Assembly (NCBI RefSeq): GCF_020622345.1
Contig: NZ_JACNMO010000001.1
Coordinates: forward strand, 186,001 to 250,000
Reading direction: 5' to 3'
DNA: 64,000 nt
Source: Roseobacter weihaiensis
GTDB lineage: Bacteria; Pseudomonadota; Alphaproteobacteria; Rhodobacterales; Rhodobacteraceae
Positions 1 to 64,000 of this stretch are shown here, one piece after another. Within the stretch, counting starts at the first letter, position 1. Each line of letters starts with the position of its first letter. The notes below the pieces were generated by a model that had not been told where the DNA came from, did no database searches, and was given only the letters and a program-made list of their open reading frames with translations. The position numbers were made by a program, and so were the translations under genes.

Positions 1-1
1 C

Positions 2-208
2 CATCTATCGGGGCGCGACTGGATTGTAGGCGACGGGCTGACCAACGCCGACATCAGTTGTTGCGGGTATCTCTACTATCCCGAACCCTTCGGCTTTGTG
101 CGCGCCGACTGGCCCCACATCGACGCGTGGCTCACGCGGTTGTCTGAAACACCGGGCTGGAAAGCCCCCTACGACCTGATGCCCGGCTCCCCTGCCGACC
201 ACACGTAA
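2..208 (+). CDS. Glutathione S-transferase, C-terminal fragment
   Basis: Only the last 68 residues are inside the window; the gene starts upstream. The reading frame is open from base 2 to a TAA at 206-208. The pattern of a helix with NADISCCGYLYY, then a W-P-x-I-x-x-W-L stretch and a tail ending in LMPG, is typical of the all-alpha C-terminal half of cytosolic glutathione S-transferases. The N-terminal thioredoxin-like half and the glutathione-binding residues are outside the window, so subclass and substrate cannot be judged. It is followed 40 bases later by a thiolase gene on the same strand and could be the first gene of that operon. Confidence 0.75.
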   Translation, partial: HLSGRDWIVGDGLTNADISCCGYLYYPEPFGFVRADWPHIDAWLTRLSETPGWKAPYDLMPGSPADHT

Positions 209-248
209 CACGCATTGGTGCCAGACCCGGCACCGAAAGGAGATCAGA

Positions 249-1460
249 ATGACCGAAGCCTACATCTATGATGCGCTCCGAACCCCTCGTGGCAAGGGCC
301 GCAAGGACGGCAGCCTGCATGAGGTAACCGCCCTGCGGCTGTCGGCCCAGACGCTGAATGCCATCAAGGAACGCAACAACCTCGAAGGGCACGCCGTTGA
401 GGATGTTATCTGGGGCAACGTCACGCAGGTGATGGAACAAGGCGGCTGCCTGGCGCGCTCTGCGGTGCTCGCGTCTGATCTTGACGAAAGTATCCCCGGC
501 CTGGCCATCAACCGGTTCTGCGCGAGCGGAATGGAAGCCGTCAACCTTGCGGCCAATCAGGTCAAGGGCGGCGCGGGCGAGGCCTATATCGCCGGCGGTG
601 TCGAGATGATGGGCCGGGTGCCGATGGGCAGCGACGGCGCCGCAATTGCCGTTGATCCTTCCATCGCGATGGAGCAATACTTTGTCCCCCAAGGCATCAG
701 CGCGGATATCATCGCGACCGAATACGGCTTTACCCGCGACACGGCCGATCAGCTGGCCGTTGAATCGCAGCGCCGGGCCAAACAGGCCTGGGACGAGAAA
801 CGCTTTGCCAAATCCATCATCGAAATTCGCGACCAGAACGGTTTGAAAATCCTCGATCATGATGAATACATGCGCCCGCAAACCGACATGCAGAGCCTCG
901 GCGCGCTCAACCCCGCCTTTCAGGCCATGGGAGAAGTCATGCCCGGCTTCGACAAGGTGGCGCTGATGAAGTACCCGCATCTGGAAAAGATCAACCATAT
1001 CCACCATGCGGGCAATTCCTCGGGCATCGTGGACGGGGCTGCTGCGGTGCTGATCGGCAGCAAGGGCTTCGGCGAAAAGCATGGGTTGAAGCCCCGCGCG
1101 CGCATCCGCGCCACGGCCAAGATCGGCACCGATCCGACGATCATGCTAACCGGCCCGGTGCCTGTGACGCAGAAGATTCTCGCGGACAATGGCATGGACA
1201 TCAAGGACATCGATCTCTTTGAGGTCAACGAAGCCTTTGCCTCCGTGGTGCTGCGCTTCATGCAGGCCTTTGAGGTCGACCATGACAAGGTCAACGTGAA
1301 TGGCGGATCGATTGCCATGGGGCACCCCCTTGGTGCCACCGGTGCGATCATCATCGGTACCCTGCTGGACGAGATGGAGCGCGCTGACAAGGAAGTTGGC
1401 CTTGCCACGCTCTGCATCGCCTCCGGCATGGGAGCCGCCACCATCATCGAGCGGGTCTGA
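249..1460 (+). CDS. Acetyl-CoA C-acyltransferase (thiolase, FadA type)
   Basis: A 403-residue thiolase, normal length for the family. It cleaves 3-ketoacyl-CoA with CoA in the last step of beta-oxidation, or runs in reverse. The nucleophile is Cys91 in NRFCASGME. The GHP motif holds His359, and the second catalytic cysteine is Cys389 in CIASGMGAA, so all three active-site elements are present. The start ATG follows a good ribosome binding site (AAAGGAG). The next genes are a cupin and a FadB-type multifunctional enzyme in the same direction with almost no gaps, which fits the thiolase subunit of a fatty-acid oxidation complex. I cannot separate a long-chain FadA from a short-chain or acetoacetyl thiolase by eye. 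Confidence 0.93.
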   Translation: MTEAYIYDALRTPRGKGRKDGSLHEVTALRLSAQTLNAIKERNNLEGHAVEDVIWGNVTQVMEQGGCLARSAVLASDLDESIPGLAINRFCASGMEAVNLAANQVKGGAGEAYIAGGVEMMGRVPMGSDGAAIAVDPSIAMEQYFVPQGISADIIATEYGFTRDTADQLAVESQRRAKQAWDEKRFAKSIIEIRDQNGLKILDHDEYMRPQTDMQSLGALNPAFQAMGEVMPGFDKVALMKYPHLEKINHIHHAGNSSGIVDGAAAVLIGSKGFGEKHGLKPRARIRATAKIGTDPTIMLTGPVPVTQKILADNGMDIKDIDLFEVNEAFASVVLRFMQAFEVDHDKVNVNGGSIAMGHPLGATGAIIIGTLLDEMERADKEVGLATLCIASGMGAATIIERV

Positions 1461-1464
1461 GCGC

Positions 1465-1956
1465 ATGGCGATCATCCGCAAAGGGTCTGTCGACCCCGTG
1501 GAGGCGGTCAGCGGCTATCCCGGCCCCTACAATCTGGGGCGCGGTTTCCTTAGCTACCTGCCGCTCTCGGACGCGGGCGGGTTGACGCAATACGGCGCCT
1601 CAGTGGAGACACTGCACCCGGGCAAGCAATCCTCACAGATGCACTGGCACAGCCATGAGGACGAGTTTCTCTTCGTGCTCGACGGTACGCTGACCGTGGT
1701 AGAGAACGGGGTGGAAACACAGATCGTCCCGGGCGACGCCTGTGCTTGGAAAGCGGGGGACGAGACCGCGCATTGCCTGCGCAATCACACGCAAACCCCC
1801 GTGCGCTACCTGATCGTGGGCACCCGCAACACCGAAGAAGACATCTGCAACTACCCTGGGCTGGATCTGAAAGCCACGCCTGACGGCTTTGTCCATCTGG
1901 ACGGGCAGCCATGGGAAGACAACGACCGGCCATCGCCGGCAGGAGATCAAGAATGA
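1465..1956 (+). CDS. Single-domain cupin protein inside the beta-oxidation operon
   Basis: A 163-residue cupin starting at ATG 1465, four bases after the thiolase stop. The metal-binding pattern is clear: His60, His62, His64 and Glu67 region (HWHSHEDE), followed by the glycine-rich FVLDGTLTV strand, PGDACAWKAGD, and a second-motif histidine in AHCLRN. Cupins of this size bind a metal or small ligand and include dioxygenases, isomerases and ligand sensors, so the reaction is unknown. The stop codon overlaps the ATG of the following FadB-type gene (ATGA), which suggests translational coupling. The tail carries a conserved-looking NYPGLDLK segment seen in uncharacterised proteobacterial cupins. 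Confidence 0.85.
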   Translation: MAIIRKGSVDPVEAVSGYPGPYNLGRGFLSYLPLSDAGGLTQYGASVETLHPGKQSSQMHWHSHEDEFLFVLDGTLTVVENGVETQIVPGDACAWKAGDETAHCLRNHTQTPVRYLIVGTRNTEEDICNYPGLDLKATPDGFVHLDGQPWEDNDRPSPAGDQE

Positions 1957-4151
1957 CAGATTTCACCATGAACACTGATGCAGAGGGCATCGCGACCATC
2001 ACCTGGGACGTCAAGGCGAAGTCCATGAATGTGATGACCCTGGAGGCCTGGGACCTGCTGGAAGGCCTGATCGACACGGCGCTCGCCGACACAGAGGTCA
2101 AGGGTATCATCATCACCTCCGGCAAGGACAGCTTTGCCGGCGGGATGGACCTGAACGTCATCGCCAAGATGAAAGAGATGGCAGGCGACGACCCGGCGCG
2201 CGGCCTCTTTGACGGCATCATGAACGCGCACCGCATCATGCGCAAAATCGAACGTGCAGGCATGGACCCCAAGACCCTCAAGGGCGGCAAACCGACGGCC
2301 TGCGTTCTGCCGGGGACCGCCCTGGGCATCGGGCTGGAGATCCCGCTCTCGACACATCGCATTTTTGCCGCACCAAACCCAAAGGCCAAGATCGGCCTAC
2401 CCGAGATCATGGTGGGTATCTTCCCCGGTGCGGGTGGGACAACCCGGCTGGTACGCAAGATGGGCGCGATGGCGGCCTCGCCCTTCCTGCTCGAAGGCAA
2501 GCTTGTCGCGCCTGCGGCGGCCAAGGCGGCAGGGCTGATTGACGAAGTGTCCGATGATCCGATGGCTGATGCGCGGGCTTGGGCCCTGAGCGCCAAGGAT
2601 GCCGATCTGGTCAAGCCATGGGATGCAAAGGGATACAAGATGCCCGGCGGCGCGCCCTATCACCCGGCGGGCTTCATGACCTTTGTGGGGGCCTCGGCCA
2701 TGGTCAACGGCAAGACCCAAGGGGTGTACCCCGCCGCCAAGGCGCTGCTTTCGGCCGTCTACGAAGGGGCACTGGTACCCTTTGACACAGCTTTGAAGGT
2801 CGAGGCGCGTTGGTTCACCTCCGTGCTGATGAACCCTTCCTCCGAGGCGATGATCCGCTCGCTCTTCATCAACAAGGAAGCGCTTGAAAAAGGCGCCGTG
2901 CGCCCGGCGGATGTGCCAGACCAGCGGGTTAAGAAACTCGGCGTGCTGGGCGCTGGCATGATGGGCGCGGGGATTGCGCTGGTGTCCGCGCAGGCGGGGA
3001 TCGAGGTGGTGCTGATCGACCAGACGCAGGAAGCCGCTGACAAGGGCAAGGCCTATACCGCCAGCTACGCTGACAAGGGTATCCAGCGCAAGAAGACCAC
3101 GCCTGAGAAGAAAGAACAGCTCCTGAGCCGCATCACCGCGACCACCGATCTGGACGCGCTGAAAGGCTGCGATCTGATCATCGAGGCGGTTTTCGAGGAC
3201 CCCAAGGTCAAGGCGGAAATGACGCAGAAAGTCGAGGCGGTGATCCCCGAGGATTGCATCTTTGCCTCCAACACCTCGACCCTGCCGATCACGGAGCTGG
3301 CCAAGGCGAGCGCCCGGCCAGAGCAGTTCATCGGCATCCACTTCTTCTCGCCGGTCGAGAAGATGCTGCTGGTCGAGATCATCAAGGGCAAGGGCACCGG
3401 TGACCGCGCCGTGGCCAAGGCGCTCGACTACGTGCGCCAGATCCGCAAGACACCCATTGTCGTGAACGACGCGCGCTTTTTCTACGCCAACCGCTGCATC
3501 ATCCCCTACATCAACGAGGGCATCCGCATGGTGGCCGAGGGCGTCGAACCCGCGCTCATCGAGAACGCCGCACGGCTGGTCGGCATGCCGCTGGGGCCGT
3601 TGCAACTGGTCGATGAGACCTCCATTGATCTGGGCGCCAAGATCGCGCGTGCCACCAAGGCGGCCATGGGCGACACCTATCCGGACGCGGCCGTCGACGA
3701 GGTCATCTTCTGGATGGAAGGCGAAGGTCGCTTGGGCCGCAAATCGGCTGCGGGCTTCTATGCTTATGATGACAAAGGCAAACGGCAGGGGCTGTGGGAC
3801 GGGTTGGCCGCGAAATACCCTGTCGCCGAGACGCAACCTGATCTGATCGATGTGCAGCATCGCCTGCTCTTTGCGCAGTCCCTGGAGGCCGTGCGCGCGC
3901 TGGAAGAAGGGGTGCTGATGGACATCCGCGAAGGCGACGTGGGCGCGATCCTCGGGTGGGGGTTTGCCCCCTGGTCCGGTGGCCCGCTAAGCTGGTTCGA
4001 CATGCTGGGTGCCGCCTATGCGGCAGACCGCTGCGACGCGCTGACCGCCAGCTTTGGCGCGCGGTTCGCCTGCCCGGACCTCCTGCGCGAGATGGCCGCA
4101 AAGAAACAAAGCTTCTACGGGCGGTTCGGCCAGCAGTCCAAAGCGGCTTAG
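1953..4151 (+). CDS. 3-hydroxyacyl-CoA dehydrogenase / enoyl-CoA hydratase fusion (FadB/FadJ type)
   Basis: A 732-residue multifunctional beta-oxidation enzyme, usual size for the alpha subunit of the fatty-acid oxidation complex. The first ~190 residues are a crotonase fold with an oxyanion-hole region (SFAGGMDL) and the IGLPEIMVGIFPGAGG segment carrying the catalytic glutamate. A Rossmann domain starts near Lys327 with LGVLGAGMMGAG. The 3-hydroxyacyl-CoA dehydrogenase part follows, with the IGIHFFSPVEKM catalytic-histidine motif, and two C-terminal helical domains end the protein. It hydrates trans-2-enoyl-CoA and oxidises the product with NAD+. The ATG at 1953 overlaps the cupin stop, and a terminator follows at 4174, so this is the last gene of the operon. 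Confidence 0.95.
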   Translation: MTDFTMNTDAEGIATITWDVKAKSMNVMTLEAWDLLEGLIDTALADTEVKGIIITSGKDSFAGGMDLNVIAKMKEMAGDDPARGLFDGIMNAHRIMRKIERAGMDPKTLKGGKPTACVLPGTALGIGLEIPLSTHRIFAAPNPKAKIGLPEIMVGIFPGAGGTTRLVRKMGAMAASPFLLEGKLVAPAAAKAAGLIDEVSDDPMADARAWALSAKDADLVKPWDAKGYKMPGGAPYHPAGFMTFVGASAMVNGKTQGVYPAAKALLSAVYEGALVPFDTALKVEARWFTSVLMNPSSEAMIRSLFINKEALEKGAVRPADVPDQRVKKLGVLGAGMMGAGIALVSAQAGIEVVLIDQTQEAADKGKAYTASYADKGIQRKKTTPEKKEQLLSRITATTDLDALKGCDLIIEAVFEDPKVKAEMTQKVEAVIPEDCIFASNTSTLPITELAKASARPEQFIGIHFFSPVEKMLLVEIIKGKGTGDRAVAKALDYVRQIRKTPIVVNDARFFYANRCIIPYINEGIRMVAEGVEPALIENAARLVGMPLGPLQLVDETSIDLGAKIARATKAAMGDTYPDAAVDEVIFWMEGEGRLGRKSAAGFYAYDDKGKRQGLWDGLAAKYPVAETQPDLIDVQHRLLFAQSLEAVRALEEGVLMDIREGDVGAILGWGFAPWSGGPLSWFDMLGAAYAADRCDALTASFGARFACPDLLREMAAKKQSFYGRFGQQSKAA

Positions 4152-4173
4152 AGGCCTTAATATACCATGAGAA

Positions 4174-4197
4174 GGGGGCGGTCCGGCCCCTTTTTTT
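4174..4197 (+). terminator. Rho-independent terminator after the fad operon
   Basis: A 5-bp G/C stem (GGGGC 4175-4179 with GCCCC 4186-4190) with a six-base loop is followed directly by seven T at 4191-4197. It sits 23 bases after the FadB-type stop codon and separates this operon from the convergent Hint-domain gene. Confidence 0.85.
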
Positions 4198-4238
4198 AAG
4201 TCAGTGTATTCTAAAGAACGCTGCAGCGGAGCGATGCT

Positions 4239-4904
4239 TCAGGCAACACGCTCGATGTCCGGTATGCCGAAAAACTCTTCGTTGGCTTCGCGCAGGGCCA
4301 GTTCCGCCAAATCGAGATCCGTCAATATCGCCTTGGCAGCCTGGGGTGTTTTCACGTCATAAAACGCCTCGTTAGATGACCCATCCGCGTCCGGCAGGGG
4401 GCAATGGATCAAAAGACCACTGTCGATATAGATCACCTCTTCCTCGGCAAATATCAGTGTAAAAATCTCCATCCTGCGCTGCGCTGGCGCACGGTGAATG
4501 CCGCAGATGCCATCAAGGGCGGCGATCGGGATGACCGCAAAGGGATCGCCCATCGCATCGCTGGCGTTTTCACATTCCAGCAGCAACCCGACATGGGGGA
4601 GCAAGGTGATATCGGCCTCGTTTCCCAAGGCCGCCGCAGGTATCGCCAAAGGTGCGGGCGCCTTTTCGCGGTCGAGTTGGGTCCGGCCAAAAACCGTCCG
4701 CCTGATCTCGAGGATAGGACGCAGCCCGTTGTCAAAGGTCCAGACACGATCACCAACCGCCAGCGCTTCGACGGGTCGCCAGCCGCTGCAGGATGCAATC
4801 GCCGTGCCCGCCATGACCCCGTGAACTTCTTCGCCCGAACCTGCACGGCGCAGGGGTACGGTTGTGATCGGGTCGGCCCCAACGTAAATGCTCCACCCGT
4901 ACAT
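4239..4904 (-). CDS. Hint-domain (Hedgehog/intein-like) protein
   Basis: A 221-residue protein starting at the ATG complementary to 4902-4904, preceded by AAGGAG. A longer frame exists upstream but lacks a ribosome binding site. The central MAGTAIASCSGWRPVEAL-AVGDRVWTFDNG pattern matches the Hint_2 domain common in roseobacters, where it is often attached to exported proteins. The usual cysteine five residues before the T of AGT, which begins autoprocessing, is a glycine here, so self-cleavage by the standard route looks impossible. No signal peptide is visible. A second Hint protein lies at 38726. The physiological role of these bacterial Hint proteins is unknown. Confidence 0.7.
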   Translation of the reverse strand: MYGWSIYVGADPITTVPLRRAGSGEEVHGVMAGTAIASCSGWRPVEALAVGDRVWTFDNGLRPILEIRRTVFGRTQLDREKAPAPLAIPAAALGNEADITLLPHVGLLLECENASDAMGDPFAVIPIAALDGICGIHRAPAQRRMEIFTLIFAEEEVIYIDSGLLIHCPLPDADGSSNEAFYDVKTPQAAKAILTDLDLAELALREANEEFFGIPDIERVA

Positions 4905-4965
4905 AATGCGCTCCTTTGTTCTGCGCCATCGCGGTTCCCGCAATCACGCTTTGTGGTCGTGGGTA

Positions 4966-4980
4966 TTAACTAATTGTTAA
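4966..4980. promoter_or_regulatory. CtrA-like binding site
   Basis: TTAA-CTAATTG-TTAA is an exact match to the alphaproteobacterial CtrA consensus TTAA-N7-TTAA and is almost fully palindromic. It lies 62 bases upstream of the Hint-domain start codon at 4904, in the 190-base gap before the sulfotransferase stop. I looked by eye for the same motif in the other intergenic regions and found no further full match. Binding is inferred only from the sequence. Confidence 0.5.
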
Positions 4981-5094
4981 AGTTTGACTGCTCTTGGCCT
5001 TCATATGGGCAATTTGGGGATATTGTTCCTAGTTTTCGGCGGATTCCTACGTCAAACAACAAACTGTCATGTTTTGCGCAACAAAGCGCTGATG

Positions 5095-5745
5095 CTACCC
5101 GTCAAAGCTGTAGGCAAAGCGCGCGATATCCGCCGCGCAGACGTCAGCAATAATCGCAGAGGTCTCGGCATCATAGTAGGTACCATACTCCTGCGTGCGG
5201 GCGGAGGCGTTTACGTGCGGCAGGGTGACGGCAAAACCGAGGTGGTCAAAAAGCGGGGCCGCATCCTGCGTGAAATGCTCAAGGCGGATGTAGGCGTCGC
5301 ACTGCTCGTGCCCAAGCGCATCGGTCATATAACGCCGGGCCGGCGTCTCAGCAAAGGCCTTCTGGATGGACGGCTCTCTCAGGAACGGCGCAAAAGCGCG
5401 GGTTTTGGCAAGACCGACGGCCGGATGCGCAAAGCTCTGTGCTCTGAGCCAGTGGTAGTAGCTGACCGCCCGGTCCCAAGGGTTCCGCACCAGCGTGAAG
5501 GTAAAGAACGCCGCCACCTCCTCCGGGCTCAGCAAGCCGTCAATATCCGCCAGGGTCGCATGTTTCCAAAGCCGCCCCGCCGTCTTGATGCCCCGCAGAC
5601 GGCGCTTGCGGCGGCGCGCCTTGGGCGTGTCGCCAATCAACAGATCATCCCGCATGGCCCGTTCCTCGAGCGCCTGTGCGAGCGATGTTCCCCCGGTTTT
5701 CGGGATGTGAACAAAGATGTAGTTGCGGCCTTTGGATACGATCAC
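5095..5745 (-). CDS. Sulfotransferase family protein (Sulfotransfer_2 type)
   Basis: About 216 residues from a GTG at 5745 that has a GGGGGAG site at the right distance. The frame is open further upstream, but that part is Cys-rich and unlike the family. The PAPS-binding 5'-phosphosulfate loop is plain near the N-terminus (FVHIPKTGGTSL), and the 3'-phosphate motif follows as LVRNPWDRAVSYYHW. Such enzymes move sulfate from PAPS to a sugar, lipid or small molecule. Roseobacters often carry several, usually linked to surface polysaccharides. No polysaccharide genes are nearby, so the acceptor is unknown. The gene is divergent from the acyl-CoA ligase at 5878. Confidence 0.8.
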   Translation of the reverse strand: MIVSKGRNYIFVHIPKTGGTSLAQALEERAMRDDLLIGDTPKARRRKRRLRGIKTAGRLWKHATLADIDGLLSPEEVAAFFTFTLVRNPWDRAVSYYHWLRAQSFAHPAVGLAKTRAFAPFLREPSIQKAFAETPARRYMTDALGHEQCDAYIRLEHFTQDAAPLFDHLGFAVTLPHVNASARTQEYGTYYDAETSAIIADVCAADIARFAYSFDG

Positions 5746-5877
5746 CGCATAGTCTCCCCCCAGTCCCTTCGACACGGTTCCAATTGTCTTACAATTCGCT
5801 TTGCAAATCTGACAAATGCAATATCTTACTAGCCGCAGCGCGAAGAGGGCGCAAAGGGATACGGGGGGAGTGAACCA

Positions 5878-7503
5878 ATGGGCTGGATGAGCGATGAAAC
5901 CGGGCTGGACAAATGCGCCGCAAACCATGTGCCGCTAACGCCGTTGTCGCATTTGCAGCGCGCCGCAGAGGTGTTTGCAAACTACACCGCCGTTGTCTAC
6001 GGCCCCCACAGACAAAACTATAAAGCCTTTTACGCGCAATGCTCGCGACTGGCCTCAGCACTCGCCGCACAGGGCATCAGGCCCGGAGACGTGGTGGCCA
6101 CCCTGCTGCCGAACATCCCCGCACAGGTCGAGGCGCATTTCGGGGTACCGGCCTGCGGGGCGGTCTTGAATACCATCAACACCCGGCTCGACGTGGATAC
6201 CGTCCACTACATTCTGGCGCATGGAGAGGCAAAGCACGTACTGGTCGATCCGCAGTTTCTGGATCTGGCAGAGGCAGCCTGCGCCGGATTGGCCAGGCCC
6301 CCGACCCTCGTCGAAGTCTCCGATGAGGTGGCCGGGGTGATGGCCTCCGGGCGGCATCTGACATACGATGCGCTGCTTGCAACGGGTGATCCGGGGTTTG
6401 AATGGATCATGCCCGAAGATGAGTGGGAAAGCCTTGCACTGAACTACACCTCCGGGACCACGGGGCGGCCCAAGGGGGTCGTCTATCACCACCGCGGCGC
6501 CTATCTGATGACGATGGGCACGGTCATCAGCTGGCGTATGGTCCTGCACCCGACGTTCATGCAGATTGTGCCGCTCTTTCACTGCAATGGCTGGAACCAC
6601 GCCTGGATGATGCCCTTGATCGGCGGCACGTTGGTGTGCTGTCGCGATATCACGGCGGCCGCCATCTATGACGCCATCGCCGAGGAAAACGTGACCCACT
6701 TCGGCGGGGCTCCCATTGTTCTGAACATGGTCGTCAATGCGCCCGAAAAAGAGCGGCGCGCATTCGATCATGTGGTGGAGATCTTTACCGCAGGCGCGCC
6801 CCCTGCGCCCGCGACCCTCTCCAAGATCGAAGCGCTGGGTTTCAACGTGACACAGGTCTACGGTCTGACGGAGACCTACGGGCATGTCACCGAATGCCTC
6901 TGGCGCGCCTCGGACTGGCATGCACTGGACAGCGCTGCACGCGCCGCCATCAAAGCGCGGCAGGGCGTGCCCTTTCCCATGATGGAAGAGATCACCGTCA
7001 TGGATGAGGCGTTGCGCAAGGTCCCCCGCGACGCCAAGAGCCAGGGCGAAATCATGGTGCGCGGCAATTCGGTCATGAAAGGCTATTACAAGAACCCGGA
7101 AGCCACGCAGGAGGCTTTTGCCGGTGGGTATTTCCATTCAGGCGACATCGCGGTGCAACATACAGATGGCTACATCCAGATCGCAGATCGGGCCAAGGAC
7201 ATCATCATTTCGGGGGGCGAGAATATCTCCTCCGTCGAGGTCGAAGGCGTGTTGATGGCGCATGATGACGTGATGCTGGCCGCCGTGGTGGCCAAACCCG
7301 ATGATAAATGGGGCGAGGTGCCCTGCGCCTTTGTCGAGCTGAAACCGGATGCGACCGTCGATGCCGCCGGGCTGATTGCCCACGCCAGGCAGACGTTGGC
7401 AGGTTTCAAGACACCCAAGCAGGTCGTTTTTCAGGAACTGCCCAAGACGTCGACCGGCAAGATCCAAAAGTTCGAACTGCGCAAGCTGGCCGCAAGCCTG
7501 TAG
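5878..7503 (+). CDS. Acyl-CoA synthetase (AMP-forming, FadD/DmdB-like)
   Basis: A 541-residue member of the ANL adenylating superfamily. The phosphate-binding motif YTSGTTGRPKG begins at Tyr190, followed by the YGLTETYG adenine-binding motif, the hinge region DRAKDIIISGGENIS, and the C-terminal catalytic lysine in KTSTGKIQKF. It activates a carboxylic acid to its acyl-CoA via acyl-AMP. The overall form matches medium/long-chain ligases and also the 3-methylmercaptopropionate ligases (DmdB) of marine roseobacters; motifs alone cannot decide between them. Start ATG 5878 follows a GGGGGGAG site. No other DMSP genes are in the window, which argues for the cautious name. Confidence 0.9.
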   Translation: MGWMSDETGLDKCAANHVPLTPLSHLQRAAEVFANYTAVVYGPHRQNYKAFYAQCSRLASALAAQGIRPGDVVATLLPNIPAQVEAHFGVPACGAVLNTINTRLDVDTVHYILAHGEAKHVLVDPQFLDLAEAACAGLARPPTLVEVSDEVAGVMASGRHLTYDALLATGDPGFEWIMPEDEWESLALNYTSGTTGRPKGVVYHHRGAYLMTMGTVISWRMVLHPTFMQIVPLFHCNGWNHAWMMPLIGGTLVCCRDITAAAIYDAIAEENVTHFGGAPIVLNMVVNAPEKERRAFDHVVEIFTAGAPPAPATLSKIEALGFNVTQVYGLTETYGHVTECLWRASDWHALDSAARAAIKARQGVPFPMMEEITVMDEALRKVPRDAKSQGEIMVRGNSVMKGYYKNPEATQEAFAGGYFHSGDIAVQHTDGYIQIADRAKDIIISGGENISSVEVEGVLMAHDDVMLAAVVAKPDDKWGEVPCAFVELKPDATVDAAGLIAHARQTLAGFKTPKQVVFQELPKTSTGKIQKFELRKLAASL

Positions 7504-7580
7504 CGCGGCTTGGGGGCCATTGCCCGTACCTTTTCACCTGCTAAGATGCAGCAGCAAAAACCGAGCAGCAGCACTCCGCA

Positions 7581-8594
7581 ATGACGGCCCTGAAAAAATA
7601 CGCGCGTCTTGAAGCCAGCGCCTTGTGGCGGGCCTCGCCCGATGACCAGCGGCGCGAGGTGATCGTCTCGATCGGGGACGCTACCCTGATCGTTTCGGAC
7701 ATGCGCGATCAGGCCATTACACATTGGTCCCTGGCAGCGGTGCAACGCGCCAATCCGGGCACGCGCCCTGCGATTTTCCATCCCGAAGGCGACCCCGGCG
7801 AGACGCTGGAGCTGGCCCCCGAGGAAGCGCAGATGATCGACGCCATCGAGAAATTGCGGCGGGCGGTGGAACGCGCCCGCCCGCGCCCCGGCAGGCTGCG
7901 ATGGCTGGGCATGCTGGCCTCGGTGCTGGTCGTTGCGGCCCTTGTCATCTTTTGGCTTCCGGGCGCGCTTTTGACCCACACGGTGTCCGTGGTGCCGGTT
8001 GTCAAACGCGCCGAGATCGGGGCGGCGCTCCTGCTGCGCATCGAACGCATTACCGGCCCGTCCTGCGCGGATGTTGCGGGGGTACGCGCGCTGCAACAAC
8101 TGCGGGCGCGGCTTGGCAGCGGGCCGATCCATATCGTGCCGGGGACAATCTCGACCAGCCTGCACCTGCCCGGTGGCGTCATCCTGCTCGACAAGGCCCT
8201 GGTCGAGGATTTCGAAGAACCGGATGTTGCCGCGGGTTTTGTGCTGGCCGAGCAGACGCTGGCCACCTCCGCTGACCCGCTGCGGGATCTGCTTGAAACG
8301 ATGGGACCGGCGGCGAGCTTTCATCTGCTGACCACAGGGCGTCTGAAAGGCGAAACGCTGGATCGGTATGCAGAAGTCCTGCTGACGCAGGAGCGCCTGC
8401 CACCGGCTGTGGGTCCCCTGTTGACCGCATTTGCCGAGCGCGAGGTGCGCAGCACCCCCTACGCCTATGCCCGCGACGTCACCGGCGAAACCGTCCTGAC
8501 GCTGATCGAGGCCGATCCAATGGCAGGCCGACCCCCGGTGCCGCTGCTGAGCGATGCGGACTGGCTGCGATTGCAAAGCATATGTGGCGGCTGA
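7581..8594 (+). CDS. Membrane-anchored protein resembling a catalytically dead M48 peptidase
   Basis: A 337-residue protein of no firm family. A basic N-terminal cytoplasmic region (1-107) is followed by one clear membrane helix at about 108-131 and a C-terminal domain. Residues 192-227 (LHLPGGVILLDKALVED, then AAGFVLAEQTL) follow the layout of M48 zinc peptidases, where ALPGGxIxVxxGLL precedes the HExxH helix. Both zinc histidines are replaced (Ala223 and Leu227) while the glutamate (Glu224) remains. I infer a pseudopeptidase or a chance resemblance. It is 77 bases after the acyl-CoA ligase and may be co-transcribed. It is convergent with the next gene. Confidence 0.6.
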   Translation: MTALKKYARLEASALWRASPDDQRREVIVSIGDATLIVSDMRDQAITHWSLAAVQRANPGTRPAIFHPEGDPGETLELAPEEAQMIDAIEKLRRAVERARPRPGRLRWLGMLASVLVVAALVIFWLPGALLTHTVSVVPVVKRAEIGAALLLRIERITGPSCADVAGVRALQQLRARLGSGPIHIVPGTISTSLHLPGGVILLDKALVEDFEEPDVAAGFVLAEQTLATSADPLRDLLETMGPAASFHLLTTGRLKGETLDRYAEVLLTQERLPPAVGPLLTAFAEREVRSTPYAYARDVTGETVLTLIEADPMAGRPPVPLLSDADWLRLQSICGG

Positions 8595-8610
8595 GCGCCC
8601 GACCCCTGCG

Positions 8611-9255
8611 TCAGTCGATCAACCGGCGGGGCACCGTGTTTGTCCAGATACGGCGCATCTCAGCGTGCCCGGCCAGCGTCTGTTCTGCGCGGCGCAGGTT
8701 GAGCCGGTCGTCCTGCCATGCGGCGCGATATCCTTTGGGTGTTTTAACCGGGCGGACGGCCTTGCGCTGCTCATAGACGTGCTTCGGCAAAACCCGGGCC
8801 TGGGGTGAAACACCCTTTGCCGCTGCATTTGACGGGGTGACAACCAGCCCGGCCACGGCAGTTGGCGGCGCTTTGGCTTGCGTGCGCGCCACTGAAGCAG
8901 GTCGCATGACCACGGGATCTGCACGCGGGGGCTGGGGTTGCGGCACGGTCAGCACCTGCACCTCCGGCGCGGGCGGTTGGGTTGCCACGGGGGCATTGGC
9001 CGTTGTTGGAAAGCTCGGCTGGAAGCCGCAGACCTGCTGGCGGTCTCGTGTCACCCGAGGCACCCAGGTGACGGTCCCTCCCACCCCTGCGCGGATGAAA
9101 GCGCAGCCGGTGCTGTCGACATATTGCGGTCCGTCAAACGAGGCCGGGGGCAGTTCGGCCGGTGTCATCAGCGTTTGCTGTGCCCAGCTGGCCGAGTTGA
9201 CCCCCGTAAGGGAAAGTGACAGGGCAATACCAGCGATCACATTGGTCTTTTTCAT
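8611..9255 (-). CDS. Exported hypothetical protein, Pro/Ala-rich
   Basis: 214 residues starting at the ATG complementary to 9253-9255, with GGGGA just upstream. MKKTN and a hydrophobic stretch ending SWAQQ form a signal peptide. The mature part opens with a short conserved-looking block (YVDSTGCAFIRAG, then WVPRVTRDRQQVCG) that I recall from Rhodobacteraceae envelope proteins carrying SPOR domains. After it comes a low-complexity Pro/Ala/Val linker and a basic C-terminus (VLPKHVYEQRKAV, then GYRAAWQDDRLN). Two cysteines flank the conserved block and may form a disulfide in the periplasm. Function unknown; a role at the peptidoglycan is a guess from the resemblance. Confidence 0.7.
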   Translation of the reverse strand: MKKTNVIAGIALSLSLTGVNSASWAQQTLMTPAELPPASFDGPQYVDSTGCAFIRAGVGGTVTWVPRVTRDRQQVCGFQPSFPTTANAPVATQPPAPEVQVLTVPQPQPPRADPVVMRPASVARTQAKAPPTAVAGLVVTPSNAAAKGVSPQARVLPKHVYEQRKAVRPVKTPKGYRAAWQDDRLNLRRAEQTLAGHAEMRRIWTNTVPRRLID

Positions 9256-9347
9256 AAATTCCCCGCTATATATCCCCCGACACTGCCCGAAACCAATCCC
9301 GCAGGCAAGCTGAACCAGACACCTAGCCCCCCGGACAGGCCGTCGGC

Positions 9348-9980
9348 TCACTTGGTGCCGAACATCCGGTCGCCCGCATCACCAAGCCCCGGCACGATGT
9401 AGCCAACCTCGTTGAGCTTGGTATCAACCGCAGCGGTGACAATCGGGACATCCGGGTGCGCTTCTTGCATCCGCGCGATCCCTTCGGGCGCGGCCAGCAG
9501 GCAGAGGAACCGTATATTGGTGGCCCCTGCCCCTTTCAGCAGATCAATGGCCGCAACCGAGGAATTGCCCGTCGCCAGCATCGGATCGACGGCAATCACC
9601 AGACGATCTTCGAGCGCTTCGGGCACCTTGAAATAGTACTGGACCGGTTGCAGAGTCTCTTCGTCCCGGTAGAGCCCGACAAAGCCGACCCGCGCCGACG
9701 GGATCAGTTCCAGCACCCCGTCAAGCAACCCGTTGCCCGCCCGCAGGATCGAGATCAGCGCAAGCTTTTTGCCGTCCAGTGTCGGGGCGTCCATCGGCTC
9801 CATCGGGGTGTCGATCTTTTTGGTGGTCATCGGCAGGCCCCGCGTCACCTCATAGGCCAGCAATTGACTGATCTCGCGCAGCAGCTGCCGGAAGACCGCC
9901 GTGGGCGTCTCCCGGTCGCGCATGATCGTCAGTTTGTGCTGCACCAACGGGTGATCAACGACGGTCAGATGGTCAGACAT
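9348..9980 (-). CDS. upp: Uracil phosphoribosyltransferase
   Basis: 210 residues, standard length. It makes UMP from uracil and PRPP. The PRPP-binding loop is [11 protein letters not shown] (from about residue 131), and the family motif [11 protein letters not shown] lies at 78-88. The C-terminal [12 protein letters not shown] matches the uracil-binding flexible end. The ATG has AAGGAAG upstream. It lies 71 bases after deoB in the same direction, so uracil released by nucleoside breakdown through cdd-deoA can be reused directly. Confidence 0.96.
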
Positions 9981-10051
9981 GGGGCACTTCCTTCAAATTC
10001 ACCTCTTGGTTTAGTCCGGCAAGGCAGGGCCTCGCAAGACCGCATCGCTGC

Positions 10052-11242
10052 CTAGGGCACCCGCACGCCCAGATGGCCTGCGACAAGACCTGCCACATCC
10101 CGAAATCCGATGAGCCCCAAAGAGCCTGTCCCCTGCCCCGCGATCAGCACTGGCACCCGCTCGCGGGTGTGATCCGTGCCGCGCCATGAGGGGTCATTGC
10201 CGTGATCCGCCGTCAGCAGCAGCATATCGCCTGGGCGCAGCCGCGCGATCACCGCGCCGATCCGGCTGTCGAACCATTCCAGCGCACGGGCGTACCCTGC
10301 CACATCGCGACGGTGGCCGTAGAGGCTGTCGAACTCCACGAAGTTCGCAAATGTCAAGCTGCCGTCTTCCGCGGTTCCGACCAGATCCGACAGATGGGTC
10401 ATCAATTCCGCATCCGTACCCTTGTGCAGCACATCTATGCCCTGCATGGAAAAGATGTCTCCGATCTTGCCAACGGCATAGACGCGCCCTCCGACCTCCT
10501 GAACCCAGTTTGTCAGCACGGGACCGGGCGGGCGCATCGCATAGTCCCGCCTGTTCTTTGTGCGGGCAAAGCCCCCTTCGACCGTGCCGACAAAGGGTCG
10601 GGCAATCACGCGGCCCACCTTCATCTCATGCAGCATCGGAGCCAGCCCCGCGCAGAGCGACAGCAGACGGTCGAGGCCAAAGTGCTCTTCATGGGCCGCG
10701 ATCTGAAACACCGAATCCGCAGAGGTGTAGCAAATCGGCCAGCCCGACCGGATATGTTCGGCACCATGATCCTTGATAATGGTCGTGCCGGAGGCGTGGC
10801 AGTTGCCCAGAATGCCGTCCGTCTCTGCCAGCGCACAGACCCGGTCGATGACATCCTGGGGAAATGAATTTTCCTTTTGGTCAAAGTGATGCCAGGCCCA
10901 GGGAACCGGCAAACCGGCCAGTTCCCAATGACCCGATGGCGTGTCTTTGCCCAGAGAGACCTCTGTTGCCACCCCCCAAAGCCCCTCTGGCTCGCGCCCC
11001 AGGCCTGTTGCAATATCTCCGCTGGCCAGCTGCACCGCACGCCCCAGTCCCAAACGGTCCAGATTGGGCAAGTTCAAAGGTCCTTCACGACCTTCGCAAG
11101 CCGCACCACGGGCACAGAGCTGCGCGATATGGGCGACCGTATTGGCCCCGGTATCGGGCAGGTCACCGTTAAAGTAATCCGCCGCGTCGGGCGCGCCTCC
11201 GATGCCCACAGAATCCATCACCACGAGAAACGCACGCGCCAT
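10052..11242 (-). CDS. deoB: Phosphopentomutase
   Basis: 396 residues of the alkaline-phosphatase-like metalloenzyme superfamily. It interconverts (deoxy)ribose 1-phosphate and 5-phosphate, linking nucleoside phosphorolysis to central metabolism. The N-terminal metal site is VVMDSVGIGG and the C-terminal one is TADHGNDPSW-RGTDHTRE. The PDTGANTVAHIA segment near residue 30 is typical. Its ATG overlaps the deoA stop as TGATG, and AAAGGA sits inside the end of deoA, so the two are probably co-translated. Confidence 0.96.
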   Translation of the reverse strand: MARAFLVVMDSVGIGGAPDAADYFNGDLPDTGANTVAHIAQLCARGAACEGREGPLNLPNLDRLGLGRAVQLASGDIATGLGREPEGLWGVATEVSLGKDTPSGHWELAGLPVPWAWHHFDQKENSFPQDVIDRVCALAETDGILGNCHASGTTIIKDHGAEHIRSGWPICYTSADSVFQIAAHEEHFGLDRLLSLCAGLAPMLHEMKVGRVIARPFVGTVEGGFARTKNRRDYAMRPPGPVLTNWVQEVGGRVYAVGKIGDIFSMQGIDVLHKGTDAELMTHLSDLVGTAEDGSLTFANFVEFDSLYGHRRDVAGYARALEWFDSRIGAVIARLRPGDMLLLTADHGNDPSWRGTDHTRERVPVLIAGQGTGSLGLIGFRDVAGLVAGHLGVRVP

Positions 11243-12552
11243 CAGCCGATCCTTTCGTGCACGAGATCAGGCGCTTTGGCCGCATCCTCAGGATGGATGG
11301 TGATCGCCGCGCGGACCGTCGCTGCGGCCCTGTCCGCTGCATCCGGGCGCGCGGCATGGACGACCGCCAGGGGTTGTCCACGCTCCACCCGTTGGCCCAG
11401 ACGCACCACCTGCCCCAGCCCCACGGCAGGGTCGATCCTGTCCGCCTGAACGCGACGTCCGCCGCCCATCGACACCACCGCAAGCCCCAGCGCTTCGCCA
11501 TCGATTGCGGTGACATATCCCGCCTGTCGGGCTGAAATCTCGCGCATCACATTGGCCTCCGGCAAGAACCGCTGCCAGTTGTCAACGAAATGAACGGGGC
11601 CGCCCATTGCGGCAATCATCTGTCCGAAGCGGTCGGCAGCCCGCCCGTCACCCAGCACCTCAACGACGGCGTCCGCGCCCGCCTGGACATCCTCTGCCAG
11701 CCCGGCATCGGCCAGCAGAATACCCCCCAGCACCGCCGAGAGTTCCACCAGCGGTCCTGTGGGTTTGCCGGTCAGAACCCGCATCACGTCAGCAACCTCC
11801 AGCGCATTGCCGAGACTTGGCGCCAGCGGTTGGCTCATGTCGCTGATAACGGCTGTTGTCTTGCAACCCGCAGCATTGGCGGTGCTGACCAGCGCCTGCG
11901 CCAGATCCCGCGCCGCCCCGATGTCTTTCATGAAGGCCCCGCTGCCCACCTTGACATCAAGCACCAGCCCCTCCAGCCCCCCCGCGAGCTTTTTGGACAG
12001 GATCGACGCGGTTATCAGATCAAGACTGTCGACGGTCGAGGTGACATCCCGCACCGCATAGAGCCGTTTGTCTGCCGGGGCGATGTCCGCGCTGGCCCCC
12101 ACGATGGCACATCCGACCTCGGCCACAACGGCGTGAAAACGCGCTTCATCCAGTTGCGTGACAAGGCCCGGAATGGCCTCCAGCTTGTCCAGCGTCCCGC
12201 CAGTGTGCCCAAGACCGCGCCCCGAGATCATCGGGACATAAGCCCCACAGGCCGCCAGGGCCGGCGCAAGCAGCAAAGACACACAATCGCCCACCCCGCC
12301 GGTAGAGTGCTTGTCCAACACCGGGCCGTTCACATCCCAGGCCAACACCTTGCCGCTGTCGCGCATCGCCAGGGTCAGCGCGACGCGTTCAGGCTCCTCA
12401 AGGCCCCGCGTGCAGACCCCCATGGCAAAGGCACCGGCCTGTGCATCACTCAAGACGCCATCCGCCAGAGCGGCCGCCGTCCAGACCATATCTGCCTGCG
12501 ACAACGGCAGGCCATGACGCAACCGCGCCAGAACGGAACGCGCATCCGTCAT
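11242..12552 (-). CDS. deoA: Thymidine phosphorylase
   Basis: 436 residues from the ATG at 12552; a longer open frame has no support because it runs back over cdd. The enzyme splits thymidine or deoxyuridine with phosphate to the base and deoxyribose 1-phosphate. The family signature SGRGLGHTGGTLDKLE and the phosphate-binding KHSTGGVGD are intact. The order cdd-deoA-deoB with gaps of one or minus one base is a compact pyrimidine nucleoside catabolic operon; the products feed upp and the pentose pathway. Confidence 0.96.
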   Translation of the reverse strand: MTDARSVLARLRHGLPLSQADMVWTAAALADGVLSDAQAGAFAMGVCTRGLEEPERVALTLAMRDSGKVLAWDVNGPVLDKHSTGGVGDCVSLLLAPALAACGAYVPMISGRGLGHTGGTLDKLEAIPGLVTQLDEARFHAVVAEVGCAIVGASADIAPADKRLYAVRDVTSTVDSLDLITASILSKKLAGGLEGLVLDVKVGSGAFMKDIGAARDLAQALVSTANAAGCKTTAVISDMSQPLAPSLGNALEVADVMRVLTGKPTGPLVELSAVLGGILLADAGLAEDVQAGADAVVEVLGDGRAADRFGQMIAAMGGPVHFVDNWQRFLPEANVMREISARQAGYVTAIDGEALGLAVVSMGGGRRVQADRIDPAVGLGQVVRLGQRVERGQPLAVVHAARPDAADRAAATVRAAITIHPEDAAKAPDLVHERIG

Positions 12553-12553
12553 G

Positions 12554-12943
12554 TCAGCTTTCCATATGGGCGGAGCTGAAGACACCGGGCAGCAGGTCGC
12601 CCACGGTCGTCTTCTGTTCACGCCCGCCGGTGGTGGCCATTGTGACCGGGACATCGCCCTTGGCGAATTCGGCCAGCTTTTGGCGGCACCCGCCGCAGGG
12701 GGTCACCGGCATGGGCGAGCCTGCGATGACATAAGCTTCGACGATTTCCGTCTCACCCGCCGCGACCATGGCGGCAATCGCCCCCGCTTCGGCACAGGTG
12801 CCTTCGGGATAGGCGACATTTTCAACGTTACACCCGACAAAGACAGCCCCCGACGCGGTTCTCACCGCCGCCCCCACCTTGAACTTCGAATAGGGTACAT
12901 GGGCATTTTCCCGGACCTTTGTTGCGGCTTCTTTCAGGGACAT
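12554..12943 (-). CDS. cdd: Cytidine deaminase
   Basis: 129 residues, the short tetrameric form. It deaminates cytidine and deoxycytidine to uridine and deoxyuridine. Zinc ligands are Cys50 with the proton-shuttle Glu52 (GTCAEAG) and Cys83/Cys86 in TPCGGCRQ, the three-cysteine type. The ATG follows a perfect AGGAGG. It is the first gene of the cdd-deoA-deoB-upp set, and its product is the substrate side of deoA. Confidence 0.96.
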   Translation of the reverse strand: MSLKEAATKVRENAHVPYSKFKVGAAVRTASGAVFVGCNVENVAYPEGTCAEAGAIAAMVAAGETEIVEAYVIAGSPMPVTPCGGCRQKLAEFAKGDVPVTMATTGGREQKTTVGDLLPGVFSSAHMES

Positions 12944-13021
12944 GGTGCCTCCTCGTCTTTGTCAGACCATCGCATCAGCGTGTCGGTCAATGCGGCCCAA
13001 TGCAAGAGCCCTGGCAAATTT

Positions 13022-14113
13022 TTAACCCGTCCCCAGATGCGTTTTGAAGACGCCGGGCAGCGAAACCTCCAAAAGTTCCAGATCGTCGGAGGGTCCGCCG
13101 TAGCGCACCAGCATGCCGGGTGGAATCACAAAAGCATCCCCTGCCTGCAAGGCATGCGGATCGCGCCCCTCGGCCTCAAGCGTCATGGTGCCATCCATCA
13201 CGAAGGTAAAGAGGATGTCGCTGTCATGAGAGCTCCAGTCGGTTGCCCCCGCGCTGCGGCGGATCACATGCACACCCGCGACGTTCTGCGTATGGGCCGC
13301 GATGGTCGTGTCGCGGCTTTGAAATCCCGCAATGCGGAACGGAGCCCAGACCGCCTGATCCGACTGATGATGAACAAAGCGCTGCCCCTGAAACACCCGG
13401 TTCGGATTGGCCGGTCCATTGGGCAAACTCATCTCGTGATCGATTGTGGTGACATGTTCCGCCGGGACGCCGATCTCAATGACTTCGATGTTGTCCGAGG
13501 CATAAAGCACCCGGTGGCGAATTTCCGGCGGCTGGATCACGCAGTTGCCCGCATGCAGCCGAAACGGGGCACCCTGGTCCTCATAAACCAGATCCACCCA
13601 CCCCCGGTAACAAAAGATCAGCTGAAACCCCACCGTGTGATAATGCACCATATCCGGCACCGGCCCGCCATCGGGGATGCGGATGTGGCTGGCAATGATC
13701 GACCCGCCCAGCCGGTCAGGAATGAGGTCCCGGTAGTGCATGCCAGCCCGCCCGATTATCCAGGGGGCCTGATCGGTCAGCCGGCGCACCACAAAGCCAT
13801 GGACCGTCTCCGGCAACACCAAAGGCGCACGCAGCGGCGCAATTTCGATCTGCGTACCATTGGGGGCCGTCAGGCGACGTGCGCCTTCAGCAAACCCTTC
13901 CGGATCATCGGTCAAAATCCTGAGCGTTCCGGCAGGCTCTGGCGCGTCCTTTTCGATGCGCACCCGGATCCCGTAACCGGAAAAGACCGCGACAGAGGGA
14001 TTATCGGCCGGGTAGATCATATCCAGACGCAACCCCAGCACCTTGGTGAAAAACGGAATATCGTCGCGTAATTCCTGTGTGGGCAGCCGAATTTCGGCCT
14101 TGATGCCAGTCAC
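13022..14113 (-). CDS. VOC-like domain fused to a bicupin; unknown enzyme
   Basis: 363 residues from a GTG at 14113 that overlaps the stop of the upstream membrane gene as GTGA. The first ~75 residues look like a glyoxalase/VOC module (EIRLPTQELRDDIPFFTKVLGL). Two cupin barrels follow. The first (about 150-205) has HYHTVGFQLIFCYRG and an IQPPEIRHRVL second motif, so it retains metal-type histidines. The second (about 295-345) has FTFVMDGTMTL and GDAFVIPPGM and may have lost some ligands. The layout recalls ring-cleaving or quercetinase-like bicupins, but I do not recognise the exact family and give no reaction. Confidence 0.7.
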   Translation of the reverse strand: MTGIKAEIRLPTQELRDDIPFFTKVLGLRLDMIYPADNPSVAVFSGYGIRVRIEKDAPEPAGTLRILTDDPEGFAEGARRLTAPNGTQIEIAPLRAPLVLPETVHGFVVRRLTDQAPWIIGRAGMHYRDLIPDRLGGSIIASHIRIPDGGPVPDMVHYHTVGFQLIFCYRGWVDLVYEDQGAPFRLHAGNCVIQPPEIRHRVLYASDNIEVIEIGVPAEHVTTIDHEMSLPNGPANPNRVFQGQRFVHHQSDQAVWAPFRIAGFQSRDTTIAAHTQNVAGVHVIRRSAGATDWSSHDSDILFTFVMDGTMTLEAEGRDPHALQAGDAFVIPPGMLVRYGGPSDDLELLEVSLPGVFKTHLGTG

Positions 14114-14778
14114 CGGCGCGCGCCTTTGAAATAGGCCAGGATCGCCAGGATCGCGCAAACCGGAATGAATGCTTCAGCCACTTCTTCGACGAGAGAAGCG
14201 GTTGCATCCAGATCGTCGGAGATGGCGATACCAAATTCCAAAAGCTTGCGCCCCAGACCGTCGATGGACTTGGAACCCACCACCAGCACGCCGGCCAGGA
14301 TCGCAAACCACGGCCAAATCTCCTTGTTGCGCAGCGCCCGGAATGCGGCCGGCGTGCCACGCCATGCGTTGCGTAAAATCACATAGACCGCAAATGCCGC
14401 CACCGCCCCGCCGATAAGCTTGGTCGCCAGAGGTGCATCGCCACTGTAAAGGCGCAACGACAGGATACCCGACCCGGTAAAGGCCTTGTCGTAATCCAGC
14501 TCGCGCAGTGCAAAGAGGATCATCACGGCAGGCACATGAAAGAGAGAGACCCAGACGCGTCTGGGGGCCACTGCCAAGAACAAGGCCGTCGCAACACCAT
14601 ACAGCACGGCAGAGACAGCCTCCAGACCGCCACCCTCGCGTTTGAAGGACGCGCCCTGTGCAAAGAAAACCAGATCAACCGCGATGAACCCGAAGATAAG
14701 CGTCAAGCACAACAGGAACGCTTTGAGCAGATAGCCGATGCCGCCATCCGCGTCTGATCTGCCCTGCTGTTTTGTCAT
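14110..14778 (-). CDS. Conserved integral membrane protein, unknown function
   Basis: 222 residues with about five or six hydrophobic segments (LLKAFLLCLTLIFGFIAVDLVFF, then AVLYGVATALFLAVA, a short VPAVMILFAL, AVAAFAVYVIL, WFAILAGVLVVG) and an end segment FIPVCAILAILAYF. No signal peptide and no known transporter motif is seen. The stop overlaps the GTG of the VOC-bicupin gene, so the pair is probably translated together. The coupling hints that the soluble enzyme and the membrane protein act in one process, but nothing else in the sequence says what it is. Its frame has normal codon use for the region. Confidence 0.75.
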   Translation of the reverse strand: MTKQQGRSDADGGIGYLLKAFLLCLTLIFGFIAVDLVFFAQGASFKREGGGLEAVSAVLYGVATALFLAVAPRRVWVSLFHVPAVMILFALRELDYDKAFTGSGILSLRLYSGDAPLATKLIGGAVAAFAVYVILRNAWRGTPAAFRALRNKEIWPWFAILAGVLVVGSKSIDGLGRKLLEFGIAISDDLDATASLVEEVAEAFIPVCAILAILAYFKGARR

Positions 14779-14950
14779 AAATCGCTCTGCTGCTTTTGGG
14801 CTCGCTTTTGGTGTGAAGATCCTTAAGCTGCCCGGCGCACTATTGCAAACATGTGCTGTACTCTTGCCTCTGGGTCACTTAATCAGTGTGATGGCACCAA
14901 CGACAAGATAGTTTAATACTAAACTATCCGTTCAACGGGAGGGGACGCAT

Positions 14951-17224
14951 ATGTCAGACACACCGAATCTGCGGCAGGCCGCGCTCGACTATCATGCGTT
15001 TCCCAAGCCCGGAAAACTGGAAATACGCGCGACCAAACCGCTTGCGAATGGGCGTGATCTGGCCCGCGCCTATTCCCCTGGCGTCGCAGAGGCCTGTCTG
15101 GAAATCCAAAGCGACCCCGCCACGGCGGCGCGCTATACCTCACGCGGCAATCTCGTGGCCGTTGTCACCAACGGCACGGCGGTACTGGGTCTGGGAAACA
15201 TCGGTGCGCTGGCCTCCAAACCGGTGATGGAAGGCAAGGCGGTGCTGTTCAAGAAGTTTGCCAGCATCGATTGCTTCGATATCGAGGTGGACGAGCCGGA
15301 CCCCGAGAAACTGGCCGAGATTGTCTGCGCGCTCGGGCCGACCTTTGGCGCGATCAACCTCGAAGACATCAAGGCGCCGGACTGCTTTACCGTTGAGCGG
15401 ATCTGTCGCGAACGAATGAACATCCCGGTCTTTCATGACGACCAGCATGGCACGGCCATTGTCGTGGGGGCGGCGGCCAAGAATGCGCTTCATGTGGCGG
15501 GCAAGACATTCGAGGACATCAAGATCGTCTCCACCGGCGGCGGGGCTGCGGGGATTGCCTGTCTGAACATGCTGCTCAAGCTCGGCGTCCAACGTGAGAA
15601 CGTCTGGCTGTGCGACATCCACGGGCTGGTCTACCAAGGGCGCGATGTCGATATGAACCCGATCAAATCGGAATTTGCGCAAGCCTCTGATCTGCGCACA
15701 CTTGACGATGTGATTGATGGTGCGGACCTTTTTCTTGGCCTTTCGGGCCCCGGCGTTCTGAGCCCCGAACAGGTCAGCCGCATGGCCAAACGTCCGATTA
15801 TTTTCGCCCTTGCCAACCCCACACCCGAGATTCTGCCCGACGCTGTGCGCGCGGTTGTGCCGGATGCGATCATGGCCACGGGTCGGTCGGATTTTCCCAA
15901 TCAGGTCAACAACGTGCTGTGCTTTCCGTTCATCTTTCGCGGGGCACTGGACGTTGGCGCAACCACCATCAACGACGAGATGCAACTGGCCTGTATCGAC
16001 GGCATCGCAGAACTGGCCCGCGCCACGACCTCCGCTGAGGCCGCCGCCGCCTATCAGGGCGAAGAGATGACATTCGGGGCCGATTACCTGATCCCCAAGC
16101 CCTTTGACCCGCGGCTCGTCGGTGTTGTCTCGTCTGCGGTGGCGGAGGCTGCGATGAAGACCGGGGTCGCCACGCGCCCCATCGATGACCTGAATGCCTA
16201 CCGCGAAAAACTGAATGGATCGGTCTTTAAATCTGCCCTGCTGATGCGGCCTGTCTTTCATGCCGCGCGCCAATCGCCCCGCCGCATCGTATTTGCCGAA
16301 GGCGAGGATGAGCGCGTGTTGCGCGCCAGTCAGGCCATGCTGGAGGAAACAACCGAACGACCCATTCTGATCGGACGGCCCGAGGTGATCGAAATGCGCA
16401 TCGCCAAGGCCGGTCTGACCATCCGGTTGGGACAGGACGTTGACCTTGTGAACCCGGAGAACGATCCGCGCTACCGCGACTATTGGGAAAGCTATCATAC
16501 CCTGCGCGCGCGCAACGGTGTCACGCCGGATCTGGCGCGCGCCATCATGCGCACCAACACCACCGCGATCGGCGCGGTGATGGTGCACCGCGAAGAAGCC
16601 GACAGCCTGATCTGCGGGACATTCGGCGAATTTAGCTGGCATCTGAACTACATCCAGCAAATTCTTGGCACCAAAAGCCTGCACCCCGTTGGGGCGCTCT
16701 CGATGATGATCCTTGAGGACGGGCCGCTTTTCATTGCTGATACACAGGTGCACCTGCATCCCAGCCCCGAGGAAATCGCCGAAATCGCTATCGGCGCGGC
16801 CCGCCATGTGCGCCGCTTCGGGATCGAGCCGAAGATTGCATTGTGTTCTCAGTCTCAATTCGGAAACAAGGGCGAAGGAACCGGGGGGCGGCTGCGCGGC
16901 GCGCTGCAACTGCTGGACGCGGGCGGTCATGACTTCTGCTATGAGGGCGAGATGAACATCGACACCGCGCTCGACCCCGAACTGCGCGCCCGAATCCTGC
17001 CGTCAAACCGGATGGAGGGGGCCGCTAATGTGCTGATCTTTGCGCATGCGGACGCGGCGTCCGGGGTACGCAACATCCTGAAAATGAAGGGCAGCGGGCT
17101 GGAAGTTGGCCCGATCCTCATGGGCATGGGCAACAGTGCGCATATCGTGTCGCCGTCCATCACGGCACGCGGCTTGTTGAACGTGTCCGCCATCGCCGGA
17201 ACACCGGTGGATCATTACGGCTAA
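14951..17224 (+). CDS. maeB: NADP-dependent malic enzyme with phosphotransacetylase-like domain
   Basis: 757 residues, standard for the MaeB fusion. Residues 1 to about 420 are the malic enzyme: [12 protein letters not shown], the catalytic lysine region [13 protein letters not shown], the metal-binding [19 protein letters not shown] stretch and a Rossmann domain with [15 protein letters not shown]. The rest is a phosphate acetyltransferase-like domain that in this family is usually regulatory, binding acetyl-CoA. The enzyme converts malate to pyruvate and supplies NADPH. It is a single gene with its own leader and an AACGGGAGGGG site before ATG 14951. Confidence 0.96.
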
Positions 17225-17331
17225 GTCATAAACGAGGGTCGGGGCAGCCAGAATCTGCGGTGCAGTGGGGTTTTTAGGTGCGCGACCCGTCCTACATTAA
17301 AGGAAGCAACCAAAAGAGAGAGGACAGACTG

Positions 17332-17589
17332 ATGACCGCAAAAATTATGCTCACGCTCGGCGCCTTCACCCTGGCCGCTTGCGCCACGGTTGTCAGCGAA
17401 ACCTCGGGCACCGTTTCGGTGAATGGTGAGATCTACGAGCTACGCACCCGCGTTATTGAAGGAGCGGGCGGCACGTTCGAGCAAACGGATGTGATCGTGG
17501 GCAACCTGCCGTTCACCTGCAGGCCCGACAGCCCTGGCGATTGCGAGGCGGCCGTGAGATATGGCAAGGACCGCTTCGATGACCGGTGA
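17332..17589 (+). CDS. Small putative lipoprotein
   Basis: 85 residues from the ATG at 17332 (GAGAGAGG upstream); a longer in-frame extension lacks a site. The N-terminus is a short lipoprotein signal ending LAAC, with Cys17 as the lipidated residue and Ala-Thr after it, which predicts outer-membrane sorting. The mature part of about 68 residues has two further cysteines (LPFTCRP and GDCEA) that could form a disulfide. No family is recognised. It stands alone between maeB and prpE. Confidence 0.6.
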   Translation: MTAKIMLTLGAFTLAACATVVSETSGTVSVNGEIYELRTRVIEGAGGTFEQTDVIVGNLPFTCRPDSPGDCEAAVRYGKDRFDDR

Positions 17590-17809
17590 CCCAAAGACGC
17601 AATCGTCAAGGCTTGCGTCAGCCTCGATCTCTTCCCCCAGACCGATGATCCTGAAGAACCCCGTGTTCCCAAAGCGGGCTGACAGGCATTGGCAACAGGA
17701 TTTACCCGGTGAAATCACGTGTTTCCGGGTTGCGAGCGTTAACGTGGCAGATTGCGGCGCTATTGACTCGCCATAGCCTTGCCCTGAGGGAATCGCAGGC
17801 GTAACCATA

Positions 17810-17829
17810 CCCCCAAAGGATTTAGGGGG
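17810..17829 (+). promoter_or_regulatory. Hairpin overlapping the prpE ribosome-binding region
   Basis: CCCCCAAA (17810-17817) can pair with TTT-A-GGGGG (17821-17829) around a GGA loop with one bulged A. The G-run (to 17832) is the only purine-rich stretch before the GTG at 17843, so the hairpin would hide it. This may be a translational control element or a chance hairpin; there is no T-run, so it is not a terminator. Confidence 0.35.
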
Positions 17830-17842
17830 GGGCATCTCAGCC

Positions 17843-19735
17843 GTGACGTATAAGAAAATCTATCAGGCCAGTCTGGCCGATCCGGAAACTTTCTGGATGC
17901 AGGCGGCAGAGGCAATCGACTGGGACAGAAAACCCTCTCAGGCCCTGTTTGATCGTGGCGAACATCTCTACGAGTGGTTTGCCGACGGGCTCGTCAACGG
18001 ATGCTACAATGCCGTGGATCGCCATGTGGAGGCCGGTCGCGGCGCCCAGCCCGCGATTATCTACGACAGCCCGATTACGAACAGCAAATCCACGCTCACC
18101 TATGCCGAGCTCCAGACCCGGGTCGCGTCTTTGGCGGGGGCGCTGGTAGCGCAGGGTGTTGGCAAGGGCGATCGCGTCATCATCTATATGCCGATGGTCC
18201 CGGAGGCGCTGGAAGCGATGCTGGCCTGTGCCCGGATCGGGGCGATCCATTCGGTGGTTTTCGGGGGCTTCGCCGCCAATGAACTGGCCGTTCGTATCGA
18301 TGATTGCCAGCCCAAGGCGATCCTTGCCGCCTCCTGCGGGATCGAACCGGGCCGGATCATTCACTACAAACCCTTGCTGGATGGCGCGATTGAGCTCGCA
18401 GAGCACAGCCCCGAGGTTTGTCTGATCTTGCAACGCCCCGAGGAGCTGGCCGAGCTGACACCCGGCCGCGATCTGGACTGGCACGAAGCGCAAGAAGGCG
18501 TCCCCCCCGCAGATTGTGTGCCGGTTGAGGGCAACCATCCCGCCTATATTCTTTATACCTCGGGGACCACCGGCGCGCCCAAGGGTGTTGTCCGCCCCAC
18601 GGCAGGCCACCTTGTCGCGCTCAACTGGACGATGAAGAACATCTATAACGTCGATCCCGGCGATGTGTTCTGGGCGGCCTCGGATGTGGGGTGGGTCGTA
18701 GGGCACAGCTATATCTGCTACGCCCCGCTCATTCACGGCAACACCACGGTCGTGTTTGAAGGCAAACCCGTGGGCACGCCCGATGCGGGAACTTTCTGGC
18801 GGGTGATTTCAGAGCATAATGTGCGCAGCTTTTTCACCGCCCCCACGGCGATCCGCGCTGTCCGCCGTGAAGACCCCAAGGGTGTCGAACGGCAGAAATA
18901 CGATCTCTCCTGTCTGCGGGCCCTCTATCTGGCCGGAGAACGCGCCGACCCCGACACCATCGAGTGGGCGAGCGATCTGCTGGAGGTACCGGTCTACGAT
19001 CACTGGTGGCAAACGGAGACCGGCTGGACCATCGCCGGCAACCCCGCCGGGTGCGAGGCGCTGCCGGTGAAAATCGGCTCTCCGACCGTGGCGATGCCGG
19101 GCTATGACGTACAGATTCTCGACGAGGCGGGTCATCCGGTGGCACCAGGCGAACTGGGCGCTATTGCGGTCAAGCTGCCGTTGCCGCCCGGCACCCTGCC
19201 GACGCTTTGGAACGCGCGGGATCGCTTTGTGAAAAGTTATCTCAATGCCTTCCCCGGATACTATGAAACCGGCGATGCGGGCATGGTTGACGAGGATGGA
19301 TACCTTTACATCATGGCACGCACCGATGATGTCATCAACGTGGCAGGCCACCGACTGTCGACCGGTGCGATGGAAGAGGTACTGGCAACCCATCCCGACG
19401 TCGCCGAATGTGCGGTCGTGGGGGTGACGGATCAGTTGAAAGGCCAATCGCCCCTGGGGCTTGTGTGCCTGACGACGGGCGTCAACCGCCCGCATGACGA
19501 AATCCGGTCAGAGTGCGTCAAGCTGATCCGTGACAAGATCGGCCCGGTTGCCGCCTTCAAGAACGCGCTGGTGGTGGAGCGTCTGCCAAAAACGCGGTCG
19601 GGCAAGATCCTGCGGGGCACGGTGGTCAAGATCGCGGATTGTGAGGACTTTAAAATGCCCGCGACCATCGATGATCCTGCAATCCTGGACGAAATCAAGG
19701 AAGCCCTGCAGACCATCGGCTACGCAAAGGGATAG
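17843..19735 (+). CDS. prpE: Propionyl-CoA synthetase
   Basis: 630 residues starting at GTG 17843, the usual PrpE length and N-terminus (IYQASLADPETFW). It activates propionate to propionyl-CoA through an adenylate. The phosphate loop YTSGTTGAPKG starts at Tyr238, the YDHWWQTETGW motif of acetyl/propionyl-CoA synthetases is present, and the catalytic Lys588 lies in TRSGKILRGT, a site whose acylation often controls such enzymes. The only G-rich ribosome binding candidate is inside a predicted hairpin (see 17810-17829). Other propionate genes (methylcitrate or methylmalonyl pathways) are not in the window. Confidence 0.93.
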   Translation: MTYKKIYQASLADPETFWMQAAEAIDWDRKPSQALFDRGEHLYEWFADGLVNGCYNAVDRHVEAGRGAQPAIIYDSPITNSKSTLTYAELQTRVASLAGALVAQGVGKGDRVIIYMPMVPEALEAMLACARIGAIHSVVFGGFAANELAVRIDDCQPKAILAASCGIEPGRIIHYKPLLDGAIELAEHSPEVCLILQRPEELAELTPGRDLDWHEAQEGVPPADCVPVEGNHPAYILYTSGTTGAPKGVVRPTAGHLVALNWTMKNIYNVDPGDVFWAASDVGWVVGHSYICYAPLIHGNTTVVFEGKPVGTPDAGTFWRVISEHNVRSFFTAPTAIRAVRREDPKGVERQKYDLSCLRALYLAGERADPDTIEWASDLLEVPVYDHWWQTETGWTIAGNPAGCEALPVKIGSPTVAMPGYDVQILDEAGHPVAPGELGAIAVKLPLPPGTLPTLWNARDRFVKSYLNAFPGYYETGDAGMVDEDGYLYIMARTDDVINVAGHRLSTGAMEEVLATHPDVAECAVVGVTDQLKGQSPLGLVCLTTGVNRPHDEIRSECVKLIRDKIGPVAAFKNALVVERLPKTRSGKILRGTVVKIADCEDFKMPATIDDPAILDEIKEALQTIGYAKG

Positions 19736-19766
19736 AAAAGGGGCCGTCCTATTGAAGGACAGCCCC
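19736..19766 (-). terminator. Terminator for the CsbD gene, possibly bidirectional
   Basis: GGGGC-C-GTCCT (19740-19750) pairs with AGGAC-A-GCCCC (19756-19766), an 11-step stem with one C-A mismatch and a five-base loop. Read on the minus strand it ends in TTTTC, so it terminates the CsbD transcript; for prpE on the plus strand the stem is present but the T-run is missing. Confidence 0.7.
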
Positions 19767-19789
19767 TGGCCCGTAAGAGCCATTTTGCT

Positions 19790-19999
19790 TCAGGCGGCGG
19801 ATTTATGGCGTGCAACGAAGGCGTCGATTTCACGCTCAGCGTCTTCTCTCAGCATGCCATATTTTTCCTGGATAAGGCCGGAGAGCTTTTCGCGCTCGCC
19901 TGCGGCCTGATCAATTTCGTCGTCGGTCAGCTTACCCCAGGTGCTCTTTACCTCTCCGGTCAGCTGCGACCAGTTGCCTTTGATAATATCCCAGTTCAT
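19790..19999 (-). CDS. CsbD-family small stress protein
   Basis: 69 residues from the ATG at 19999 with AGGAGAG upstream. The sequence MNWDIIKGNWSQ, then GEVKSTWGKLTDDEIDQAAGE, is the CsbD signature: a small, charged, all-helical protein without cysteine. CsbD proteins accumulate under general stress in many bacteria; the molecular job is not known. It is monocistronic, with its own terminator at 19736-19766. Confidence 0.9.
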   Translation of the reverse strand: MNWDIIKGNWSQLTGEVKSTWGKLTDDEIDQAAGEREKLSGLIQEKYGMLREDAEREIDAFVARHKSAA

Positions 20000-20125
20000 T
20001 GGTCTCTCCTTCGTCTTGCGTCTCAGTTGAGCCAAGCACATGGTCGTCATATGCTCTTGGAAGGACAACCCGCGCGCCCGACAAAAAGTTCCCGGAAATC
20101 TGACATCAATTAACGGGCCAGAGAG

Positions 20126-21334
20126 TTACTCTTCTTTTTCAGGATGTTGCTCTGTTTCTTCTGGCGTCAGATCATAAGGGGCCGCGATCTTCCAGACATG
20201 CTCAGGCACCATGTTCTTCATCTTTGCCGGTTCCTCCCGGCGCAGATGGAGGATCGTCTCGGCGGCTTTCATCTCCACCCGGGCGCGGGCGAATTCGAGA
20301 CCGCGCGGGCCGATCCGGGGTTGCAGCCAGCTTACAATCGGGCGCAGCCAGTCTGGCATCCGGCGCAACGGCAGCCCGCCCGCCGCCCGCGCCGTATTTG
20401 CAATGAACCCTTTAACCGCCGAGGCGCGCTTGCCAGCCGAGCCCGGTTCGGACAAGACAACGCGGTCGCCCAGACCCTCCAGCATTTCCGCGCCCCGCGC
20501 GTTGCGCACCACAACCCATTGATCGCCTTCGCCCGCCATGTAGCCGACGGTAATATCTGCCAGCACATTGGTATAATCCACGCAGGTCCGGCAGGTCAGT
20601 GGAAAGAAATCGCGCGGCAGATCGGAGATGGGCAAGGACAGAAACGGGATCAGCCGCTGACGCCCGTCGGCATAGCGCAGTTCGACCTTGTAGTCTGCGC
20701 GAAACTCCAGATAGGTGATGCTGCCCGGCTCTTCGTCCAACAGCGCCAGAAAGCTGTGAAAGTTTTCGGTCGTGGTATTGTCCGAACAGGGCGTGCCAAT
20801 GACATAGAGCCGCTCCAGCCCAAGGTCTGCCTCGAGCTGGCGCAACGCGTAAATCTGGCACGGAATTCCAATGACAGCCAGCCGGGTAAAGCCTTCCGCC
20901 TGCGCCTCCTCCAACAGCGCCAAAAGCGGCGCGTAGCCCATCCGCATCCCTCGCGCCCGCGCCATGTCTGACGGATCGGTGATCATCGCAGGTCTGGGCC
21001 GCCAGACATCCGTATCGTCCGGGACCATTGTCAGCACCGCCTGAACCTTGTCGCGTGCCAGCAGATCTGCGGCCAGGGAGGTGGTGATCCCGGTCCATTG
21101 TGCGCCATCTTGCGGGGCCGCCATGCGGGCGCGGTGCATCGACCTGAAAGGGCCAAAAAAGGTTTCGTCACCGCCGCCACGCGCCCGACCGTGCACGGCC
21201 TGCTCCAGCCCAGGATAGTCGGGCGCAATGAACTGACAGGCTTTGCCGCAGGCACTTGGGTCGGCCATGCGCGACACCCCGCAATCGGTGCACAGACCGC
21301 GCGGGGCCGGATCACGGAAGGCGGGCGTCTTCAT
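20126..21334 (-). CDS. FrhB-like protein (coenzyme F420 hydrogenase/dehydrogenase beta-subunit family)
   Basis: 402 residues of COG1035. Four N-terminal cysteines (Cys15, Cys18, Cys29, Cys33; CTDCGVS-CGKACQF) look like an iron-sulfur site, with a further CRTCVDYTNVLAD motif in the C-terminal half. The family includes the F420-reducing subunit FrhB of archaea, 7-hydroxymethyl chlorophyll a reductase, and the 8-vinyl reductase BciB of phototrophs, all using FAD and 4Fe-4S centres. The DITVGYMAGEGDQWVVVRNARG block resembles the BciB/HCAR branch more than archaeal FrhB. The substrate is unknown. Its ATG overlaps the nadK stop as TGATG. Confidence 0.75.
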   Translation of the reverse strand: MKTPAFRDPAPRGLCTDCGVSRMADPSACGKACQFIAPDYPGLEQAVHGRARGGGDETFFGPFRSMHRARMAAPQDGAQWTGITTSLAADLLARDKVQAVLTMVPDDTDVWRPRPAMITDPSDMARARGMRMGYAPLLALLEEAQAEGFTRLAVIGIPCQIYALRQLEADLGLERLYVIGTPCSDNTTTENFHSFLALLDEEPGSITYLEFRADYKVELRYADGRQRLIPFLSLPISDLPRDFFPLTCRTCVDYTNVLADITVGYMAGEGDQWVVVRNARGAEMLEGLGDRVVLSEPGSAGKRASAVKGFIANTARAAGGLPLRRMPDWLRPIVSWLQPRIGPRGLEFARARVEMKAAETILHLRREEPAKMKNMVPEHVWKIAAPYDLTPEETEQHPEKEE

Positions 21335-22095
21335 CAGGTAAACTGCTCGTTGATAAGCCGTTCCTCCAGCCCGTGACCGGGGTCAAAGAGGATGCGATGC
21401 GACACAGACGGTTCGGATCGTATTTCAACGGATGTCACGCCCATCACCGATTGTGCATCCGCCTCCGCCATCACCGGGCGTTTGTCCGGCTCCAGCACAT
21501 CAAAGCGGACAACCGCATTGGTGGGCAGTAAAGCACCGCGCCAGCGTCGGGGGCGAAAAGCGCTCATCGCGGTCAGCGCGAGAACCTCAGAGCCGATGGG
21601 CAGGATTGGCCCGTGCGCGGAGTAATTGTAGGCGGTAGAGCCCGCAGGCGTGCTGACCAGCGCGCCGTCACAGACCAGCTCCGCCATGCGCAAGCGGTTA
21701 TCAACCGTGATCTTGAGCTTGGCCGCCTGCGGACCTGAGCGCAACAAGGACACTTCATTGATGGCAAGTGCCTGCCGGGTCGTCCCATCTGCCGTCACGG
21801 CTGTCATGCTGAGCGGGTTGATGACAGCCTCTTCTGCCGCCGCAAGACGGACGGTCAGATCGCTTTCGGCGTAGGTGTTCATCAGGAAGCCGATGGTGCC
21901 CCGGTTCATGCCATAGACCGGGGCGGACAGTTTCTGCGTGGCATGCAGGGTCTGCAGCATAAAACCATCCCCGCCAAGCGCCACGATCACCTCTGCCTCT
22001 TTCATGGGCACATCGCCATAGCGGGTCACGAGGGCCGCGCGGGCCGTCTGGGCAACATCCGCGCGGCTGGCGGTAAAGGCGATCTTATCGAGCAT
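21334..22095 (-). CDS. nadK: NAD kinase
   Basis: 253 residues from the ATG at 22095, matching the usual alphaproteobacterial start (LDKIAFTAS); an in-frame ATG at 22137 would add 14 residues. It phosphorylates NAD+ to NADP+. The ALGGDGFMLQTLH motif and the STPAGSTAYNYSAHGPI motif, which bind NAD and catalyse, are intact, as is INEVSLLR. The next gene (FrhB-like flavo-iron-sulfur protein) overlaps its stop codon. Confidence 0.93.
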   Translation of the reverse strand: MLDKIAFTASRADVAQTARAALVTRYGDVPMKEAEVIVALGGDGFMLQTLHATQKLSAPVYGMNRGTIGFLMNTYAESDLTVRLAAAEEAVINPLSMTAVTADGTTRQALAINEVSLLRSGPQAAKLKITVDNRLRMAELVCDGALVSTPAGSTAYNYSAHGPILPIGSEVLALTAMSAFRPRRWRGALLPTNAVVRFDVLEPDKRPVMAEADAQSVMGVTSVEIRSEPSVSHRILFDPGHGLEERLINEQFT

Positions 22096-22266
22096 CTGGT
22101 TTCCGATCGGGGTCTTATTGATCCGAAACAACCACATATGCCCCCTGTTGACCAGTATCGCTGCGGTCCCTCTCCCTTTGAGTGGATTGCACCGCAGCGG
22201 CGCGCCCTTTAAAGAAGGCGCAGCTATTCCAGCAATCGCCGCTTTACCACCTTCCCCGGCACCCTA

Positions 22267-22282
22267 GTTTCCGATAGGAAAC
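22267..22282 (+). other. Perfect hairpin in the glyA leader
   Basis: GTTTCC-GATA-GGAAAC is a six-bp perfect stem with a four-base loop, 35 bases before the glyA ATG. There is no T-run, so it is not a terminator. It could be part of a leader structure; I cannot match it to a known riboswitch by eye. Confidence 0.3.
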
Positions 22283-22317
22283 GGCCCATTGCAATCCTGT
22301 CCAAGGGAGACACCATT

Positions 22318-23613
22318 ATGAATGCCCCGCACCGCGCCCCCGGTTTTTTCACAACCTCTCTGGCTCAGAGTGATCCGGAGATCTTTGCCTCCATCACGGA
22401 TGAATTGGGCCGCCAGCGCGACGAAATCGAGCTGATTGCCTCCGAGAACATCGTCTCGGCCGCCGTGCTGGAGGCGCAAGGCTCCATCATGACCAACAAA
22501 TACGCCGAAGGTTATCCGGGCCGGCGCTACTATGGCGGGTGCCAATTCGTGGATGTTGCCGAAAACCTCGCGATTGAGCGGGCCTGCGACCTCTTTGGTT
22601 GTGGGTTTGCGAATGTGCAGCCGAACTCGGGCAGCCAGGCAAACCAGGGGGTGTTTCAGGCGCTGTTGCAGCCTGGCGACACGATCCTCGGCATGTCGCT
22701 GGACGCTGGCGGCCACCTCACGCATGGCGCGCGCCCGAACCAGTCGGGCAAATGGTTCAACGCGATCCAATACGGCGTGCGTCGCGCAGACAACCTGCTC
22801 GATTACGATCAGGTCGAAGCCCTTGCCAAGGAGCATCAGCCCAAGCTCATCATCGCGGGTGGCTCGGCCATCCCGCGTCAGATCGACTTTGCCCGCATGC
22901 GCGAGATCGCCGATATGGTGGGGGCCTATCTGCACGTTGACATGGCGCATTTTGCAGGTCTGGTGGCCGCGGGCGAGCACCCCTCGCCGTTCCCGCACGC
23001 GCATGTGGCCACCACAACCACGCATAAAACCCTGCGCGGCCCGCGCGGCGGCATGATCCTGACCAACGACGAGGCGCTGGCCAAGAAGTTCAACTCCGCC
23101 ATCTTCCCCGGCATTCAGGGCGGCCCGCTGATGCATGTGATCGCGGCCAAGGCCGTGGCCTTCGGGGAGGCGCTGCGGCCCGAGTTCAAAGGCTATATCA
23201 GCCAGGTCATCACCAACGCGCAGGCATTGTCGGATCAGTTGATCAAAGGCGGGCTTGATACGATCACCCACGGGACAGACACCCATGTGGTGCTGGTTGA
23301 TCTGCGCCCCAAGGGCGTGAAGGGCAACGCCACGGAAAAGGCGCTCGGCCGCGCCCATATCACCTGCAACAAGAACGGCGTGCCGTTCGACCCGGAAAAG
23401 CCGATGGTGACCTCCGGTATCCGTCTGGGCAGCCCGGCAGGCACGACCCGTGGCTTTGGGGAGCCGGAATTCCGTCAGATCGCGGACTGGATCATCGAGG
23501 TCGTGGACGGTCTGGCCGCCAACGGAGAGGAGGGCAACGGGGCCGTTGAGGCAAAGGTCAAAGCCGAGGTGGCGGCGCTCTGCGCCCGGTTCCCGATGTA
23601 CCCCAATCTGTAA
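22318..23613 (+). CDS. glyA: Serine hydroxymethyltransferase
   Basis: 431 residues, standard. It interconverts serine and glycine with tetrahydrofolate and is the main source of one-carbon units. PLP binds at Lys237 in [14 protein letters not shown]. The [11 protein letters not shown]-terminal and the YPGRRYYGG substrate-binding motifs are intact. The start ATG follows AAGGGAG. A 180-base leader separates it from the divergent nadK, and a terminator follows at 23652. Confidence 0.98.
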
Positions 23614-23651
23614 ACCTCGCGCCTTAACCTTTAGGACGCCGGAACCCCATC

Positions 23652-23679
23652 AGCCCCGCAGCCTTGTTGCGGGGCTTTC
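23652..23679 (+). terminator. Rho-independent terminator after glyA
   Basis: AGCCCCGCA (23652-23660) pairs perfectly with TGCGGGGCT (23668-23676) around a seven-base loop and is followed by TTCTGTTTGT. It ends glyA and lies before the convergent gene at 23704. Confidence 0.85.
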
Positions 23680-23703
23680 TGTTTGTCTGAAAGGGACCGG
23701 TCC

Positions 23704-24078
23704 TCAGATCAGCTCGCGCCATCGCAGCAGCACACTCACCAGCCCCCCAAAGAGCAGCAGGTTCAACACGATCCCGGCGAGTGTGTTCAACCGCCGGGTC
23801 TTGCGCTCCTCCGCCGGATCAAGCTGTTGCAGATGCGTTGCGAGATCCTGATAGGCCTGCTCGAGCGGCGGTCCATCGATCCGCCGGGCAAGCTTGGGAT
23901 GCGCGGCCCAGGTCTCGGCCTCCACCCAGAGTGCCGCTTGCTTTCGCAAACGCCGGGGGAGCCGCCGGCCTGCGCGGCGAACCGCCTGTTCAAGACTGGG
24001 TGCGCTGACCCCCATCTGTTTTTCGATCATTGCCCGCAGCAGCTGCGCTTTCTGTGCAACATCACTCGCCATTTGCAT
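23704..24078 (-). CDS. Small membrane-anchored hypothetical protein
   Basis: 124 residues from the ATG at 24078 (AGAGG upstream). The N-terminal ~95 residues are charged and helical (QKAQLLRAMIEKQMGV, RRAGRRLPRRLRKQA). One hydrophobic segment lies near the C-terminus (LAGIVLNLLLFGGLVSVLL), so the protein is probably a tail-anchored membrane protein with its bulk in the cytoplasm. No family is recognised. It is divergent from the hydrolase gene at 24158. Confidence 0.65.
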   Translation of the reverse strand: MQMASDVAQKAQLLRAMIEKQMGVSAPSLEQAVRRAGRRLPRRLRKQAALWVEAETWAAHPKLARRIDGPPLEQAYQDLATHLQQLDPAEERKTRRLNTLAGIVLNLLLFGGLVSVLLRWRELI

Positions 24079-24157
24079 CAGTTTTCCTCTACCTCGCGTT
24101 TCACGCCCTGCCACAATCCTTCTGGCAGAGCCGCGTAAAATCCGCTAGCCCTGCCCC

Positions 24158-24913
24158 ATGCTCAGCTATTCGGAATTTGGCGATCCCTCTGCGCCCCCGG
24201 TGATGATCGTGCACGGCCTTTATGGATCGGGCCGCAACTGGAGTGTGATTGCCAAGCGGCTGTCCGATGCCGCGCGGGTCTATACGGTTGATCTGCGCAA
24301 TCATGGCCTCAGCCCCCATACCGCGACCCACAGCTATCCCGAACTGGCGCAAGACCTTGCCGAGCTGATCGCGCATCTGGGCGGTCCGATGCGTCTGGTG
24401 GGCCATTCCATGGGCGGCAAGGCGACCATGACCCTGACCCTGACCCAACCGGCGCTGGTGTCGGGCATGATCGTCGCAGACATTGCCCCTGCCCCCTATA
24501 CGCACAGCCAGATGCCCTTTATTCACGCCATGCAAGCCGTCGACCTGAGCACGGTCAACCGCCGGTCCGACGCCGAGGCGCAGCTGGCCGCACAGGGCGT
24601 CGCGCCTGCCTTGTGCAGCTTTTTCACACAGTCGCTGGATCTGACCGAAAAACGCTGGCGTCTGAACCTCGACACGCTCGCGGCCGAGATGGACAAGATC
24701 ATGTCCTTTCCCGATCTCACCGGCAGCTATGAAAAGCCGGTCCTGTTTCTGACGGGCGCGCAATCGGACTATGTGCTGCCAGAGCACCGTCCGGCCATCA
24801 AAGCCCTATTTCCCAAGGCACGCTTTGCCAAGTTGCGAGGCGCGGGACACTGGTTACATGCCGATCAGCCGCGTGCCTTTGAGGCGGCCGTACGCGCTTT
24901 CATGGCAGCCTGA
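24158..24913 (+). CDS. Alpha/beta hydrolase (YbfF-like esterase)
   Basis: 251 residues of the alpha/beta hydrolase fold. The oxyanion region is VHGLYGSGRNW, the nucleophile serine is in GHSMGGK, and the catalytic histidine is in GAGHWLHADQP near the C-terminus. The DLRNHGLSPH segment is typical of the YbfF/epoxide-hydrolase-like group, which cleaves short acyl esters and some acyl-CoAs. The substrate is unknown. It precedes carB by 258 bases on the same strand but probably has its own transcript. Confidence 0.85.
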   Translation: MLSYSEFGDPSAPPVMIVHGLYGSGRNWSVIAKRLSDAARVYTVDLRNHGLSPHTATHSYPELAQDLAELIAHLGGPMRLVGHSMGGKATMTLTLTQPALVSGMIVADIAPAPYTHSQMPFIHAMQAVDLSTVNRRSDAEAQLAAQGVAPALCSFFTQSLDLTEKRWRLNLDTLAAEMDKIMSFPDLTGSYEKPVLFLTGAQSDYVLPEHRPAIKALFPKARFAKLRGAGHWLHADQPRAFEAAVRAFMAA

Positions 24914-25171
24914 GTGCCGAATTTGCCGACAGGCAGACCGGGTCGCTGTGATGACCCGACCTCGAGCCTGTATATGCCAATCACAACGCCTTTCTGGCAG
25001 AGAACGAACACGCGTTTGGTGCCCCCAGGGGATGTTGGAAGAGGCGCCTGACGCATCCCTCGGGGCTGCAGAGGCAAAAATACGGCGTCCCCCTTGCGCC
25101 GGGCCTGCGCTTGCCTATAACGCAGAACAATTTGGACACACGGGGGTGTTCAAAAACCAAGGGGCCGCACC

Positions 25172-28100
25172 ATGCCGAAAAGAACCGACATCAACTCCAT
25201 CATGATTATCGGTGCAGGCCCCATCGTGATCGGGCAAGCCTGCGAATTCGACTATTCCGGCGCGCAGGCCTGCAAGGCCCTCAAGGAGGAAGGCTACCGC
25301 GTCATTCTGGTCAATTCCAACCCCGCGACGATCATGACAGACCCCGGGTTGGCGGATGCCACCTACATCGAGCCCATCACCCCCGAGATGGTCGCCAAGA
25401 TCATCGAAAAGGAACGCCCCGATGCGCTGCTGCCGACCATGGGCGGGCAAACCGGGCTGAACACCTCGCTTGCGCTGGAGGAAATGGGTGTTCTGGACAA
25501 ATTCGGCGTCGAAATGATCGGTGCCAAGCGTGACGCCATCGAGATGGCCGAAGACCGCAAGCTTTTCCGCGAAGCGATGGACAGGTTGGGCATCGAAAAC
25601 CCGCGGGCGGCGATTGTCACGGCCCCCAAGGACAAGAATGGCAAAAAGGATCTGGCCGAAGGGGTGCGTCTGGCGATGGATATCCTCGAAGAGGTGGGGC
25701 TGCCCGCCATCATCCGCCCCGCCTTTACCATGGGCGGCACCGGCGGCGGGGTTGCCTATAACCGGGACGACTATGAGGCGATCTGCCGATCTGGCATGGA
25801 TGCCTCGCCCGTAGGGCAGATCCTCGTCGATGAGAGCCTGCTCGGTTGGAAGGAATACGAGATGGAAGTGGTGCGGGACACCGCGGACAATGCTATCATC
25901 GTCTGCTCCATCGAGAACGTGGACCCGATGGGCGTGCACACCGGCGACAGCATCACCGTCGCCCCGGCGCTGACGCTCACCGACAAGGAATACCAGATCA
26001 TGCGCAACCACTCCATCGCGGTTCTGCGCGAGATCGGGGTGGAAACGGGCGGCTCGAACGTGCAATGGGCCGTGAACCCCGCCGATGGCCGCATGGTGGT
26101 GATCGAGATGAACCCGCGCGTCTCCCGCTCCTCCGCGCTGGCCTCCAAGGCCACGGGCTTTCCCATCGCCAAGATCGCGGCGAAACTGGCCGTCGGCTAC
26201 ACGCTGGATGAGCTCGACAATGATATCACCAAGGTGACCCCGGCGAGCTTTGAGCCGACAATCGACTATGTCGTTACAAAAATCCCGAAATTCGCCTTTG
26301 AGAAGTTTCCCGGCAGCACGCCCGATCTGACCACGGCGATGAAATCCGTGGGTGAGGCGATGTCGATCGGGCGCACGATCCACGAGTCGATGCAAAAGGC
26401 GCTGGCCTCCATGGAAGAAGGCCTCACCGGGTTCAACGAGATCGACATTCCCGGTGTCAACGCAGGCCCTTGGGCGACGGAAGGAGCCGACAAGGCTGCC
26501 ATCGTCAAGGCGATCAGCCGACAGACACCCGACCGTCTGCGCACGATTGCGCAGGCCATGCGTCACGGGCTGAGCGATGACGACATTCACGCGGTCACGA
26601 TGTTTGATCCTTGGTTTCTTGCCCGCATCCGCGAGATCATCGAGGTTGAAAAGGCGCTGCGTGCCGACGGGCTGCCCGAGAGCGCCAAGGGGCTCCGCCA
26701 TCTCAAGATGATGGGATTCACCGACGCGCGTCTGGCGGAGCTGACAGGACAGACCGAACAGGACGTGCGCCGGACGCGCCTGTCGCGCGGGGTCACGGCA
26801 GTTTTCAAACGCATCGACACCTGCGCCGCCGAATTCGAAGCGCAAACCCCCTACATGTATTCCACCTATGAAACCCCGGTCTTTGACGAGGCGGAGTGCG
26901 AGGCCCGCCCAACAGCCCGCAAGAAGGTTGTCATTCTGGGCGGCGGACCCAACCGCATCGGGCAAGGTATCGAGTTCGACTACTGCTGCTGTCACGCCTG
27001 CTATGCGCTGACCGACGCAGGCTTTGAGACGATCATGGTGAACTGCAACCCCGAGACGGTCTCGACCGACTACGACACCTCCGACAGGCTCTACTTTGAG
27101 CCGTTGACGTTTGAACATGTGATGGAGATTCTGCGGGTGGAGCAGGACAATGGCACGCTGCATGGCGTCATTGTGCAGTTCGGCGGCCAGACCCCGCTGA
27201 AGATTGCAGCGGCCCTGCATGCCGAGGGTATCCCGATCCTGGGCACCACCCCCGACGCCATTGATCTGGCCGAGGACCGCGAGCGCTTCCAGCAGCTTGT
27301 GCAGGGGCTTGGCCTCAAGCAGCCGCGCAACGGGATTGCCCACTCGGATGCAGAGGCCCTTGAGATCGCGGCAGAGATCGGCTTCCCCCTGGTGATCCGC
27401 CCCTCCTACGTGCTGGGCGGGCGCGCGATGGAGATCGTGCGCGATCAGGCCAACCTTGAGCGCTACATCTCTGAGGCGGTTGTGGTCTCGGGCGACAGCC
27501 CTGTGTTGCTCGACAGCTATCTGGCGGGAGCCGTTGAACTGGATGTTGATGCGCTCTGTGATGGCAAGGATGTGCACGTGGCCGGTGTCATGCAGCACAT
27601 CGAAGAGGCCGGGGTACATTCAGGCGACAGCGCCTGCTCCCTGCCGCCCTACTCGCTCTCGCGTGAGACCATCGCAGAGGTCGAAAAACAGACCTTTGCG
27701 CTGGCCAGGGCATTGCACGTCGTGGGCCTGATGAACATTCAGTTCGCCATCAAGGAGGGTGAGATTTACCTCATCGAGGTCAACCCCCGCGCCTCGCGGA
27801 CGGTGCCCTTCGTGGCCAAGGCGACCGACAGTGCCATTGCTTCTATCGCCGCGCGGATCATGGCGGGAGAGCCGCTGTCGAACTTTCCCCAGCGCGCGCC
27901 CTATGATGCCAATGCGGCCTATGAGGATGTCCTGCCGCTCGGCGATCCGATGACGCTGGCCGATCCGAACATGCCGTGGTTTTCCGTCAAGGAAGCGGTC
28001 CTGCCCTTTGCGCGCTTTCCCGGCGTGGACACGATCCTTGGTCCCGAGATGCGCTCGACCGGCGAAGTCATGGGCTGGGACCGCGATTTCCCCCGCGCGT

Positions 28101-28531
28101 TTCTCAAGGCACAGATGGGCGCGGGCATGGTGCTGCCCTCCGAGGGTTGCGCGTTCATCTCCATCAAGGATGCAGACAAGACCGAAGACATGCTGAGCAC
28201 GGCGCGCATTCTGCTGGATCAGGGCTTTACACTTGTGGCCACGCGCGGCACCGCCAAATGGCTGGTCGATCACGGCATGGCCTGCGGCGTGGTGAACAAG
28301 GTTTACGAGGGACGCCCCGATGTCACGGATATGATGAAGGACGACGCGATCCATCTGGTGATGAACACCACCGAAGGCGCGCAGGCGGTGGAGGATTCAC
28401 GGTCGATCCGCTCGATAGCGCTTTACGACAAAATCCCCTATTTCACCACGGCTGCGGCCAGTTATGCAGCAGCGCTTGCGATCCATGCGCAGGCGGATGG
28501 TGATGTCGGTGTTAAGGCTTTGCAGGGCTGA
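25172..28531 (+). CDS. carB: Carbamoyl-phosphate synthase large subunit
   Basis: 1119 residues, slightly longer than the ~1073 of E. coli, as common in alphaproteobacteria. It makes carbamoyl phosphate from bicarbonate, glutamine-derived ammonia and ATP for arginine and pyrimidine synthesis. Two ATP-grasp halves are visible, each opening with a GAGPIVIGQ or [10 protein letters not shown] motif, and an MGS-like regulatory domain forms the last ~140 residues. The glutaminase subunit gene carA is not adjacent and must lie elsewhere. Start ATG 25172 follows AAGGGG. Confidence 0.98.
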
Positions 28532-28605
28532 GGGGCGGTTTTGGTGACTTGGTGACGCCAGCCACGCCCTTGCATCGAAACCTGCATGCGGAAAAAGGCT
28601 GCTGC

Positions 28606-28827
28606 TCAGGCACAAAGCGACAGGAAAAGTTCCCAGGCATACTGCAGGCCCGGCAGGTCAAACACATGGTGGGCGACCTGCAAAGCGGCAACGGCACCGC
28701 CGGCCCAGCAAAGGGCAACAGATGCCCGGAGCATTAATGCCTCTCTGTCGTTCTCCCGGAATGCCGCATAGAGCCGAGGGCCAGCCATCAGGTTGTCGGA
28801 CAAGGATATATCAGCGGATCGTTTCAT
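28606..28827 (-). CDS. Small hypothetical protein with one hydrophobic segment
   Basis: 73 residues from the ATG at 28827, supported by a GAGGAG site nine bases upstream. The first ~35 residues are polar (MKRSADISLSDNLM, FRENDREALML) and a hydrophobic stretch follows (LCWAGGAVAALQVAHHVF), perhaps a membrane helix. No family is recognised. It is convergent with carB and divergent from the lipoprotein at 29026. The longer frame continuing upstream lacks support. Confidence 0.5.
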   Translation of the reverse strand: MKRSADISLSDNLMAGPRLYAAFRENDREALMLRASVALCWAGGAVAALQVAHHVFDLPGLQYAWELFLSLCA

Positions 28828-29025
28828 CAAGGCATTCTCCTCAAAGGCTCTTTCACCTTGGGCTCGCTTTATGACCAAATATTGGCGAGTCTTGGTTAAT
28901 TCCTTGCGGGAGACTGGACCCAAAGCAGCAGAATCCCGCGCAATCCGGAATACCTTTCTGCCTAGCTGCGGGGTCGTCTCAGCGTCGCCCCGTTGAAAAT
29001 CCGATATTTGAAAGAGGGTCTTGCC

Positions 29026-29316
29026 GTGCGATTGGTATTGTTCATCTCCAGCTTTGGCCTGCTTCTGGCCTGCGCCCCTGATCCCCTGACCAAGACTTCG
29101 CTCCCCTTCTTTGGTGGCGGCTACCGTGCGGACGGCGACCAATGTCGACGTCTGGGCGAGAGCGCGGCAACGGCTGAATATCTCGATCACACGGCGGACC
29201 TCGTGGGGTGTCCCGAAGCGATGGAAAACCTCGGTGTTTTCGTAACGGAGACCGACGCGATCGAGGTCTTTCGCCAGGACGGCTATATCGTCTATTCGGT
29301 ACCGAATGGCGGATAA
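29026..29316 (+). CDS. Small putative lipoprotein
   Basis: 96 residues from a GTG at 29026 with AGAGGG seven bases upstream; an in-frame TTG at 28993 is less likely. A hydrophobic signal (LVLFISSFGLLLAC) ends in a lipobox. The mature protein is short, polar, has two more cysteines (GDQCRRLG and VGCPEAM) and ends DGYIVYSVPNGG. No family is recognised. It lies 100 bases before the KAS III gene and may share its transcript. Confidence 0.6.
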   Translation: MRLVLFISSFGLLLACAPDPLTKTSLPFFGGGYRADGDQCRRLGESAATAEYLDHTADLVGCPEAMENLGVFVTETDAIEVFRQDGYIVYSVPNGG

Positions 29317-29416
29317 CCTCTGAGACACCGCGCCCTCGACGCTGCGTCATATCGCACTTCCGCTTGACCCTAGGGCAGATATCCGGTCAGAACTGCTGGA
29401 TTGTCAGAGGCCAGAT

Positions 29417-30541
29417 ATGCATACACCAGCGATTACCGGAACCGGTGTCTTTACACCGGAAAACACGATCAGCAACGCCGAACTGGTTGCGGCCTTCAAC
29501 GCCTATGTGGACCTCTACAACGCTGATCATGCGGCTGACATCGCGGCAGGAAGGCTGGCAGCAAAGGAATACTCCTCCGAGGAGTTCATCCTCAAGGCTT
29601 CGGGCATTCAGCAACGTTATGTGATCGACAAATCTGGAATTCTCGACCCGCACGTCATGCACCCGCTGCTCGAACAACGTGCAGATGAGGCCCCCTCTCT
29701 GATGGCCGAAATGGGGCTTGATGCGGCCCGCAAGGCCCTTGCGGAGGCGGGAAAAACGGCCACCGACGTCGATCTGGTGATCTGTGCGGCGTCCAACATG
29801 GAGCGGGCCTACCCAGCGGTTGCGATCGAAATACAGGAGCTTCTGGGCGTTCAGGGCTTTGCCTTTGACATGAATGTCGCCTGCTCGTCCGCCACTTTTG
29901 GCATTCAGGCCGCGGCAGACATGATCCGCTCGGGCAGCATCCGCGGCGCATTGGTCATCAACCCCGAGATTTGCTCGGCCCACCTGGAATGGCGCGACAG
30001 GGATTGCCATTTCATTTTCGGTGACGTGGCGACAGCAACCTTCATCGAACGGGCTAAGGCGGCCTCAGGCGCGTTCTTTGAGGTCAAATCCACACGTTGT
30101 GCGACGGTTTTCTCCAATAACATCCGCAACAACAACGGATATCTGCGGCGATCCCGTCCTGCCGGCATGGCAGACCGGCGCGACATGCAGTTCATGCAAA
30201 ACGGACGCAAGGTTTTCAAGGAAGTGCTGCCAATGGTCTCCGATCACATCGCAGCGCATATGGCGGCAGAAGGGGTTGCGGCGGACGATCTGAAAAGGCT
30301 CTGGCTGCATCAGGCCAATAAGACGATGAATGATTTCATTGGCCGCAAGGTTCTGAGCCGCACACCAAAGGCGCATGAGCAGCCTAACATCCTGCAGGAC
30401 TATGCAAACACGTCTTCCGCCGGGTCGATCATCGCGTTTTCCAAATACTCCTCGGATTTGACAGAAGGCGATACGGGCCTGATCTGCTCATTCGGTGCAG
30501 GGTATTCTGTAGGGTCCGTTGTGCTCCAAAGACACGGGTAA
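29417..30541 (+). CDS. Beta-ketoacyl-ACP synthase III, PA3286-like (beta-ketodecanoyl-ACP synthase)
   Basis: 374 residues, longer than housekeeping FabH (~320). The catalytic triad is complete: Cys156 (NVACSSATFG), His298 (LHQANKTM) and Asn331 (ANTSSAGS). The N-terminus ITGTGVFTPENTISNAELV and the SNMERAYPAVAIEIQ segment resemble the Pseudomonas aeruginosa enzyme PA3286 as I remember it. That enzyme condenses octanoyl-CoA from beta-oxidation with malonyl-ACP, returning fatty-acid breakdown products to synthesis. The housekeeping fabH is not in this window. It is convergent with the HTH gene. Confidence 0.88.
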   Translation: MHTPAITGTGVFTPENTISNAELVAAFNAYVDLYNADHAADIAAGRLAAKEYSSEEFILKASGIQQRYVIDKSGILDPHVMHPLLEQRADEAPSLMAEMGLDAARKALAEAGKTATDVDLVICAASNMERAYPAVAIEIQELLGVQGFAFDMNVACSSATFGIQAAADMIRSGSIRGALVINPEICSAHLEWRDRDCHFIFGDVATATFIERAKAASGAFFEVKSTRCATVFSNNIRNNNGYLRRSRPAGMADRRDMQFMQNGRKVFKEVLPMVSDHIAAHMAAEGVAADDLKRLWLHQANKTMNDFIGRKVLSRTPKAHEQPNILQDYANTSSAGSIIAFSKYSSDLTEGDTGLICSFGAGYSVGSVVLQRHG

Positions 30542-30557
30542 AGATGCCGGCAAAGGA

Positions 30558-31022
30558 TCACACCGCCCCGTGGTCCTGCTCAAGATGCAGCTTGATGTCG
30601 ATCAGGACCTGTTGCAGCAGGGTTGTTTCTTTCAGCAGACGTTTGGCCTCGGTCACGGTGATTTTACCGTCGTCCATGGACTGCTGATATTCTGCCATCA
30701 GCATCGCAAAGCGCTGGCTGAGGGCGATGACATCAGCGTTGACGCCGCCCGGACGCTCCTGATTGGGACGCCGTTCGTCGTAGTGCAGCGAGGTGCCTGA
30801 AAGCTCTGCCAATGCCCCGGTGACATGCGGATACCGCGCCGCCTTTTCTAGCAGCGCCACCGCTTCGATTGGCATAAAGCGATCTCGGTGCTCGTCATGA
30901 TCCGAATAATACCGCCCCAGTGTCGCCTTGGATTTTCCGGTCAGGGCGCAGGCCTGTTCGATGCCGACGTCTTTCACCAGTGTTTCGGTGTGCTTTTTCA
31001 GATATCCGCCGACAGCTGTCAT
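30558..31022 (-). CDS. Small protein with a helix-turn-helix-like N-terminus
   Basis: 154 residues from the ATG at 31022 with GAGGAG upstream. Residues ~20-40 (IEQACALTGKSKATLGRYYS) read as a helix-turn-helix: a recognition of repeated step, a turn at GKS, and a second helix. The C-terminal part is alpha-helical and may form a coiled coil (KITVTEAKRLLKETTLLQQVLIDIK has heptad-like spacing). It resembles small phage-type or conserved alphaproteobacterial DNA-binding proteins, but no family is certain. It lies only 16 bases from the end of the convergent KAS III gene. Confidence 0.6.
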   Translation of the reverse strand: MTAVGGYLKKHTETLVKDVGIEQACALTGKSKATLGRYYSDHDEHRDRFMPIEAVALLEKAARYPHVTGALAELSGTSLHYDERRPNQERPGGVNADVIALSQRFAMLMAEYQQSMDDGKITVTEAKRLLKETTLLQQVLIDIKLHLEQDHGAV

Positions 31023-31307
31023 CCATGGGTCTCCTCTATGCGGCACCGATTACGCCCTCTTTACGGCCAGAACGCAACGCTTTCACCCATTAATCAGATG
31101 TTTGGGAAATGTCGTTTATAACAATAATCCCAGCTGTTCGGGGGATGACGAGTAACCGGCAAGACCCGCCGCCGGTTTTGGTTAGGGGCCACTTCGCGTT
31201 CTGCCGACTGGGAACCGGCAGGTCAGTCCACAATGACAGTCGCGCGATGGCCTGTTCCCGATACGGCCCGCGCTTGCAGCGCCCCGCCCGTGTGCTTATC
31301 AAGCGCC

Positions 31308-31901
31308 ATGGCCAAGCTCTATTTCCACTACTCTACGATGAACGCGGGTAAATCGACCGTCCTGTTGCAAGCCGCACACAACTACAAAGAGCGCGGGATG
31401 GCGCCCTACCTGCTGACCGCGCGCTTCGACAACCGGGCAGGCGACGGGCGCATCGCTTCGCGCATCGGCATCGGGGAGCCAGCCGATACCTTTGATGACA
31501 CCGATGATCTCTTTGCCAGGCTGACCGCGCGCCTGGAGACAAGCGCTGTCGCTTGCGTCTTTGTGGATGAGGCGCAATTCCTGACCGAGGCACAGGTTTG
31601 GCAACTGGCCCGTGCAGTCGATGACCTGAAGGTCCCGGTCATGTGCTTTGGTCTGCGGGTCGATTTTCGTGGCAAGCTCTTCCCGGGCTCAGCCACACTG
31701 CTCGCCCTTGCGGATGAGATGCGGGAGGTCCGAACCATCTGTCATTGCGGCAAGAAAGCCACCATGGTCATCCGGCAAGACGCCGATGGCATTGCCCTGA
31801 AGGATGGCGTGCAGGTTCAGATTGGCGGGAATGAGACCTATGTCTCGCTCTGTCGCCGCCATTGGCGCGAAGCGGTGGGGGACAGAGCCTCAACGTCCTA
31901 G
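31308..31901 (+). CDS. tdk: Thymidine kinase
   Basis: 197 residues of the bacterial type II thymidine kinase. It phosphorylates thymidine to dTMP. The phosphate loop is MNAGKST at the N-terminus, the DEAQF catalytic motif follows, and a C-terminal zinc site is visible (CHCGKKA, then CRRH). The ATG at 31308 gives the family-standard start (AKLYFHYSTMNAGKS). Salvage of thymidine competes with its breakdown by deoA at 11.2 kb. The gene appears to be single. Confidence 0.95.
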   Translation: MAKLYFHYSTMNAGKSTVLLQAAHNYKERGMAPYLLTARFDNRAGDGRIASRIGIGEPADTFDDTDDLFARLTARLETSAVACVFVDEAQFLTEAQVWQLARAVDDLKVPVMCFGLRVDFRGKLFPGSATLLALADEMREVRTICHCGKKATMVIRQDADGIALKDGVQVQIGGNETYVSLCRRHWREAVGDRASTS

Positions 31902-31929
31902 GCGGCGTACCTGCAAGGCTCTGACACAT

Positions 31930-31987
31930 CCAATCCGCGAAGTCTGCAGGGTCGGGCCTGCCCGCCCAGATAAGACCCGCGGATTGG
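31930..31987. other. Nested inverted repeats between convergent genes
   Basis: CCAATCCGCG (31930-31939) and CGCGGATTGG (31978-31987) form a perfect 10-bp arm. Inside, GGTC (31950-31953) can pair with GACC (31974-31977), and GGG with CCC (31954-31956, 31961-31963). No T-run follows on either strand. It is probably a bidirectional transcription-end structure for tdk and the dehydrogenase, but its form is unusual. Confidence 0.5.
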
Positions 31988-31993
31988 CCAGTC

Positions 31994-32947
31994 TCATACC
32001 GCGTTCGGAAGAGGGTCACCGGCGAAAAAGGCGTCCAGATTGGCTAGGGTCATCATCCCCATATCTTCGCGCACTTCCAGCGCGGCGGTGCCGAGATGGG
32101 GTAGCAGCGTGACGTTTTCCATCGCAATCAGAGCGTCGGGAACGGTCGGTTCAAATTCATAGACATCCAGTCCGGCGCCCCCGATCTGGCCGCGCTGCAA
32201 GGCTGTGACAAGGGCTGCCTCTTCCACCACGTTACCCCGCGCGATGTTGATGAGATGGGCGTGCGGTTGCATCGCGGCCAGCACCTCGGCGTTGACCAGA
32301 TGATGCGTCTCGGCACCGCCTGGCACAGCAATCACAAGAACATCAACCGCAGCAGCCAGAGACAGGAGGTCTGCTGCAGGCTGCGCTGGAAAATCCAACT
32401 CCTTGCGAGACCGGCTATGGTAGGCGACAGACATGCCAAAGCCAAAGTGGCAGCGACGCGCAATCGCCTGCCCGATGCGCCCCATACCGATAATCCCTAC
32501 GGTCTTGCCGCTCAGATGCATGCCCAAAAGCTGCGTGGGGTGCCAGCCGGTCCAATCGCCGGCCCGCACCATCCGCTCCCCCTCACCTGCGCGGCGCGCG
32601 CTCATCAGCATCAGGCACATGGCCGTATCGGCAGTCGCATCCGTCACAGCGCCGGGCGTGTTGCTGACCGCGATCCCCGCGGCTTTGGCCGCCGCCACAT
32701 CGATATGATTATAGCCCACGCCGAAATTGGCCAGAACCTGACACATCGGGGCGTCGACAGCCGCAAAAACTTCTGCCGAGAACATATCCCCCAGCGTCGG
32801 CACCACACCGTCATAATCGCGCAGGGCGGCGCACATTTCATCGTGCGACATTGGCGTTGTGATGTCGCGGACCGTCAGATCATAGGTTGCGCGGGCTGCG
32901 GCCTGTACGCTCTCAGGCAGGGGGCGTGTCATCAGAACCCTGGTCAA
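31994..32947 (-). CDS. D-2-hydroxyacid dehydrogenase (glyoxylate/hydroxypyruvate reductase type)
   Basis: 317 residues from a TTG at 32947 with GGAGGG eight bases upstream; the TTG overlaps the csaA stop as TTGA, and the alternative ATG at 32932 would cut the first beta strand. The NAD(P)-binding motif is GMGRIGQAIAR, the catalytic arginine is in NIARGNVVEE, and the Glu/His pair in DVYEFEP and LPHLGTA. It reduces 2-keto acids such as glyoxylate or hydroxypyruvate to D-2-hydroxyacids; which one cannot be read from the sequence. It closes the proC-csaA-dehydrogenase run. Confidence 0.9.
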   Translation of the reverse strand: MTRVLMTRPLPESVQAAARATYDLTVRDITTPMSHDEMCAALRDYDGVVPTLGDMFSAEVFAAVDAPMCQVLANFGVGYNHIDVAAAKAAGIAVSNTPGAVTDATADTAMCLMLMSARRAGEGERMVRAGDWTGWHPTQLLGMHLSGKTVGIIGMGRIGQAIARRCHFGFGMSVAYHSRSRKELDFPAQPAADLLSLAAAVDVLVIAVPGGAETHHLVNAEVLAAMQPHAHLINIARGNVVEEAALVTALQRGQIGGAGLDVYEFEPTVPDALIAMENVTLLPHLGTAALEVREDMGMMTLANLDAFFAGDPLPNAV

Positions 32948-33282
32948 TGCATGCGCCCTCCGGCAGGAACGTCCTGGTCCGGGCTGAGCAGCACCACTGC
33001 ACCGTCCTTATCCGGCACACCCAGCACCAGCACTTCGGACATGAACGGTCCGATCTGGCGCGGTGGAAAGTTCACAACCGCCATCACCTGTTTGCCGACA
33101 AGGGTCTGCGGGGTGTAATGTACCGTGATCTGGGCGGATGTCTTCTTTTCGCCGATCTCCGGCCCAAAATCGATCCAAAGCTTGAGCGAGGGTTTGCGCG
33201 CTTCGGGAAAGAGTTCGGCGCGGGTCACGATGCCCGTGCGCACATCAACCTTCATGAAGTCGTCAAAAGTAATCTCATCCAT
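32944..33282 (-). CDS. csaA: CsaA-type tRNA-binding domain protein
   Basis: 112 residues, a stand-alone OB-fold of the tRNA-binding EMAP-II type. The VDVRTGIVTRAELFPEARKPSLKLWIDFG opening and the VNFPPRQIGPFMSEVLVLG motif are characteristic. CsaA binds tRNA and has been linked to chaperone or export functions in Bacillus; the role in alphaproteobacteria is not clear. Its start lies inside the last codons of proC (8-base overlap) and its stop overlaps the next start, so it sits in a tight translational unit. Confidence 0.9.
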   Translation of the reverse strand: MDEITFDDFMKVDVRTGIVTRAELFPEARKPSLKLWIDFGPEIGEKKTSAQITVHYTPQTLVGKQVMAVVNFPPRQIGPFMSEVLVLGVPDKDGAVVLLSPDQDVPAGGRMH

Positions 33283-34090
33283 TTGCCAGTTCCCTCGACC
33301 GATCTGCCGCAGCCGCGACCGCCCGCGCCAAAAGAGCGGGAAACCCCTGCTCCTGGTCCATCAAGACCTCAAGAGCGGCTTGGGTGGTCCCGTTCGGCGA
33401 GGTCACATTCACCCGCAATTGCGCCGGGCTTTCCTCCGCAGTGAGCGCCAGAGCACCTGCGCCTGCGACGGTTGCTTTGGCAAGCTGCAGGGCAATCTCC
33501 GCGTCCAGCCCCTGTGCCTCACCCGCCGCCGCCATGGTTTCGATCATGTGAAACACATAGGCCGGACCTGATCCGCTGACCCCTGTCACCGCGTCGATCT
33601 GTTGCTCATCCTCCAGGCGGACAACCTGGCCGACAGCCTCCAAAAGCGTTTCCGCTTCCGCCATGGCGTCTGCACCCGCTGCACTATTGCCCACAATGGC
33701 CGTAATCCCCTGAGAAATGGCCGCAGGAGTGTTTGGCATTGCGCGCACAACCGGTGTGTTCGCCCCCAAAATCCCTTCAAGATAGGCAAGCGTTATACCC
33801 GCCGCGACGCTGACGAAAAGCGTGTCTCCATCGCCCATCCGCTTCAGCGTCGGCAGCGCCTCTGCCATCATTTGCGGCTTGACCGCGACCAGCACGATGG
33901 CCGGTCTTTCAGGCAGATTGCCCGACAGATCCACGCCCGTGCCTTGCAACCATTCCGAGGGATTTGGATCGACCACCCAGACGGATCCAACCGGCAGGCC
34001 CTGTTCGAGCCAGCCGGCCAGCATCGCGGATCCCATTTTACCGCAGCCCAGAAGCACCAGCCCACCGGCTGCTATTCTGCTGTCTTTCAT
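33275..34090 (-). CDS. proC: Pyrroline-5-carboxylate reductase
   Basis: 271 residues from the ATG at 34090, just after GGAGGTG; the open frame further upstream is not supported. It makes proline from 1-pyrroline-5-carboxylate with NAD(P)H. The Rossmann motif is LLGCGKMGSAML, VAVKPQMM is typical, and the C-terminal family signature is TGVSGSGPAYVF, with NVTSPNGTTQAAL. It opens the proC-csaA-dehydrogenase operon. Confidence 0.96.
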   Translation of the reverse strand: MKDSRIAAGGLVLLGCGKMGSAMLAGWLEQGLPVGSVWVVDPNPSEWLQGTGVDLSGNLPERPAIVLVAVKPQMMAEALPTLKRMGDGDTLFVSVAAGITLAYLEGILGANTPVVRAMPNTPAAISQGITAIVGNSAAGADAMAEAETLLEAVGQVVRLEDEQQIDAVTGVSGSGPAYVFHMIETMAAAGEAQGLDAEIALQLAKATVAGAGALALTAEESPAQLRVNVTSPNGTTQAALEVLMDQEQGFPALLARAVAAAADRSRELANG

Positions 34091-34131
34091 GAAGGCACCT
34101 CCCCCGAAATCAGATATTTCGGAGGAAAGTG

Positions 34132-34632
34132 TTACGCGCGACCGTATGCCTCTGCAATGGCGACCTGCAATGCCTGCTGTGGCGACTGATCGCCCCAGAT
34201 CAGCAGTTGCATCGCAGGGTAATACCGCTCCGCGCTCATGACGGCGGCGGTAATCATCGTGTCGATCTGCTCGGCGCTGGCCACATTGCCCCCTGCGAGC
34301 ATGAGACCATACCGATAGACCATCAGTTTCTGCTCTTCCCAATAGGTAAATGCACCCGCCCAGCATTGGTCGTTCACGTGGTTGAGGAGTTCAAAAAGCC
34401 CCGGCAGCTTTGCGTCCGGTGGCTCCATGTCGAAGGTGCAAACCATGCGGAGCGTCTCGTCATAAGCCGACCACGCGAGGGTCAGCGAATAGGTTCGCCA
34501 CTGACCCTCCACCGCCATGGCGATCTGCTCGTCGGAAATCCGGTCAAAATCCCACTCGTGGTGAGCTGCCAGATGTTCAACGATGTCGATGGGGTGAATG
34601 TCGTCTTCAAGGTATTGTTCGGACAAGGCCAT
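34132..34632 (-). CDS. YbjN-domain protein
   Basis: 166 residues with the YbjN fold, related to type III secretion chaperones. Recognisable parts are MVCTFDMEPPD, LPGLFELLNHVNDQCWAGAFTYWEEQ and MVYRYGLMLAGG. YbjN affects motility and stress in E. coli, and alphaproteobacterial members are mostly uncharacterised. The gene is 41 bases before proC on the same strand, the conserved neighbour in related genomes as I recall; it could be the first gene of the operon. AAGAGGTGG lies at a workable distance before its ATG. Confidence 0.85.
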   Translation of the reverse strand: MALSEQYLEDDIHPIDIVEHLAAHHEWDFDRISDEQIAMAVEGQWRTYSLTLAWSAYDETLRMVCTFDMEPPDAKLPGLFELLNHVNDQCWAGAFTYWEEQKLMVYRYGLMLAGGNVASAEQIDTMITAAVMSAERYYPAMQLLIWGDQSPQQALQVAIAEAYGRA

Positions 34633-34957
34633 GGTGCCACCTCTTTTTATCGCTCTAGCGATTGAGGCTTTTGACAGCCCCCAATCCTAGGTGCCTGCTC
34701 TACAGTGCGGGGCGATCCCCCGATCTGCTACAATATATGGTGCGGTCTCAAACTGCATCTGGCAACCCCTATTCTTGTGGGTAAACACAATAAGTTGTGG
34801 ATAGCCCAAAAACCGGCCCAATTTCTCGGCGTGTGTTAAGAAATCACGGCAAAAGGCCGCTGGCGGTAACCAAACGTTCATAAAATACAGGAGGAAGACG
34901 TTGCGAAAGGATCACCCGACCGCACAGGCGGGTCATATCCACATGATCAGCGCAGGA
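34633..34957. other. Gene-free region between ybjN and ubiK genes
   Basis: No supported gene in 325 bases. The only notable pieces are a TGTGGATAG at 34795-34803, one base from a DnaA box, and an AGGAGG at 34890-34895 that precedes a TTG (34901). Frames here (for example 34687-34881 on the minus strand) lack ribosome binding sites. Confidence 0.6.
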
Positions 34958-35200
34958 TCAATCCTTGGCGTCAAGCGCGTCAAGACGTGCCTTGAGCGCC
35001 TCGTTCTCTTCCCGCGCCTTCTGGGCCATGGCGCGAACAGCGTCGAACTCTTCACGGGTCACAAAATCGCGATCTGCCAACCAGCGGTCCATCATGCTTT
35101 TTATCGCTGTTTCAGCTTCGTCGCGCGCGCCCTGAGCCACGCCCATCGCATTTGTCATCAGTTGCGAAATGTCATCGAACATCTTGTTGCGCGTTTGCAT
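34958..35200 (-). CDS. UbiK/BMFP-family accessory protein
   Basis: 80 residues. The BMFP/UbiK layout is clear: an N-terminal amphipathic helix ([22 protein letters not shown]) and a C-terminal coiled coil that forms a trimer in known members ([33 protein letters not shown]). UbiK helps the Ubi complex in aerobic ubiquinone synthesis and binds membranes. Start ATG 35200 follows GGAGAC. It is divergent from lgt. The alphaproteobacterial forms are less studied, so no symbol is given. Confidence 0.85.
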
Positions 35201-35293
35201 GTGCTGTCTCCGATTTGCCTGACCTTTATATGGACCCGTACCCCCTTATGTGCAAGGTTGACTTCCGCCGATGACCGGGGGCATGCATGCCCC

Positions 35294-36178
35294 ATGCGTG
35301 CCATGATCCCCTTTCCGGATATCTCACCAGAGATTTTTTCGATCACCGTCTTCGGCTTTGAGCTGGCGCTGCGCTGGTATGCGCTGGCCTATATCGTGGG
35401 CATCGTGGTGGCCTGGCGGCTGGCGGTGCGGGCGGCTGGTCAGCCGAACCTGTGGCGCGCAGAAACACCCGTCATGAGCGCGGCACAGATCGAAGACCTG
35501 CTGACCTGGATCATTCTCGGCATCATTCTGGGCGGCAGGCTGGGCTATGTGTTTTTCTACCAGCCGGGATACTATCTGCAAAACCCAGCGGAAATCCTTG
35601 CGGTCTGGCAGGGGGGCATGGCGTTCCATGGTGGCTTACTTGGGGTAATCTGTGCGGGGTGGATATACACAAAGCGCCATCAGATCGCCCAGCTGAGCAC
35701 GGCCGATCTGATCGCTCTTGGCGTCCCTGCCGGGCTGCTGCTGGGCAGGGTGGCAAACTTCATCAACGGTGAGCTCTGGGGCCGCCCGACAGAGATGCCC
35801 TGGGGTGTGGTTTTTCCGGGGGCTGCGGCGCAGGATTGCGCGGGCGTCGAAGGCCTTTGCGCCCGCCATCCCTCACAGCTTTACGAGGCGGGGCTCGAAG
35901 GTCTGGTGCTCGGCCTTTTGCTCGTCTGGCTCGTCTGGTGGCGCGGGGCGCTGAAAAAACCGGGACTGATCGCGGGCACATTCTTTGCCGGTTATGGCAT
36001 GGCGCGCTTTTTCGTCGAGTTTTTCCGCCAACCGGATGCGCAGTTCATCACCCCCGAAAACCCTTTGGGCCTTGCGTGGCATGTCGGTGGCTGGGGTCTG
36101 ACGATGGGGCAGATCCTCTCGACGCCGATGATCCTTTTGGGGCTGTGGCTCATCTTTCGGGCCCGCCCAGCCGCATGA
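35294..36178 (+). CDS. lgt: Prolipoprotein diacylglyceryl transferase
   Basis: 294 residues of a polytopic inner-membrane protein with about seven hydrophobic segments. It attaches diacylglycerol to the lipobox cysteine of prolipoproteins, the first step for the lipoproteins elsewhere in this window. The family signature [13 protein letters not shown] and the HGGLLGV motif with its key histidine are intact. ATG 35294 or 35303 may be used; I chose the first. The stop overlaps the start of the methyltransferase gene (ATGA). Confidence 0.96.
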
Positions 36179-37233
36179 CCCTTACCGACCACATCGTGGG
36201 GCGCATTCTGGCAAGCGGCCCTATCAGTGTGGCGGATTACATGGCCGAATGCCTGCTGCATCCAACGCTTGGCTACTACACGACGCAGACCCCTTTTGGC
36301 ACAGAGGGAGACTTCATCACCGCACCGGACATCAGCCAGATGTTCGGCGAAGTCATTGGCCTCTGTCTGGCGCAAACATGGGTTGACCAGGGCCGTCCAG
36401 CCCCCTTCACCCTGGCGGAACTGGGGCCCGGACGCGGCACGCTCATGGCCGATATCCTGCGCGCAACCTCCCGGATACCGGGCTTTCGGAAAGCAGCACA
36501 GGTTTCGCTGGTCGAAGCGTCATCCCGCTTGCAAGAAATCCAGCGCCAGAGCCTTGAGGAACATCCCGTTCACTTCCTGCGCTCTGCCGGGGATTTGCCT
36601 GACGCTCCCCTCTTCCTCGTCGCCAACGAGTTCTTCGACGCGCTGCCGATCCGCCAGTTCCTGCGCACCCCCACTGCTTGGAGAGAGCGTCAGATCGGTG
36701 TGGCTGACGGATCGCTGACCTTCGGTCTTGGGCCCGAAACCGCGCAACCCGCGCTGGATCGGCGGATGGCAGATACACAGGACGGTGATCTGGTCGAACA
36801 CTGTCCGATGACGGCCCCAATCATCACTGCGATCAGCACGCGTATCGAGAGCCAGAGGGGGGCGGCGATCCTGATCGACTACGGCGACTGGCGGAGCCTT
36901 GGCGATACCTTGCAGGCCCTGCGGGGCCACCAGTCTCAAGACGTGCTGAGCGCTCCGGGCACATGTGATCTGACAGCCCATGTGGACTTTGAAGCCTTGG
37001 CGGAGGCCTCACACTGTGCCTTCACCAAGCTGACCCCGCAGGGTGTATTCCTTGAACGGCTGGGGATCACACAGCGGGCCCAGACACTCGCCGCCAACTT
37101 GACGGGACAGCCGCTGGAACAGCACATCCGCGCACATCGGCGCTTGACGCACCCCGACGAAATGGGAAACCTGTTCAAAGTGCTGGGCCTCTTTCCACAG
37201 GGCCAGGACCCTCCGCCGGGATTGGACGTATGA
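36175..37233 (+). CDS. MidA/NDUFAF7-family SAM-dependent methyltransferase
   Basis: 352 residues. The N-terminus [17 protein letters not shown] and the SAM site [16 protein letters not shown] match the DUF185/MidA family. The mitochondrial relative NDUFAF7 methylates an arginine of a complex I subunit; bacterial members are thought to act on a similar target but this is not proven. It shares ATGA overlaps with lgt before it and pgeF after it, a three-gene set that I recall as conserved in Rhodobacteraceae. Confidence 0.85.
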
Positions 37234-37985
37234 CGCTTGAGATTCTGACAGCCGATTGTTTGTCGTCGGTTCGACACGGATTTTTTACCCGACGCGGGGG
37301 CGCGTCATCTGGCGTTTTTTCCGGGTTGAATTGCGGCTACGGCAGCTCTGACCAAACCGAGATCGTGGCGATCAACCGCGCCCGCGTCGCTCAGGCCCTG
37401 GGGGTTGGGCCAGACAAGTTGACAGGGGTGCATCAGGTGCATTCCGCCAAGGCCGTCGCTGCCGAGGCACCGCTCGACACACCGGTGCGCGCCGATGCGA
37501 TTGTCACCAAAACCCCCGGCCTTGCGCTCTCCGTGCTGACGGCAGACTGCCAGCCGGTTCTTTTTGCGGACCCGGGCGCAGGGGTGATCGGGGCCGCGCA
37601 TGCGGGCTGGCGCGGGGCCCTTGACGGTATCTTGGAGGCAACGCTGGACACGATGGAGGCGCTTGGTGCGCAGCGCGGATCGATCCGCGCAGTCATCGGC
37701 CCAAGCATTTCGCAGGCCGCGTATGAGGTCGGGCCTGAATTCTTTGATACTTTCATGGCTGCAGACAGCGGCTATGCAAGGTTCTTTGCCAATGGTGCCG
37801 GGGATCGGATGCACTTTGACCTGCCAGGCTTTGGGTTGCACCGGTTACGGGAGGCAGGCGTCGGCACGGCGGAGTGGACGCGCCATTGCACCTACACTGA
37901 TCCGGAGCGGTTTTACTCCTACCGCCGCACGACGCACGCAAAAGAGGCTGACTATGGCCGCTTGATTGCCGCGATCCGGCTGTGA
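37230..37985 (+). CDS. pgeF: Peptidoglycan editing factor / laccase-domain protein
   Basis: 251 residues of the YfiH/PgeF (DUF152) family. Metal ligands are in the conserved HQVHSAK, LTADCQPV and AAHAGWRG motifs, with the CGYGSSDQTE region at the N-terminus. In E. coli this enzyme removes wrongly placed L-Ser from peptidoglycan precursors; related proteins also show polyphenol oxidase or adenosine-acting activity. The start overlaps the upstream methyltransferase by four bases. Confidence 0.9.
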   Translation: MTLEILTADCLSSVRHGFFTRRGGASSGVFSGLNCGYGSSDQTEIVAINRARVAQALGVGPDKLTGVHQVHSAKAVAAEAPLDTPVRADAIVTKTPGLALSVLTADCQPVLFADPGAGVIGAAHAGWRGALDGILEATLDTMEALGAQRGSIRAVIGPSISQAAYEVGPEFFDTFMAADSGYARFFANGAGDRMHFDLPGFGLHRLREAGVGTAEWTRHCTYTDPERFYSYRRTTHAKEADYGRLIAAIRL

Positions 37986-38292
37986 AACGCGGCCATTCAA
38001 GGCAAAACTAAGGCATAATTTGCCACCTGAGCGCCACAATTCGGGTAAACAATCAGTCGATTTCAGCACCATTGATAACCAAACGGGCGGTTTTTGCGCC
38101 TTAATCGCCTTGAAAACAACGCTCATCCCAACATTCCCCAAAATAGGGCAAATCGTTCAAAATTGAATCCAAGGTCACTTGTATTTTTTTAAACTTTTTT
38201 CTGTTTCGCCCCAAACCGGCCTAAATGCTCAGACAATTTAATGTTCGACGATAGGCGAAACTGACAAAGTGCAAGACAGAGCAGGAAGACCC
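37986..38292. other. AT-rich gene-poor region
   Basis: About 300 bases with clearly lower G+C than its neighbours, including a T-rich run at about 38178-38198. No gene, tRNA or known riboswitch is seen. It precedes a tiny reading frame (38293) and may hold its promoter. Confidence 0.6.
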
Positions 38293-38439
38293 ATGAAACT
38301 CAACGACCGTTTCATCAAGTCCGGCATCGCAACATCCGAGGCAACGGATGTGCGGATGCCCTGGACGCGGGGCAGAGATAGACAAGAGCAAAGTGCAGAA
38401 CGACAGCAACAGACACACGACGTCCACAGGACCGGGTAA
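38293..38439 (+). CDS. Tiny reading frame, 48 codons
   Basis: ATG 38293 (with AGGAAGA five bases before it) to a TAA at 38437-38439. The product starts MKLNDRFIKSGIATSEATDV and ends with a Gln/His-rich tail; it has no membrane or metal signature. A strong bidirectional terminator follows 27 bases after the stop, and an AT-rich leader precedes it, which together look like a small transcription unit. The product is not recognised; it may be a real small protein, an sRNA, or chance. Confidence 0.35.
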   Translation: MKLNDRFIKSGIATSEATDVRMPWTRGRDRQEQSAERQQQTHDVHRTG

Positions 38440-38466
38440 CCCCGCCCTCCAAAGTCGCAAGACCGT

Positions 38467-38504
38467 AAATCACCCTTCCAGCGATTCGCCTGGAAGGGTG
38501 ATTT
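38467..38504. terminator. 15-bp perfect inverted repeat, bidirectional terminator
   Basis: AAATCACCCTTCCAG (38467-38481) and its exact complement (38490-38504) around an eight-base loop. The outer A and T bases give weak T-tracts on both strands. This is the longest perfect inverted repeat I found in the window and it closes the tiny 38293 unit. Confidence 0.75.
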
Positions 38505-38725
38505 CGTTCAGCACATTGTGACCATCGACCCGGCTTTTGCGAAACAAATCAGCGTCAGTTGAGTTTACTTTCAGTGCTTGCGGAACAATTGATGCAAATT
38601 TTTGACAATTTGGGTGTAAACAGGCCTCGTTGTCTTCAGGTAGACACGAGAGAACTGTAACCGGTCCTTTCCGTGCTCGTCGGTGGGGTCGACGCGGGCT
38701 GTGACCTTTCTGGAAAAGGCGCTTG

Positions 38726-39505
38726 ATGAGTACCCCCATGCTTCGCACACCGCAGCCTGAGCAGGCTGATCTGCAATCTCCCGGATTTACGGACACAAGC
38801 GCTCGGTCGGAGCTGGTGCCGAGACCCGCGTTTGGCATCCGCATTGCCGACATCTCTGCACTCAAATGTGACGGCACGATCGTGACCGGGCAACGGAAAA
38901 TTCCAACGCTTCCAGATTTTGACAAGGTCTTTGCCGCCTTTGCACAAGGCACCCTCTTTCAGGCTGAGCAGGGGTTTGTCGCTGTCGAAGACCTCCTGCC
39001 CGGCGACTGGCTGATGACTGCGAATGGCACGCCGGAGCAGGTCACCTGGATCGGGTCAACGACCTTTTCCGCCGGCGATCCGGCAGGTCACGCCCCTATT
39101 GTCCGCGTCATGGCGGATACTTTCGGCATGAACCGGCCCGAGAACTCTATCAATCTTGGCCCCGCCGCGCGTGTCCTGCAAACCCCACCTGATTTGCGGG
39201 CCGCCGTTGCACCAAACGGGATGATGACACCGACCGGGCGGTTTGTGGATGGTGTGAGCGTGGTTGATATCCTGCCGCCAGCTCCAGTGCGGTTGTTCCA
39301 CGTGGCTCTGCGCCAGCACGCCGCTCTCATGGCAAACGGGCTGGAGGTCGAGAGCTATCATCCCGGCACCACATCGCTGAGGCATCTTTCCCAGACCCTG
39401 CGCACGACCTTCTTGTCGCTCTTTCCGAATATTACGCTGCTGAGCGACTTCGGTCCGTTGCATTATCCGCGCGCAACGGACGACAAGGGCCAGTCTGCCG
39501 CATAG
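38726..39505 (+). CDS. Hint-domain protein, second copy
   Basis: 259 residues from the ATG at 38726 (AAGG upstream; a TTG just before is less likely). A polar N-terminal region of about 75 residues is followed by a Hint domain: AAFAQGTLFQAEQG, FVAVEDLLPGDWLMTANGTPEQVTWIG, and a C-terminal HPGTTSLRHLS-like end. As in the first copy (4239), the nucleophile cysteine before the AGT-type turn is missing (Ala here). No signal peptide is visible. The two Hint proteins share only the domain, not the flanks, so they are not recent duplicates. Confidence 0.7.
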   Translation: MSTPMLRTPQPEQADLQSPGFTDTSARSELVPRPAFGIRIADISALKCDGTIVTGQRKIPTLPDFDKVFAAFAQGTLFQAEQGFVAVEDLLPGDWLMTANGTPEQVTWIGSTTFSAGDPAGHAPIVRVMADTFGMNRPENSINLGPAARVLQTPPDLRAAVAPNGMMTPTGRFVDGVSVVDILPPAPVRLFHVALRQHAALMANGLEVESYHPGTTSLRHLSQTLRTTFLSLFPNITLLSDFGPLHYPRATDDKGQSAA

Positions 39506-39506
39506 G

Positions 39507-40007
39507 CTAGGCAGAGGCGGCCAGACGCTCTTCAAGCACCTCAAAGGGCACGCCAGGGTCATCTTTGGCCCCGCGAATAACCAAGGATGTCTTGACGCTG
39601 GCCACGTTGGGGGTGGTCAGCAATTCGCCGGTCAGAAAGCGCTGAAAACTCGAAAGGTCGGGGGCGGCACATTTCAGAATGAAGTCCACCTCGCCGTTGA
39701 GCATGTGACACTCGCGCACCAGAGGCCAGGCGCGGCAACGATCCTCAAAGGCCGTCAGGTCCGCTTCGGCCTGGCTCGCAAGCCCCACCATCGCAAAAAC
39801 CTGCACCTCGAACCCGAGCGCACGCGCATCCACGTCGGCATGATACCCTTTGATGTATCCGGCCTCTTCAAGTGTGCGCACCCGGCGCAGACAGGGCGGC
39901 GCAGAAATGCCCACGCGCTTTGCCAACTCGACATTTGTCATGCGACCGTCCGCCTGCAGTTCTGCAAGAATCTTTCGGTCAATCGGATCTAAACGCATCG
40001 TTGCCAT
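39507..40007 (-). CDS. Lrp/AsnC family transcriptional regulator
   Basis: 166 residues from the ATG at 40007 (an ATG at 39998 is also possible). The N-terminal winged helix-turn-helix is [30 protein letters not shown], and the C-terminal RAM ligand-binding domain includes [17 protein letters not shown]. Lrp-type regulators sense amino acids and act as dimers to hexadecamers. It is divergent from trxB, so control of trxB or of itself is possible. The target is not known. Confidence 0.95.
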
Positions 40008-40205
40008 ATCTCCCCCGGAATTTTCGGTTGTTATAACACCACCGGCAAGACGCGCAATAATGTTTCGCAAACACGCAAGATTCTTTCTAGCATTTCGAAC
40101 CACCGCAACTCCGTCATGCACAAGACGCAGGCACCGGGGGGTTTAAGCTGGAAAAGGACACCTATATATCCCAACCTGCTGCTCAGATTAAGATTGGGGA
40201 TTCTC

Positions 40206-41186
40206 ATGGGGACTACACGGCGCACACGCGTTCTTATTATCGGGTCCGGTCCAGCCGGGTACACGGCTGCGGTCTATGCCAGCCGCGCGATGCTAAACCC
40301 CATTCTGGTGCAGGGGATCGAACCTGGCGGCCAGTTGACCACCACCACGGAGGTCGAGAACTGGCCCGGTGATACCGAAGTACAGGGACCTGACCTCATG
40401 GTGCGGATGCAGGAGCATGCCAAAGCCATGGGCACCGAGATTATCGGCGACATCATCACCGATCTGACCCTCGACCAGCGCCCTTTCGTGGCAACCGGGG
40501 ACAGTGGCACAACCTATCTGGCCGATGCCGTGATCCTGGCGACCGGCGCGCGCGCCAAATGGCTGGGGCTGCCGTCGGAGGAGAAGTTCAAAGGCTTTGG
40601 TGTCTCCGCCTGTGCGACCTGTGACGGGTTTTTTTACCGAGGGCAGGAGATCGTTGTCATCGGGGGCGGAAATACGGCTGTCGAAGAAGCGCTTTTCCTC
40701 ACCAATTTCGCCTCAAAGGTCACTCTTGTACATCGCCGCGATGAGCTGCGTGCGGAGAAGATCCTGATCGATCGACTGATGAAAAACCCCAAGATCGAGC
40801 CGTTGTGGTTTCACGAACTCGACGAAGTTGTGGGGACCGAGAACCCCCTGGGCGTTGAGGCGGTGCGTGTCAAGCATACCAAGACCGGTGAGATCACCGA
40901 AATCCCCGCCAAGGGCGTCTTTGTGGCAATCGGCCATGCGCCGGCCAACGAATTGGTCAAGGACGTGCTGGAAACCCACATGGGCGGCTATGTGGTGACA
41001 AAACCCGACAGCACCGAGACGTCGATCCCCGGCGTCTTTGCGGCGGGCGATCTGACCGACCACAAATACCGCCAAGCGGTAACGTCAGCAGGGATGGGAT
41101 GCATGGCCGCGCTTGAGGCGGAGCGGTTTTTGGCGGAAAATGAAGCCGACACCCCGGTTTCAGAAGACGTCGCCGCCGCCGAGTAA
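40206..41186 (+). CDS. trxB: Thioredoxin reductase
   Basis: 326 residues. It passes electrons from NADPH via FAD to thioredoxin. FAD binding is by [16 protein letters not shown], the redox-active pair is Cys136/Cys139 in [14 protein letters not shown] binding is by [11 protein letters not shown], and the FAD end motif is [17 protein letters not shown]. The ATG at 40206 is in the family position; the ribosome binding site is weak. It is divergent from the Lrp-type regulator. Confidence 0.96.
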
Positions 41187-41208
41187 TCGACATCGGGACC
41201 GCAGGATG

Positions 41209-41227
41209 CCCCCCCCCTCAGGGGGGG
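41209..41227 (+). terminator. C/G-run hairpin after trxB
   Basis: CCCCCCC and GGGGGGG flank a three-base TCA loop, 23 bases after the trxB stop. There is no T-run, only TGTTG, so termination is possible but weaker than usual. Confidence 0.5.
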
Positions 41228-41331
41228 TGTTGCGTGCGCACGGTGGTTTAAGGCGGCTCTCATCCGCCTGATGGATAACGCTTGATGTGCCAATCGGCAC
41301 AAGGTCCAGCCCCCTTCAAGCGAGGTCATCC

Positions 41332-42651
41332 ATGCCCAGCCGAGCCGCATTGTCCCATATCCCCGGCCCTCCTGTGCCCCCCATCATCGGCCATACCCTG
41401 AAGATTGCCAAAGACAGCTACGGCACGCAGCAGGACTACATCCGCCGCTACGGTCCCGTTTACAAAACAAAAATGCTGGGGGTTTGGCGTGTCAACCTGT
41501 GCGGCCCCGAGGCGCTGGAATATGTGCTTTTGGACAAGGAAAAAATCTTTTCCTCCGCCGGGGGGTGGGACGCGCTGCAACGCATTTATCCCGGTGGCCT
41601 GATTCTTCAGGACTTTGACGGCCACCGGCAAAACCGCCGGATCATGATGGCGGCCTTTCGGGCCTCTGCCATCCGCGACTACCGCGAACGGATGGGCAAT
41701 GTGATGGCGGACCTGATCGCCACATGGCCGGACGACCGACCGTTTGATTTCTACACCGCTATAAAATCGCTGACACTGCGCATGGGCGGGGCGGTTTTCA
41801 TGGGTCTGCCGCTTGACGGCGCGTTGGCAAAAAAAATCAACCGGGCCATCACCGATGAGATCCGTGCCTCCGTCACGCTGATCCGCCAGCCGATCCCCTT
41901 GACGCCCATGTGGCACGGGGTGCGCGGGCGCGACTTTCTGCGGGAGACCTTTCGCAAAATGATCCCGGAGCGGCGCGCAGCAGGCGGCGATGATTTCTTT
42001 TCGCAGATGTGTCTGGCGACAGATGAGGACGGCCACGGCTGGAGCGAGGATGAAATCCTGAACCAGTTCAACCTGCTGATTATGGCCGCGCACGACACCA
42101 CCGCCACCTCGATGACCGTGATGATGGCAGCTCTCGGCGCCCATCCCAACTGGCAGCAGCGCTTGGTTGAGGAGGTAGAGAGCCTGGGCGACGCGCCGCT
42201 CAATGAAGAGGCGCTTGGCAGGATGGTTGAGACCGACAAGGTTTTTCGCGAGGCACTTAGGCTCGTGCCGCCCGTCCCCTTCATCCCGCGCATGGCAACC
42301 CGTGATTTTCACTGGAAAGGGTTTGACATCCCGGCGGGCACCTCGCTGGCGCTCAATCCCGGCGTCACGATGCTGTCCCCCGATCTCTTTACCAATCCAA
42401 CCGTGTTCGACCCCGACCGGTTTTCGCCCGAGCGGGCCGAAGACCGCATACACCGTTTTGCATGGTCCCCCTTTGGCGGCGGGGCACACAAATGCCTCGG
42501 CATGCATTTTGCCACGATGCAGGTAAAGCTTTTCATGGCAACACTCTTGCGCCAGCGTCGTATCGCTTTGCCACAGGGCACGCCGGCCTGGCAACGGATG
42601 CCGATACCGAAACCCAAAGGCGGGTTACCGGTCCTTCTGGCGAAAGCTTAG
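41332..42651 (+). CDS. Cytochrome P450 (CYP51/CYP26-like clan)
   Basis: 439 residues from the ATG at 41332 after a GAGGT site. All P450 landmarks are present: an I-helix AAHDTTATS, the ExxR in FREALR, and the heme loop FGGGAHKCLG with Cys388 as the iron ligand. The MHFATMQVK after the heme loop recalls sterol demethylase (CYP51) and related clans. It has no membrane anchor and no adjacent ferredoxin or reductase gene, so its redox partner must be elsewhere. The substrate cannot be predicted. Confidence 0.95.
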   Translation: MPSRAALSHIPGPPVPPIIGHTLKIAKDSYGTQQDYIRRYGPVYKTKMLGVWRVNLCGPEALEYVLLDKEKIFSSAGGWDALQRIYPGGLILQDFDGHRQNRRIMMAAFRASAIRDYRERMGNVMADLIATWPDDRPFDFYTAIKSLTLRMGGAVFMGLPLDGALAKKINRAITDEIRASVTLIRQPIPLTPMWHGVRGRDFLRETFRKMIPERRAAGGDDFFSQMCLATDEDGHGWSEDEILNQFNLLIMAAHDTTATSMTVMMAALGAHPNWQQRLVEEVESLGDAPLNEEALGRMVETDKVFREALRLVPPVPFIPRMATRDFHWKGFDIPAGTSLALNPGVTMLSPDLFTNPTVFDPDRFSPERAEDRIHRFAWSPFGGGAHKCLGMHFATMQVKLFMATLLRQRRIALPQGTPAWQRMPIPKPKGGLPVLLAKA

Positions 42652-42657
42652 ACGCCG

Positions 42658-42691
42658 CGCAAAGCCGCAGGGATCGACCTGCGGCTTTGCG
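42658..42691. terminator. 14-bp perfect hairpin between convergent genes
   Basis: CGCAAAGCCGCAGG (42658-42671) pairs exactly with CCTGCGGCTTTGCG (42678-42691) around a six-base loop. It follows the P450 stop and precedes the end of the DUF1150 gene on the other strand, so it probably ends both transcripts. Confidence 0.75.
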
Positions 42692-42702
42692 GTGTGCGGG
42701 GT

Positions 42703-42927
42703 CTAGTGAACCGGTACAGGCGCGTAATCGTTCTGGCGCGCCAGACGGAAGGCCAGCTTGCGGTCGGCAACCAAGGCAAGCTGCTGGCCATCGCTGTCAT
42801 GCACGGCATAAAGCTGTTCCAGCCCTTCGATCTTACCCTGCACTTCGCTTGGCAAATCCGATACATCCACTGTTTTCACGTAAACAATGCGATTTTCATC
42901 TGGTGTTGTTTCAAATGGTTCCTGCAT
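42703..42927 (-). CDS. DUF1150 family protein
   Basis: 74 residues from the ATG at 42927 (AAAGGG upstream). The IVYVKTVDVSDLPSEVQGK and LYAVHDSDGQQLALVADRKLAF blocks match DUF1150, a small family found in alphaproteobacteria. The function is unknown. It lies four bases after the hsp20 gene in the same direction, a pairing that is common in this class, so the two are probably co-transcribed heat-shock genes. Confidence 0.9.
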   Translation of the reverse strand: MQEPFETTPDENRIVYVKTVDVSDLPSEVQGKIEGLEQLYAVHDSDGQQLALVADRKLAFRLARQNDYAPVPVH

Positions 42928-42931
42928 CTCG

Positions 42932-43345
42932 TTACCCTTTCCTGATGTTAATCGTTTGAACAACTGATTGTGGCTTTTCTCGGGTCAAATCGACGTGAAG
43001 CAACCCGTTTTCCATCACGGCTTCGCCCACGTCCACCCCATCTGCCAGCACAAAACTGCGCTGGAACTGGCGTGCGGCGATCCCGCGGTGCAAGAACACG
43101 CGGCCCTCGCTGTCATCGCTCTGCCGTCCGCGGATCACCAATTGGCGATCCTCAACCGTGATGGACAGGTCCTCATCCGCAAACCCGGCAACTGCGAGCG
43201 TGATGCGGTAGGAAAAGTCCGAAGTCTGTTCTATATTAAAAGGCGGATAGCCTTCGTTGCCGGATTTCGCGGCCCGTTCCAGCAATCTTTCAAGCTGCTC
43301 GAACCCCAGCATGTGGGGATAAGCTCCGAGAGTCATTTTGGTCAT
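42932..43345 (-). CDS. Small heat-shock protein (Hsp20, IbpA type)
   Basis: 137 residues. The alpha-crystallin domain runs from about residue 35 to 125, with the YRITLAVAGFADEDLSITVED strands and the A-x-x-x-N-G-x-L motif as AVMENGLLHVDL. The N-terminal arm includes the LGFEQLERLLERAAKSGNEGYPPFNIE region typical of IbpA. It binds unfolding proteins as oligomers. The upstream region may carry a heat-shock promoter, but none could be pinned down by eye. Confidence 0.95.
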   Translation of the reverse strand: MTKMTLGAYPHMLGFEQLERLLERAAKSGNEGYPPFNIEQTSDFSYRITLAVAGFADEDLSITVEDRQLVIRGRQSDDSEGRVFLHRGIAARQFQRSFVLADGVDVGEAVMENGLLHVDLTREKPQSVVQTINIRKG

Positions 43346-43504
43346 ACGACACGTCCTTATGGATCAAGCGACAGTCACGCGCCGGTCCCGTTTCGGCAAC
43401 CGACACCACCAATATGGGAAGCCTTCTGAGCGAACGCAAGGGCTAGGCGGTTTCGGTCCAACGCCCTATATTGGGCGCAGTCCAAACAGTGGAATCACAC
43501 CCCA

Positions 43505-43729
43505 ATGAATGCTCCCACCGATCTGTCGATGAAAACGGATGAAGTCTTGCGGGTCGAGCTTGCTGTTTTTCGACGGGAGCACCGGGATCTGGATGACGCG
43601 ATCCAGGCCCTTGCTGAAAAGAACACCGCGGACCAACTGACCCTGCAGCGCCTGAAAAAGCGAAAATTGCGCCTCAAGGACCTCATCGCCCTGATCGAGG
43701 ACAGGTTGACCCCGGATATCATTGCCTGA
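43505..43729 (+). CDS. YdcH/DUF465 family protein
   Basis: 74 residues with the DUF465 signature: HRDLDDAIQALAEK, then RLKKRKLRLKDLI. The protein is a short helical hairpin or coiled coil, highly charged, without cysteine. The function is unknown in all bacteria. It is 159 bases from the divergent hsp20 gene and 82 bases before purE on the same strand, a neighbourhood kept in many Rhodobacterales. Confidence 0.92.
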   Translation: MNAPTDLSMKTDEVLRVELAVFRREHRDLDDAIQALAEKNTADQLTLQRLKKRKLRLKDLIALIEDRLTPDIIA

Positions 43730-43811
43730 ACGCGCAACCCGCATTGCGCCTCAAGCGCGCTTGACTATAGTGCGGCACTTCGAAGAACAGGCAGTAAAAG
43801 GGCCTTAAGAC

Positions 43812-44300
43812 ATGAGCACTCCCGCCGTTGGGATCATCATGGGCAGTCAGTCGGACTGGCCCACCATGCGCGAGGCCGCCCAGGTTCTGGACGATCTGGG
43901 CATTACCTATGAACAGCGCATCGTCTCGGCCCACCGCACACCGGACCGCTTGTGGGATTATGGGACGGGCGCGGTCGACCGGGGCCTTCAAGTCATTATC
44001 GCAGGGGCGGGCGGCGCGGCGCATCTGCCCGGCATGATGGCCTCAAAGACCCGGGTGCCGGTGATCGGTGTCCCGGTTCAGACCAAAGCGCTGTCCGGCG
44101 TTGATTCGCTTTATTCGATCGTGCAGATGCCCCGCGGATACCCCGTCGCCACCATGGCCATCGGGGCCGCCGGAGCTGCCAATGCGGGGCTGATGGCGGC
44201 AGGCATTCTGGCCTTGCATGACACCGATCTTGCCACACGGCTGGAGACCTGGCGCGCCCGCCTGTCGGCCTCGATCCCCGAGGTCCCCGTCGATGACTGA
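43812..44300 (+). CDS. purE: N5-carboxyaminoimidazole ribonucleotide mutase
   Basis: 162 residues, standard class I PurE. It converts N5-CAIR to CAIR in purine synthesis. Motifs [18 protein letters not shown] and [12 protein letters not shown] contain the substrate-binding and catalytic histidine residues. The start follows AAAGGG. Its end overlaps the purK start by eight bases. Confidence 0.97.
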
Positions 44301-45360
44301 GCCGCTCGGGACAGGGGCGATCATCGGCATTCTGGGCGGCGGACAGTTGGGCCGGATGCTGGCGGTTGCGGCTGCACGGTTGGGCTTGAAGTGCCACATA
44401 TTCGACCCCGGAACCGAGCCCCCGGCCGGCCACACGGCCTACCGCGTCACAAGAGCCGACTACGAAGACAACGCCGCGTTGATTGGCTTTGCGCAGAGCG
44501 TCGATGTGGTCACCTATGAATTCGAGAATATTCCCACCTCGGCGCTGGACATCCTCGAGGCGATCGTGCCGATCCGGCCCGGCCGGGAGGCTCTGCGCGT
44601 CAGCCAGGACCGGCTGACGGAGAAAAACTACCTTCAAGACCTCGGCCTGAGGGTCGCCCCCTTTGCCGCCATCTCAGATGCCGCTTCGCTTGCGGTGGCG
44701 CTGGCGGAAATCGGCACGCCTTCCATCCTCAAAACACGGCGCTTTGGCTATGACGGCAAGGGGCAGGCCCGGCTCTCAACCCCCGAGGACGCTCCGCAGG
44801 CGTTAGCGGATATGGCCGGGGCCCCTGCAGTTCTGGAAGGGTTTGTGACCTTCAGCCATGAGGTCTCCGTGATTGCCGCGCGCAGCGCGCGCGGTGAGGT
44901 GGCCTGCTTTGATCCCGGTGAAAATGTGCACCGCGACGGCATTCTGCACAGCACCACCGTGCCCGCGCGCCTGTCGGCCAAGCAGCGGGCAGACGCCGTG
45001 CTGGTCGCCGCCAAGCTCCTGAATGCGCTCGACTATATCGGCGTTCTGGGGGTGGAGCTCTTTGTCACGCCGCAAGGGCTGGTCGTGAATGAAATCGCCC
45101 CGCGCGTGCACAACTCCGGCCACTGGACGCAAAATGGCTGCGCGGTGGATCAGTTCGAGCAGCATGTCCGGGCAATTGCCGGGTGGCCTTTGGGCGACGG
45201 CACCCGCCATAGTGACGTCACGATGGAGAACCTGATCGGTCACGACATGGAGCGAGTGCAGGAGATCGCCCGCGAGGCCAACGCAGCGCTCCACCTCTAT
45301 GGCAAGGCCGAGGTCAAAGCGGGCCGCAAGATGGGCCATGTGAACCGGATCACGCGCTGA
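44293..45360 (+). CDS. purK: N5-carboxyaminoimidazole ribonucleotide synthase
   Basis: 355 residues from the ATG at 44293. It is an ATP-grasp enzyme that makes N5-CAIR from AIR, ATP and bicarbonate, handing it to purE. The N-terminal GGGQLGRML, the ATP-binding [11 protein letters not shown] and the C-terminal [12 protein letters not shown] motifs are in place. It is the second gene of purEK and is convergent, three bases away, with the phnM gene. Confidence 0.97.
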
Positions 45361-45363
45361 CCG

Positions 45364-46509
45364 CTAGGCCGGGAAGAACCGATCCGCGATATCGCCCAAC
45401 AGATAGCTGAAACGCCCCTGAGCCAGGGTGGCCGCGACATGTTGGGTCTCACGATCCAGAATGACGATATCGGCGCGTTTGCCCGGTGCCAGGACGCCTC
45501 GGTCCTTGAGCCCAAGGACACGTGCGGGGCCTTCCGACACAAGCGCCCAGGCCTCCGGAAGGCTCAATACCCCTGTCTGCGTCAGATGAAGGGCCGCACG
45601 GCGCGGGCTTGGGTAGTGGTAATCTGAGGCCAGCGCATCGCAAAGCCCCAAGGCCGCCAGCTCGGTCGCACTGGCATTGCCCTTATGCGAGCCCCCGCGC
45701 ACCACATTAGGCGACCCCAGCACGATGAGATCACCGCTGGCGCGGGCCGCCTCTGCTGCCTCCTGCGTTTCAGGAAACTCGGCAACATGGGCCCCCCGCG
45801 CATGCCAGATGTCCCGGCCTGTCCGGGTCGCGTCATCGTGGCTGCCCAGCCGAATATCGGCGGCCGAAAGCCGACCGCAGAGCTTGTCCAGGGCCACAGG
45901 CACCGTCGCCGATTGTGCATGCAGGTCCTTCATCATCTGAAAATGCACATCCGGGTTGCGCCCAGCCTTGAGCGCCTGCCCCACCATCCGCGGCGGCTGA
46001 CGGCCCTGGGCAAGGCGATCATGCGGCAGATGGTCATTGAAAACGACATAATCCACACCCCATTGCGCCACCAGGTCCGGCACCTCTTCGTAAAGATCAA
46101 GCAAATGCGTCTCAAAACGCAGTTGCGCGCGGACATCGGTCACAAGCGTCGGGGCCGTGGTCCGGATCGCGCTGAAGACCCTATCCGCAAATTCAAGGCC
46201 GCGCAGCCCGCCTTCCCAACTGACAAACTGCGCCAGAACCGCCGTGGTGATCCCGTTGGCGGCCAGCTCAGCCTCGGTCGATAAAAGCCCTTCGGCAATC
46301 TGCATCATCGCCCCGCGGCGCGGGGCCACATGGCGCTCAAACCCGTCGCCATGCACGTCAATGATGCCGGGCAGGACGATATAGCCGGTCAGATCGACGT
46401 CACGGGCCGGCGTGACATCGACAACATGCCCCGCATGGATGCACAAACCCTCCGTGTGCAGGCCCTGCGGTCCGAGGATCTGGGCCCCGGTCAGTCTAAG
46501 GTTGGCCAA
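45364..46509 (-). CDS. phnM: Ribosyl-methylphosphonate triphosphate diphosphatase (PhnM)
   Basis: About 381 residues from a TTG at 46509, with GGGAGAG four bases upstream, matching the usual PhnM length; an ATG 66 bases further upstream would add an atypical segment. It is an amidohydrolase that releases pyrophosphate from alpha-D-ribose 1-methylphosphonate 5-triphosphate in C-P lyase breakdown of phosphonates. The metal-site regions [18 protein letters not shown] and LGSHDDAT and the end DYHYPSP are typical. No other phn genes are nearby, so it is either an orphan or acts on another substrate. Confidence 0.85.
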
Positions 46510-47287
46510 CTTGCTCTCCCACCCCGGGCACACAACTCCCGTCCGGGCAGCCAATCTGTTCAAGCACCGCATCAAACCAGGTCAGGCTGCGATCAAAGGC
46601 ACCGGTGTTCAGAAATGTCATGACCTGGCCGATCACCCTGGGATTGTTCATCATGAAGGTGTGCGTCACGGGCAATGTGATATGGTCTTTCATGCCAATG
46701 ACACGGGTGGAATAGACCGAGACCTTGCCGTCATCGGGTCCCGGCAACAAGGAGGAAAAATAAGGATTGAGCGATTGATCCCCTGCGATCACGCCAAGCT
46801 CGAAGTTCACCGACGGCAATCGACGCGGCAAATCCTCGGGGCCGGTGCCGAGCTGCTCCCCTGCAGGCCCGTTGATCCAGCCAAAGGCCTCGATGTTGTC
46901 GAAGGAATCGACAACCTCGCTGCCCTGATTGGGGGGCCCCAGCATCACGACTCGCCCGATCCGATCCGCGCCCCCATCTGCCGCCCACTGCCGCAACAAG
47001 ATACCCCCCATCGAATGGGTGACAAAATCAACCGGTCCCTGAGGACCGCAGGCGGCCACCGCATCCGGCAGGGTCCGGGCAACCAGTTCAGCGACCGGTG
47101 CCTCGGTTGAGGGATATCCCGGCCGGACAACGCGAAAACCTTCCGAGGCCAAGGCTGCTTCCATCAAGGCAAAGGAGAGCTCCGTTCGGGCCAGACCGTG
47201 CAACAGCACAACACATCTTTCCTGCGCTGAAGCCGGAACGCCCCAGAACATTGAAATCGCCAAGATGAAAAAGATGACCCGTACCAT
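46496..47287 (-). CDS. Secreted alpha/beta hydrolase, lipase-like
   Basis: 263 residues with a signal peptide (hydrophobic to about residue 21, ending PASA). The fold is alpha/beta hydrolase: [10 protein letters not shown] at the oxyanion site and nucleophile Ser92 in VTHSMGGI. The catalytic histidine is likely in LPVTHTFMM. The C-terminal CPDGSC may form a disulfide in the periplasm. It resembles lipase/PGAP1-like proteins that act on acyl esters outside the cytoplasm. Its stop lies 14 bases inside the phnM reading frame, which ties the two genes. Confidence 0.85.
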
Positions 47288-47494
47288 GTACTCTGAGATA
47301 GGTGTGTTCAGGGAACTAAAAAAGCTTAACGTTACGCGTATTGTCAGGAATAGGTTGAAGTGGCTGTAAAATCATCCCGCCTTGCCCTCTGCACCGTCAT
47401 TGTGCATTCGGATAGCCTGTTGTTGGTCAATGCCTGGCCTAACAGCACTAGCCGGCTGCGCTGGCCAAGGTCGCCTTTGACCCGCAGGGGTCCC

Positions 47495-48349
47495 TTAATC
47501 ACGACCGATTGGAGCCGATCGTGACGTAACGGCCAAGCCAATTCCCGAGACCACCAGCACCGCAGACAGGGCAACCGTCAACGTTAAAACCTCGCCAAGC
47601 AAGAGCGCCCCTGCACCTATTGCAATGATCGGCACGCTGAGCTGTACGACAGCGGCAACACTTTGCTGCAAATCGGGCAGCACGTTATACCAAAGTGCGT
47701 AGCCCAGCCCGGAGGTCAAAGCCCCGCACGCCACCGCCAGCGCAATACCGATCACCGAGACATGGTCCACAAACGGCAAGATCAGGACACCGAGTATGGG
47801 CAGGCACAGCGCAAAATTTGCCGCAGTCGAGGCCAGAGGATTACGCGACGATTTTCCCGAAAGCGTGTAGGCCGCCCACCCCAGACCCGCCACAACCATG
47901 CTGGCTGCCCCCGAAAAATCCACATTGGACTGATCTTGCGGCACCGGCCACAGCGCGATCACGAGGCCTGTGAAAGCGATGCCAGCGCCAGTGATCTGGC
48001 GCGTCGTCGGGCGGGCGCCGAAAAAGCTTGCATAGACAAACATCGTGATTTGCACGACCCCAAAGAGGATCAGCGCCCCAAGGCCCGCATCAAGGCTGAT
48101 GTAGGCCAGGGAAAAACCGATCATATAGGCAGAGAGGCTGATTGCCCCAATAAAGCGGCTTTTGCCGCGCCAAGGCAACTCTGCACCGCTGACCAAAACC
48201 AGCGTGCACAGGCAAAGAGCCCCGGCAAATACCCGAATCAGTGCAAAGCTTATCGGATCGATGTGCCCCGGCTCGACCGCCATACGGGTCAGAATGGAGT
48301 TGGCCGCGAATGCGATCATGGTGAAACCGGTCAGAAGAATAAGGCGCAT
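47495..48349 (-). CDS. EamA-family (DMT) transporter
   Basis: 284 residues with about ten hydrophobic segments in two EamA repeats of five. The protein begins MRLILLTGFTMIAFAANSILTRMAVEPG, typical of the drug/metabolite transporter superfamily, which exports amino acids, nucleobases and other metabolites. The substrate is not predictable. It lies behind a 207-base gap from the lipase gene on the same strand, and its own promoter is likely in the gene-free region upstream (48350-48875). Confidence 0.9.
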   Translation of the reverse strand: MRLILLTGFTMIAFAANSILTRMAVEPGHIDPISFALIRVFAGALCLCTLVLVSGAELPWRGKSRFIGAISLSAYMIGFSLAYISLDAGLGALILFGVVQITMFVYASFFGARPTTRQITGAGIAFTGLVIALWPVPQDQSNVDFSGAASMVVAGLGWAAYTLSGKSSRNPLASTAANFALCLPILGVLILPFVDHVSVIGIALAVACGALTSGLGYALWYNVLPDLQQSVAAVVQLSVPIIAIGAGALLLGEVLTLTVALSAVLVVSGIGLAVTSRSAPIGRD

Positions 48350-48875
48350 CCGGAGGCTTTATCTCCTGACGGCAGCTGAGCCAAGGGCAACAACACGGCG
48401 CGGGCCTGCTTTCTGTTGTAAAACTGCAATCGCAGGCATGATCCTCCAAGCTTGTTCGGGCCAAGAAGCAAACGACGATCAGCGTCCATAAGGGTTATTC
48501 GTGATGCGCCCAAGGACCCTGCGAGCTCACATGGAATGCGATTGGCGGGGGAGAACCCAGCCTGTTCGTGATCCTTTCAAACAGGTTGCCGAAGACTGCA
48601 AGAACTTGGCAGCCCCAAGCTGCCAGGGATTGACGCGAGAACCATTGCTTCATTCGACACTTTGGCCGATTGATCGCGACCCCGGCAAGAGAAAGGAAGA
48701 CAGCTTGTGGAAGAACGCAGGACACAAGAGCATCAATGCCATCTCCAGCATGCCGTCCCAGGCCTGCGCCGCGCGGTCTCATGTCAGGCCGTTTGATGTG
48801 GTCTTCTGGAACACCCTCTGCCATCAGACCACCCCCAATATTCTGGCATCAGAAGTACCGTCCCAAAGCCTGCTG
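48350..48875. other. Gene-free half-kilobase
   Basis: No convincing gene is seen in 526 bases. Frames exist on both strands (for example 48501-48893 plus and 48495-48824 minus) but have no ribosome binding site or recognisable product, and their amino-acid make-up (rich in Cys, His, Trp, Ser) is not protein-like. It could be a decayed gene or a leader; I see no repeat ends that would mark a mobile element. Confidence 0.55.
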
Positions 48876-49646
48876 TCAGGACTGAGCGGGTGAACACGGC
48901 AGCGCTGCTGGTTGCTTTGGCAACGACACTTCGATGAGCGTGCCACGCGCGCCCTTCGCGTCCGAGACCGTCGCACGCCCCCCATAGACCTGTGCAATCT
49001 TGCGCACGATCGCCAACCCCATCCCACTGCCTTCCACCTCATCCCGTGGGCGCAGGGTCGTCATGGCCCCAAAAATCTTTTCACGATACTCGGGCGCAAT
49101 GCCGGGCCCGTCATCTTCGACGCGCAACACGGTTTGCCCGGCCTCTTCACAAAAGGAGATCAGAATTGACCCCGCGGTTTTATCGTGATGTTTGATCGCA
49201 TTGGAGATTAGCTGGGTCAACAACGTCAGGCCGTCCCTTTCCCCGATGTAGAGGTCGTTGGTGTCCAGTTCTGCCCTGACCTGGAACCCCGGCGGGATGC
49301 GCATCTCCTCAAGCACTTCTGTTAGGGCCACATCAACCGCAATCTCGCTCACGTCCTGCATGCGCCCCACGCGCGAAAATGCCAGCAAATCCACCAGCAT
49401 GCGATCAAGCCGCCCCGTGTGGCTGTTCATCAGGGCAATGCTCTCTGCAACCGACCCCTCGACCTTGATCCCAGCCTCGGCCAGGTCATCGGAAATCCAT
49501 TGCGGCAATTCTATCAGAGCCCTGACGGAATTGCGCACGTCGTGGCTCACCAGGTAAATGAAATCTTCGAATTCGGTGGAGGAGGATACCGGGTCCAGAC
49601 CGGACGTCACAGGGGCCTGCTGATGCAGTTCAGGGGGGGTGTTCAT
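48876..49646 (-). CDS. Sensor-less histidine kinase
   Basis: 256 residues from the ATG at 49646 (GCGGAG upstream). There is no membrane segment and no recognisable sensory domain. After a short N-terminus comes the dimerisation helix with the phosphoacceptor His35 in YLVSHDVRN. The ATPase has the N box NAIKHHD, the G1 box DDGPGIAP and the G2 box GSGMGLAIVRKI. It autophosphorylates and would pass the phosphate to a receiver, probably the lone response regulator encoded divergently at 49917. With no sensor it may be driven by a partner protein. Confidence 0.92.
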   Translation of the reverse strand: MNTPPELHQQAPVTSGLDPVSSSTEFEDFIYLVSHDVRNSVRALIELPQWISDDLAEAGIKVEGSVAESIALMNSHTGRLDRMLVDLLAFSRVGRMQDVSEIAVDVALTEVLEEMRIPPGFQVRAELDTNDLYIGERDGLTLLTQLISNAIKHHDKTAGSILISFCEEAGQTVLRVEDDGPGIAPEYREKIFGAMTTLRPRDEVEGSGMGLAIVRKIAQVYGGRATVSDAKGARGTLIEVSLPKQPAALPCSPAQS

Positions 49647-49916
49647 GGCACAGATCTCCGCAAGTCGTAGCTGCTGGCTATCATACCGGATTGAATACAC
49701 CGTTAACGCCTCAACGTTTCCTTTCGCGGCCACAGGATGGCCCGCTTGGTGAAATGGGCCTTCGCGCGCCATCTTTGGCAATCATTCGTAAACTTCTTTG
49801 GGCATATGATCAGCATGTATGAAGTTTCTGAAGATACCGGGCACGCGGGGGATCACCGCATCCTTTCGGATCAAAACCTGCTCCGGCCCCGCAACGGAAG
49901 GACAAGAAGAACCCTA

Positions 49917-50354
49917 ATGGCGCTACCTCCTCAGCCCGCCACTTTTCTCTTGGTCGATGACGATCACGTCAGCATATGGGCCATGAAAAGGGCAATTCAA
50001 AAACTTGGGATCCTGAATGCCACAAAGGTCGCTCATGACGGGCAACAGGCCCTGGACACACTTTCTGCAGCCGCTGAGGAAGCCCAAGGCATATTACCGT
50101 CTTTCATCGTTGCCCTCGATCTGAATATGCCGCGGATGAGCGGTGCCGAATTTCTAAACGAGATCAGAGCAGTAAATGCTTTTTCAAAGCTGCCGGTCTT
50201 TGTGTTTCTGACATCCGGCCTGCCAGTGTCACACCAGGAAATTCCACCACAGAACGTCAGCGGATACCTGTGCAAAGACCACCTAGGCCAGACGCTCGAA
50301 AACGCGCTGAAATCCCTTGACCCCCGGGCGCACCGGGTCGAGTACGCAGCATAG
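49917..50354 (+). CDS. Single-domain response regulator (Rcp1/CheY-like)
   Basis: 145 residues from the ATG at 49917 with AAGGA upstream. It is a receiver domain alone: acidic residues Asp14-Asp16 (LLVDDDH), phosphoacceptor Asp68 (VALDLNMP), a conserved threonine/serine before the GLPVSHQE region, and the lysine in YLCKDHL. The extra loop between the phosphoacceptor region and the end makes it resemble phytochrome-linked Rcp1 receivers. No output domain is present, so it acts by protein contact or as a phosphate shuttle. It is divergent from the histidine kinase. Confidence 0.92.
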   Translation: MALPPQPATFLLVDDDHVSIWAMKRAIQKLGILNATKVAHDGQQALDTLSAAAEEAQGILPSFIVALDLNMPRMSGAEFLNEIRAVNAFSKLPVFVFLTSGLPVSHQEIPPQNVSGYLCKDHLGQTLENALKSLDPRAHRVEYAA

Positions 50355-50383
50355 AAAAAGGGCCCGCCAATCCAGCGAGCCCC
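50354..50383 (-). terminator. Terminator of the groESL operon
   Basis: GGGC-C-CGC (50360-50367) pairs with GCG-A-GCCC (50375-50382), one C-A mismatch, seven-base loop. On the minus strand the stem is followed by TTTTTC, placed just after the groEL stop. It may also help end the response regulator on the plus strand. Confidence 0.8.
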
Positions 50384-50408
50384 AAAGTGTCACATGATGG
50401 TGTGTGGC

Positions 50409-52079
<1,671 letters not shown>

Positions 52080-52108
52080 TCAGCGTTAGGTCAGACGATC
52101 CGGGGCGT

Positions 52109-52420
52109 TCAGGCTGCCTTTGCAGCCGCCGCAGGTTCGATGATCCCGAGGATGTCGCTCTCTTTCATGATGAGCAGCTCTTCGCCATCGAGGGTCACTT
52201 CCGTACCCGACCATTTGCCGAACAGGATTTTGTCGCCTTCGGCAACACCCATTTCGATCAGTTCGCCGCTGTCCTTGCGCGCACCTGCGCCACAAGCCAC
52301 AACAATACCCTCAGCAGGCTTTTCTTTTGCGCTCTCGGGGATGATCAACCCGCCTGCGGTTTTTTCTTCGCTTTCAACGCGGCGTACCAGAACGCGGTCA
52401 TGAAGTGGTTTGAATGTCAT
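52109..52420 (-). CDS. groES: Co-chaperonin GroES
   Basis: 103 residues. It caps the GroEL chamber. The opening [15 protein letters not shown], the mobile-loop region and the [13 protein letters not shown] segment are typical. The start ATG follows AAGGAG. It is the first gene of the operon, with a CIRCE element 67 bases upstream of its start. Confidence 0.98.
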
Positions 52421-52486
52421 CTTTGCAGCTCCTTAAGGCTCAAAGTTTCTCCCTGACAGTTCCGGACCAGCCGTCCGGCACTGCCG

Positions 52487-52513
52487 TTATCACTCCTCAA
52501 CGTCGAGTGCTAA
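52487..52513. promoter_or_regulatory. CIRCE operator (HrcA site)
   Basis: TTATCACTC-N9-GAGTGCTAA, read on the plus strand. It differs from the consensus TTAGCACTC-N9-GAGTGCTAA at a single base in one arm. It lies upstream of groES and is the binding site of the HrcA repressor, which controls groESL in many bacteria. The hrcA gene is not in this window. Confidence 0.93.
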
Positions 52514-52604
52514 CGGCGCATAGCTAGGGATGTACAAAGCGCGAGTCAACAGGGACGAATACAAAAATTTTACGCCACCGCGCGACCGGCACGTTCACCC
52601 GGCA

Positions 52605-53282
52605 TCACTGCCCTAGAACACGGCCCGAATCCTTCACCACTGCGGCGCCCGCGGGTGTAAGACCGTACATCCCCCTATCGACTTTTTCGAACCAGCCATA
52701 GTGATCGTCGCGCATCATGCGAGTTGCTTTCGCCACCCCGGTTTCACGCGCCACATCCGCGCCGCGACTTGCGCCCGCCTCAAAGAGAAAGAGCGCGATC
52801 TTCAGCGCATCCTGACGATAGGCCGTCACAAGACCGCTGCGCTGTTGCCCACCGATGTTGGGGTCTCCGACGCGACGCGCAAACTCGCGCAACAGCATCC
52901 CTTGGCGTTTTTTGGACAGCCGCGGGCTGTAAGGCCCAGGGTCGCAATGCACCTGCACCAAACCATCCGACAAACGCACCGTCATCAGCCCCAGCCCCAG
53001 CCGCCGCGCCAGCGTAACCGATTGCTTGACCGATCTGGCAAAGCGTTTCCCGCTGCGGTGCGCCACCGCGATATAGACGTCTTCTGTCACCGCCAGTCGC
53101 GCCACGGCCTGATGAAAGAGCGTCAGCGATAAAACCAGCTTCAACTCCACGATAACCGGCGGCTCCGCGCCGCGCCGGGCGACCACGTCAGCGGGTCCCA
53201 CCTCGGATTTGACGACATAGCCCTGCCCTTGCAGCAGGGCCTTTACCGGGGCGTATAAATCCACCTCTTTTGGTGCTGTCAT
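52605..53282 (-). CDS. DUF2161 protein with PD-(D/E)xK nuclease-like core
   Basis: 225 residues from the ATG at 53282, which has GGAGG five bases upstream. The N-terminal region shows the nuclease-type core: Glu27, Asp32 (GPADVVA) and Glu46-x-Lys48 (VELK), as in PD-(D/E)xK enzymes. The C-terminal half has a winged-helix look (GADVARETGVAKATRMMRDDHYGWFEKVDRG). The family is described as a predicted phosphodiesterase and has no known role. It is upstream of groES on the same strand but far enough to be separate. Confidence 0.75.
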   Translation of the reverse strand: MTAPKEVDLYAPVKALLQGQGYVVKSEVGPADVVARRGAEPPVIVELKLVLSLTLFHQAVARLAVTEDVYIAVAHRSGKRFARSVKQSVTLARRLGLGLMTVRLSDGLVQVHCDPGPYSPRLSKKRQGMLLREFARRVGDPNIGGQQRSGLVTAYRQDALKIALFLFEAGASRGADVARETGVAKATRMMRDDHYGWFEKVDRGMYGLTPAGAAVVKDSGRVLGQ

Positions 53283-53458
53283 ATGAGCCTCCAACGCAGG
53301 GGCACCCTAGCGGATTTGCGCCGGGACACCAGCACCCTAAGAGATCAGACCCGAAGGTTTCCGCGGCAAAAAATGCAATTCCGCGCCGGCGGGGTGACAC
53401 CGGGCTGCCGCGTGTTATAAGGCGCGAAAAATGCACCCGCTCACGATTGGAACACCGT

Positions 53459-54379
53459 ATGACAACGCTTGTTTTTGGCCATAAATCCCCTGATACCGAC
53501 AGCACCGGATCCCCGATTATCTGGGCGTGGTATCTCAACCAGATCAAAGGTGTCGCCGCAAAGCCGGTGCTTTTGGGTGAGCCGAATACCGAGGCGCTCT
53601 TTATGCTGGAGCGCTGGAACCTCGACAAACCTCAGATCATCTCGGACCTTGCCGCCGACACGCCGGTGGTTATCGTGGATACCAACAACCCCGCAGAGCT
53701 GCCCAACAACATTAACAACGCAGAGATCACACAGATCATCGATCATCACAAACTGTTCGGTGGGCTGGAGACAAAAGGCCCTATCGAGATCAGGGTCGAA
53801 CCGCTGGCCTGTACTGCCACGATCATGTGGAAGATGATCGGCAAGGACATGGCCCAGATGCCCGAATCTGTGAAAGGCGCGATGCTATCGTGCATCCTGT
53901 CGGATACGCTGGAGTTCCGCAGCCCGACCACCACGCAGGAAGACAAGGGCGTTGCGCATGATCTTGCCAAAGACCTCGGTGTCGATATCTCCGCCTATGC
54001 GGCTGAAATGTTTGCGGCCAAGTCTGACGTTTCGGCGTTCTCTGATGCGGAGTTGCTGCGTATGGACAGCAAGCAATACGAGGTCGACGGCAAGCAATTC
54101 CGCGTCTCGGTGCTGGAGACAACCTCCCCCCAGCAGGTACTGGACCGCAAAGACACCCTGATGGCGGCGATGCCGGGGGTGGCCTCAGAGGATGGCGCGG
54201 ATCAGGTACTGCTCTTTGTCGTGGACATCCTGAACGAAGAAGCCACCCTGCTGGTGCCGAACGATCTGGTGAAATCCGTGGCCGAAAAGAGCTTTGACGC
54301 GGCAGTGGGCGGCGATACGGTTGTGCTGCCGGGCATCATGAGCCGCAAAAAGCAGATCATTCCCAACCTCAAGGTCTGA
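53459..54379 (+). CDS. ppaC: Manganese-dependent inorganic pyrophosphatase
   Basis: 306 residues of the DHH-type family II pyrophosphatase. It splits pyrophosphate, helping biosynthetic reactions run forward. Metal ligands are His8, Asp12, Asp14, Asp74 and the DHH set at 95-97 (IIDHHKLF). The C-terminal DHHA2 domain includes SRKKQIIP, the phosphate-binding arginine/lysine motif. It stands alone between divergent DUF2161 and the HAD gene. Confidence 0.96.
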   Translation: MTTLVFGHKSPDTDSTGSPIIWAWYLNQIKGVAAKPVLLGEPNTEALFMLERWNLDKPQIISDLAADTPVVIVDTNNPAELPNNINNAEITQIIDHHKLFGGLETKGPIEIRVEPLACTATIMWKMIGKDMAQMPESVKGAMLSCILSDTLEFRSPTTTQEDKGVAHDLAKDLGVDISAYAAEMFAAKSDVSAFSDAELLRMDSKQYEVDGKQFRVSVLETTSPQQVLDRKDTLMAAMPGVASEDGADQVLLFVVDILNEEATLLVPNDLVKSVAEKSFDAAVGGDTVVLPGIMSRKKQIIPNLKV

Positions 54380-54412
54380 CCCGCAAGCGGTGCACGGCCC
54401 CGACATTGAACC

Positions 54413-54448
54413 AAAACGCGGGTCTGCCCATCGCAGCGTCCGCGTTTT
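54413..54448. terminator. Terminator after ppaC
   Basis: AAAACGCGG (54413-54421) and CCGCGTTTT (54440-54448) form a nine-bp stem; the loop can form an inner CTGC/GCAG stem. The A and T flanks make it usable on both strands. Confidence 0.75.
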
Positions 54449-54483
54449 GATCTTCCATAGCTCCCTTCAGGAAGGACCTGACC

Positions 54484-55356
54484 ATGACCCGGATCATCAC
54501 CGCGCTTTCGGATATCTCCGCGCAATATGACGCGCTTTTTGTTGATCTGTGGGGCTGCGTGCATAATGGTGTCGACGCCTTCCCCGAAGCGGTGGAGGCA
54601 CTCAAGGCCTACCGCGCCAGCGGGGGCAAGGTGGTGCTGGTTACCAACTCTCCGCGCCCGCGCGCAGGCGTGGAAAAGCAACTGCTCCAGTTCGGTGTGC
54701 CGCAGGACGCCTGGGATACGATTGCGACCTCGGGTGACAGCGCCCGCTCCGCCATGTACCGGGGGGTCGTGGGCACCGACGTCTGGCACATCGGGCCCGA
54801 GACGGACGTCAAATTCTTTGAACCGCCCAAGCTGGTCGAAGACCCGCTGGCTATCAAACGCGTCCCGCTGGACGCGGCCCAAGGCATGGTCTGCACCGGC
54901 CCGTTTGACAGCCTGGCCGACCCGGATGTCATGCGCCCGCAGTTTCTGCTGGCCAAGCAGCGCGGGCTGAAACTGCTTTGTGCAAACCCCGACATTATCG
55001 TTGATCGCGGCGACCAGCGCGAATGGTGCGCCGGGGCGCTGGCAAAGCTCTATACCGAGATGGGCGGCGAAAGCCTCTATTTCGGCAAGCCGCATCCTCC
55101 GATCTACGATCTTGCGCGGCGCCGTCTGACAGCGCTGGGTGCGGACGTCTCTGACAATCGCATCCTCGCCATTGGCGATGGCGTTCTGACCGATATTGCG
55201 GGGGCAATGGGTGAGGATATCGATTCTCTCTTTATCTCCGGGGGCCTGGCCGCCGCTGAGACGCAAACGATGCGGCAACCTGACGCGCAGGCGCTGAAAA
55301 CCTATCTGGACCAGGAAAAATCCAACCCAACCTTCACAATCGGCCATCTTCGTTAA
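54484..55356 (+). CDS. HAD-type hydrolase (TIGR01459 family)
   Basis: 290 residues. The HAD nucleophile region is ALFVDLWGCVHNG with Asp21, motif II is VLVTNSPRP, and motif III/IV is YFGKPHPPIYDLA and AIGDGVLTDIAGA. This NagD-like group has a C2 cap and often acts on phosphorylated sugars or nucleotides. The family has no firm function. It lies 88 bases before a MaoC-type gene and 590 bases before ribF on the same strand (see findings). Confidence 0.88.
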   Translation: MTRIITALSDISAQYDALFVDLWGCVHNGVDAFPEAVEALKAYRASGGKVVLVTNSPRPRAGVEKQLLQFGVPQDAWDTIATSGDSARSAMYRGVVGTDVWHIGPETDVKFFEPPKLVEDPLAIKRVPLDAAQGMVCTGPFDSLADPDVMRPQFLLAKQRGLKLLCANPDIIVDRGDQREWCAGALAKLYTEMGGESLYFGKPHPPIYDLARRRLTALGADVSDNRILAIGDGVLTDIAGAMGEDIDSLFISGGLAAAETQTMRQPDAQALKTYLDQEKSNPTFTIGHLR

Positions 55357-55444
55357 GACATTCCGCTTGATTTTCTGCATTTGCAAAGTAATAAAGTTTC
55401 AAGTAGATCATGTTATGTAGTAGAAAATTACCGGAAGGGTCATC

Positions 55445-55888
55445 ATGTTGGATAATCTGCCACGTGGTACAATCTGCATCGAAGACATCGAAATGGGCAT
55501 GACGCGGCACCTCAACAAGGTGGTGACGGACGCTGATATCGAGATGTTCGCGCAGATATCGACGGACCGCAACCCGGTGCATCTGGATGATGACTACGCC
55601 CGTGATACGATCTTTGAAGGCCGCATTGCGCATGGCATGCTCACCGCCGGGCTGATTTCCGCCGTGATCGGGGAACAGCTTCCGGGACATGGGACTGTCT
55701 ATCTGGGGCAATCGCTGAAATTCCTTGCGCCCGTCCGCCCCGGCGACATGGTCTATGCCGAGGTGAAGGTAGTCGACATCGACCCCGCCAAACGACGGGT
55801 CAAAATGGACTGCCATTGCGCCGTGGACGGTAAAAAAGTGCTGATCGGCGAGGCGACGGTCATGGCCCCGTCCCGCAAGTTCGACTGA
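55445..55888 (+). CDS. MaoC-like dehydratase (R-specific enoyl-CoA hydratase type)
   Basis: 147 residues with a single hot-dog fold. The hydratase-2 motif is DRNPVHLDD with Asp41 and His46 as the expected catalytic pair. Such proteins hydrate trans-enoyl-CoA to (R)-3-hydroxyacyl-CoA (PhaJ) or act on related substrates. AGGGT lies just before the ATG. An 88-base spacer after the HAD gene holds an AT-rich stretch that could be a promoter. Confidence 0.88.
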   Translation: MLDNLPRGTICIEDIEMGMTRHLNKVVTDADIEMFAQISTDRNPVHLDDDYARDTIFEGRIAHGMLTAGLISAVIGEQLPGHGTVYLGQSLKFLAPVRPGDMVYAEVKVVDIDPAKRRVKMDCHCAVDGKKVLIGEATVMAPSRKFD

Positions 55889-55946
55889 AACCTCCAAGGC
55901 TTTTCGCCCGCTTGCGTGTCGCCGCTGCGGCAGCTAGTCAAGGTGC

Positions 55947-56879
55947 ATGAAGATACTGCGCGACTACCAATTCGTCGACCCCGAGGATCGGGGGGCAAGT
56001 GCCGCGATCGGCAATTTTGACGGCGTGCACCTGGGCCATCAGTCGGTGATTGATCTTGCGCGCACCGCAGCCCCCCAGGCCCCTTTGGGTATCCTGACGT
56101 TTGAGCCACACCCGCGCGCCTATTTTGCGCCCGATGCCGCACCTTTTCGGCTGATGAGCCGGGAAGCGCGCGCCAGCAGGCTCGAAAAGCTCGGCGTGGA
56201 TGTGCTTTATGAGCTGAACTTCAACGCGGCGCTCGCGGCCCTGAGCCCCGAAGAATTCGCTCAGCGGGTGCTCTGCGACGGCTTTGGGCTCACCCACGTG
56301 ATTGTCGGCGCCGATTTCTGCTTTGGCAAAGGGCGCAGCGGCACAGCCTCGGACATGCAGCGTTTCGGTCAGACCATGGGCTTTGACGTGACGATTGCCC
56401 CGCTGATGGCACAGTCAGAGACAGTCGTCTCTTCCACCGCGATCCGGCGGGCGCTGAGCGACGGCAACCCGCGGGAGGCGGCGGCCATGCTGGGACACTG
56501 GCACCGGATCGAAGGGCCCGTCGTCGGCGGCGAGCAACGGGGGCGCGAGCTGGGATATCCGACCGCGAATATGTCCATAGAAGGGCTGCATCCACCGGCC
56601 TTCGGGGTCTACGCGGTGCTGGTCGACGTGCTGGAGGGCCCGCATCAGGGCAGTTATCACGGGGTCGCCTCCATCGGGGTTCGCCCGATGTTCGGGGAAA
56701 ATCGACCCAATCTGGAAACCTTCGTGTTTGATTTCTCGGGCGATCTTTATGGCACGCCGCTGTCCGTGGGCCTTGTCGAACACCTCAGGCCAGAAGAAAA
56801 ATTCGACAGCCTTGAGGCGCTCATCACCCAGATGGATGCAGACAGTGCCCGCGCACGTGCCATTCTGGCGGCCCTATGA
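55947..56879 (+). CDS. ribF: Riboflavin kinase / FAD synthetase
   Basis: 310 residues, standard bifunctional RibF. The N-terminal adenylyltransferase has IGNFDGVHLGHQ; the C-terminal riboflavin kinase has RGRELGYPTANM, with GENRPNLETFVFDF near the end. It makes FMN and FAD from riboflavin. The ATG follows AAGGTG. The last codon overlaps the start of the YcgN-type gene by four bases (ATGA). Confidence 0.97.
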   Translation: MKILRDYQFVDPEDRGASAAIGNFDGVHLGHQSVIDLARTAAPQAPLGILTFEPHPRAYFAPDAAPFRLMSREARASRLEKLGVDVLYELNFNAALAALSPEEFAQRVLCDGFGLTHVIVGADFCFGKGRSGTASDMQRFGQTMGFDVTIAPLMAQSETVVSSTAIRRALSDGNPREAAAMLGHWHRIEGPVVGGEQRGRELGYPTANMSIEGLHPPAFGVYAVLVDVLEGPHQGSYHGVASIGVRPMFGENRPNLETFVFDFSGDLYGTPLSVGLVEHLRPEEKFDSLEALITQMDADSARARAILAAL

Positions 56880-57346
56880 GCGATCCGATTGACCGCCACG
56901 GGCTCAAGGACAGGTTTTGGGAGCGTAAACCGCTCGCCAGGATGACCCAGCAGGAATGGGAGGCGCTCTGCGACGGATGCGGCAAATGCTGCCTCAACAA
57001 GCTCGAAGACGAAGACACCGGCGAGGTGGCCCTGACCCGGATCGCCTGCCGGCTTCTGGATGACAGCACTTGTCGCTGCGCGCATTACAAAAACCGCCAT
57101 CAGTTTGTACCCGATTGCATCGTGCTGAGACCGGATAATCTGGACACCCATGCCTATTGGATGCCCGAGACCTGCGCCTACCGGCTGCTCTGGCAGGGCA
57201 AGCCCCTGCCCGCCTGGCACCCGTTGATCTCCGGGTCCGCGCAATCCGTGCATGAGGCGGGGATTTCGGTGCAGGGCATGACGCTCAGCGAATTCGATAT
57301 CCCCGAAGATGAGTGGGAAGAGCATATCATAGAGGAGCCCTCCTGA
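56876..57346 (+). CDS. YcgN-family cysteine cluster protein
   Basis: 156 residues. The Cys cluster CDGCGKCC (Cys32, Cys35, Cys38, Cys39) and the downstream STCRCAHYKNR and DCIVLRP and TCAYRLL motifs match UPF0260/YcgN, a predicted iron-sulfur or zinc protein of unknown function. It shares a four-base overlap with ribF and a one-base TGATG overlap with the aldolase gene, so it is in the middle of a coupled set. Confidence 0.9.
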   Translation: MSDPIDRHGLKDRFWERKPLARMTQQEWEALCDGCGKCCLNKLEDEDTGEVALTRIACRLLDDSTCRCAHYKNRHQFVPDCIVLRPDNLDTHAYWMPETCAYRLLWQGKPLPAWHPLISGSAQSVHEAGISVQGMTLSEFDIPEDEWEEHIIEEPS

Positions 57347-58386
57347 TGTTTCTGGCCTCTGATAATGCGGGCCCCGCGCACCCGCAGGTGATGCAACACG
57401 TGCTGGCCGCAAATGACGGCTACGCCATGCCCTACGGCGCCGACGACATCATGGACAGCGTAACGCACAAGCTGCGCGACATCTTCAAAGCTCCCGAAGC
57501 AGCGGTCTACCTGGTGGCGACGGGCACGGCGGCCAATGCGCTTGCCCTGGGGTGCTATACGCAGCCGTGGCAGACGGTGTTCTGCTCGCCTGTCGCCCAT
57601 ATCCACGAAGACGAGTGCAATGCGCCTGAATTCTACGCCAGCGGTGCCAAGCTGACACTGGTGCCCGGCGCGGACAAGATGACGCCGGATGCCCTGCGCC
57701 GCGCGATCGAACAGGAAAACACCCGCGGCGTGCATGGCCCCCAGCGCGGGCCCATCTCGATCACCCAGGTGACCGAGCGGGGCAGTCTGTACACATTGCA
57801 AGACCTGCGGGCGCTCACGGCGGTGGCGAAAGATTTCGGCCTGCCGGTCCACCTCGATGGGGCCCGGTTTGCCAATGCCATGGTGGCCCTCGACTGCTCT
57901 GCGGCAGAGATGACGTGGCAGGCGGGCGTCGATGTCGTCAGTTTCGGCGGCACCAAGAACGGGTGCATGGGCGTCGAGGCGGTTGTGTTCTTCGATCCTG
58001 AAAAGGCCTGGGAGTTTGAACTGCGGCGCAAGCGCGGCGCGCATCTGTTCTCCAAGCATCGGTATCTCTCGGCCCAGATGCAGGGCTATCTGGAGGATGA
58101 CCTGTGGCTCGCCTGCGCGCGGCAGGCCAACACCAAAGCGGCCCGACTTGCCGATGGACTGAAGGCCAGGGGCGCGGATTTTCTGCACGCCCCGCAGGCG
58201 AACATGATCTTTGCCAGCTTCCCCCGCGCCGTGCATCAGCGGTTGCACGCCGCAGGCGCAAAATACTACATCTGGGAAGGCGCATTGGAGGGCACGGACC
58301 CCGAGGAAATGCTCGCCGCGCGGCTTGTCTGTGACTGGTCGATCTCAGAACAGCAGCTCGATCTATTCCTCAGCCATTTCCAATAG
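57346..58386 (+). CDS. ltaE: Low-specificity L-threonine aldolase
   Basis: 346 residues of the PLP-dependent fold type I. It splits threonine or allo-threonine to glycine and acetaldehyde. PLP binds Lys204 in SFGGTKNG; LDGARFANA is the conserved aspartate motif for the PLP nitrogen. It overlaps the upstream YcgN gene by one base. Its 3' end overlaps the convergent hydrolase gene by 24 bases. Confidence 0.93.
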   Translation: MFLASDNAGPAHPQVMQHVLAANDGYAMPYGADDIMDSVTHKLRDIFKAPEAAVYLVATGTAANALALGCYTQPWQTVFCSPVAHIHEDECNAPEFYASGAKLTLVPGADKMTPDALRRAIEQENTRGVHGPQRGPISITQVTERGSLYTLQDLRALTAVAKDFGLPVHLDGARFANAMVALDCSAAEMTWQAGVDVVSFGGTKNGCMGVEAVVFFDPEKAWEFELRRKRGAHLFSKHRYLSAQMQGYLEDDLWLACARQANTKAARLADGLKARGADFLHAPQANMIFASFPRAVHQRLHAAGAKYYIWEGALEGTDPEEMLAARLVCDWSISEQQLDLFLSHFQ

Positions 58387-59163
58387 CCCGCGGATCTCAT
58401 CTGCGACCGCGAGCGGATGGGTCAGCGGACACATGTGTCCGGCCCCGGCAATCCATGCCCGGCGGGTATTTGGCAAGCGGGCCGCGAGGCTCTCGTGTAT
58501 CGCGTCGATGATCTCGGGCGATCTCTGCCCCTGAACGAGCACCCCCGGCATATCCGCCCGGCCCAGCATGCCCGGTGCCATCAGCTGCGCGTTGTCGTCC
58601 AGGATCGCCGGCGTCTGGGCGGGGACCAGATGCATCCGGTCGGAAAGATAGCGGCGGGTGACCTCCGGTATGTTCTCCCACCGCGTGCCATCGCCCCAGA
58701 AGCGGTTGAAGCGCCGGGCGGCAAGGGCGGTATCGCCCTGCGCCAGCGCCGTGAAACACGGTGCCGTCTCCTCCTCATGCGCACGGGCCTTTGCAGGGGC
58801 ATCCCGTCTGGCCGCCGCAAAGAAAACCGGTTCGATCAGGGTCAAACTTCGCACCAGATGCGGCTGCTCCACCGCCAGCCGCAGGGCGACCGTCGCACCG
58901 AACGAATGGCCGATCACATCCATTGGCTCTATCAGATAGCCAAGGGCCGTATCGGTGCAGAGCCGGTGCAGGTCACATTGTCCGTCCCAATCGTTGCTTT
59001 TGCCATGGCCCGGCAGATCGAAGGCCACCAGCGTCAGGTCATCCGCCAGGGCGTCACCAAGCCCGCGCCATGCGCCCGAATGCGCCAACGTGCAGTGGAT
59101 CGCCAAGGCACGCCGCGCACCCTGCCCAAAGCTTTGGCAGTGGGCGTTGAAACCTGCGCTCAC
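58363..59163 (-). CDS. Alpha/beta hydrolase
   Basis: 266 residues. The nucleophile is Ser87 in IGHSFGA, and the catalytic histidine is in GAGHMCPL near the end. FDLPGHGKSND is the typical post-oxyanion loop. Substrate unknown. Its ATG overlaps the stop of the upstream isomerase gene (ATGA), so the two are co-translated. Its C-terminal codons run 24 bases into the convergent ltaE, which is unusual but open in both frames. Confidence 0.85.
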   Translation of the reverse strand: MSAGFNAHCQSFGQGARRALAIHCTLAHSGAWRGLGDALADDLTLVAFDLPGHGKSNDWDGQCDLHRLCTDTALGYLIEPMDVIGHSFGATVALRLAVEQPHLVRSLTLIEPVFFAAARRDAPAKARAHEEETAPCFTALAQGDTALAARRFNRFWGDGTRWENIPEVTRRYLSDRMHLVPAQTPAILDDNAQLMAPGMLGRADMPGVLVQGQRSPEIIDAIHESLAARLPNTRRAWIAGAGHMCPLTHPLAVADEIRGLLEMAEE

Positions 59164-59759
59164 ATCTTTCCGGCGAGCGTGGCCTCCAGATCGTCGATCC
59201 GGTCCTGCCCCCAGAACCGCTGGTCCTGATCGGTGATGTAGAACGGCGCGCCGAAGACGCCACGTTCCACCGCTTCTTCCAGGTTGGCGGCGTAGGTCTC
59301 CGCCCCTTCCAACAGACCGCTATCCGCAAGCGACGGATCAAAGCCCGCCTCTGCAAGGCAGGCCCGCACCACCTCATCCTCGGCAATGTCCTTTTCCTCG
59401 GCCCAAACCGCGCGGGTCAGCGCTACCATCAGCTTGCCAAGATCGCCCCCGCCCGCGTTCTGCGCGGCAATAAAGGCGTAGGAGGAGGGCGCGCTGTTCG
59501 TCGGCCAGTGGGCCGGCTTGAGGTTTAACGGCATCCCCAGTTTCTTGGCCTGACGCACAAGTTCCTGGGCGCGATACTCAACACGGCTGATATGCCGGTC
59601 CTTGGGCGGCGTGCCGCCGGTGCGCGCAAAAAGCGACATGATGTCCAGCGGTTTGTACGTGATGGTTGCACCCTGTCTGGCGGCAACCTCTCCGGCCCGG
59701 TTCCCGGCCAGGTAGGTAAAGGGCGAGATGGTTGAGAAAAAGAGATCAATATGGGCCAT
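59160..59759 (-). CDS. 2-hydroxychromene-2-carboxylate isomerase family (kappa GST/DsbA-like)
   Basis: 199 residues of the thioredoxin-fold kappa group. The SPFTYLA motif with Ser12 at the position of the active serine, the PHW-like LKPAHWPTNS region and the GVFGAPFYITD motif with its cis-proline are in place. Members isomerise chromene intermediates in aromatic ring breakdown or conjugate glutathione. There are no other aromatic genes here, so a general isomerase or GST-like role is more likely. The start follows AAGGAA. Confidence 0.88.
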   Translation of the reverse strand: MAHIDLFFSTISPFTYLAGNRAGEVAARQGATITYKPLDIMSLFARTGGTPPKDRHISRVEYRAQELVRQAKKLGMPLNLKPAHWPTNSAPSSYAFIAAQNAGGGDLGKLMVALTRAVWAEEKDIAEDEVVRACLAEAGFDPSLADSGLLEGAETYAANLEEAVERGVFGAPFYITDQDQRFWGQDRIDDLEATLAGKM

Positions 59760-59874
59760 TTTCCGGTTCCTTTTTGGGGACTGTGTTCTTTGCCGATTGG
59801 TAAGGCCGTGTTAGGTGGAGTCAACATCACGAATCTGTCACATTTTCCTGTCGCTGCTCCCGGAAGCCCCTCCC

Positions 59875-60894
59875 ATGCCCCAAATCCAAGAACCCAAGCT
59901 GATCTCTGGCAACGCCAACATGCCGCTCGCCAAAGCGATTGCACGGCGCATGTCGATGCACCGCGGTGTGCAGGTCGGGCTGGTTGACGCGCGGGTGGAG
60001 CGGTTCAACGACGGCGAAATCTTTGTCGAGGTGTTTGAGAACGTACGCGGCGAGGACATGTTCATCCTGCAACCAACATCCAACCCGGCCAACGACAACC
60101 TGATGGAGCTGCTGATTATGGCCGACGCGCTGCGCCGGTCGTCAGCGGCGCGGGTCACGGCCGTGCTGCCCTATTTCGGCTACGCGCGTCAGGACCGCCG
60201 TACCAAGGCACGCACCCCGATCACAGCCAAGATGGTGGCGAATATGCTGGTCGGTACAGGGATCGAAAGGGTGCTGACCATGGACCTGCACGCCGCCCAG
60301 ATTCAGGGGTTTTTCGACATCCCCGTGGACAACCTCTACGCCTCTCCGATCTTTGCCCTGGACATCAAGACCGAATTCAAGGACCGGATGGACAAACTGA
60401 TGGTGGTCTCCCCCGATGTAGGCGGTGTGGCCCGCGCGCGCGAGCTCGCCAAGCGGATCAACTCCCCCCTCGCGATTGTGGACAAAAGGCGCGAAAAACC
60501 GGGTGAGATTGCAGAAATGACAGTGATCGGGGATGTCTCCGGGAAAACCTGCCTGATTGTGGACGATATGTGCGATACCGCCGGCACGCTCTGCAAGGCC
60601 GCTGAAGTGCTGATCGAGAACGGTGCCAAGGAAGTCCACTCCTACATCACGCACGGGGTGATGTCCGGGCCGGCGGTCGAACGGGTCACGAAATCTGTCA
60701 TGAAATCGCTGGTGATCACGGATACCATCGAACCCACCGATGCGGTCGCCAAGGCACCCAACATCCGCATCGTGCCCACGGCTCCGGTCTTTGCGCAGGC
60801 GATCCTGAACATCTGGAACGGCACCTCCGTCTCCTCGCTGTTCGAAGCAGAGACGTTGAGCCCGATCTACGACGGTATGTACGCGGCCGAATAA
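59875..60894 (+). CDS. prs: Ribose-phosphate pyrophosphokinase
   Basis: 339 residues from the ATG at 59875 with GGAAG upstream. It makes PRPP from ribose 5-phosphate and ATP, feeding purine, pyrimidine and salvage steps (purEK, carB, upp in this window). The ATP-loop [10 protein letters not shown], the metal motif [12 protein letters not shown] and the PRPP motif [11 protein letters not shown] are present. It is divergent from the isomerase gene and convergent with the lipoprotein. Confidence 0.97.
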
Positions 60895-60966
60895 CGCCAC
60901 CCTTGAGGGCTTACCTCCCACGGACACGCCTCAATACGAAGCGACGAGGGTTTTCTGACGGACGCT

Positions 60967-61539
60967 TTACTGGCCCGGTGCGGCCCCCTCGCGATCAAGC
61001 TTGGCCTGATATTTGCGCGACAGAACCTCCATTCGGGGCTCCCAGACATAGCGGGTATCTTCGAGGGTTGGCGACCAGAACAGGTGCCCGCCAAACCGCC
61101 ATGGATCCAGCACAACCCCCTCTTCCAGACTATCGCCGCGCTCGCTGATGATGGCGGTGCTGTGGTCAATGCGAAACTCGCTGCCTTCGGCAATGGCCCG
61201 GTGTATCTCAAGCGTTTCAAACCCTTCCTGGTTCAACCTCTTTTCGATGTCTTCGGCCCAATGCACGCAAATGCCGCGATCCCGCAGGCCGTTGTTGACC
61301 TTTGCATTGTGCAGAATGGGCGATGAGGTCACATTGTATTCCTGTCTGAGTTGCAGCGAATAAGTGTAGGCGATCTGAGCCGCACGTGCGGCCTCTTCGG
61401 GGTCAACACTGCTGCCAAGGCTCCGGATCTCGAGCGCCAGCAGATCTATGTCAGTCTGTGTGACTTCTTTCGGGGCCTGTGCACAGCCGGCAACCACCGT
61501 CACCAGCAAGAGCGATACTACAACAGCAGATTTTTTCAT
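60967..61539 (-). CDS. Conserved lipoprotein, unknown function
   Basis: 190 residues. A signal with lipobox VVAGC sets Cys19 as the lipidated residue. The mature part has GICVHWAEDIEKRLNQ and a DHSTAIISERGDS-DPWRFGGHLFW segment, with Cys, His and Asp residues spaced as in a papain-like triad, but this is only a resemblance. A protein of this type next to the atp operon is familiar in roseobacters. No firm family. It is convergent with prs. Confidence 0.75.
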   Translation of the reverse strand: MKKSAVVVSLLLVTVVAGCAQAPKEVTQTDIDLLALEIRSLGSSVDPEEAARAAQIAYTYSLQLRQEYNVTSSPILHNAKVNNGLRDRGICVHWAEDIEKRLNQEGFETLEIHRAIAEGSEFRIDHSTAIISERGDSLEEGVVLDPWRFGGHLFWSPTLEDTRYVWEPRMEVLSRKYQAKLDREGAAPGQ

Positions 61540-61649
61540 TCTGTTTTTCCCATACGCAGCGAAACCGAGGACATCCTAGGTGACCAAAACCGAATTTGCA
61601 GCGAGAAACCCGGACATCCTGCCCCAAATTCTATGCCATTCCGCGAGAT

Positions 61650-61684
61650 AAAAAAATAGCCCCGGAGGGACCCCCCGGAGCTAT
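61650..61684 (-). terminator. Terminator of the ATP synthase operon
   Basis: On the minus strand an imperfect stem (ATAGC with GCTAT, plus CCGG with CCGG after one C-A mismatch) is followed by seven T (the A-run at 61650-61656). It is 25 bases beyond the atpC stop. Confidence 0.8.
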
Positions 61685-61708
61685 CACAACTTTTTGCCCA
61701 TGCTTGGG

Positions 61709-62125
61709 CTAGAGAGTAATATGATCGCCCACGGCCACCATGTCAGCCAGCAGCTTGGCCGCGTCATCGACAGGGCCCGGTTCGTTTTCAAAGGCTTGCT
61801 TGGCATTTTCAAGCGCCTCTTCGGCTTCTTTCACCATGGCGTCGTGGTCTGCTTTGGTGACCTCAGCCTTGGGGATTGCCCGCTCCGCCAGAACCGAGAT
61901 ACCGCGTGCACTGATTTCGGCAAAGCCACCGGTCACGACGAATTCCGATTTGCCATCCGGCCCGTCGGTGATCAGCAGGCCAGGCCGCAGCGTGGTGATG
62001 GTTGGCGCGTGGTCCGCCATGGCCGTCATATCGCCATCAGCACCCGGTATCTGCACAGCCGTCACCTGCGCAGAGGCCAGCAAGCGCTCCGGCGAGACGA
62101 GGTCGAATTGCACTGTATCTGCCAT
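61709..62125 (-). CDS. atpC: ATP synthase F1 subunit epsilon
   Basis: 138 residues. The N-terminal beta sandwich ([49 protein letters not shown]) and a C-terminal helical hairpin ([18 protein letters not shown]) are standard. It couples the rotor to the catalytic head. The start is 13 bases after the atpD stop, and a terminator follows, so it is the last gene of the operon. Confidence 0.97.
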
Positions 62126-62137
62126 TCTCAGGCCTCC

Positions 62138-64000
<1,863 letters not shown>

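Follow-up and report, generated by a model that had tools for sequence, protein, structure and literature searches.

The gene at positions 7581 to 8594 of the window (the whole 64,000-nucleotide stretch of Roseobacter weihaiensis DNA that was analyzed) encodes a protein that resembles an M48 peptidase without its zinc-binding histidines. It raises the question of how such a protein came to stand at this locus and what it may do there.

Domain architecture and predicted fold

The features of the locus, in window coordinates, are as follows.

5095-5928, minus strand: gene of the Sulfotransferase family, divergent to the ligase gene and matched in 66 of 80 loci
5878-7503, plus strand: acyl-CoA ligase gene (AMP-binding; NCBIfam PRK08162 type), 77 bp upstream of the gene under study (Pfam, NCBIfam, synteny)
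7581-8594, plus strand: whole gene, 337 amino acids, with PH-like domain, transmembrane (TM) helix, and dead M48 domain (ORF, translation, full-length relatives, selection)
7608-7886, plus strand: N-terminal PH-like domain, residues 10 to 102 (seven predicted strands and a helix; PH-fold matches; DUF7092 counterpart)
7890-7991, plus strand: long helix, residues 104 to 137, with a likely TM segment at about residues 107 to 131 (model; hydrophobic stretch)
7992-8591, plus strand: dead M48-fold domain, residues 138 to 337, predicted to be periplasmic (Z scores with 3c37 and BepA; hhalign)
8064-8066, plus strand: Cys162, a likely disulfide partner, present in 180 of 180 sequences
8247-8261, plus strand: former HExxH motif, now A223 E224 Q225 T226 L227 (alignments)
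8514-8519, plus strand: former HP plug, now D312-P313, with His replaced by Asp and Pro kept (alignment; plug role from PMC7950410)
8583-8585, plus strand: Cys335, a likely disulfide partner in the tail W-x-x-L-x-x-I-C, present in 177 of 180 sequences
8611-9351, minus strand: convergent downstream ORF without a Pfam match (ORF list, Pfam)

The reading frame is uninterrupted, and its full length is conserved among relatives. A Pfam search with the window protein retrieved no family above the cutoff, DUF7092 included, and searches of NCBIfam and of PDB sequences with the protein or the core alignment returned nothing significant, the M48 peptidase 3c37 appearing only at an E value of 1.3. Descent from M48 was therefore assessed by profile comparison and fold. 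(i) The AlphaFold model, based on 81 sequences, had a pLDDT of 90.8 and a pTM of 0.66, the latter a middling value that makes the relative placing of the predicted domains uncertain. The top PDB match of this predicted structure was 3c37 (Foldseek E value, 7e-6), which aligned with residues 129 to 337 at a Z score of 15.2, and the Escherichia coli BepA structures 6ait and 6sar reached Z scores of 13.5 and 12.6, respectively. (ii) A full-length hhalign comparison, in which a profile of 81 relatives was set against one of three HExxH proteins, gave a probability of 99.2% and an E value of 2.8e-19 over 315 columns. (iii) Sequence intermediates between the active and the dead motifs were found, namely, HEIGH, HAMGH, HELAH, and HALAQ. 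Fold (model) and sequence homology (hhalign) both indicate M48 homology by descent. The original prediction, a likely dead peptidase of the M48 type that is anchored in the membrane, is thus borne out by fold, profile, and phylogeny, the comparison of a predicted structure with M48 folds having been set beforehand as the check.

The assignment of the N-terminal domain as PH-like is a fold match of a predicted structure, for which middling Z values are common; its matches (PH, PTB, EVH1, and Ran-binding domains) had Z scores of at most 9.7 and ranked after the M48 structures. Pfam detected DUF7092 (PF23368) in four of five HExxH relatives scanned, L253 being the exception, and did not detect it in the HAMGH form L252 or in two dead relatives. 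Seven K/R residues occur in residues 80 to 106, making the N-terminal side of the TM stretch the more basic one; given this basic stretch and the periplasmic location of BepA-like relatives, the side of the PH-like domain is taken as cytoplasmic. Both the active and the dead forms have Cys162 and Cys335, a finding suggestive of a periplasmic disulfide between them.

Loss of the zinc site and distribution in the family

According to PMC7950410, BepA binds zinc, with the plug residue H246 acting as a ligand next to H136, H140, and E201. In our alignments, A223 and L227 stand at the places of H136 and H140, the stretch of E201 is deleted, and D312 is found at the plug position; in contrast to BepA, the window protein is without zinc ligands and lacks HExxH, the third-ligand Glu on the next helix, and the plug His of HPx4R. 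The predicted loss of the zinc histidines at Ala223 and Leu227 was therefore confirmed (the HExxH column reads A223-E224-Q-T-L227) and extends to all four M48 ligands. As no zinc ligand is left, the window protein should be inactive as a zinc peptidase.

We then inspected these positions in 180 nonredundant sequences, obtained from 209 matching frames after removal of those that were identical, contained in others, or shorter than 230 amino acids. Thirteen loci (L031 to L035, L050 to L054, and L186 to L188) had been left out before this stage, and the sample is uneven, since 80 loci were picked for their likeness to the window. H-E-H was present in 43 of the 180 sequences, all of which had the third-ligand Glu and 42 of which had the plug His; relatives that keep HExxH, the other check proposed at the outset, thus exist. 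None of the four ligands was found in 131 of the 137 non-HEH sequences, so that only six retained any. The third-ligand column was empty in 134 of the 137, the window protein among them, and the plug His was replaced by Asp in 116, with the next Pro retained in 129. The former catalytic Glu, which had been predicted to stay, is indeed kept in the window protein and in 106 non-HEH sequences, but it is absent from the other 31 and is thus not a fixed feature.

The family profile matched 292 of the 295 genomes of the window's bacterial family (Rhodobacteraceae); three of these matches were weak, covered the M48 part only, and were counted as ordinary M48 genes. By profile, the dead form is present in 281 genomes, of which 202 have the dead form alone, 78 have dead and active forms, and one (G305) has HAMGH only. 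The active form alone was found in eight genomes (G026, G059, G096, G143, G204, G236, G254, and G317), which include G026 with a completeness of 82% and G254 with one of 62%, and neither form was found in six. In genomes that were not inspected individually, a form was classed as dead when a strong A1 or A2 match came without a match to the active-form profile (A3) at an E value of 1e-36, or when a strong match scored higher than every active form; additional checks were made where the sorting was unclear. The census was mostly made by profile score; direct reading of the motif covered the 180 sequences and 29 active-profile loci, all 29 of which contained HExxH, the third Glu, and HP. Among the 89 A3 matches, the motif was read in 39, with 38 cases of HExxH and one of HAMGH. 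HExxH relatives of the same architecture (DUF7092, TM, Peptidase_M48) occur in many other alphaproteobacterial families.

The window's own genome had no A3 match at an E value of 1e-36, other matches covering the M48 part only, and the four M48 proteins with HExxH that it encodes differ in architecture. It also contains a partial M48 match that covers only profile positions 119 to 185 (L035, 1501-1752; C28:5580-5831), located about 2 kb from an HtpX-like gene on the other strand and perhaps a truncated M48 remnant.

The DUF898 partner gene and descent of the dead form

A gene for a DUF898 protein lies directly upstream, on the same strand, of 87 of the 89 A3 matches in the family. This number rises to 88 when the divergent DUF898 (Pfam E value, 5e-14) in the upstream slot of G317, a HELAH form, is included. 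The unpaired match, G305 (HAMGH, catalytic Glu lost), has an acyl-CoA ligase in that slot and no DUF898. The DUF898-M48 pairing was also present in seven outside loci read (L278 to L284), and a search of the window's genome for DUF898 gave no match. DUF898 nevertheless persists in some genomes whose only form is the dead one: twelve family genomes have a DUF898 gene but no A3 match, mostly of another, high-scoring group. Sixteen DUF898 copies are located apart from any A3 match; 13 of them belong to the high-scoring group (E value of 8e-87 or better), and the other three include one near a contig start.

Several further observations concern DUF898. In the congeneric genomes G014 (L291) and G009 (L292), a DUF898 of the high-scoring group stands apart from all M48 pairs that were identified. 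Two close same-strand DUF898-M48 pairs occur in each of G020 and G304, at L041 (3266-5577 and 8993-11399) and L276 (3916-8674). At L253 (2686-4545), the DUF898 protein next to the HELAH form has diverged strongly and bears a long Pro/Ala-rich N-terminal extension. As for published DUF898 proteins, PMC6753144 includes a 101-amino-acid Enterococcus protein among biofilm-screen hits, and PMC4562309 labels an integral membrane urate oxidase as DUF898.

Descent was analyzed with a careful tree of 52 rows from which the catalytic columns were omitted. All dead forms of this tree, together with L166, formed one clade (support, 100/99), to which the intact HEIGH protein L162 was joined as sister at 100/99. 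Next outward were four intact proteins (L039, L163, L175, and L176), with only moderate support (92/93). The earliest branches within the clade were mixed and comprised HAMGH (L165), HELAH with the plug Asp (L166), and HALAQ (L040). Because L166, with its Asp plug, splits off later than L165, one must assume either a separate loss of the Glu in L165 or a small error in the tree. L166 hints at, but does not settle, an order of losses in which the plug went first and HExxH followed.

The gene order at 53 wide loci was read in parallel. FadB is located upstream of three of the four intact proteins, as in many dead-form loci, and the order FadB-DUF898-M48 in L039, L268, and L270 compares with FadB-ligase-dead M48 in many loci. 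Given the tree and the upstream FadB in both cases, the dead gene looks like an in-place descendant of the DUF898/M48 pair of the FadB locus. Active pairs were found directly behind parC in twelve loci read (L271 to L277 and L286 to L290), and the ParC-locus pair looks like a second copy that some genomes have retained. In L042, an active DUF898-M48 copy is likewise directly behind parC, the gene for topoisomerase IV subunit A, so that this adjacency is a conserved one. We consider this evolutionary part of the case strong.

Constraint, comparison with known systems, and possible roles

The median dN/dS was 0.127 for 16 of the 19 congeneric copies, all 16 of which were open, with values of 0.072 for residues 1 to 105 and 0.156 for residues 136 to 255; these values are rough because dS is near saturation. 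Mean pairwise identities in the PH-like and M48-like domains were 0.28 and 0.49 for the active forms of the family (n = 13), 0.24 and 0.36 for the active forms of other families (n = 28), 0.34 and 0.22 for the divergent dead forms (n = 13), and 0.65 and 0.51 for the core dead forms (n = 117), in groups that differ in size and divergence. The PH-like domain was the more alike of the two in 0 of 78 pairs of active forms in the family and 13 of 378 in other families, versus 76 of 78 pairs of divergent and 6565 of 6786 pairs of core dead forms, the pairs inside a group not being independent. Eight rows (seven long-branch or short dead forms and one active fragment) were omitted from this comparison, and L166 was set apart. 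As judged from these identities, active forms are the more constrained in their peptidase domain and dead forms in their PH-like domain. The retained selection and the inversion of identity indicate that the protein kept a function, the center of which moved to the N-terminal side.

The window protein was compared with several known systems. (i) The DUF7092-M48 peptidases (PF23368 plus PF01435) share with the window protein the N-terminal domain, a single TM segment, the M48 fold, two conserved cysteines, and the W-x-x-L-x-x-I-C tail, and in three loci read (L039, L268, and L270) they are at the same FadB-linked locus. However, they keep HExxH, the third Glu, the HP plug, and an upstream DUF898, all of which the window protein lacks, and they are longer by about 40 residues. 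(ii) BepA and the Geobacter M48 peptidase 3c37 share the M48 fold with the C-terminal domain of the window protein, and neither is known to combine a PH-like domain with a TM anchor. BepA has a C-terminal TPR domain and is not known to carry a TM anchor, whereas in the model of the window protein the M48-like domain extends to the C terminus (residue 337) and a TM-length helix is present. (iii) HtpX has several TM helices around its M48 domain, whereas the model of the window protein has one TM-length helix, before the domain. LoiP has a lipoprotein signal, whereas the N terminus of the window protein consists of the PH-like domain and the TM helix, its first Cys being residue 162. (iv) Domains of the PH superfold, such as the PH domain of the ceramide transfer protein (4hhv), share the seven strands and the C-terminal helix (Z scores of at most 9.7), but the window domain has no sequence family match, the likeness being one of predicted fold. 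(v) Pseudoproteases are best known from eukaryotes, and iRhoms, which are inactive membrane homologs of proteases, are an example. As in pseudoproteases in general, a conserved dead active site is found here on a retained membrane protein; in contrast to iRhoms, the protease class is another one, and loss of catalysis went along with loss of the partner gene.

Pseudoproteases as such are known, and this one comes with an unusually clear series of intermediates; a literature search of limited coverage retrieved no paper on this dead M48 family or on the DUF898-M48 pair. The case is of interest because in most of a bacterial family a pseudoprotease has taken the place of its active ancestor, while intermediates survive and DUF898 provides a clear genetic correlate. 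It makes testable both the role of the DUF898-M48 pair and that of a PH-like domain on a dead protease in roseobacters, and it cautions that such genes should not be annotated as metallopeptidases.

We favor, as a fairly probable reading, that the window protein arose in place from the peptidase member of a DUF898/M48 gene pair and now serves as a membrane adaptor or sensor independent of proteolysis. It is probably an adaptor rather than an enzyme, a molecular role that we infer and at which we arrived by exclusion. Sequence, phylogeny, and predicted structure support the evolutionary part of this reading: the ancestor was a zinc peptidase anchored in the membrane (DUF7092/PH-like domain, TM helix, M48 domain), and its gene stood directly behind that of a DUF898 protein with multiple membrane passes. 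On the branch that gave rise to nearly all of the family's sampled genomes, the DUF898 gene, the plug His, the catalytic site, and the third ligand were lost, but purifying selection stayed on the protein and is now strongest on the PH-like domain. The resulting single-span adaptor or sensor may bind a partner, either a protein or a lipid head group, through its cytoplasmic PH-like domain, and its disulfide-closed periplasmic pseudo-M48 domain may be a fixed scaffold or binding surface. The scaffold role that had been proposed is plausible for this protein, with conservation pointing to the PH-like domain and not to the dead M48 domain. More tentatively, we propose a family-wide conversion of a protease into an adaptor through intermediates, in which DUF898, as an obligate membrane partner, was lost alongside the plug and the active site and selection moved from the periplasmic peptidase to the cytoplasmic PH-like domain. 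If true, nearly the whole bacterial family would have a new transmembrane adaptor or sensor, and DUF898-M48 would be an uncharacterized two-gene protease system with DUF898 as gate or substrate.

An unlikely alternative is that the protein works with the acyl-CoA ligase and FadB, tethering or sensing fatty acid activation or beta-oxidation at the membrane. The window-type ligase was found in 63 of the 80 named loci, 62 times upstream on the same strand and once downstream, and 200 bp or less separated it from the dead gene in 37 of the 62 upstream cases. A ligase, often of another type, is also found beside very divergent dead forms (L036, L037, L038, L040, L251, L254, L255, L257 to L259, and L261 to L266), and FadB is near many of the loci. 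However, the slot holds different ligase types: those upstream of the dead gene in L037, L038, and L040 are only 32 to 34% identical to that of the window, reflecting either gene replacement or a separate insertion. No window-type ligase was found in 17 of the 80 named loci, some of which are incomplete, and among the 53 wide loci read no ligase adjoined the dead gene in L044, L046, L256, and L260. In addition, FadB is near active and dead loci alike and adjoins active pairs too, so that the ligase may simply belong to a fad locus. A fatty acid locus thus surrounds the gene, and a functional link to the ligase is possible. Judged by gene order, the ligase is a frequent but dispensable neighbor that mostly fills the former DUF898 slot. 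The link to the adjacent ligase raised in the original prediction therefore stands as a frequent same-strand association and weakens where another ligase type, or none, was found. A supposed gene cluster, c13, was rejected, since tblastn identified its members as antisense shadow ORFs of the ligase.

It is improbable that the protein is a pseudopeptidase regulator, binding an active M48 peptidase (a paralog or one of the HtpX, BepA, or LoiP type) or its substrates and thereby controlling proteolysis. The dead protein and an intact pair occur together, by profile, in the 78 genomes with both forms, where a relation between the two is possible, and the window's genome offers its four HExxH M48 proteins, which differ in architecture, as potential partners. 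The protease-dead variant E137Q of BepA is strongly dominant negative (PMC7950410), which makes effects of dead M48 proteins plausible by analogy. On the other hand, the M48-like domain is less constrained than the PH-like domain, and neither the window's genome nor, by profile, any of the 202 genomes with the dead form alone has the nearest active paralog. As the window's genome contains neither DUF898 nor an intact paralog of the same architecture, regulation of an active paralog, which had been suggested for this protein, was rejected as its role here.

That other residues keep a hydrolytic or metal site, for example E224 with D312, is very improbable: D312 is invariant in the core sequences (81 of 81) and E224 is present in at least 90% of them, but few non-HEH sequences keep any ligand and E224 is missing from 31 of the 137. 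Finally, a decaying gene without function is hardly credible: the catalytic residues are lost and divergence is high in some genera, but the 16 translated congeneric copies are open with a dN/dS of about 0.13, and the dead form is present, by profile, in 281 of the 295 genomes.
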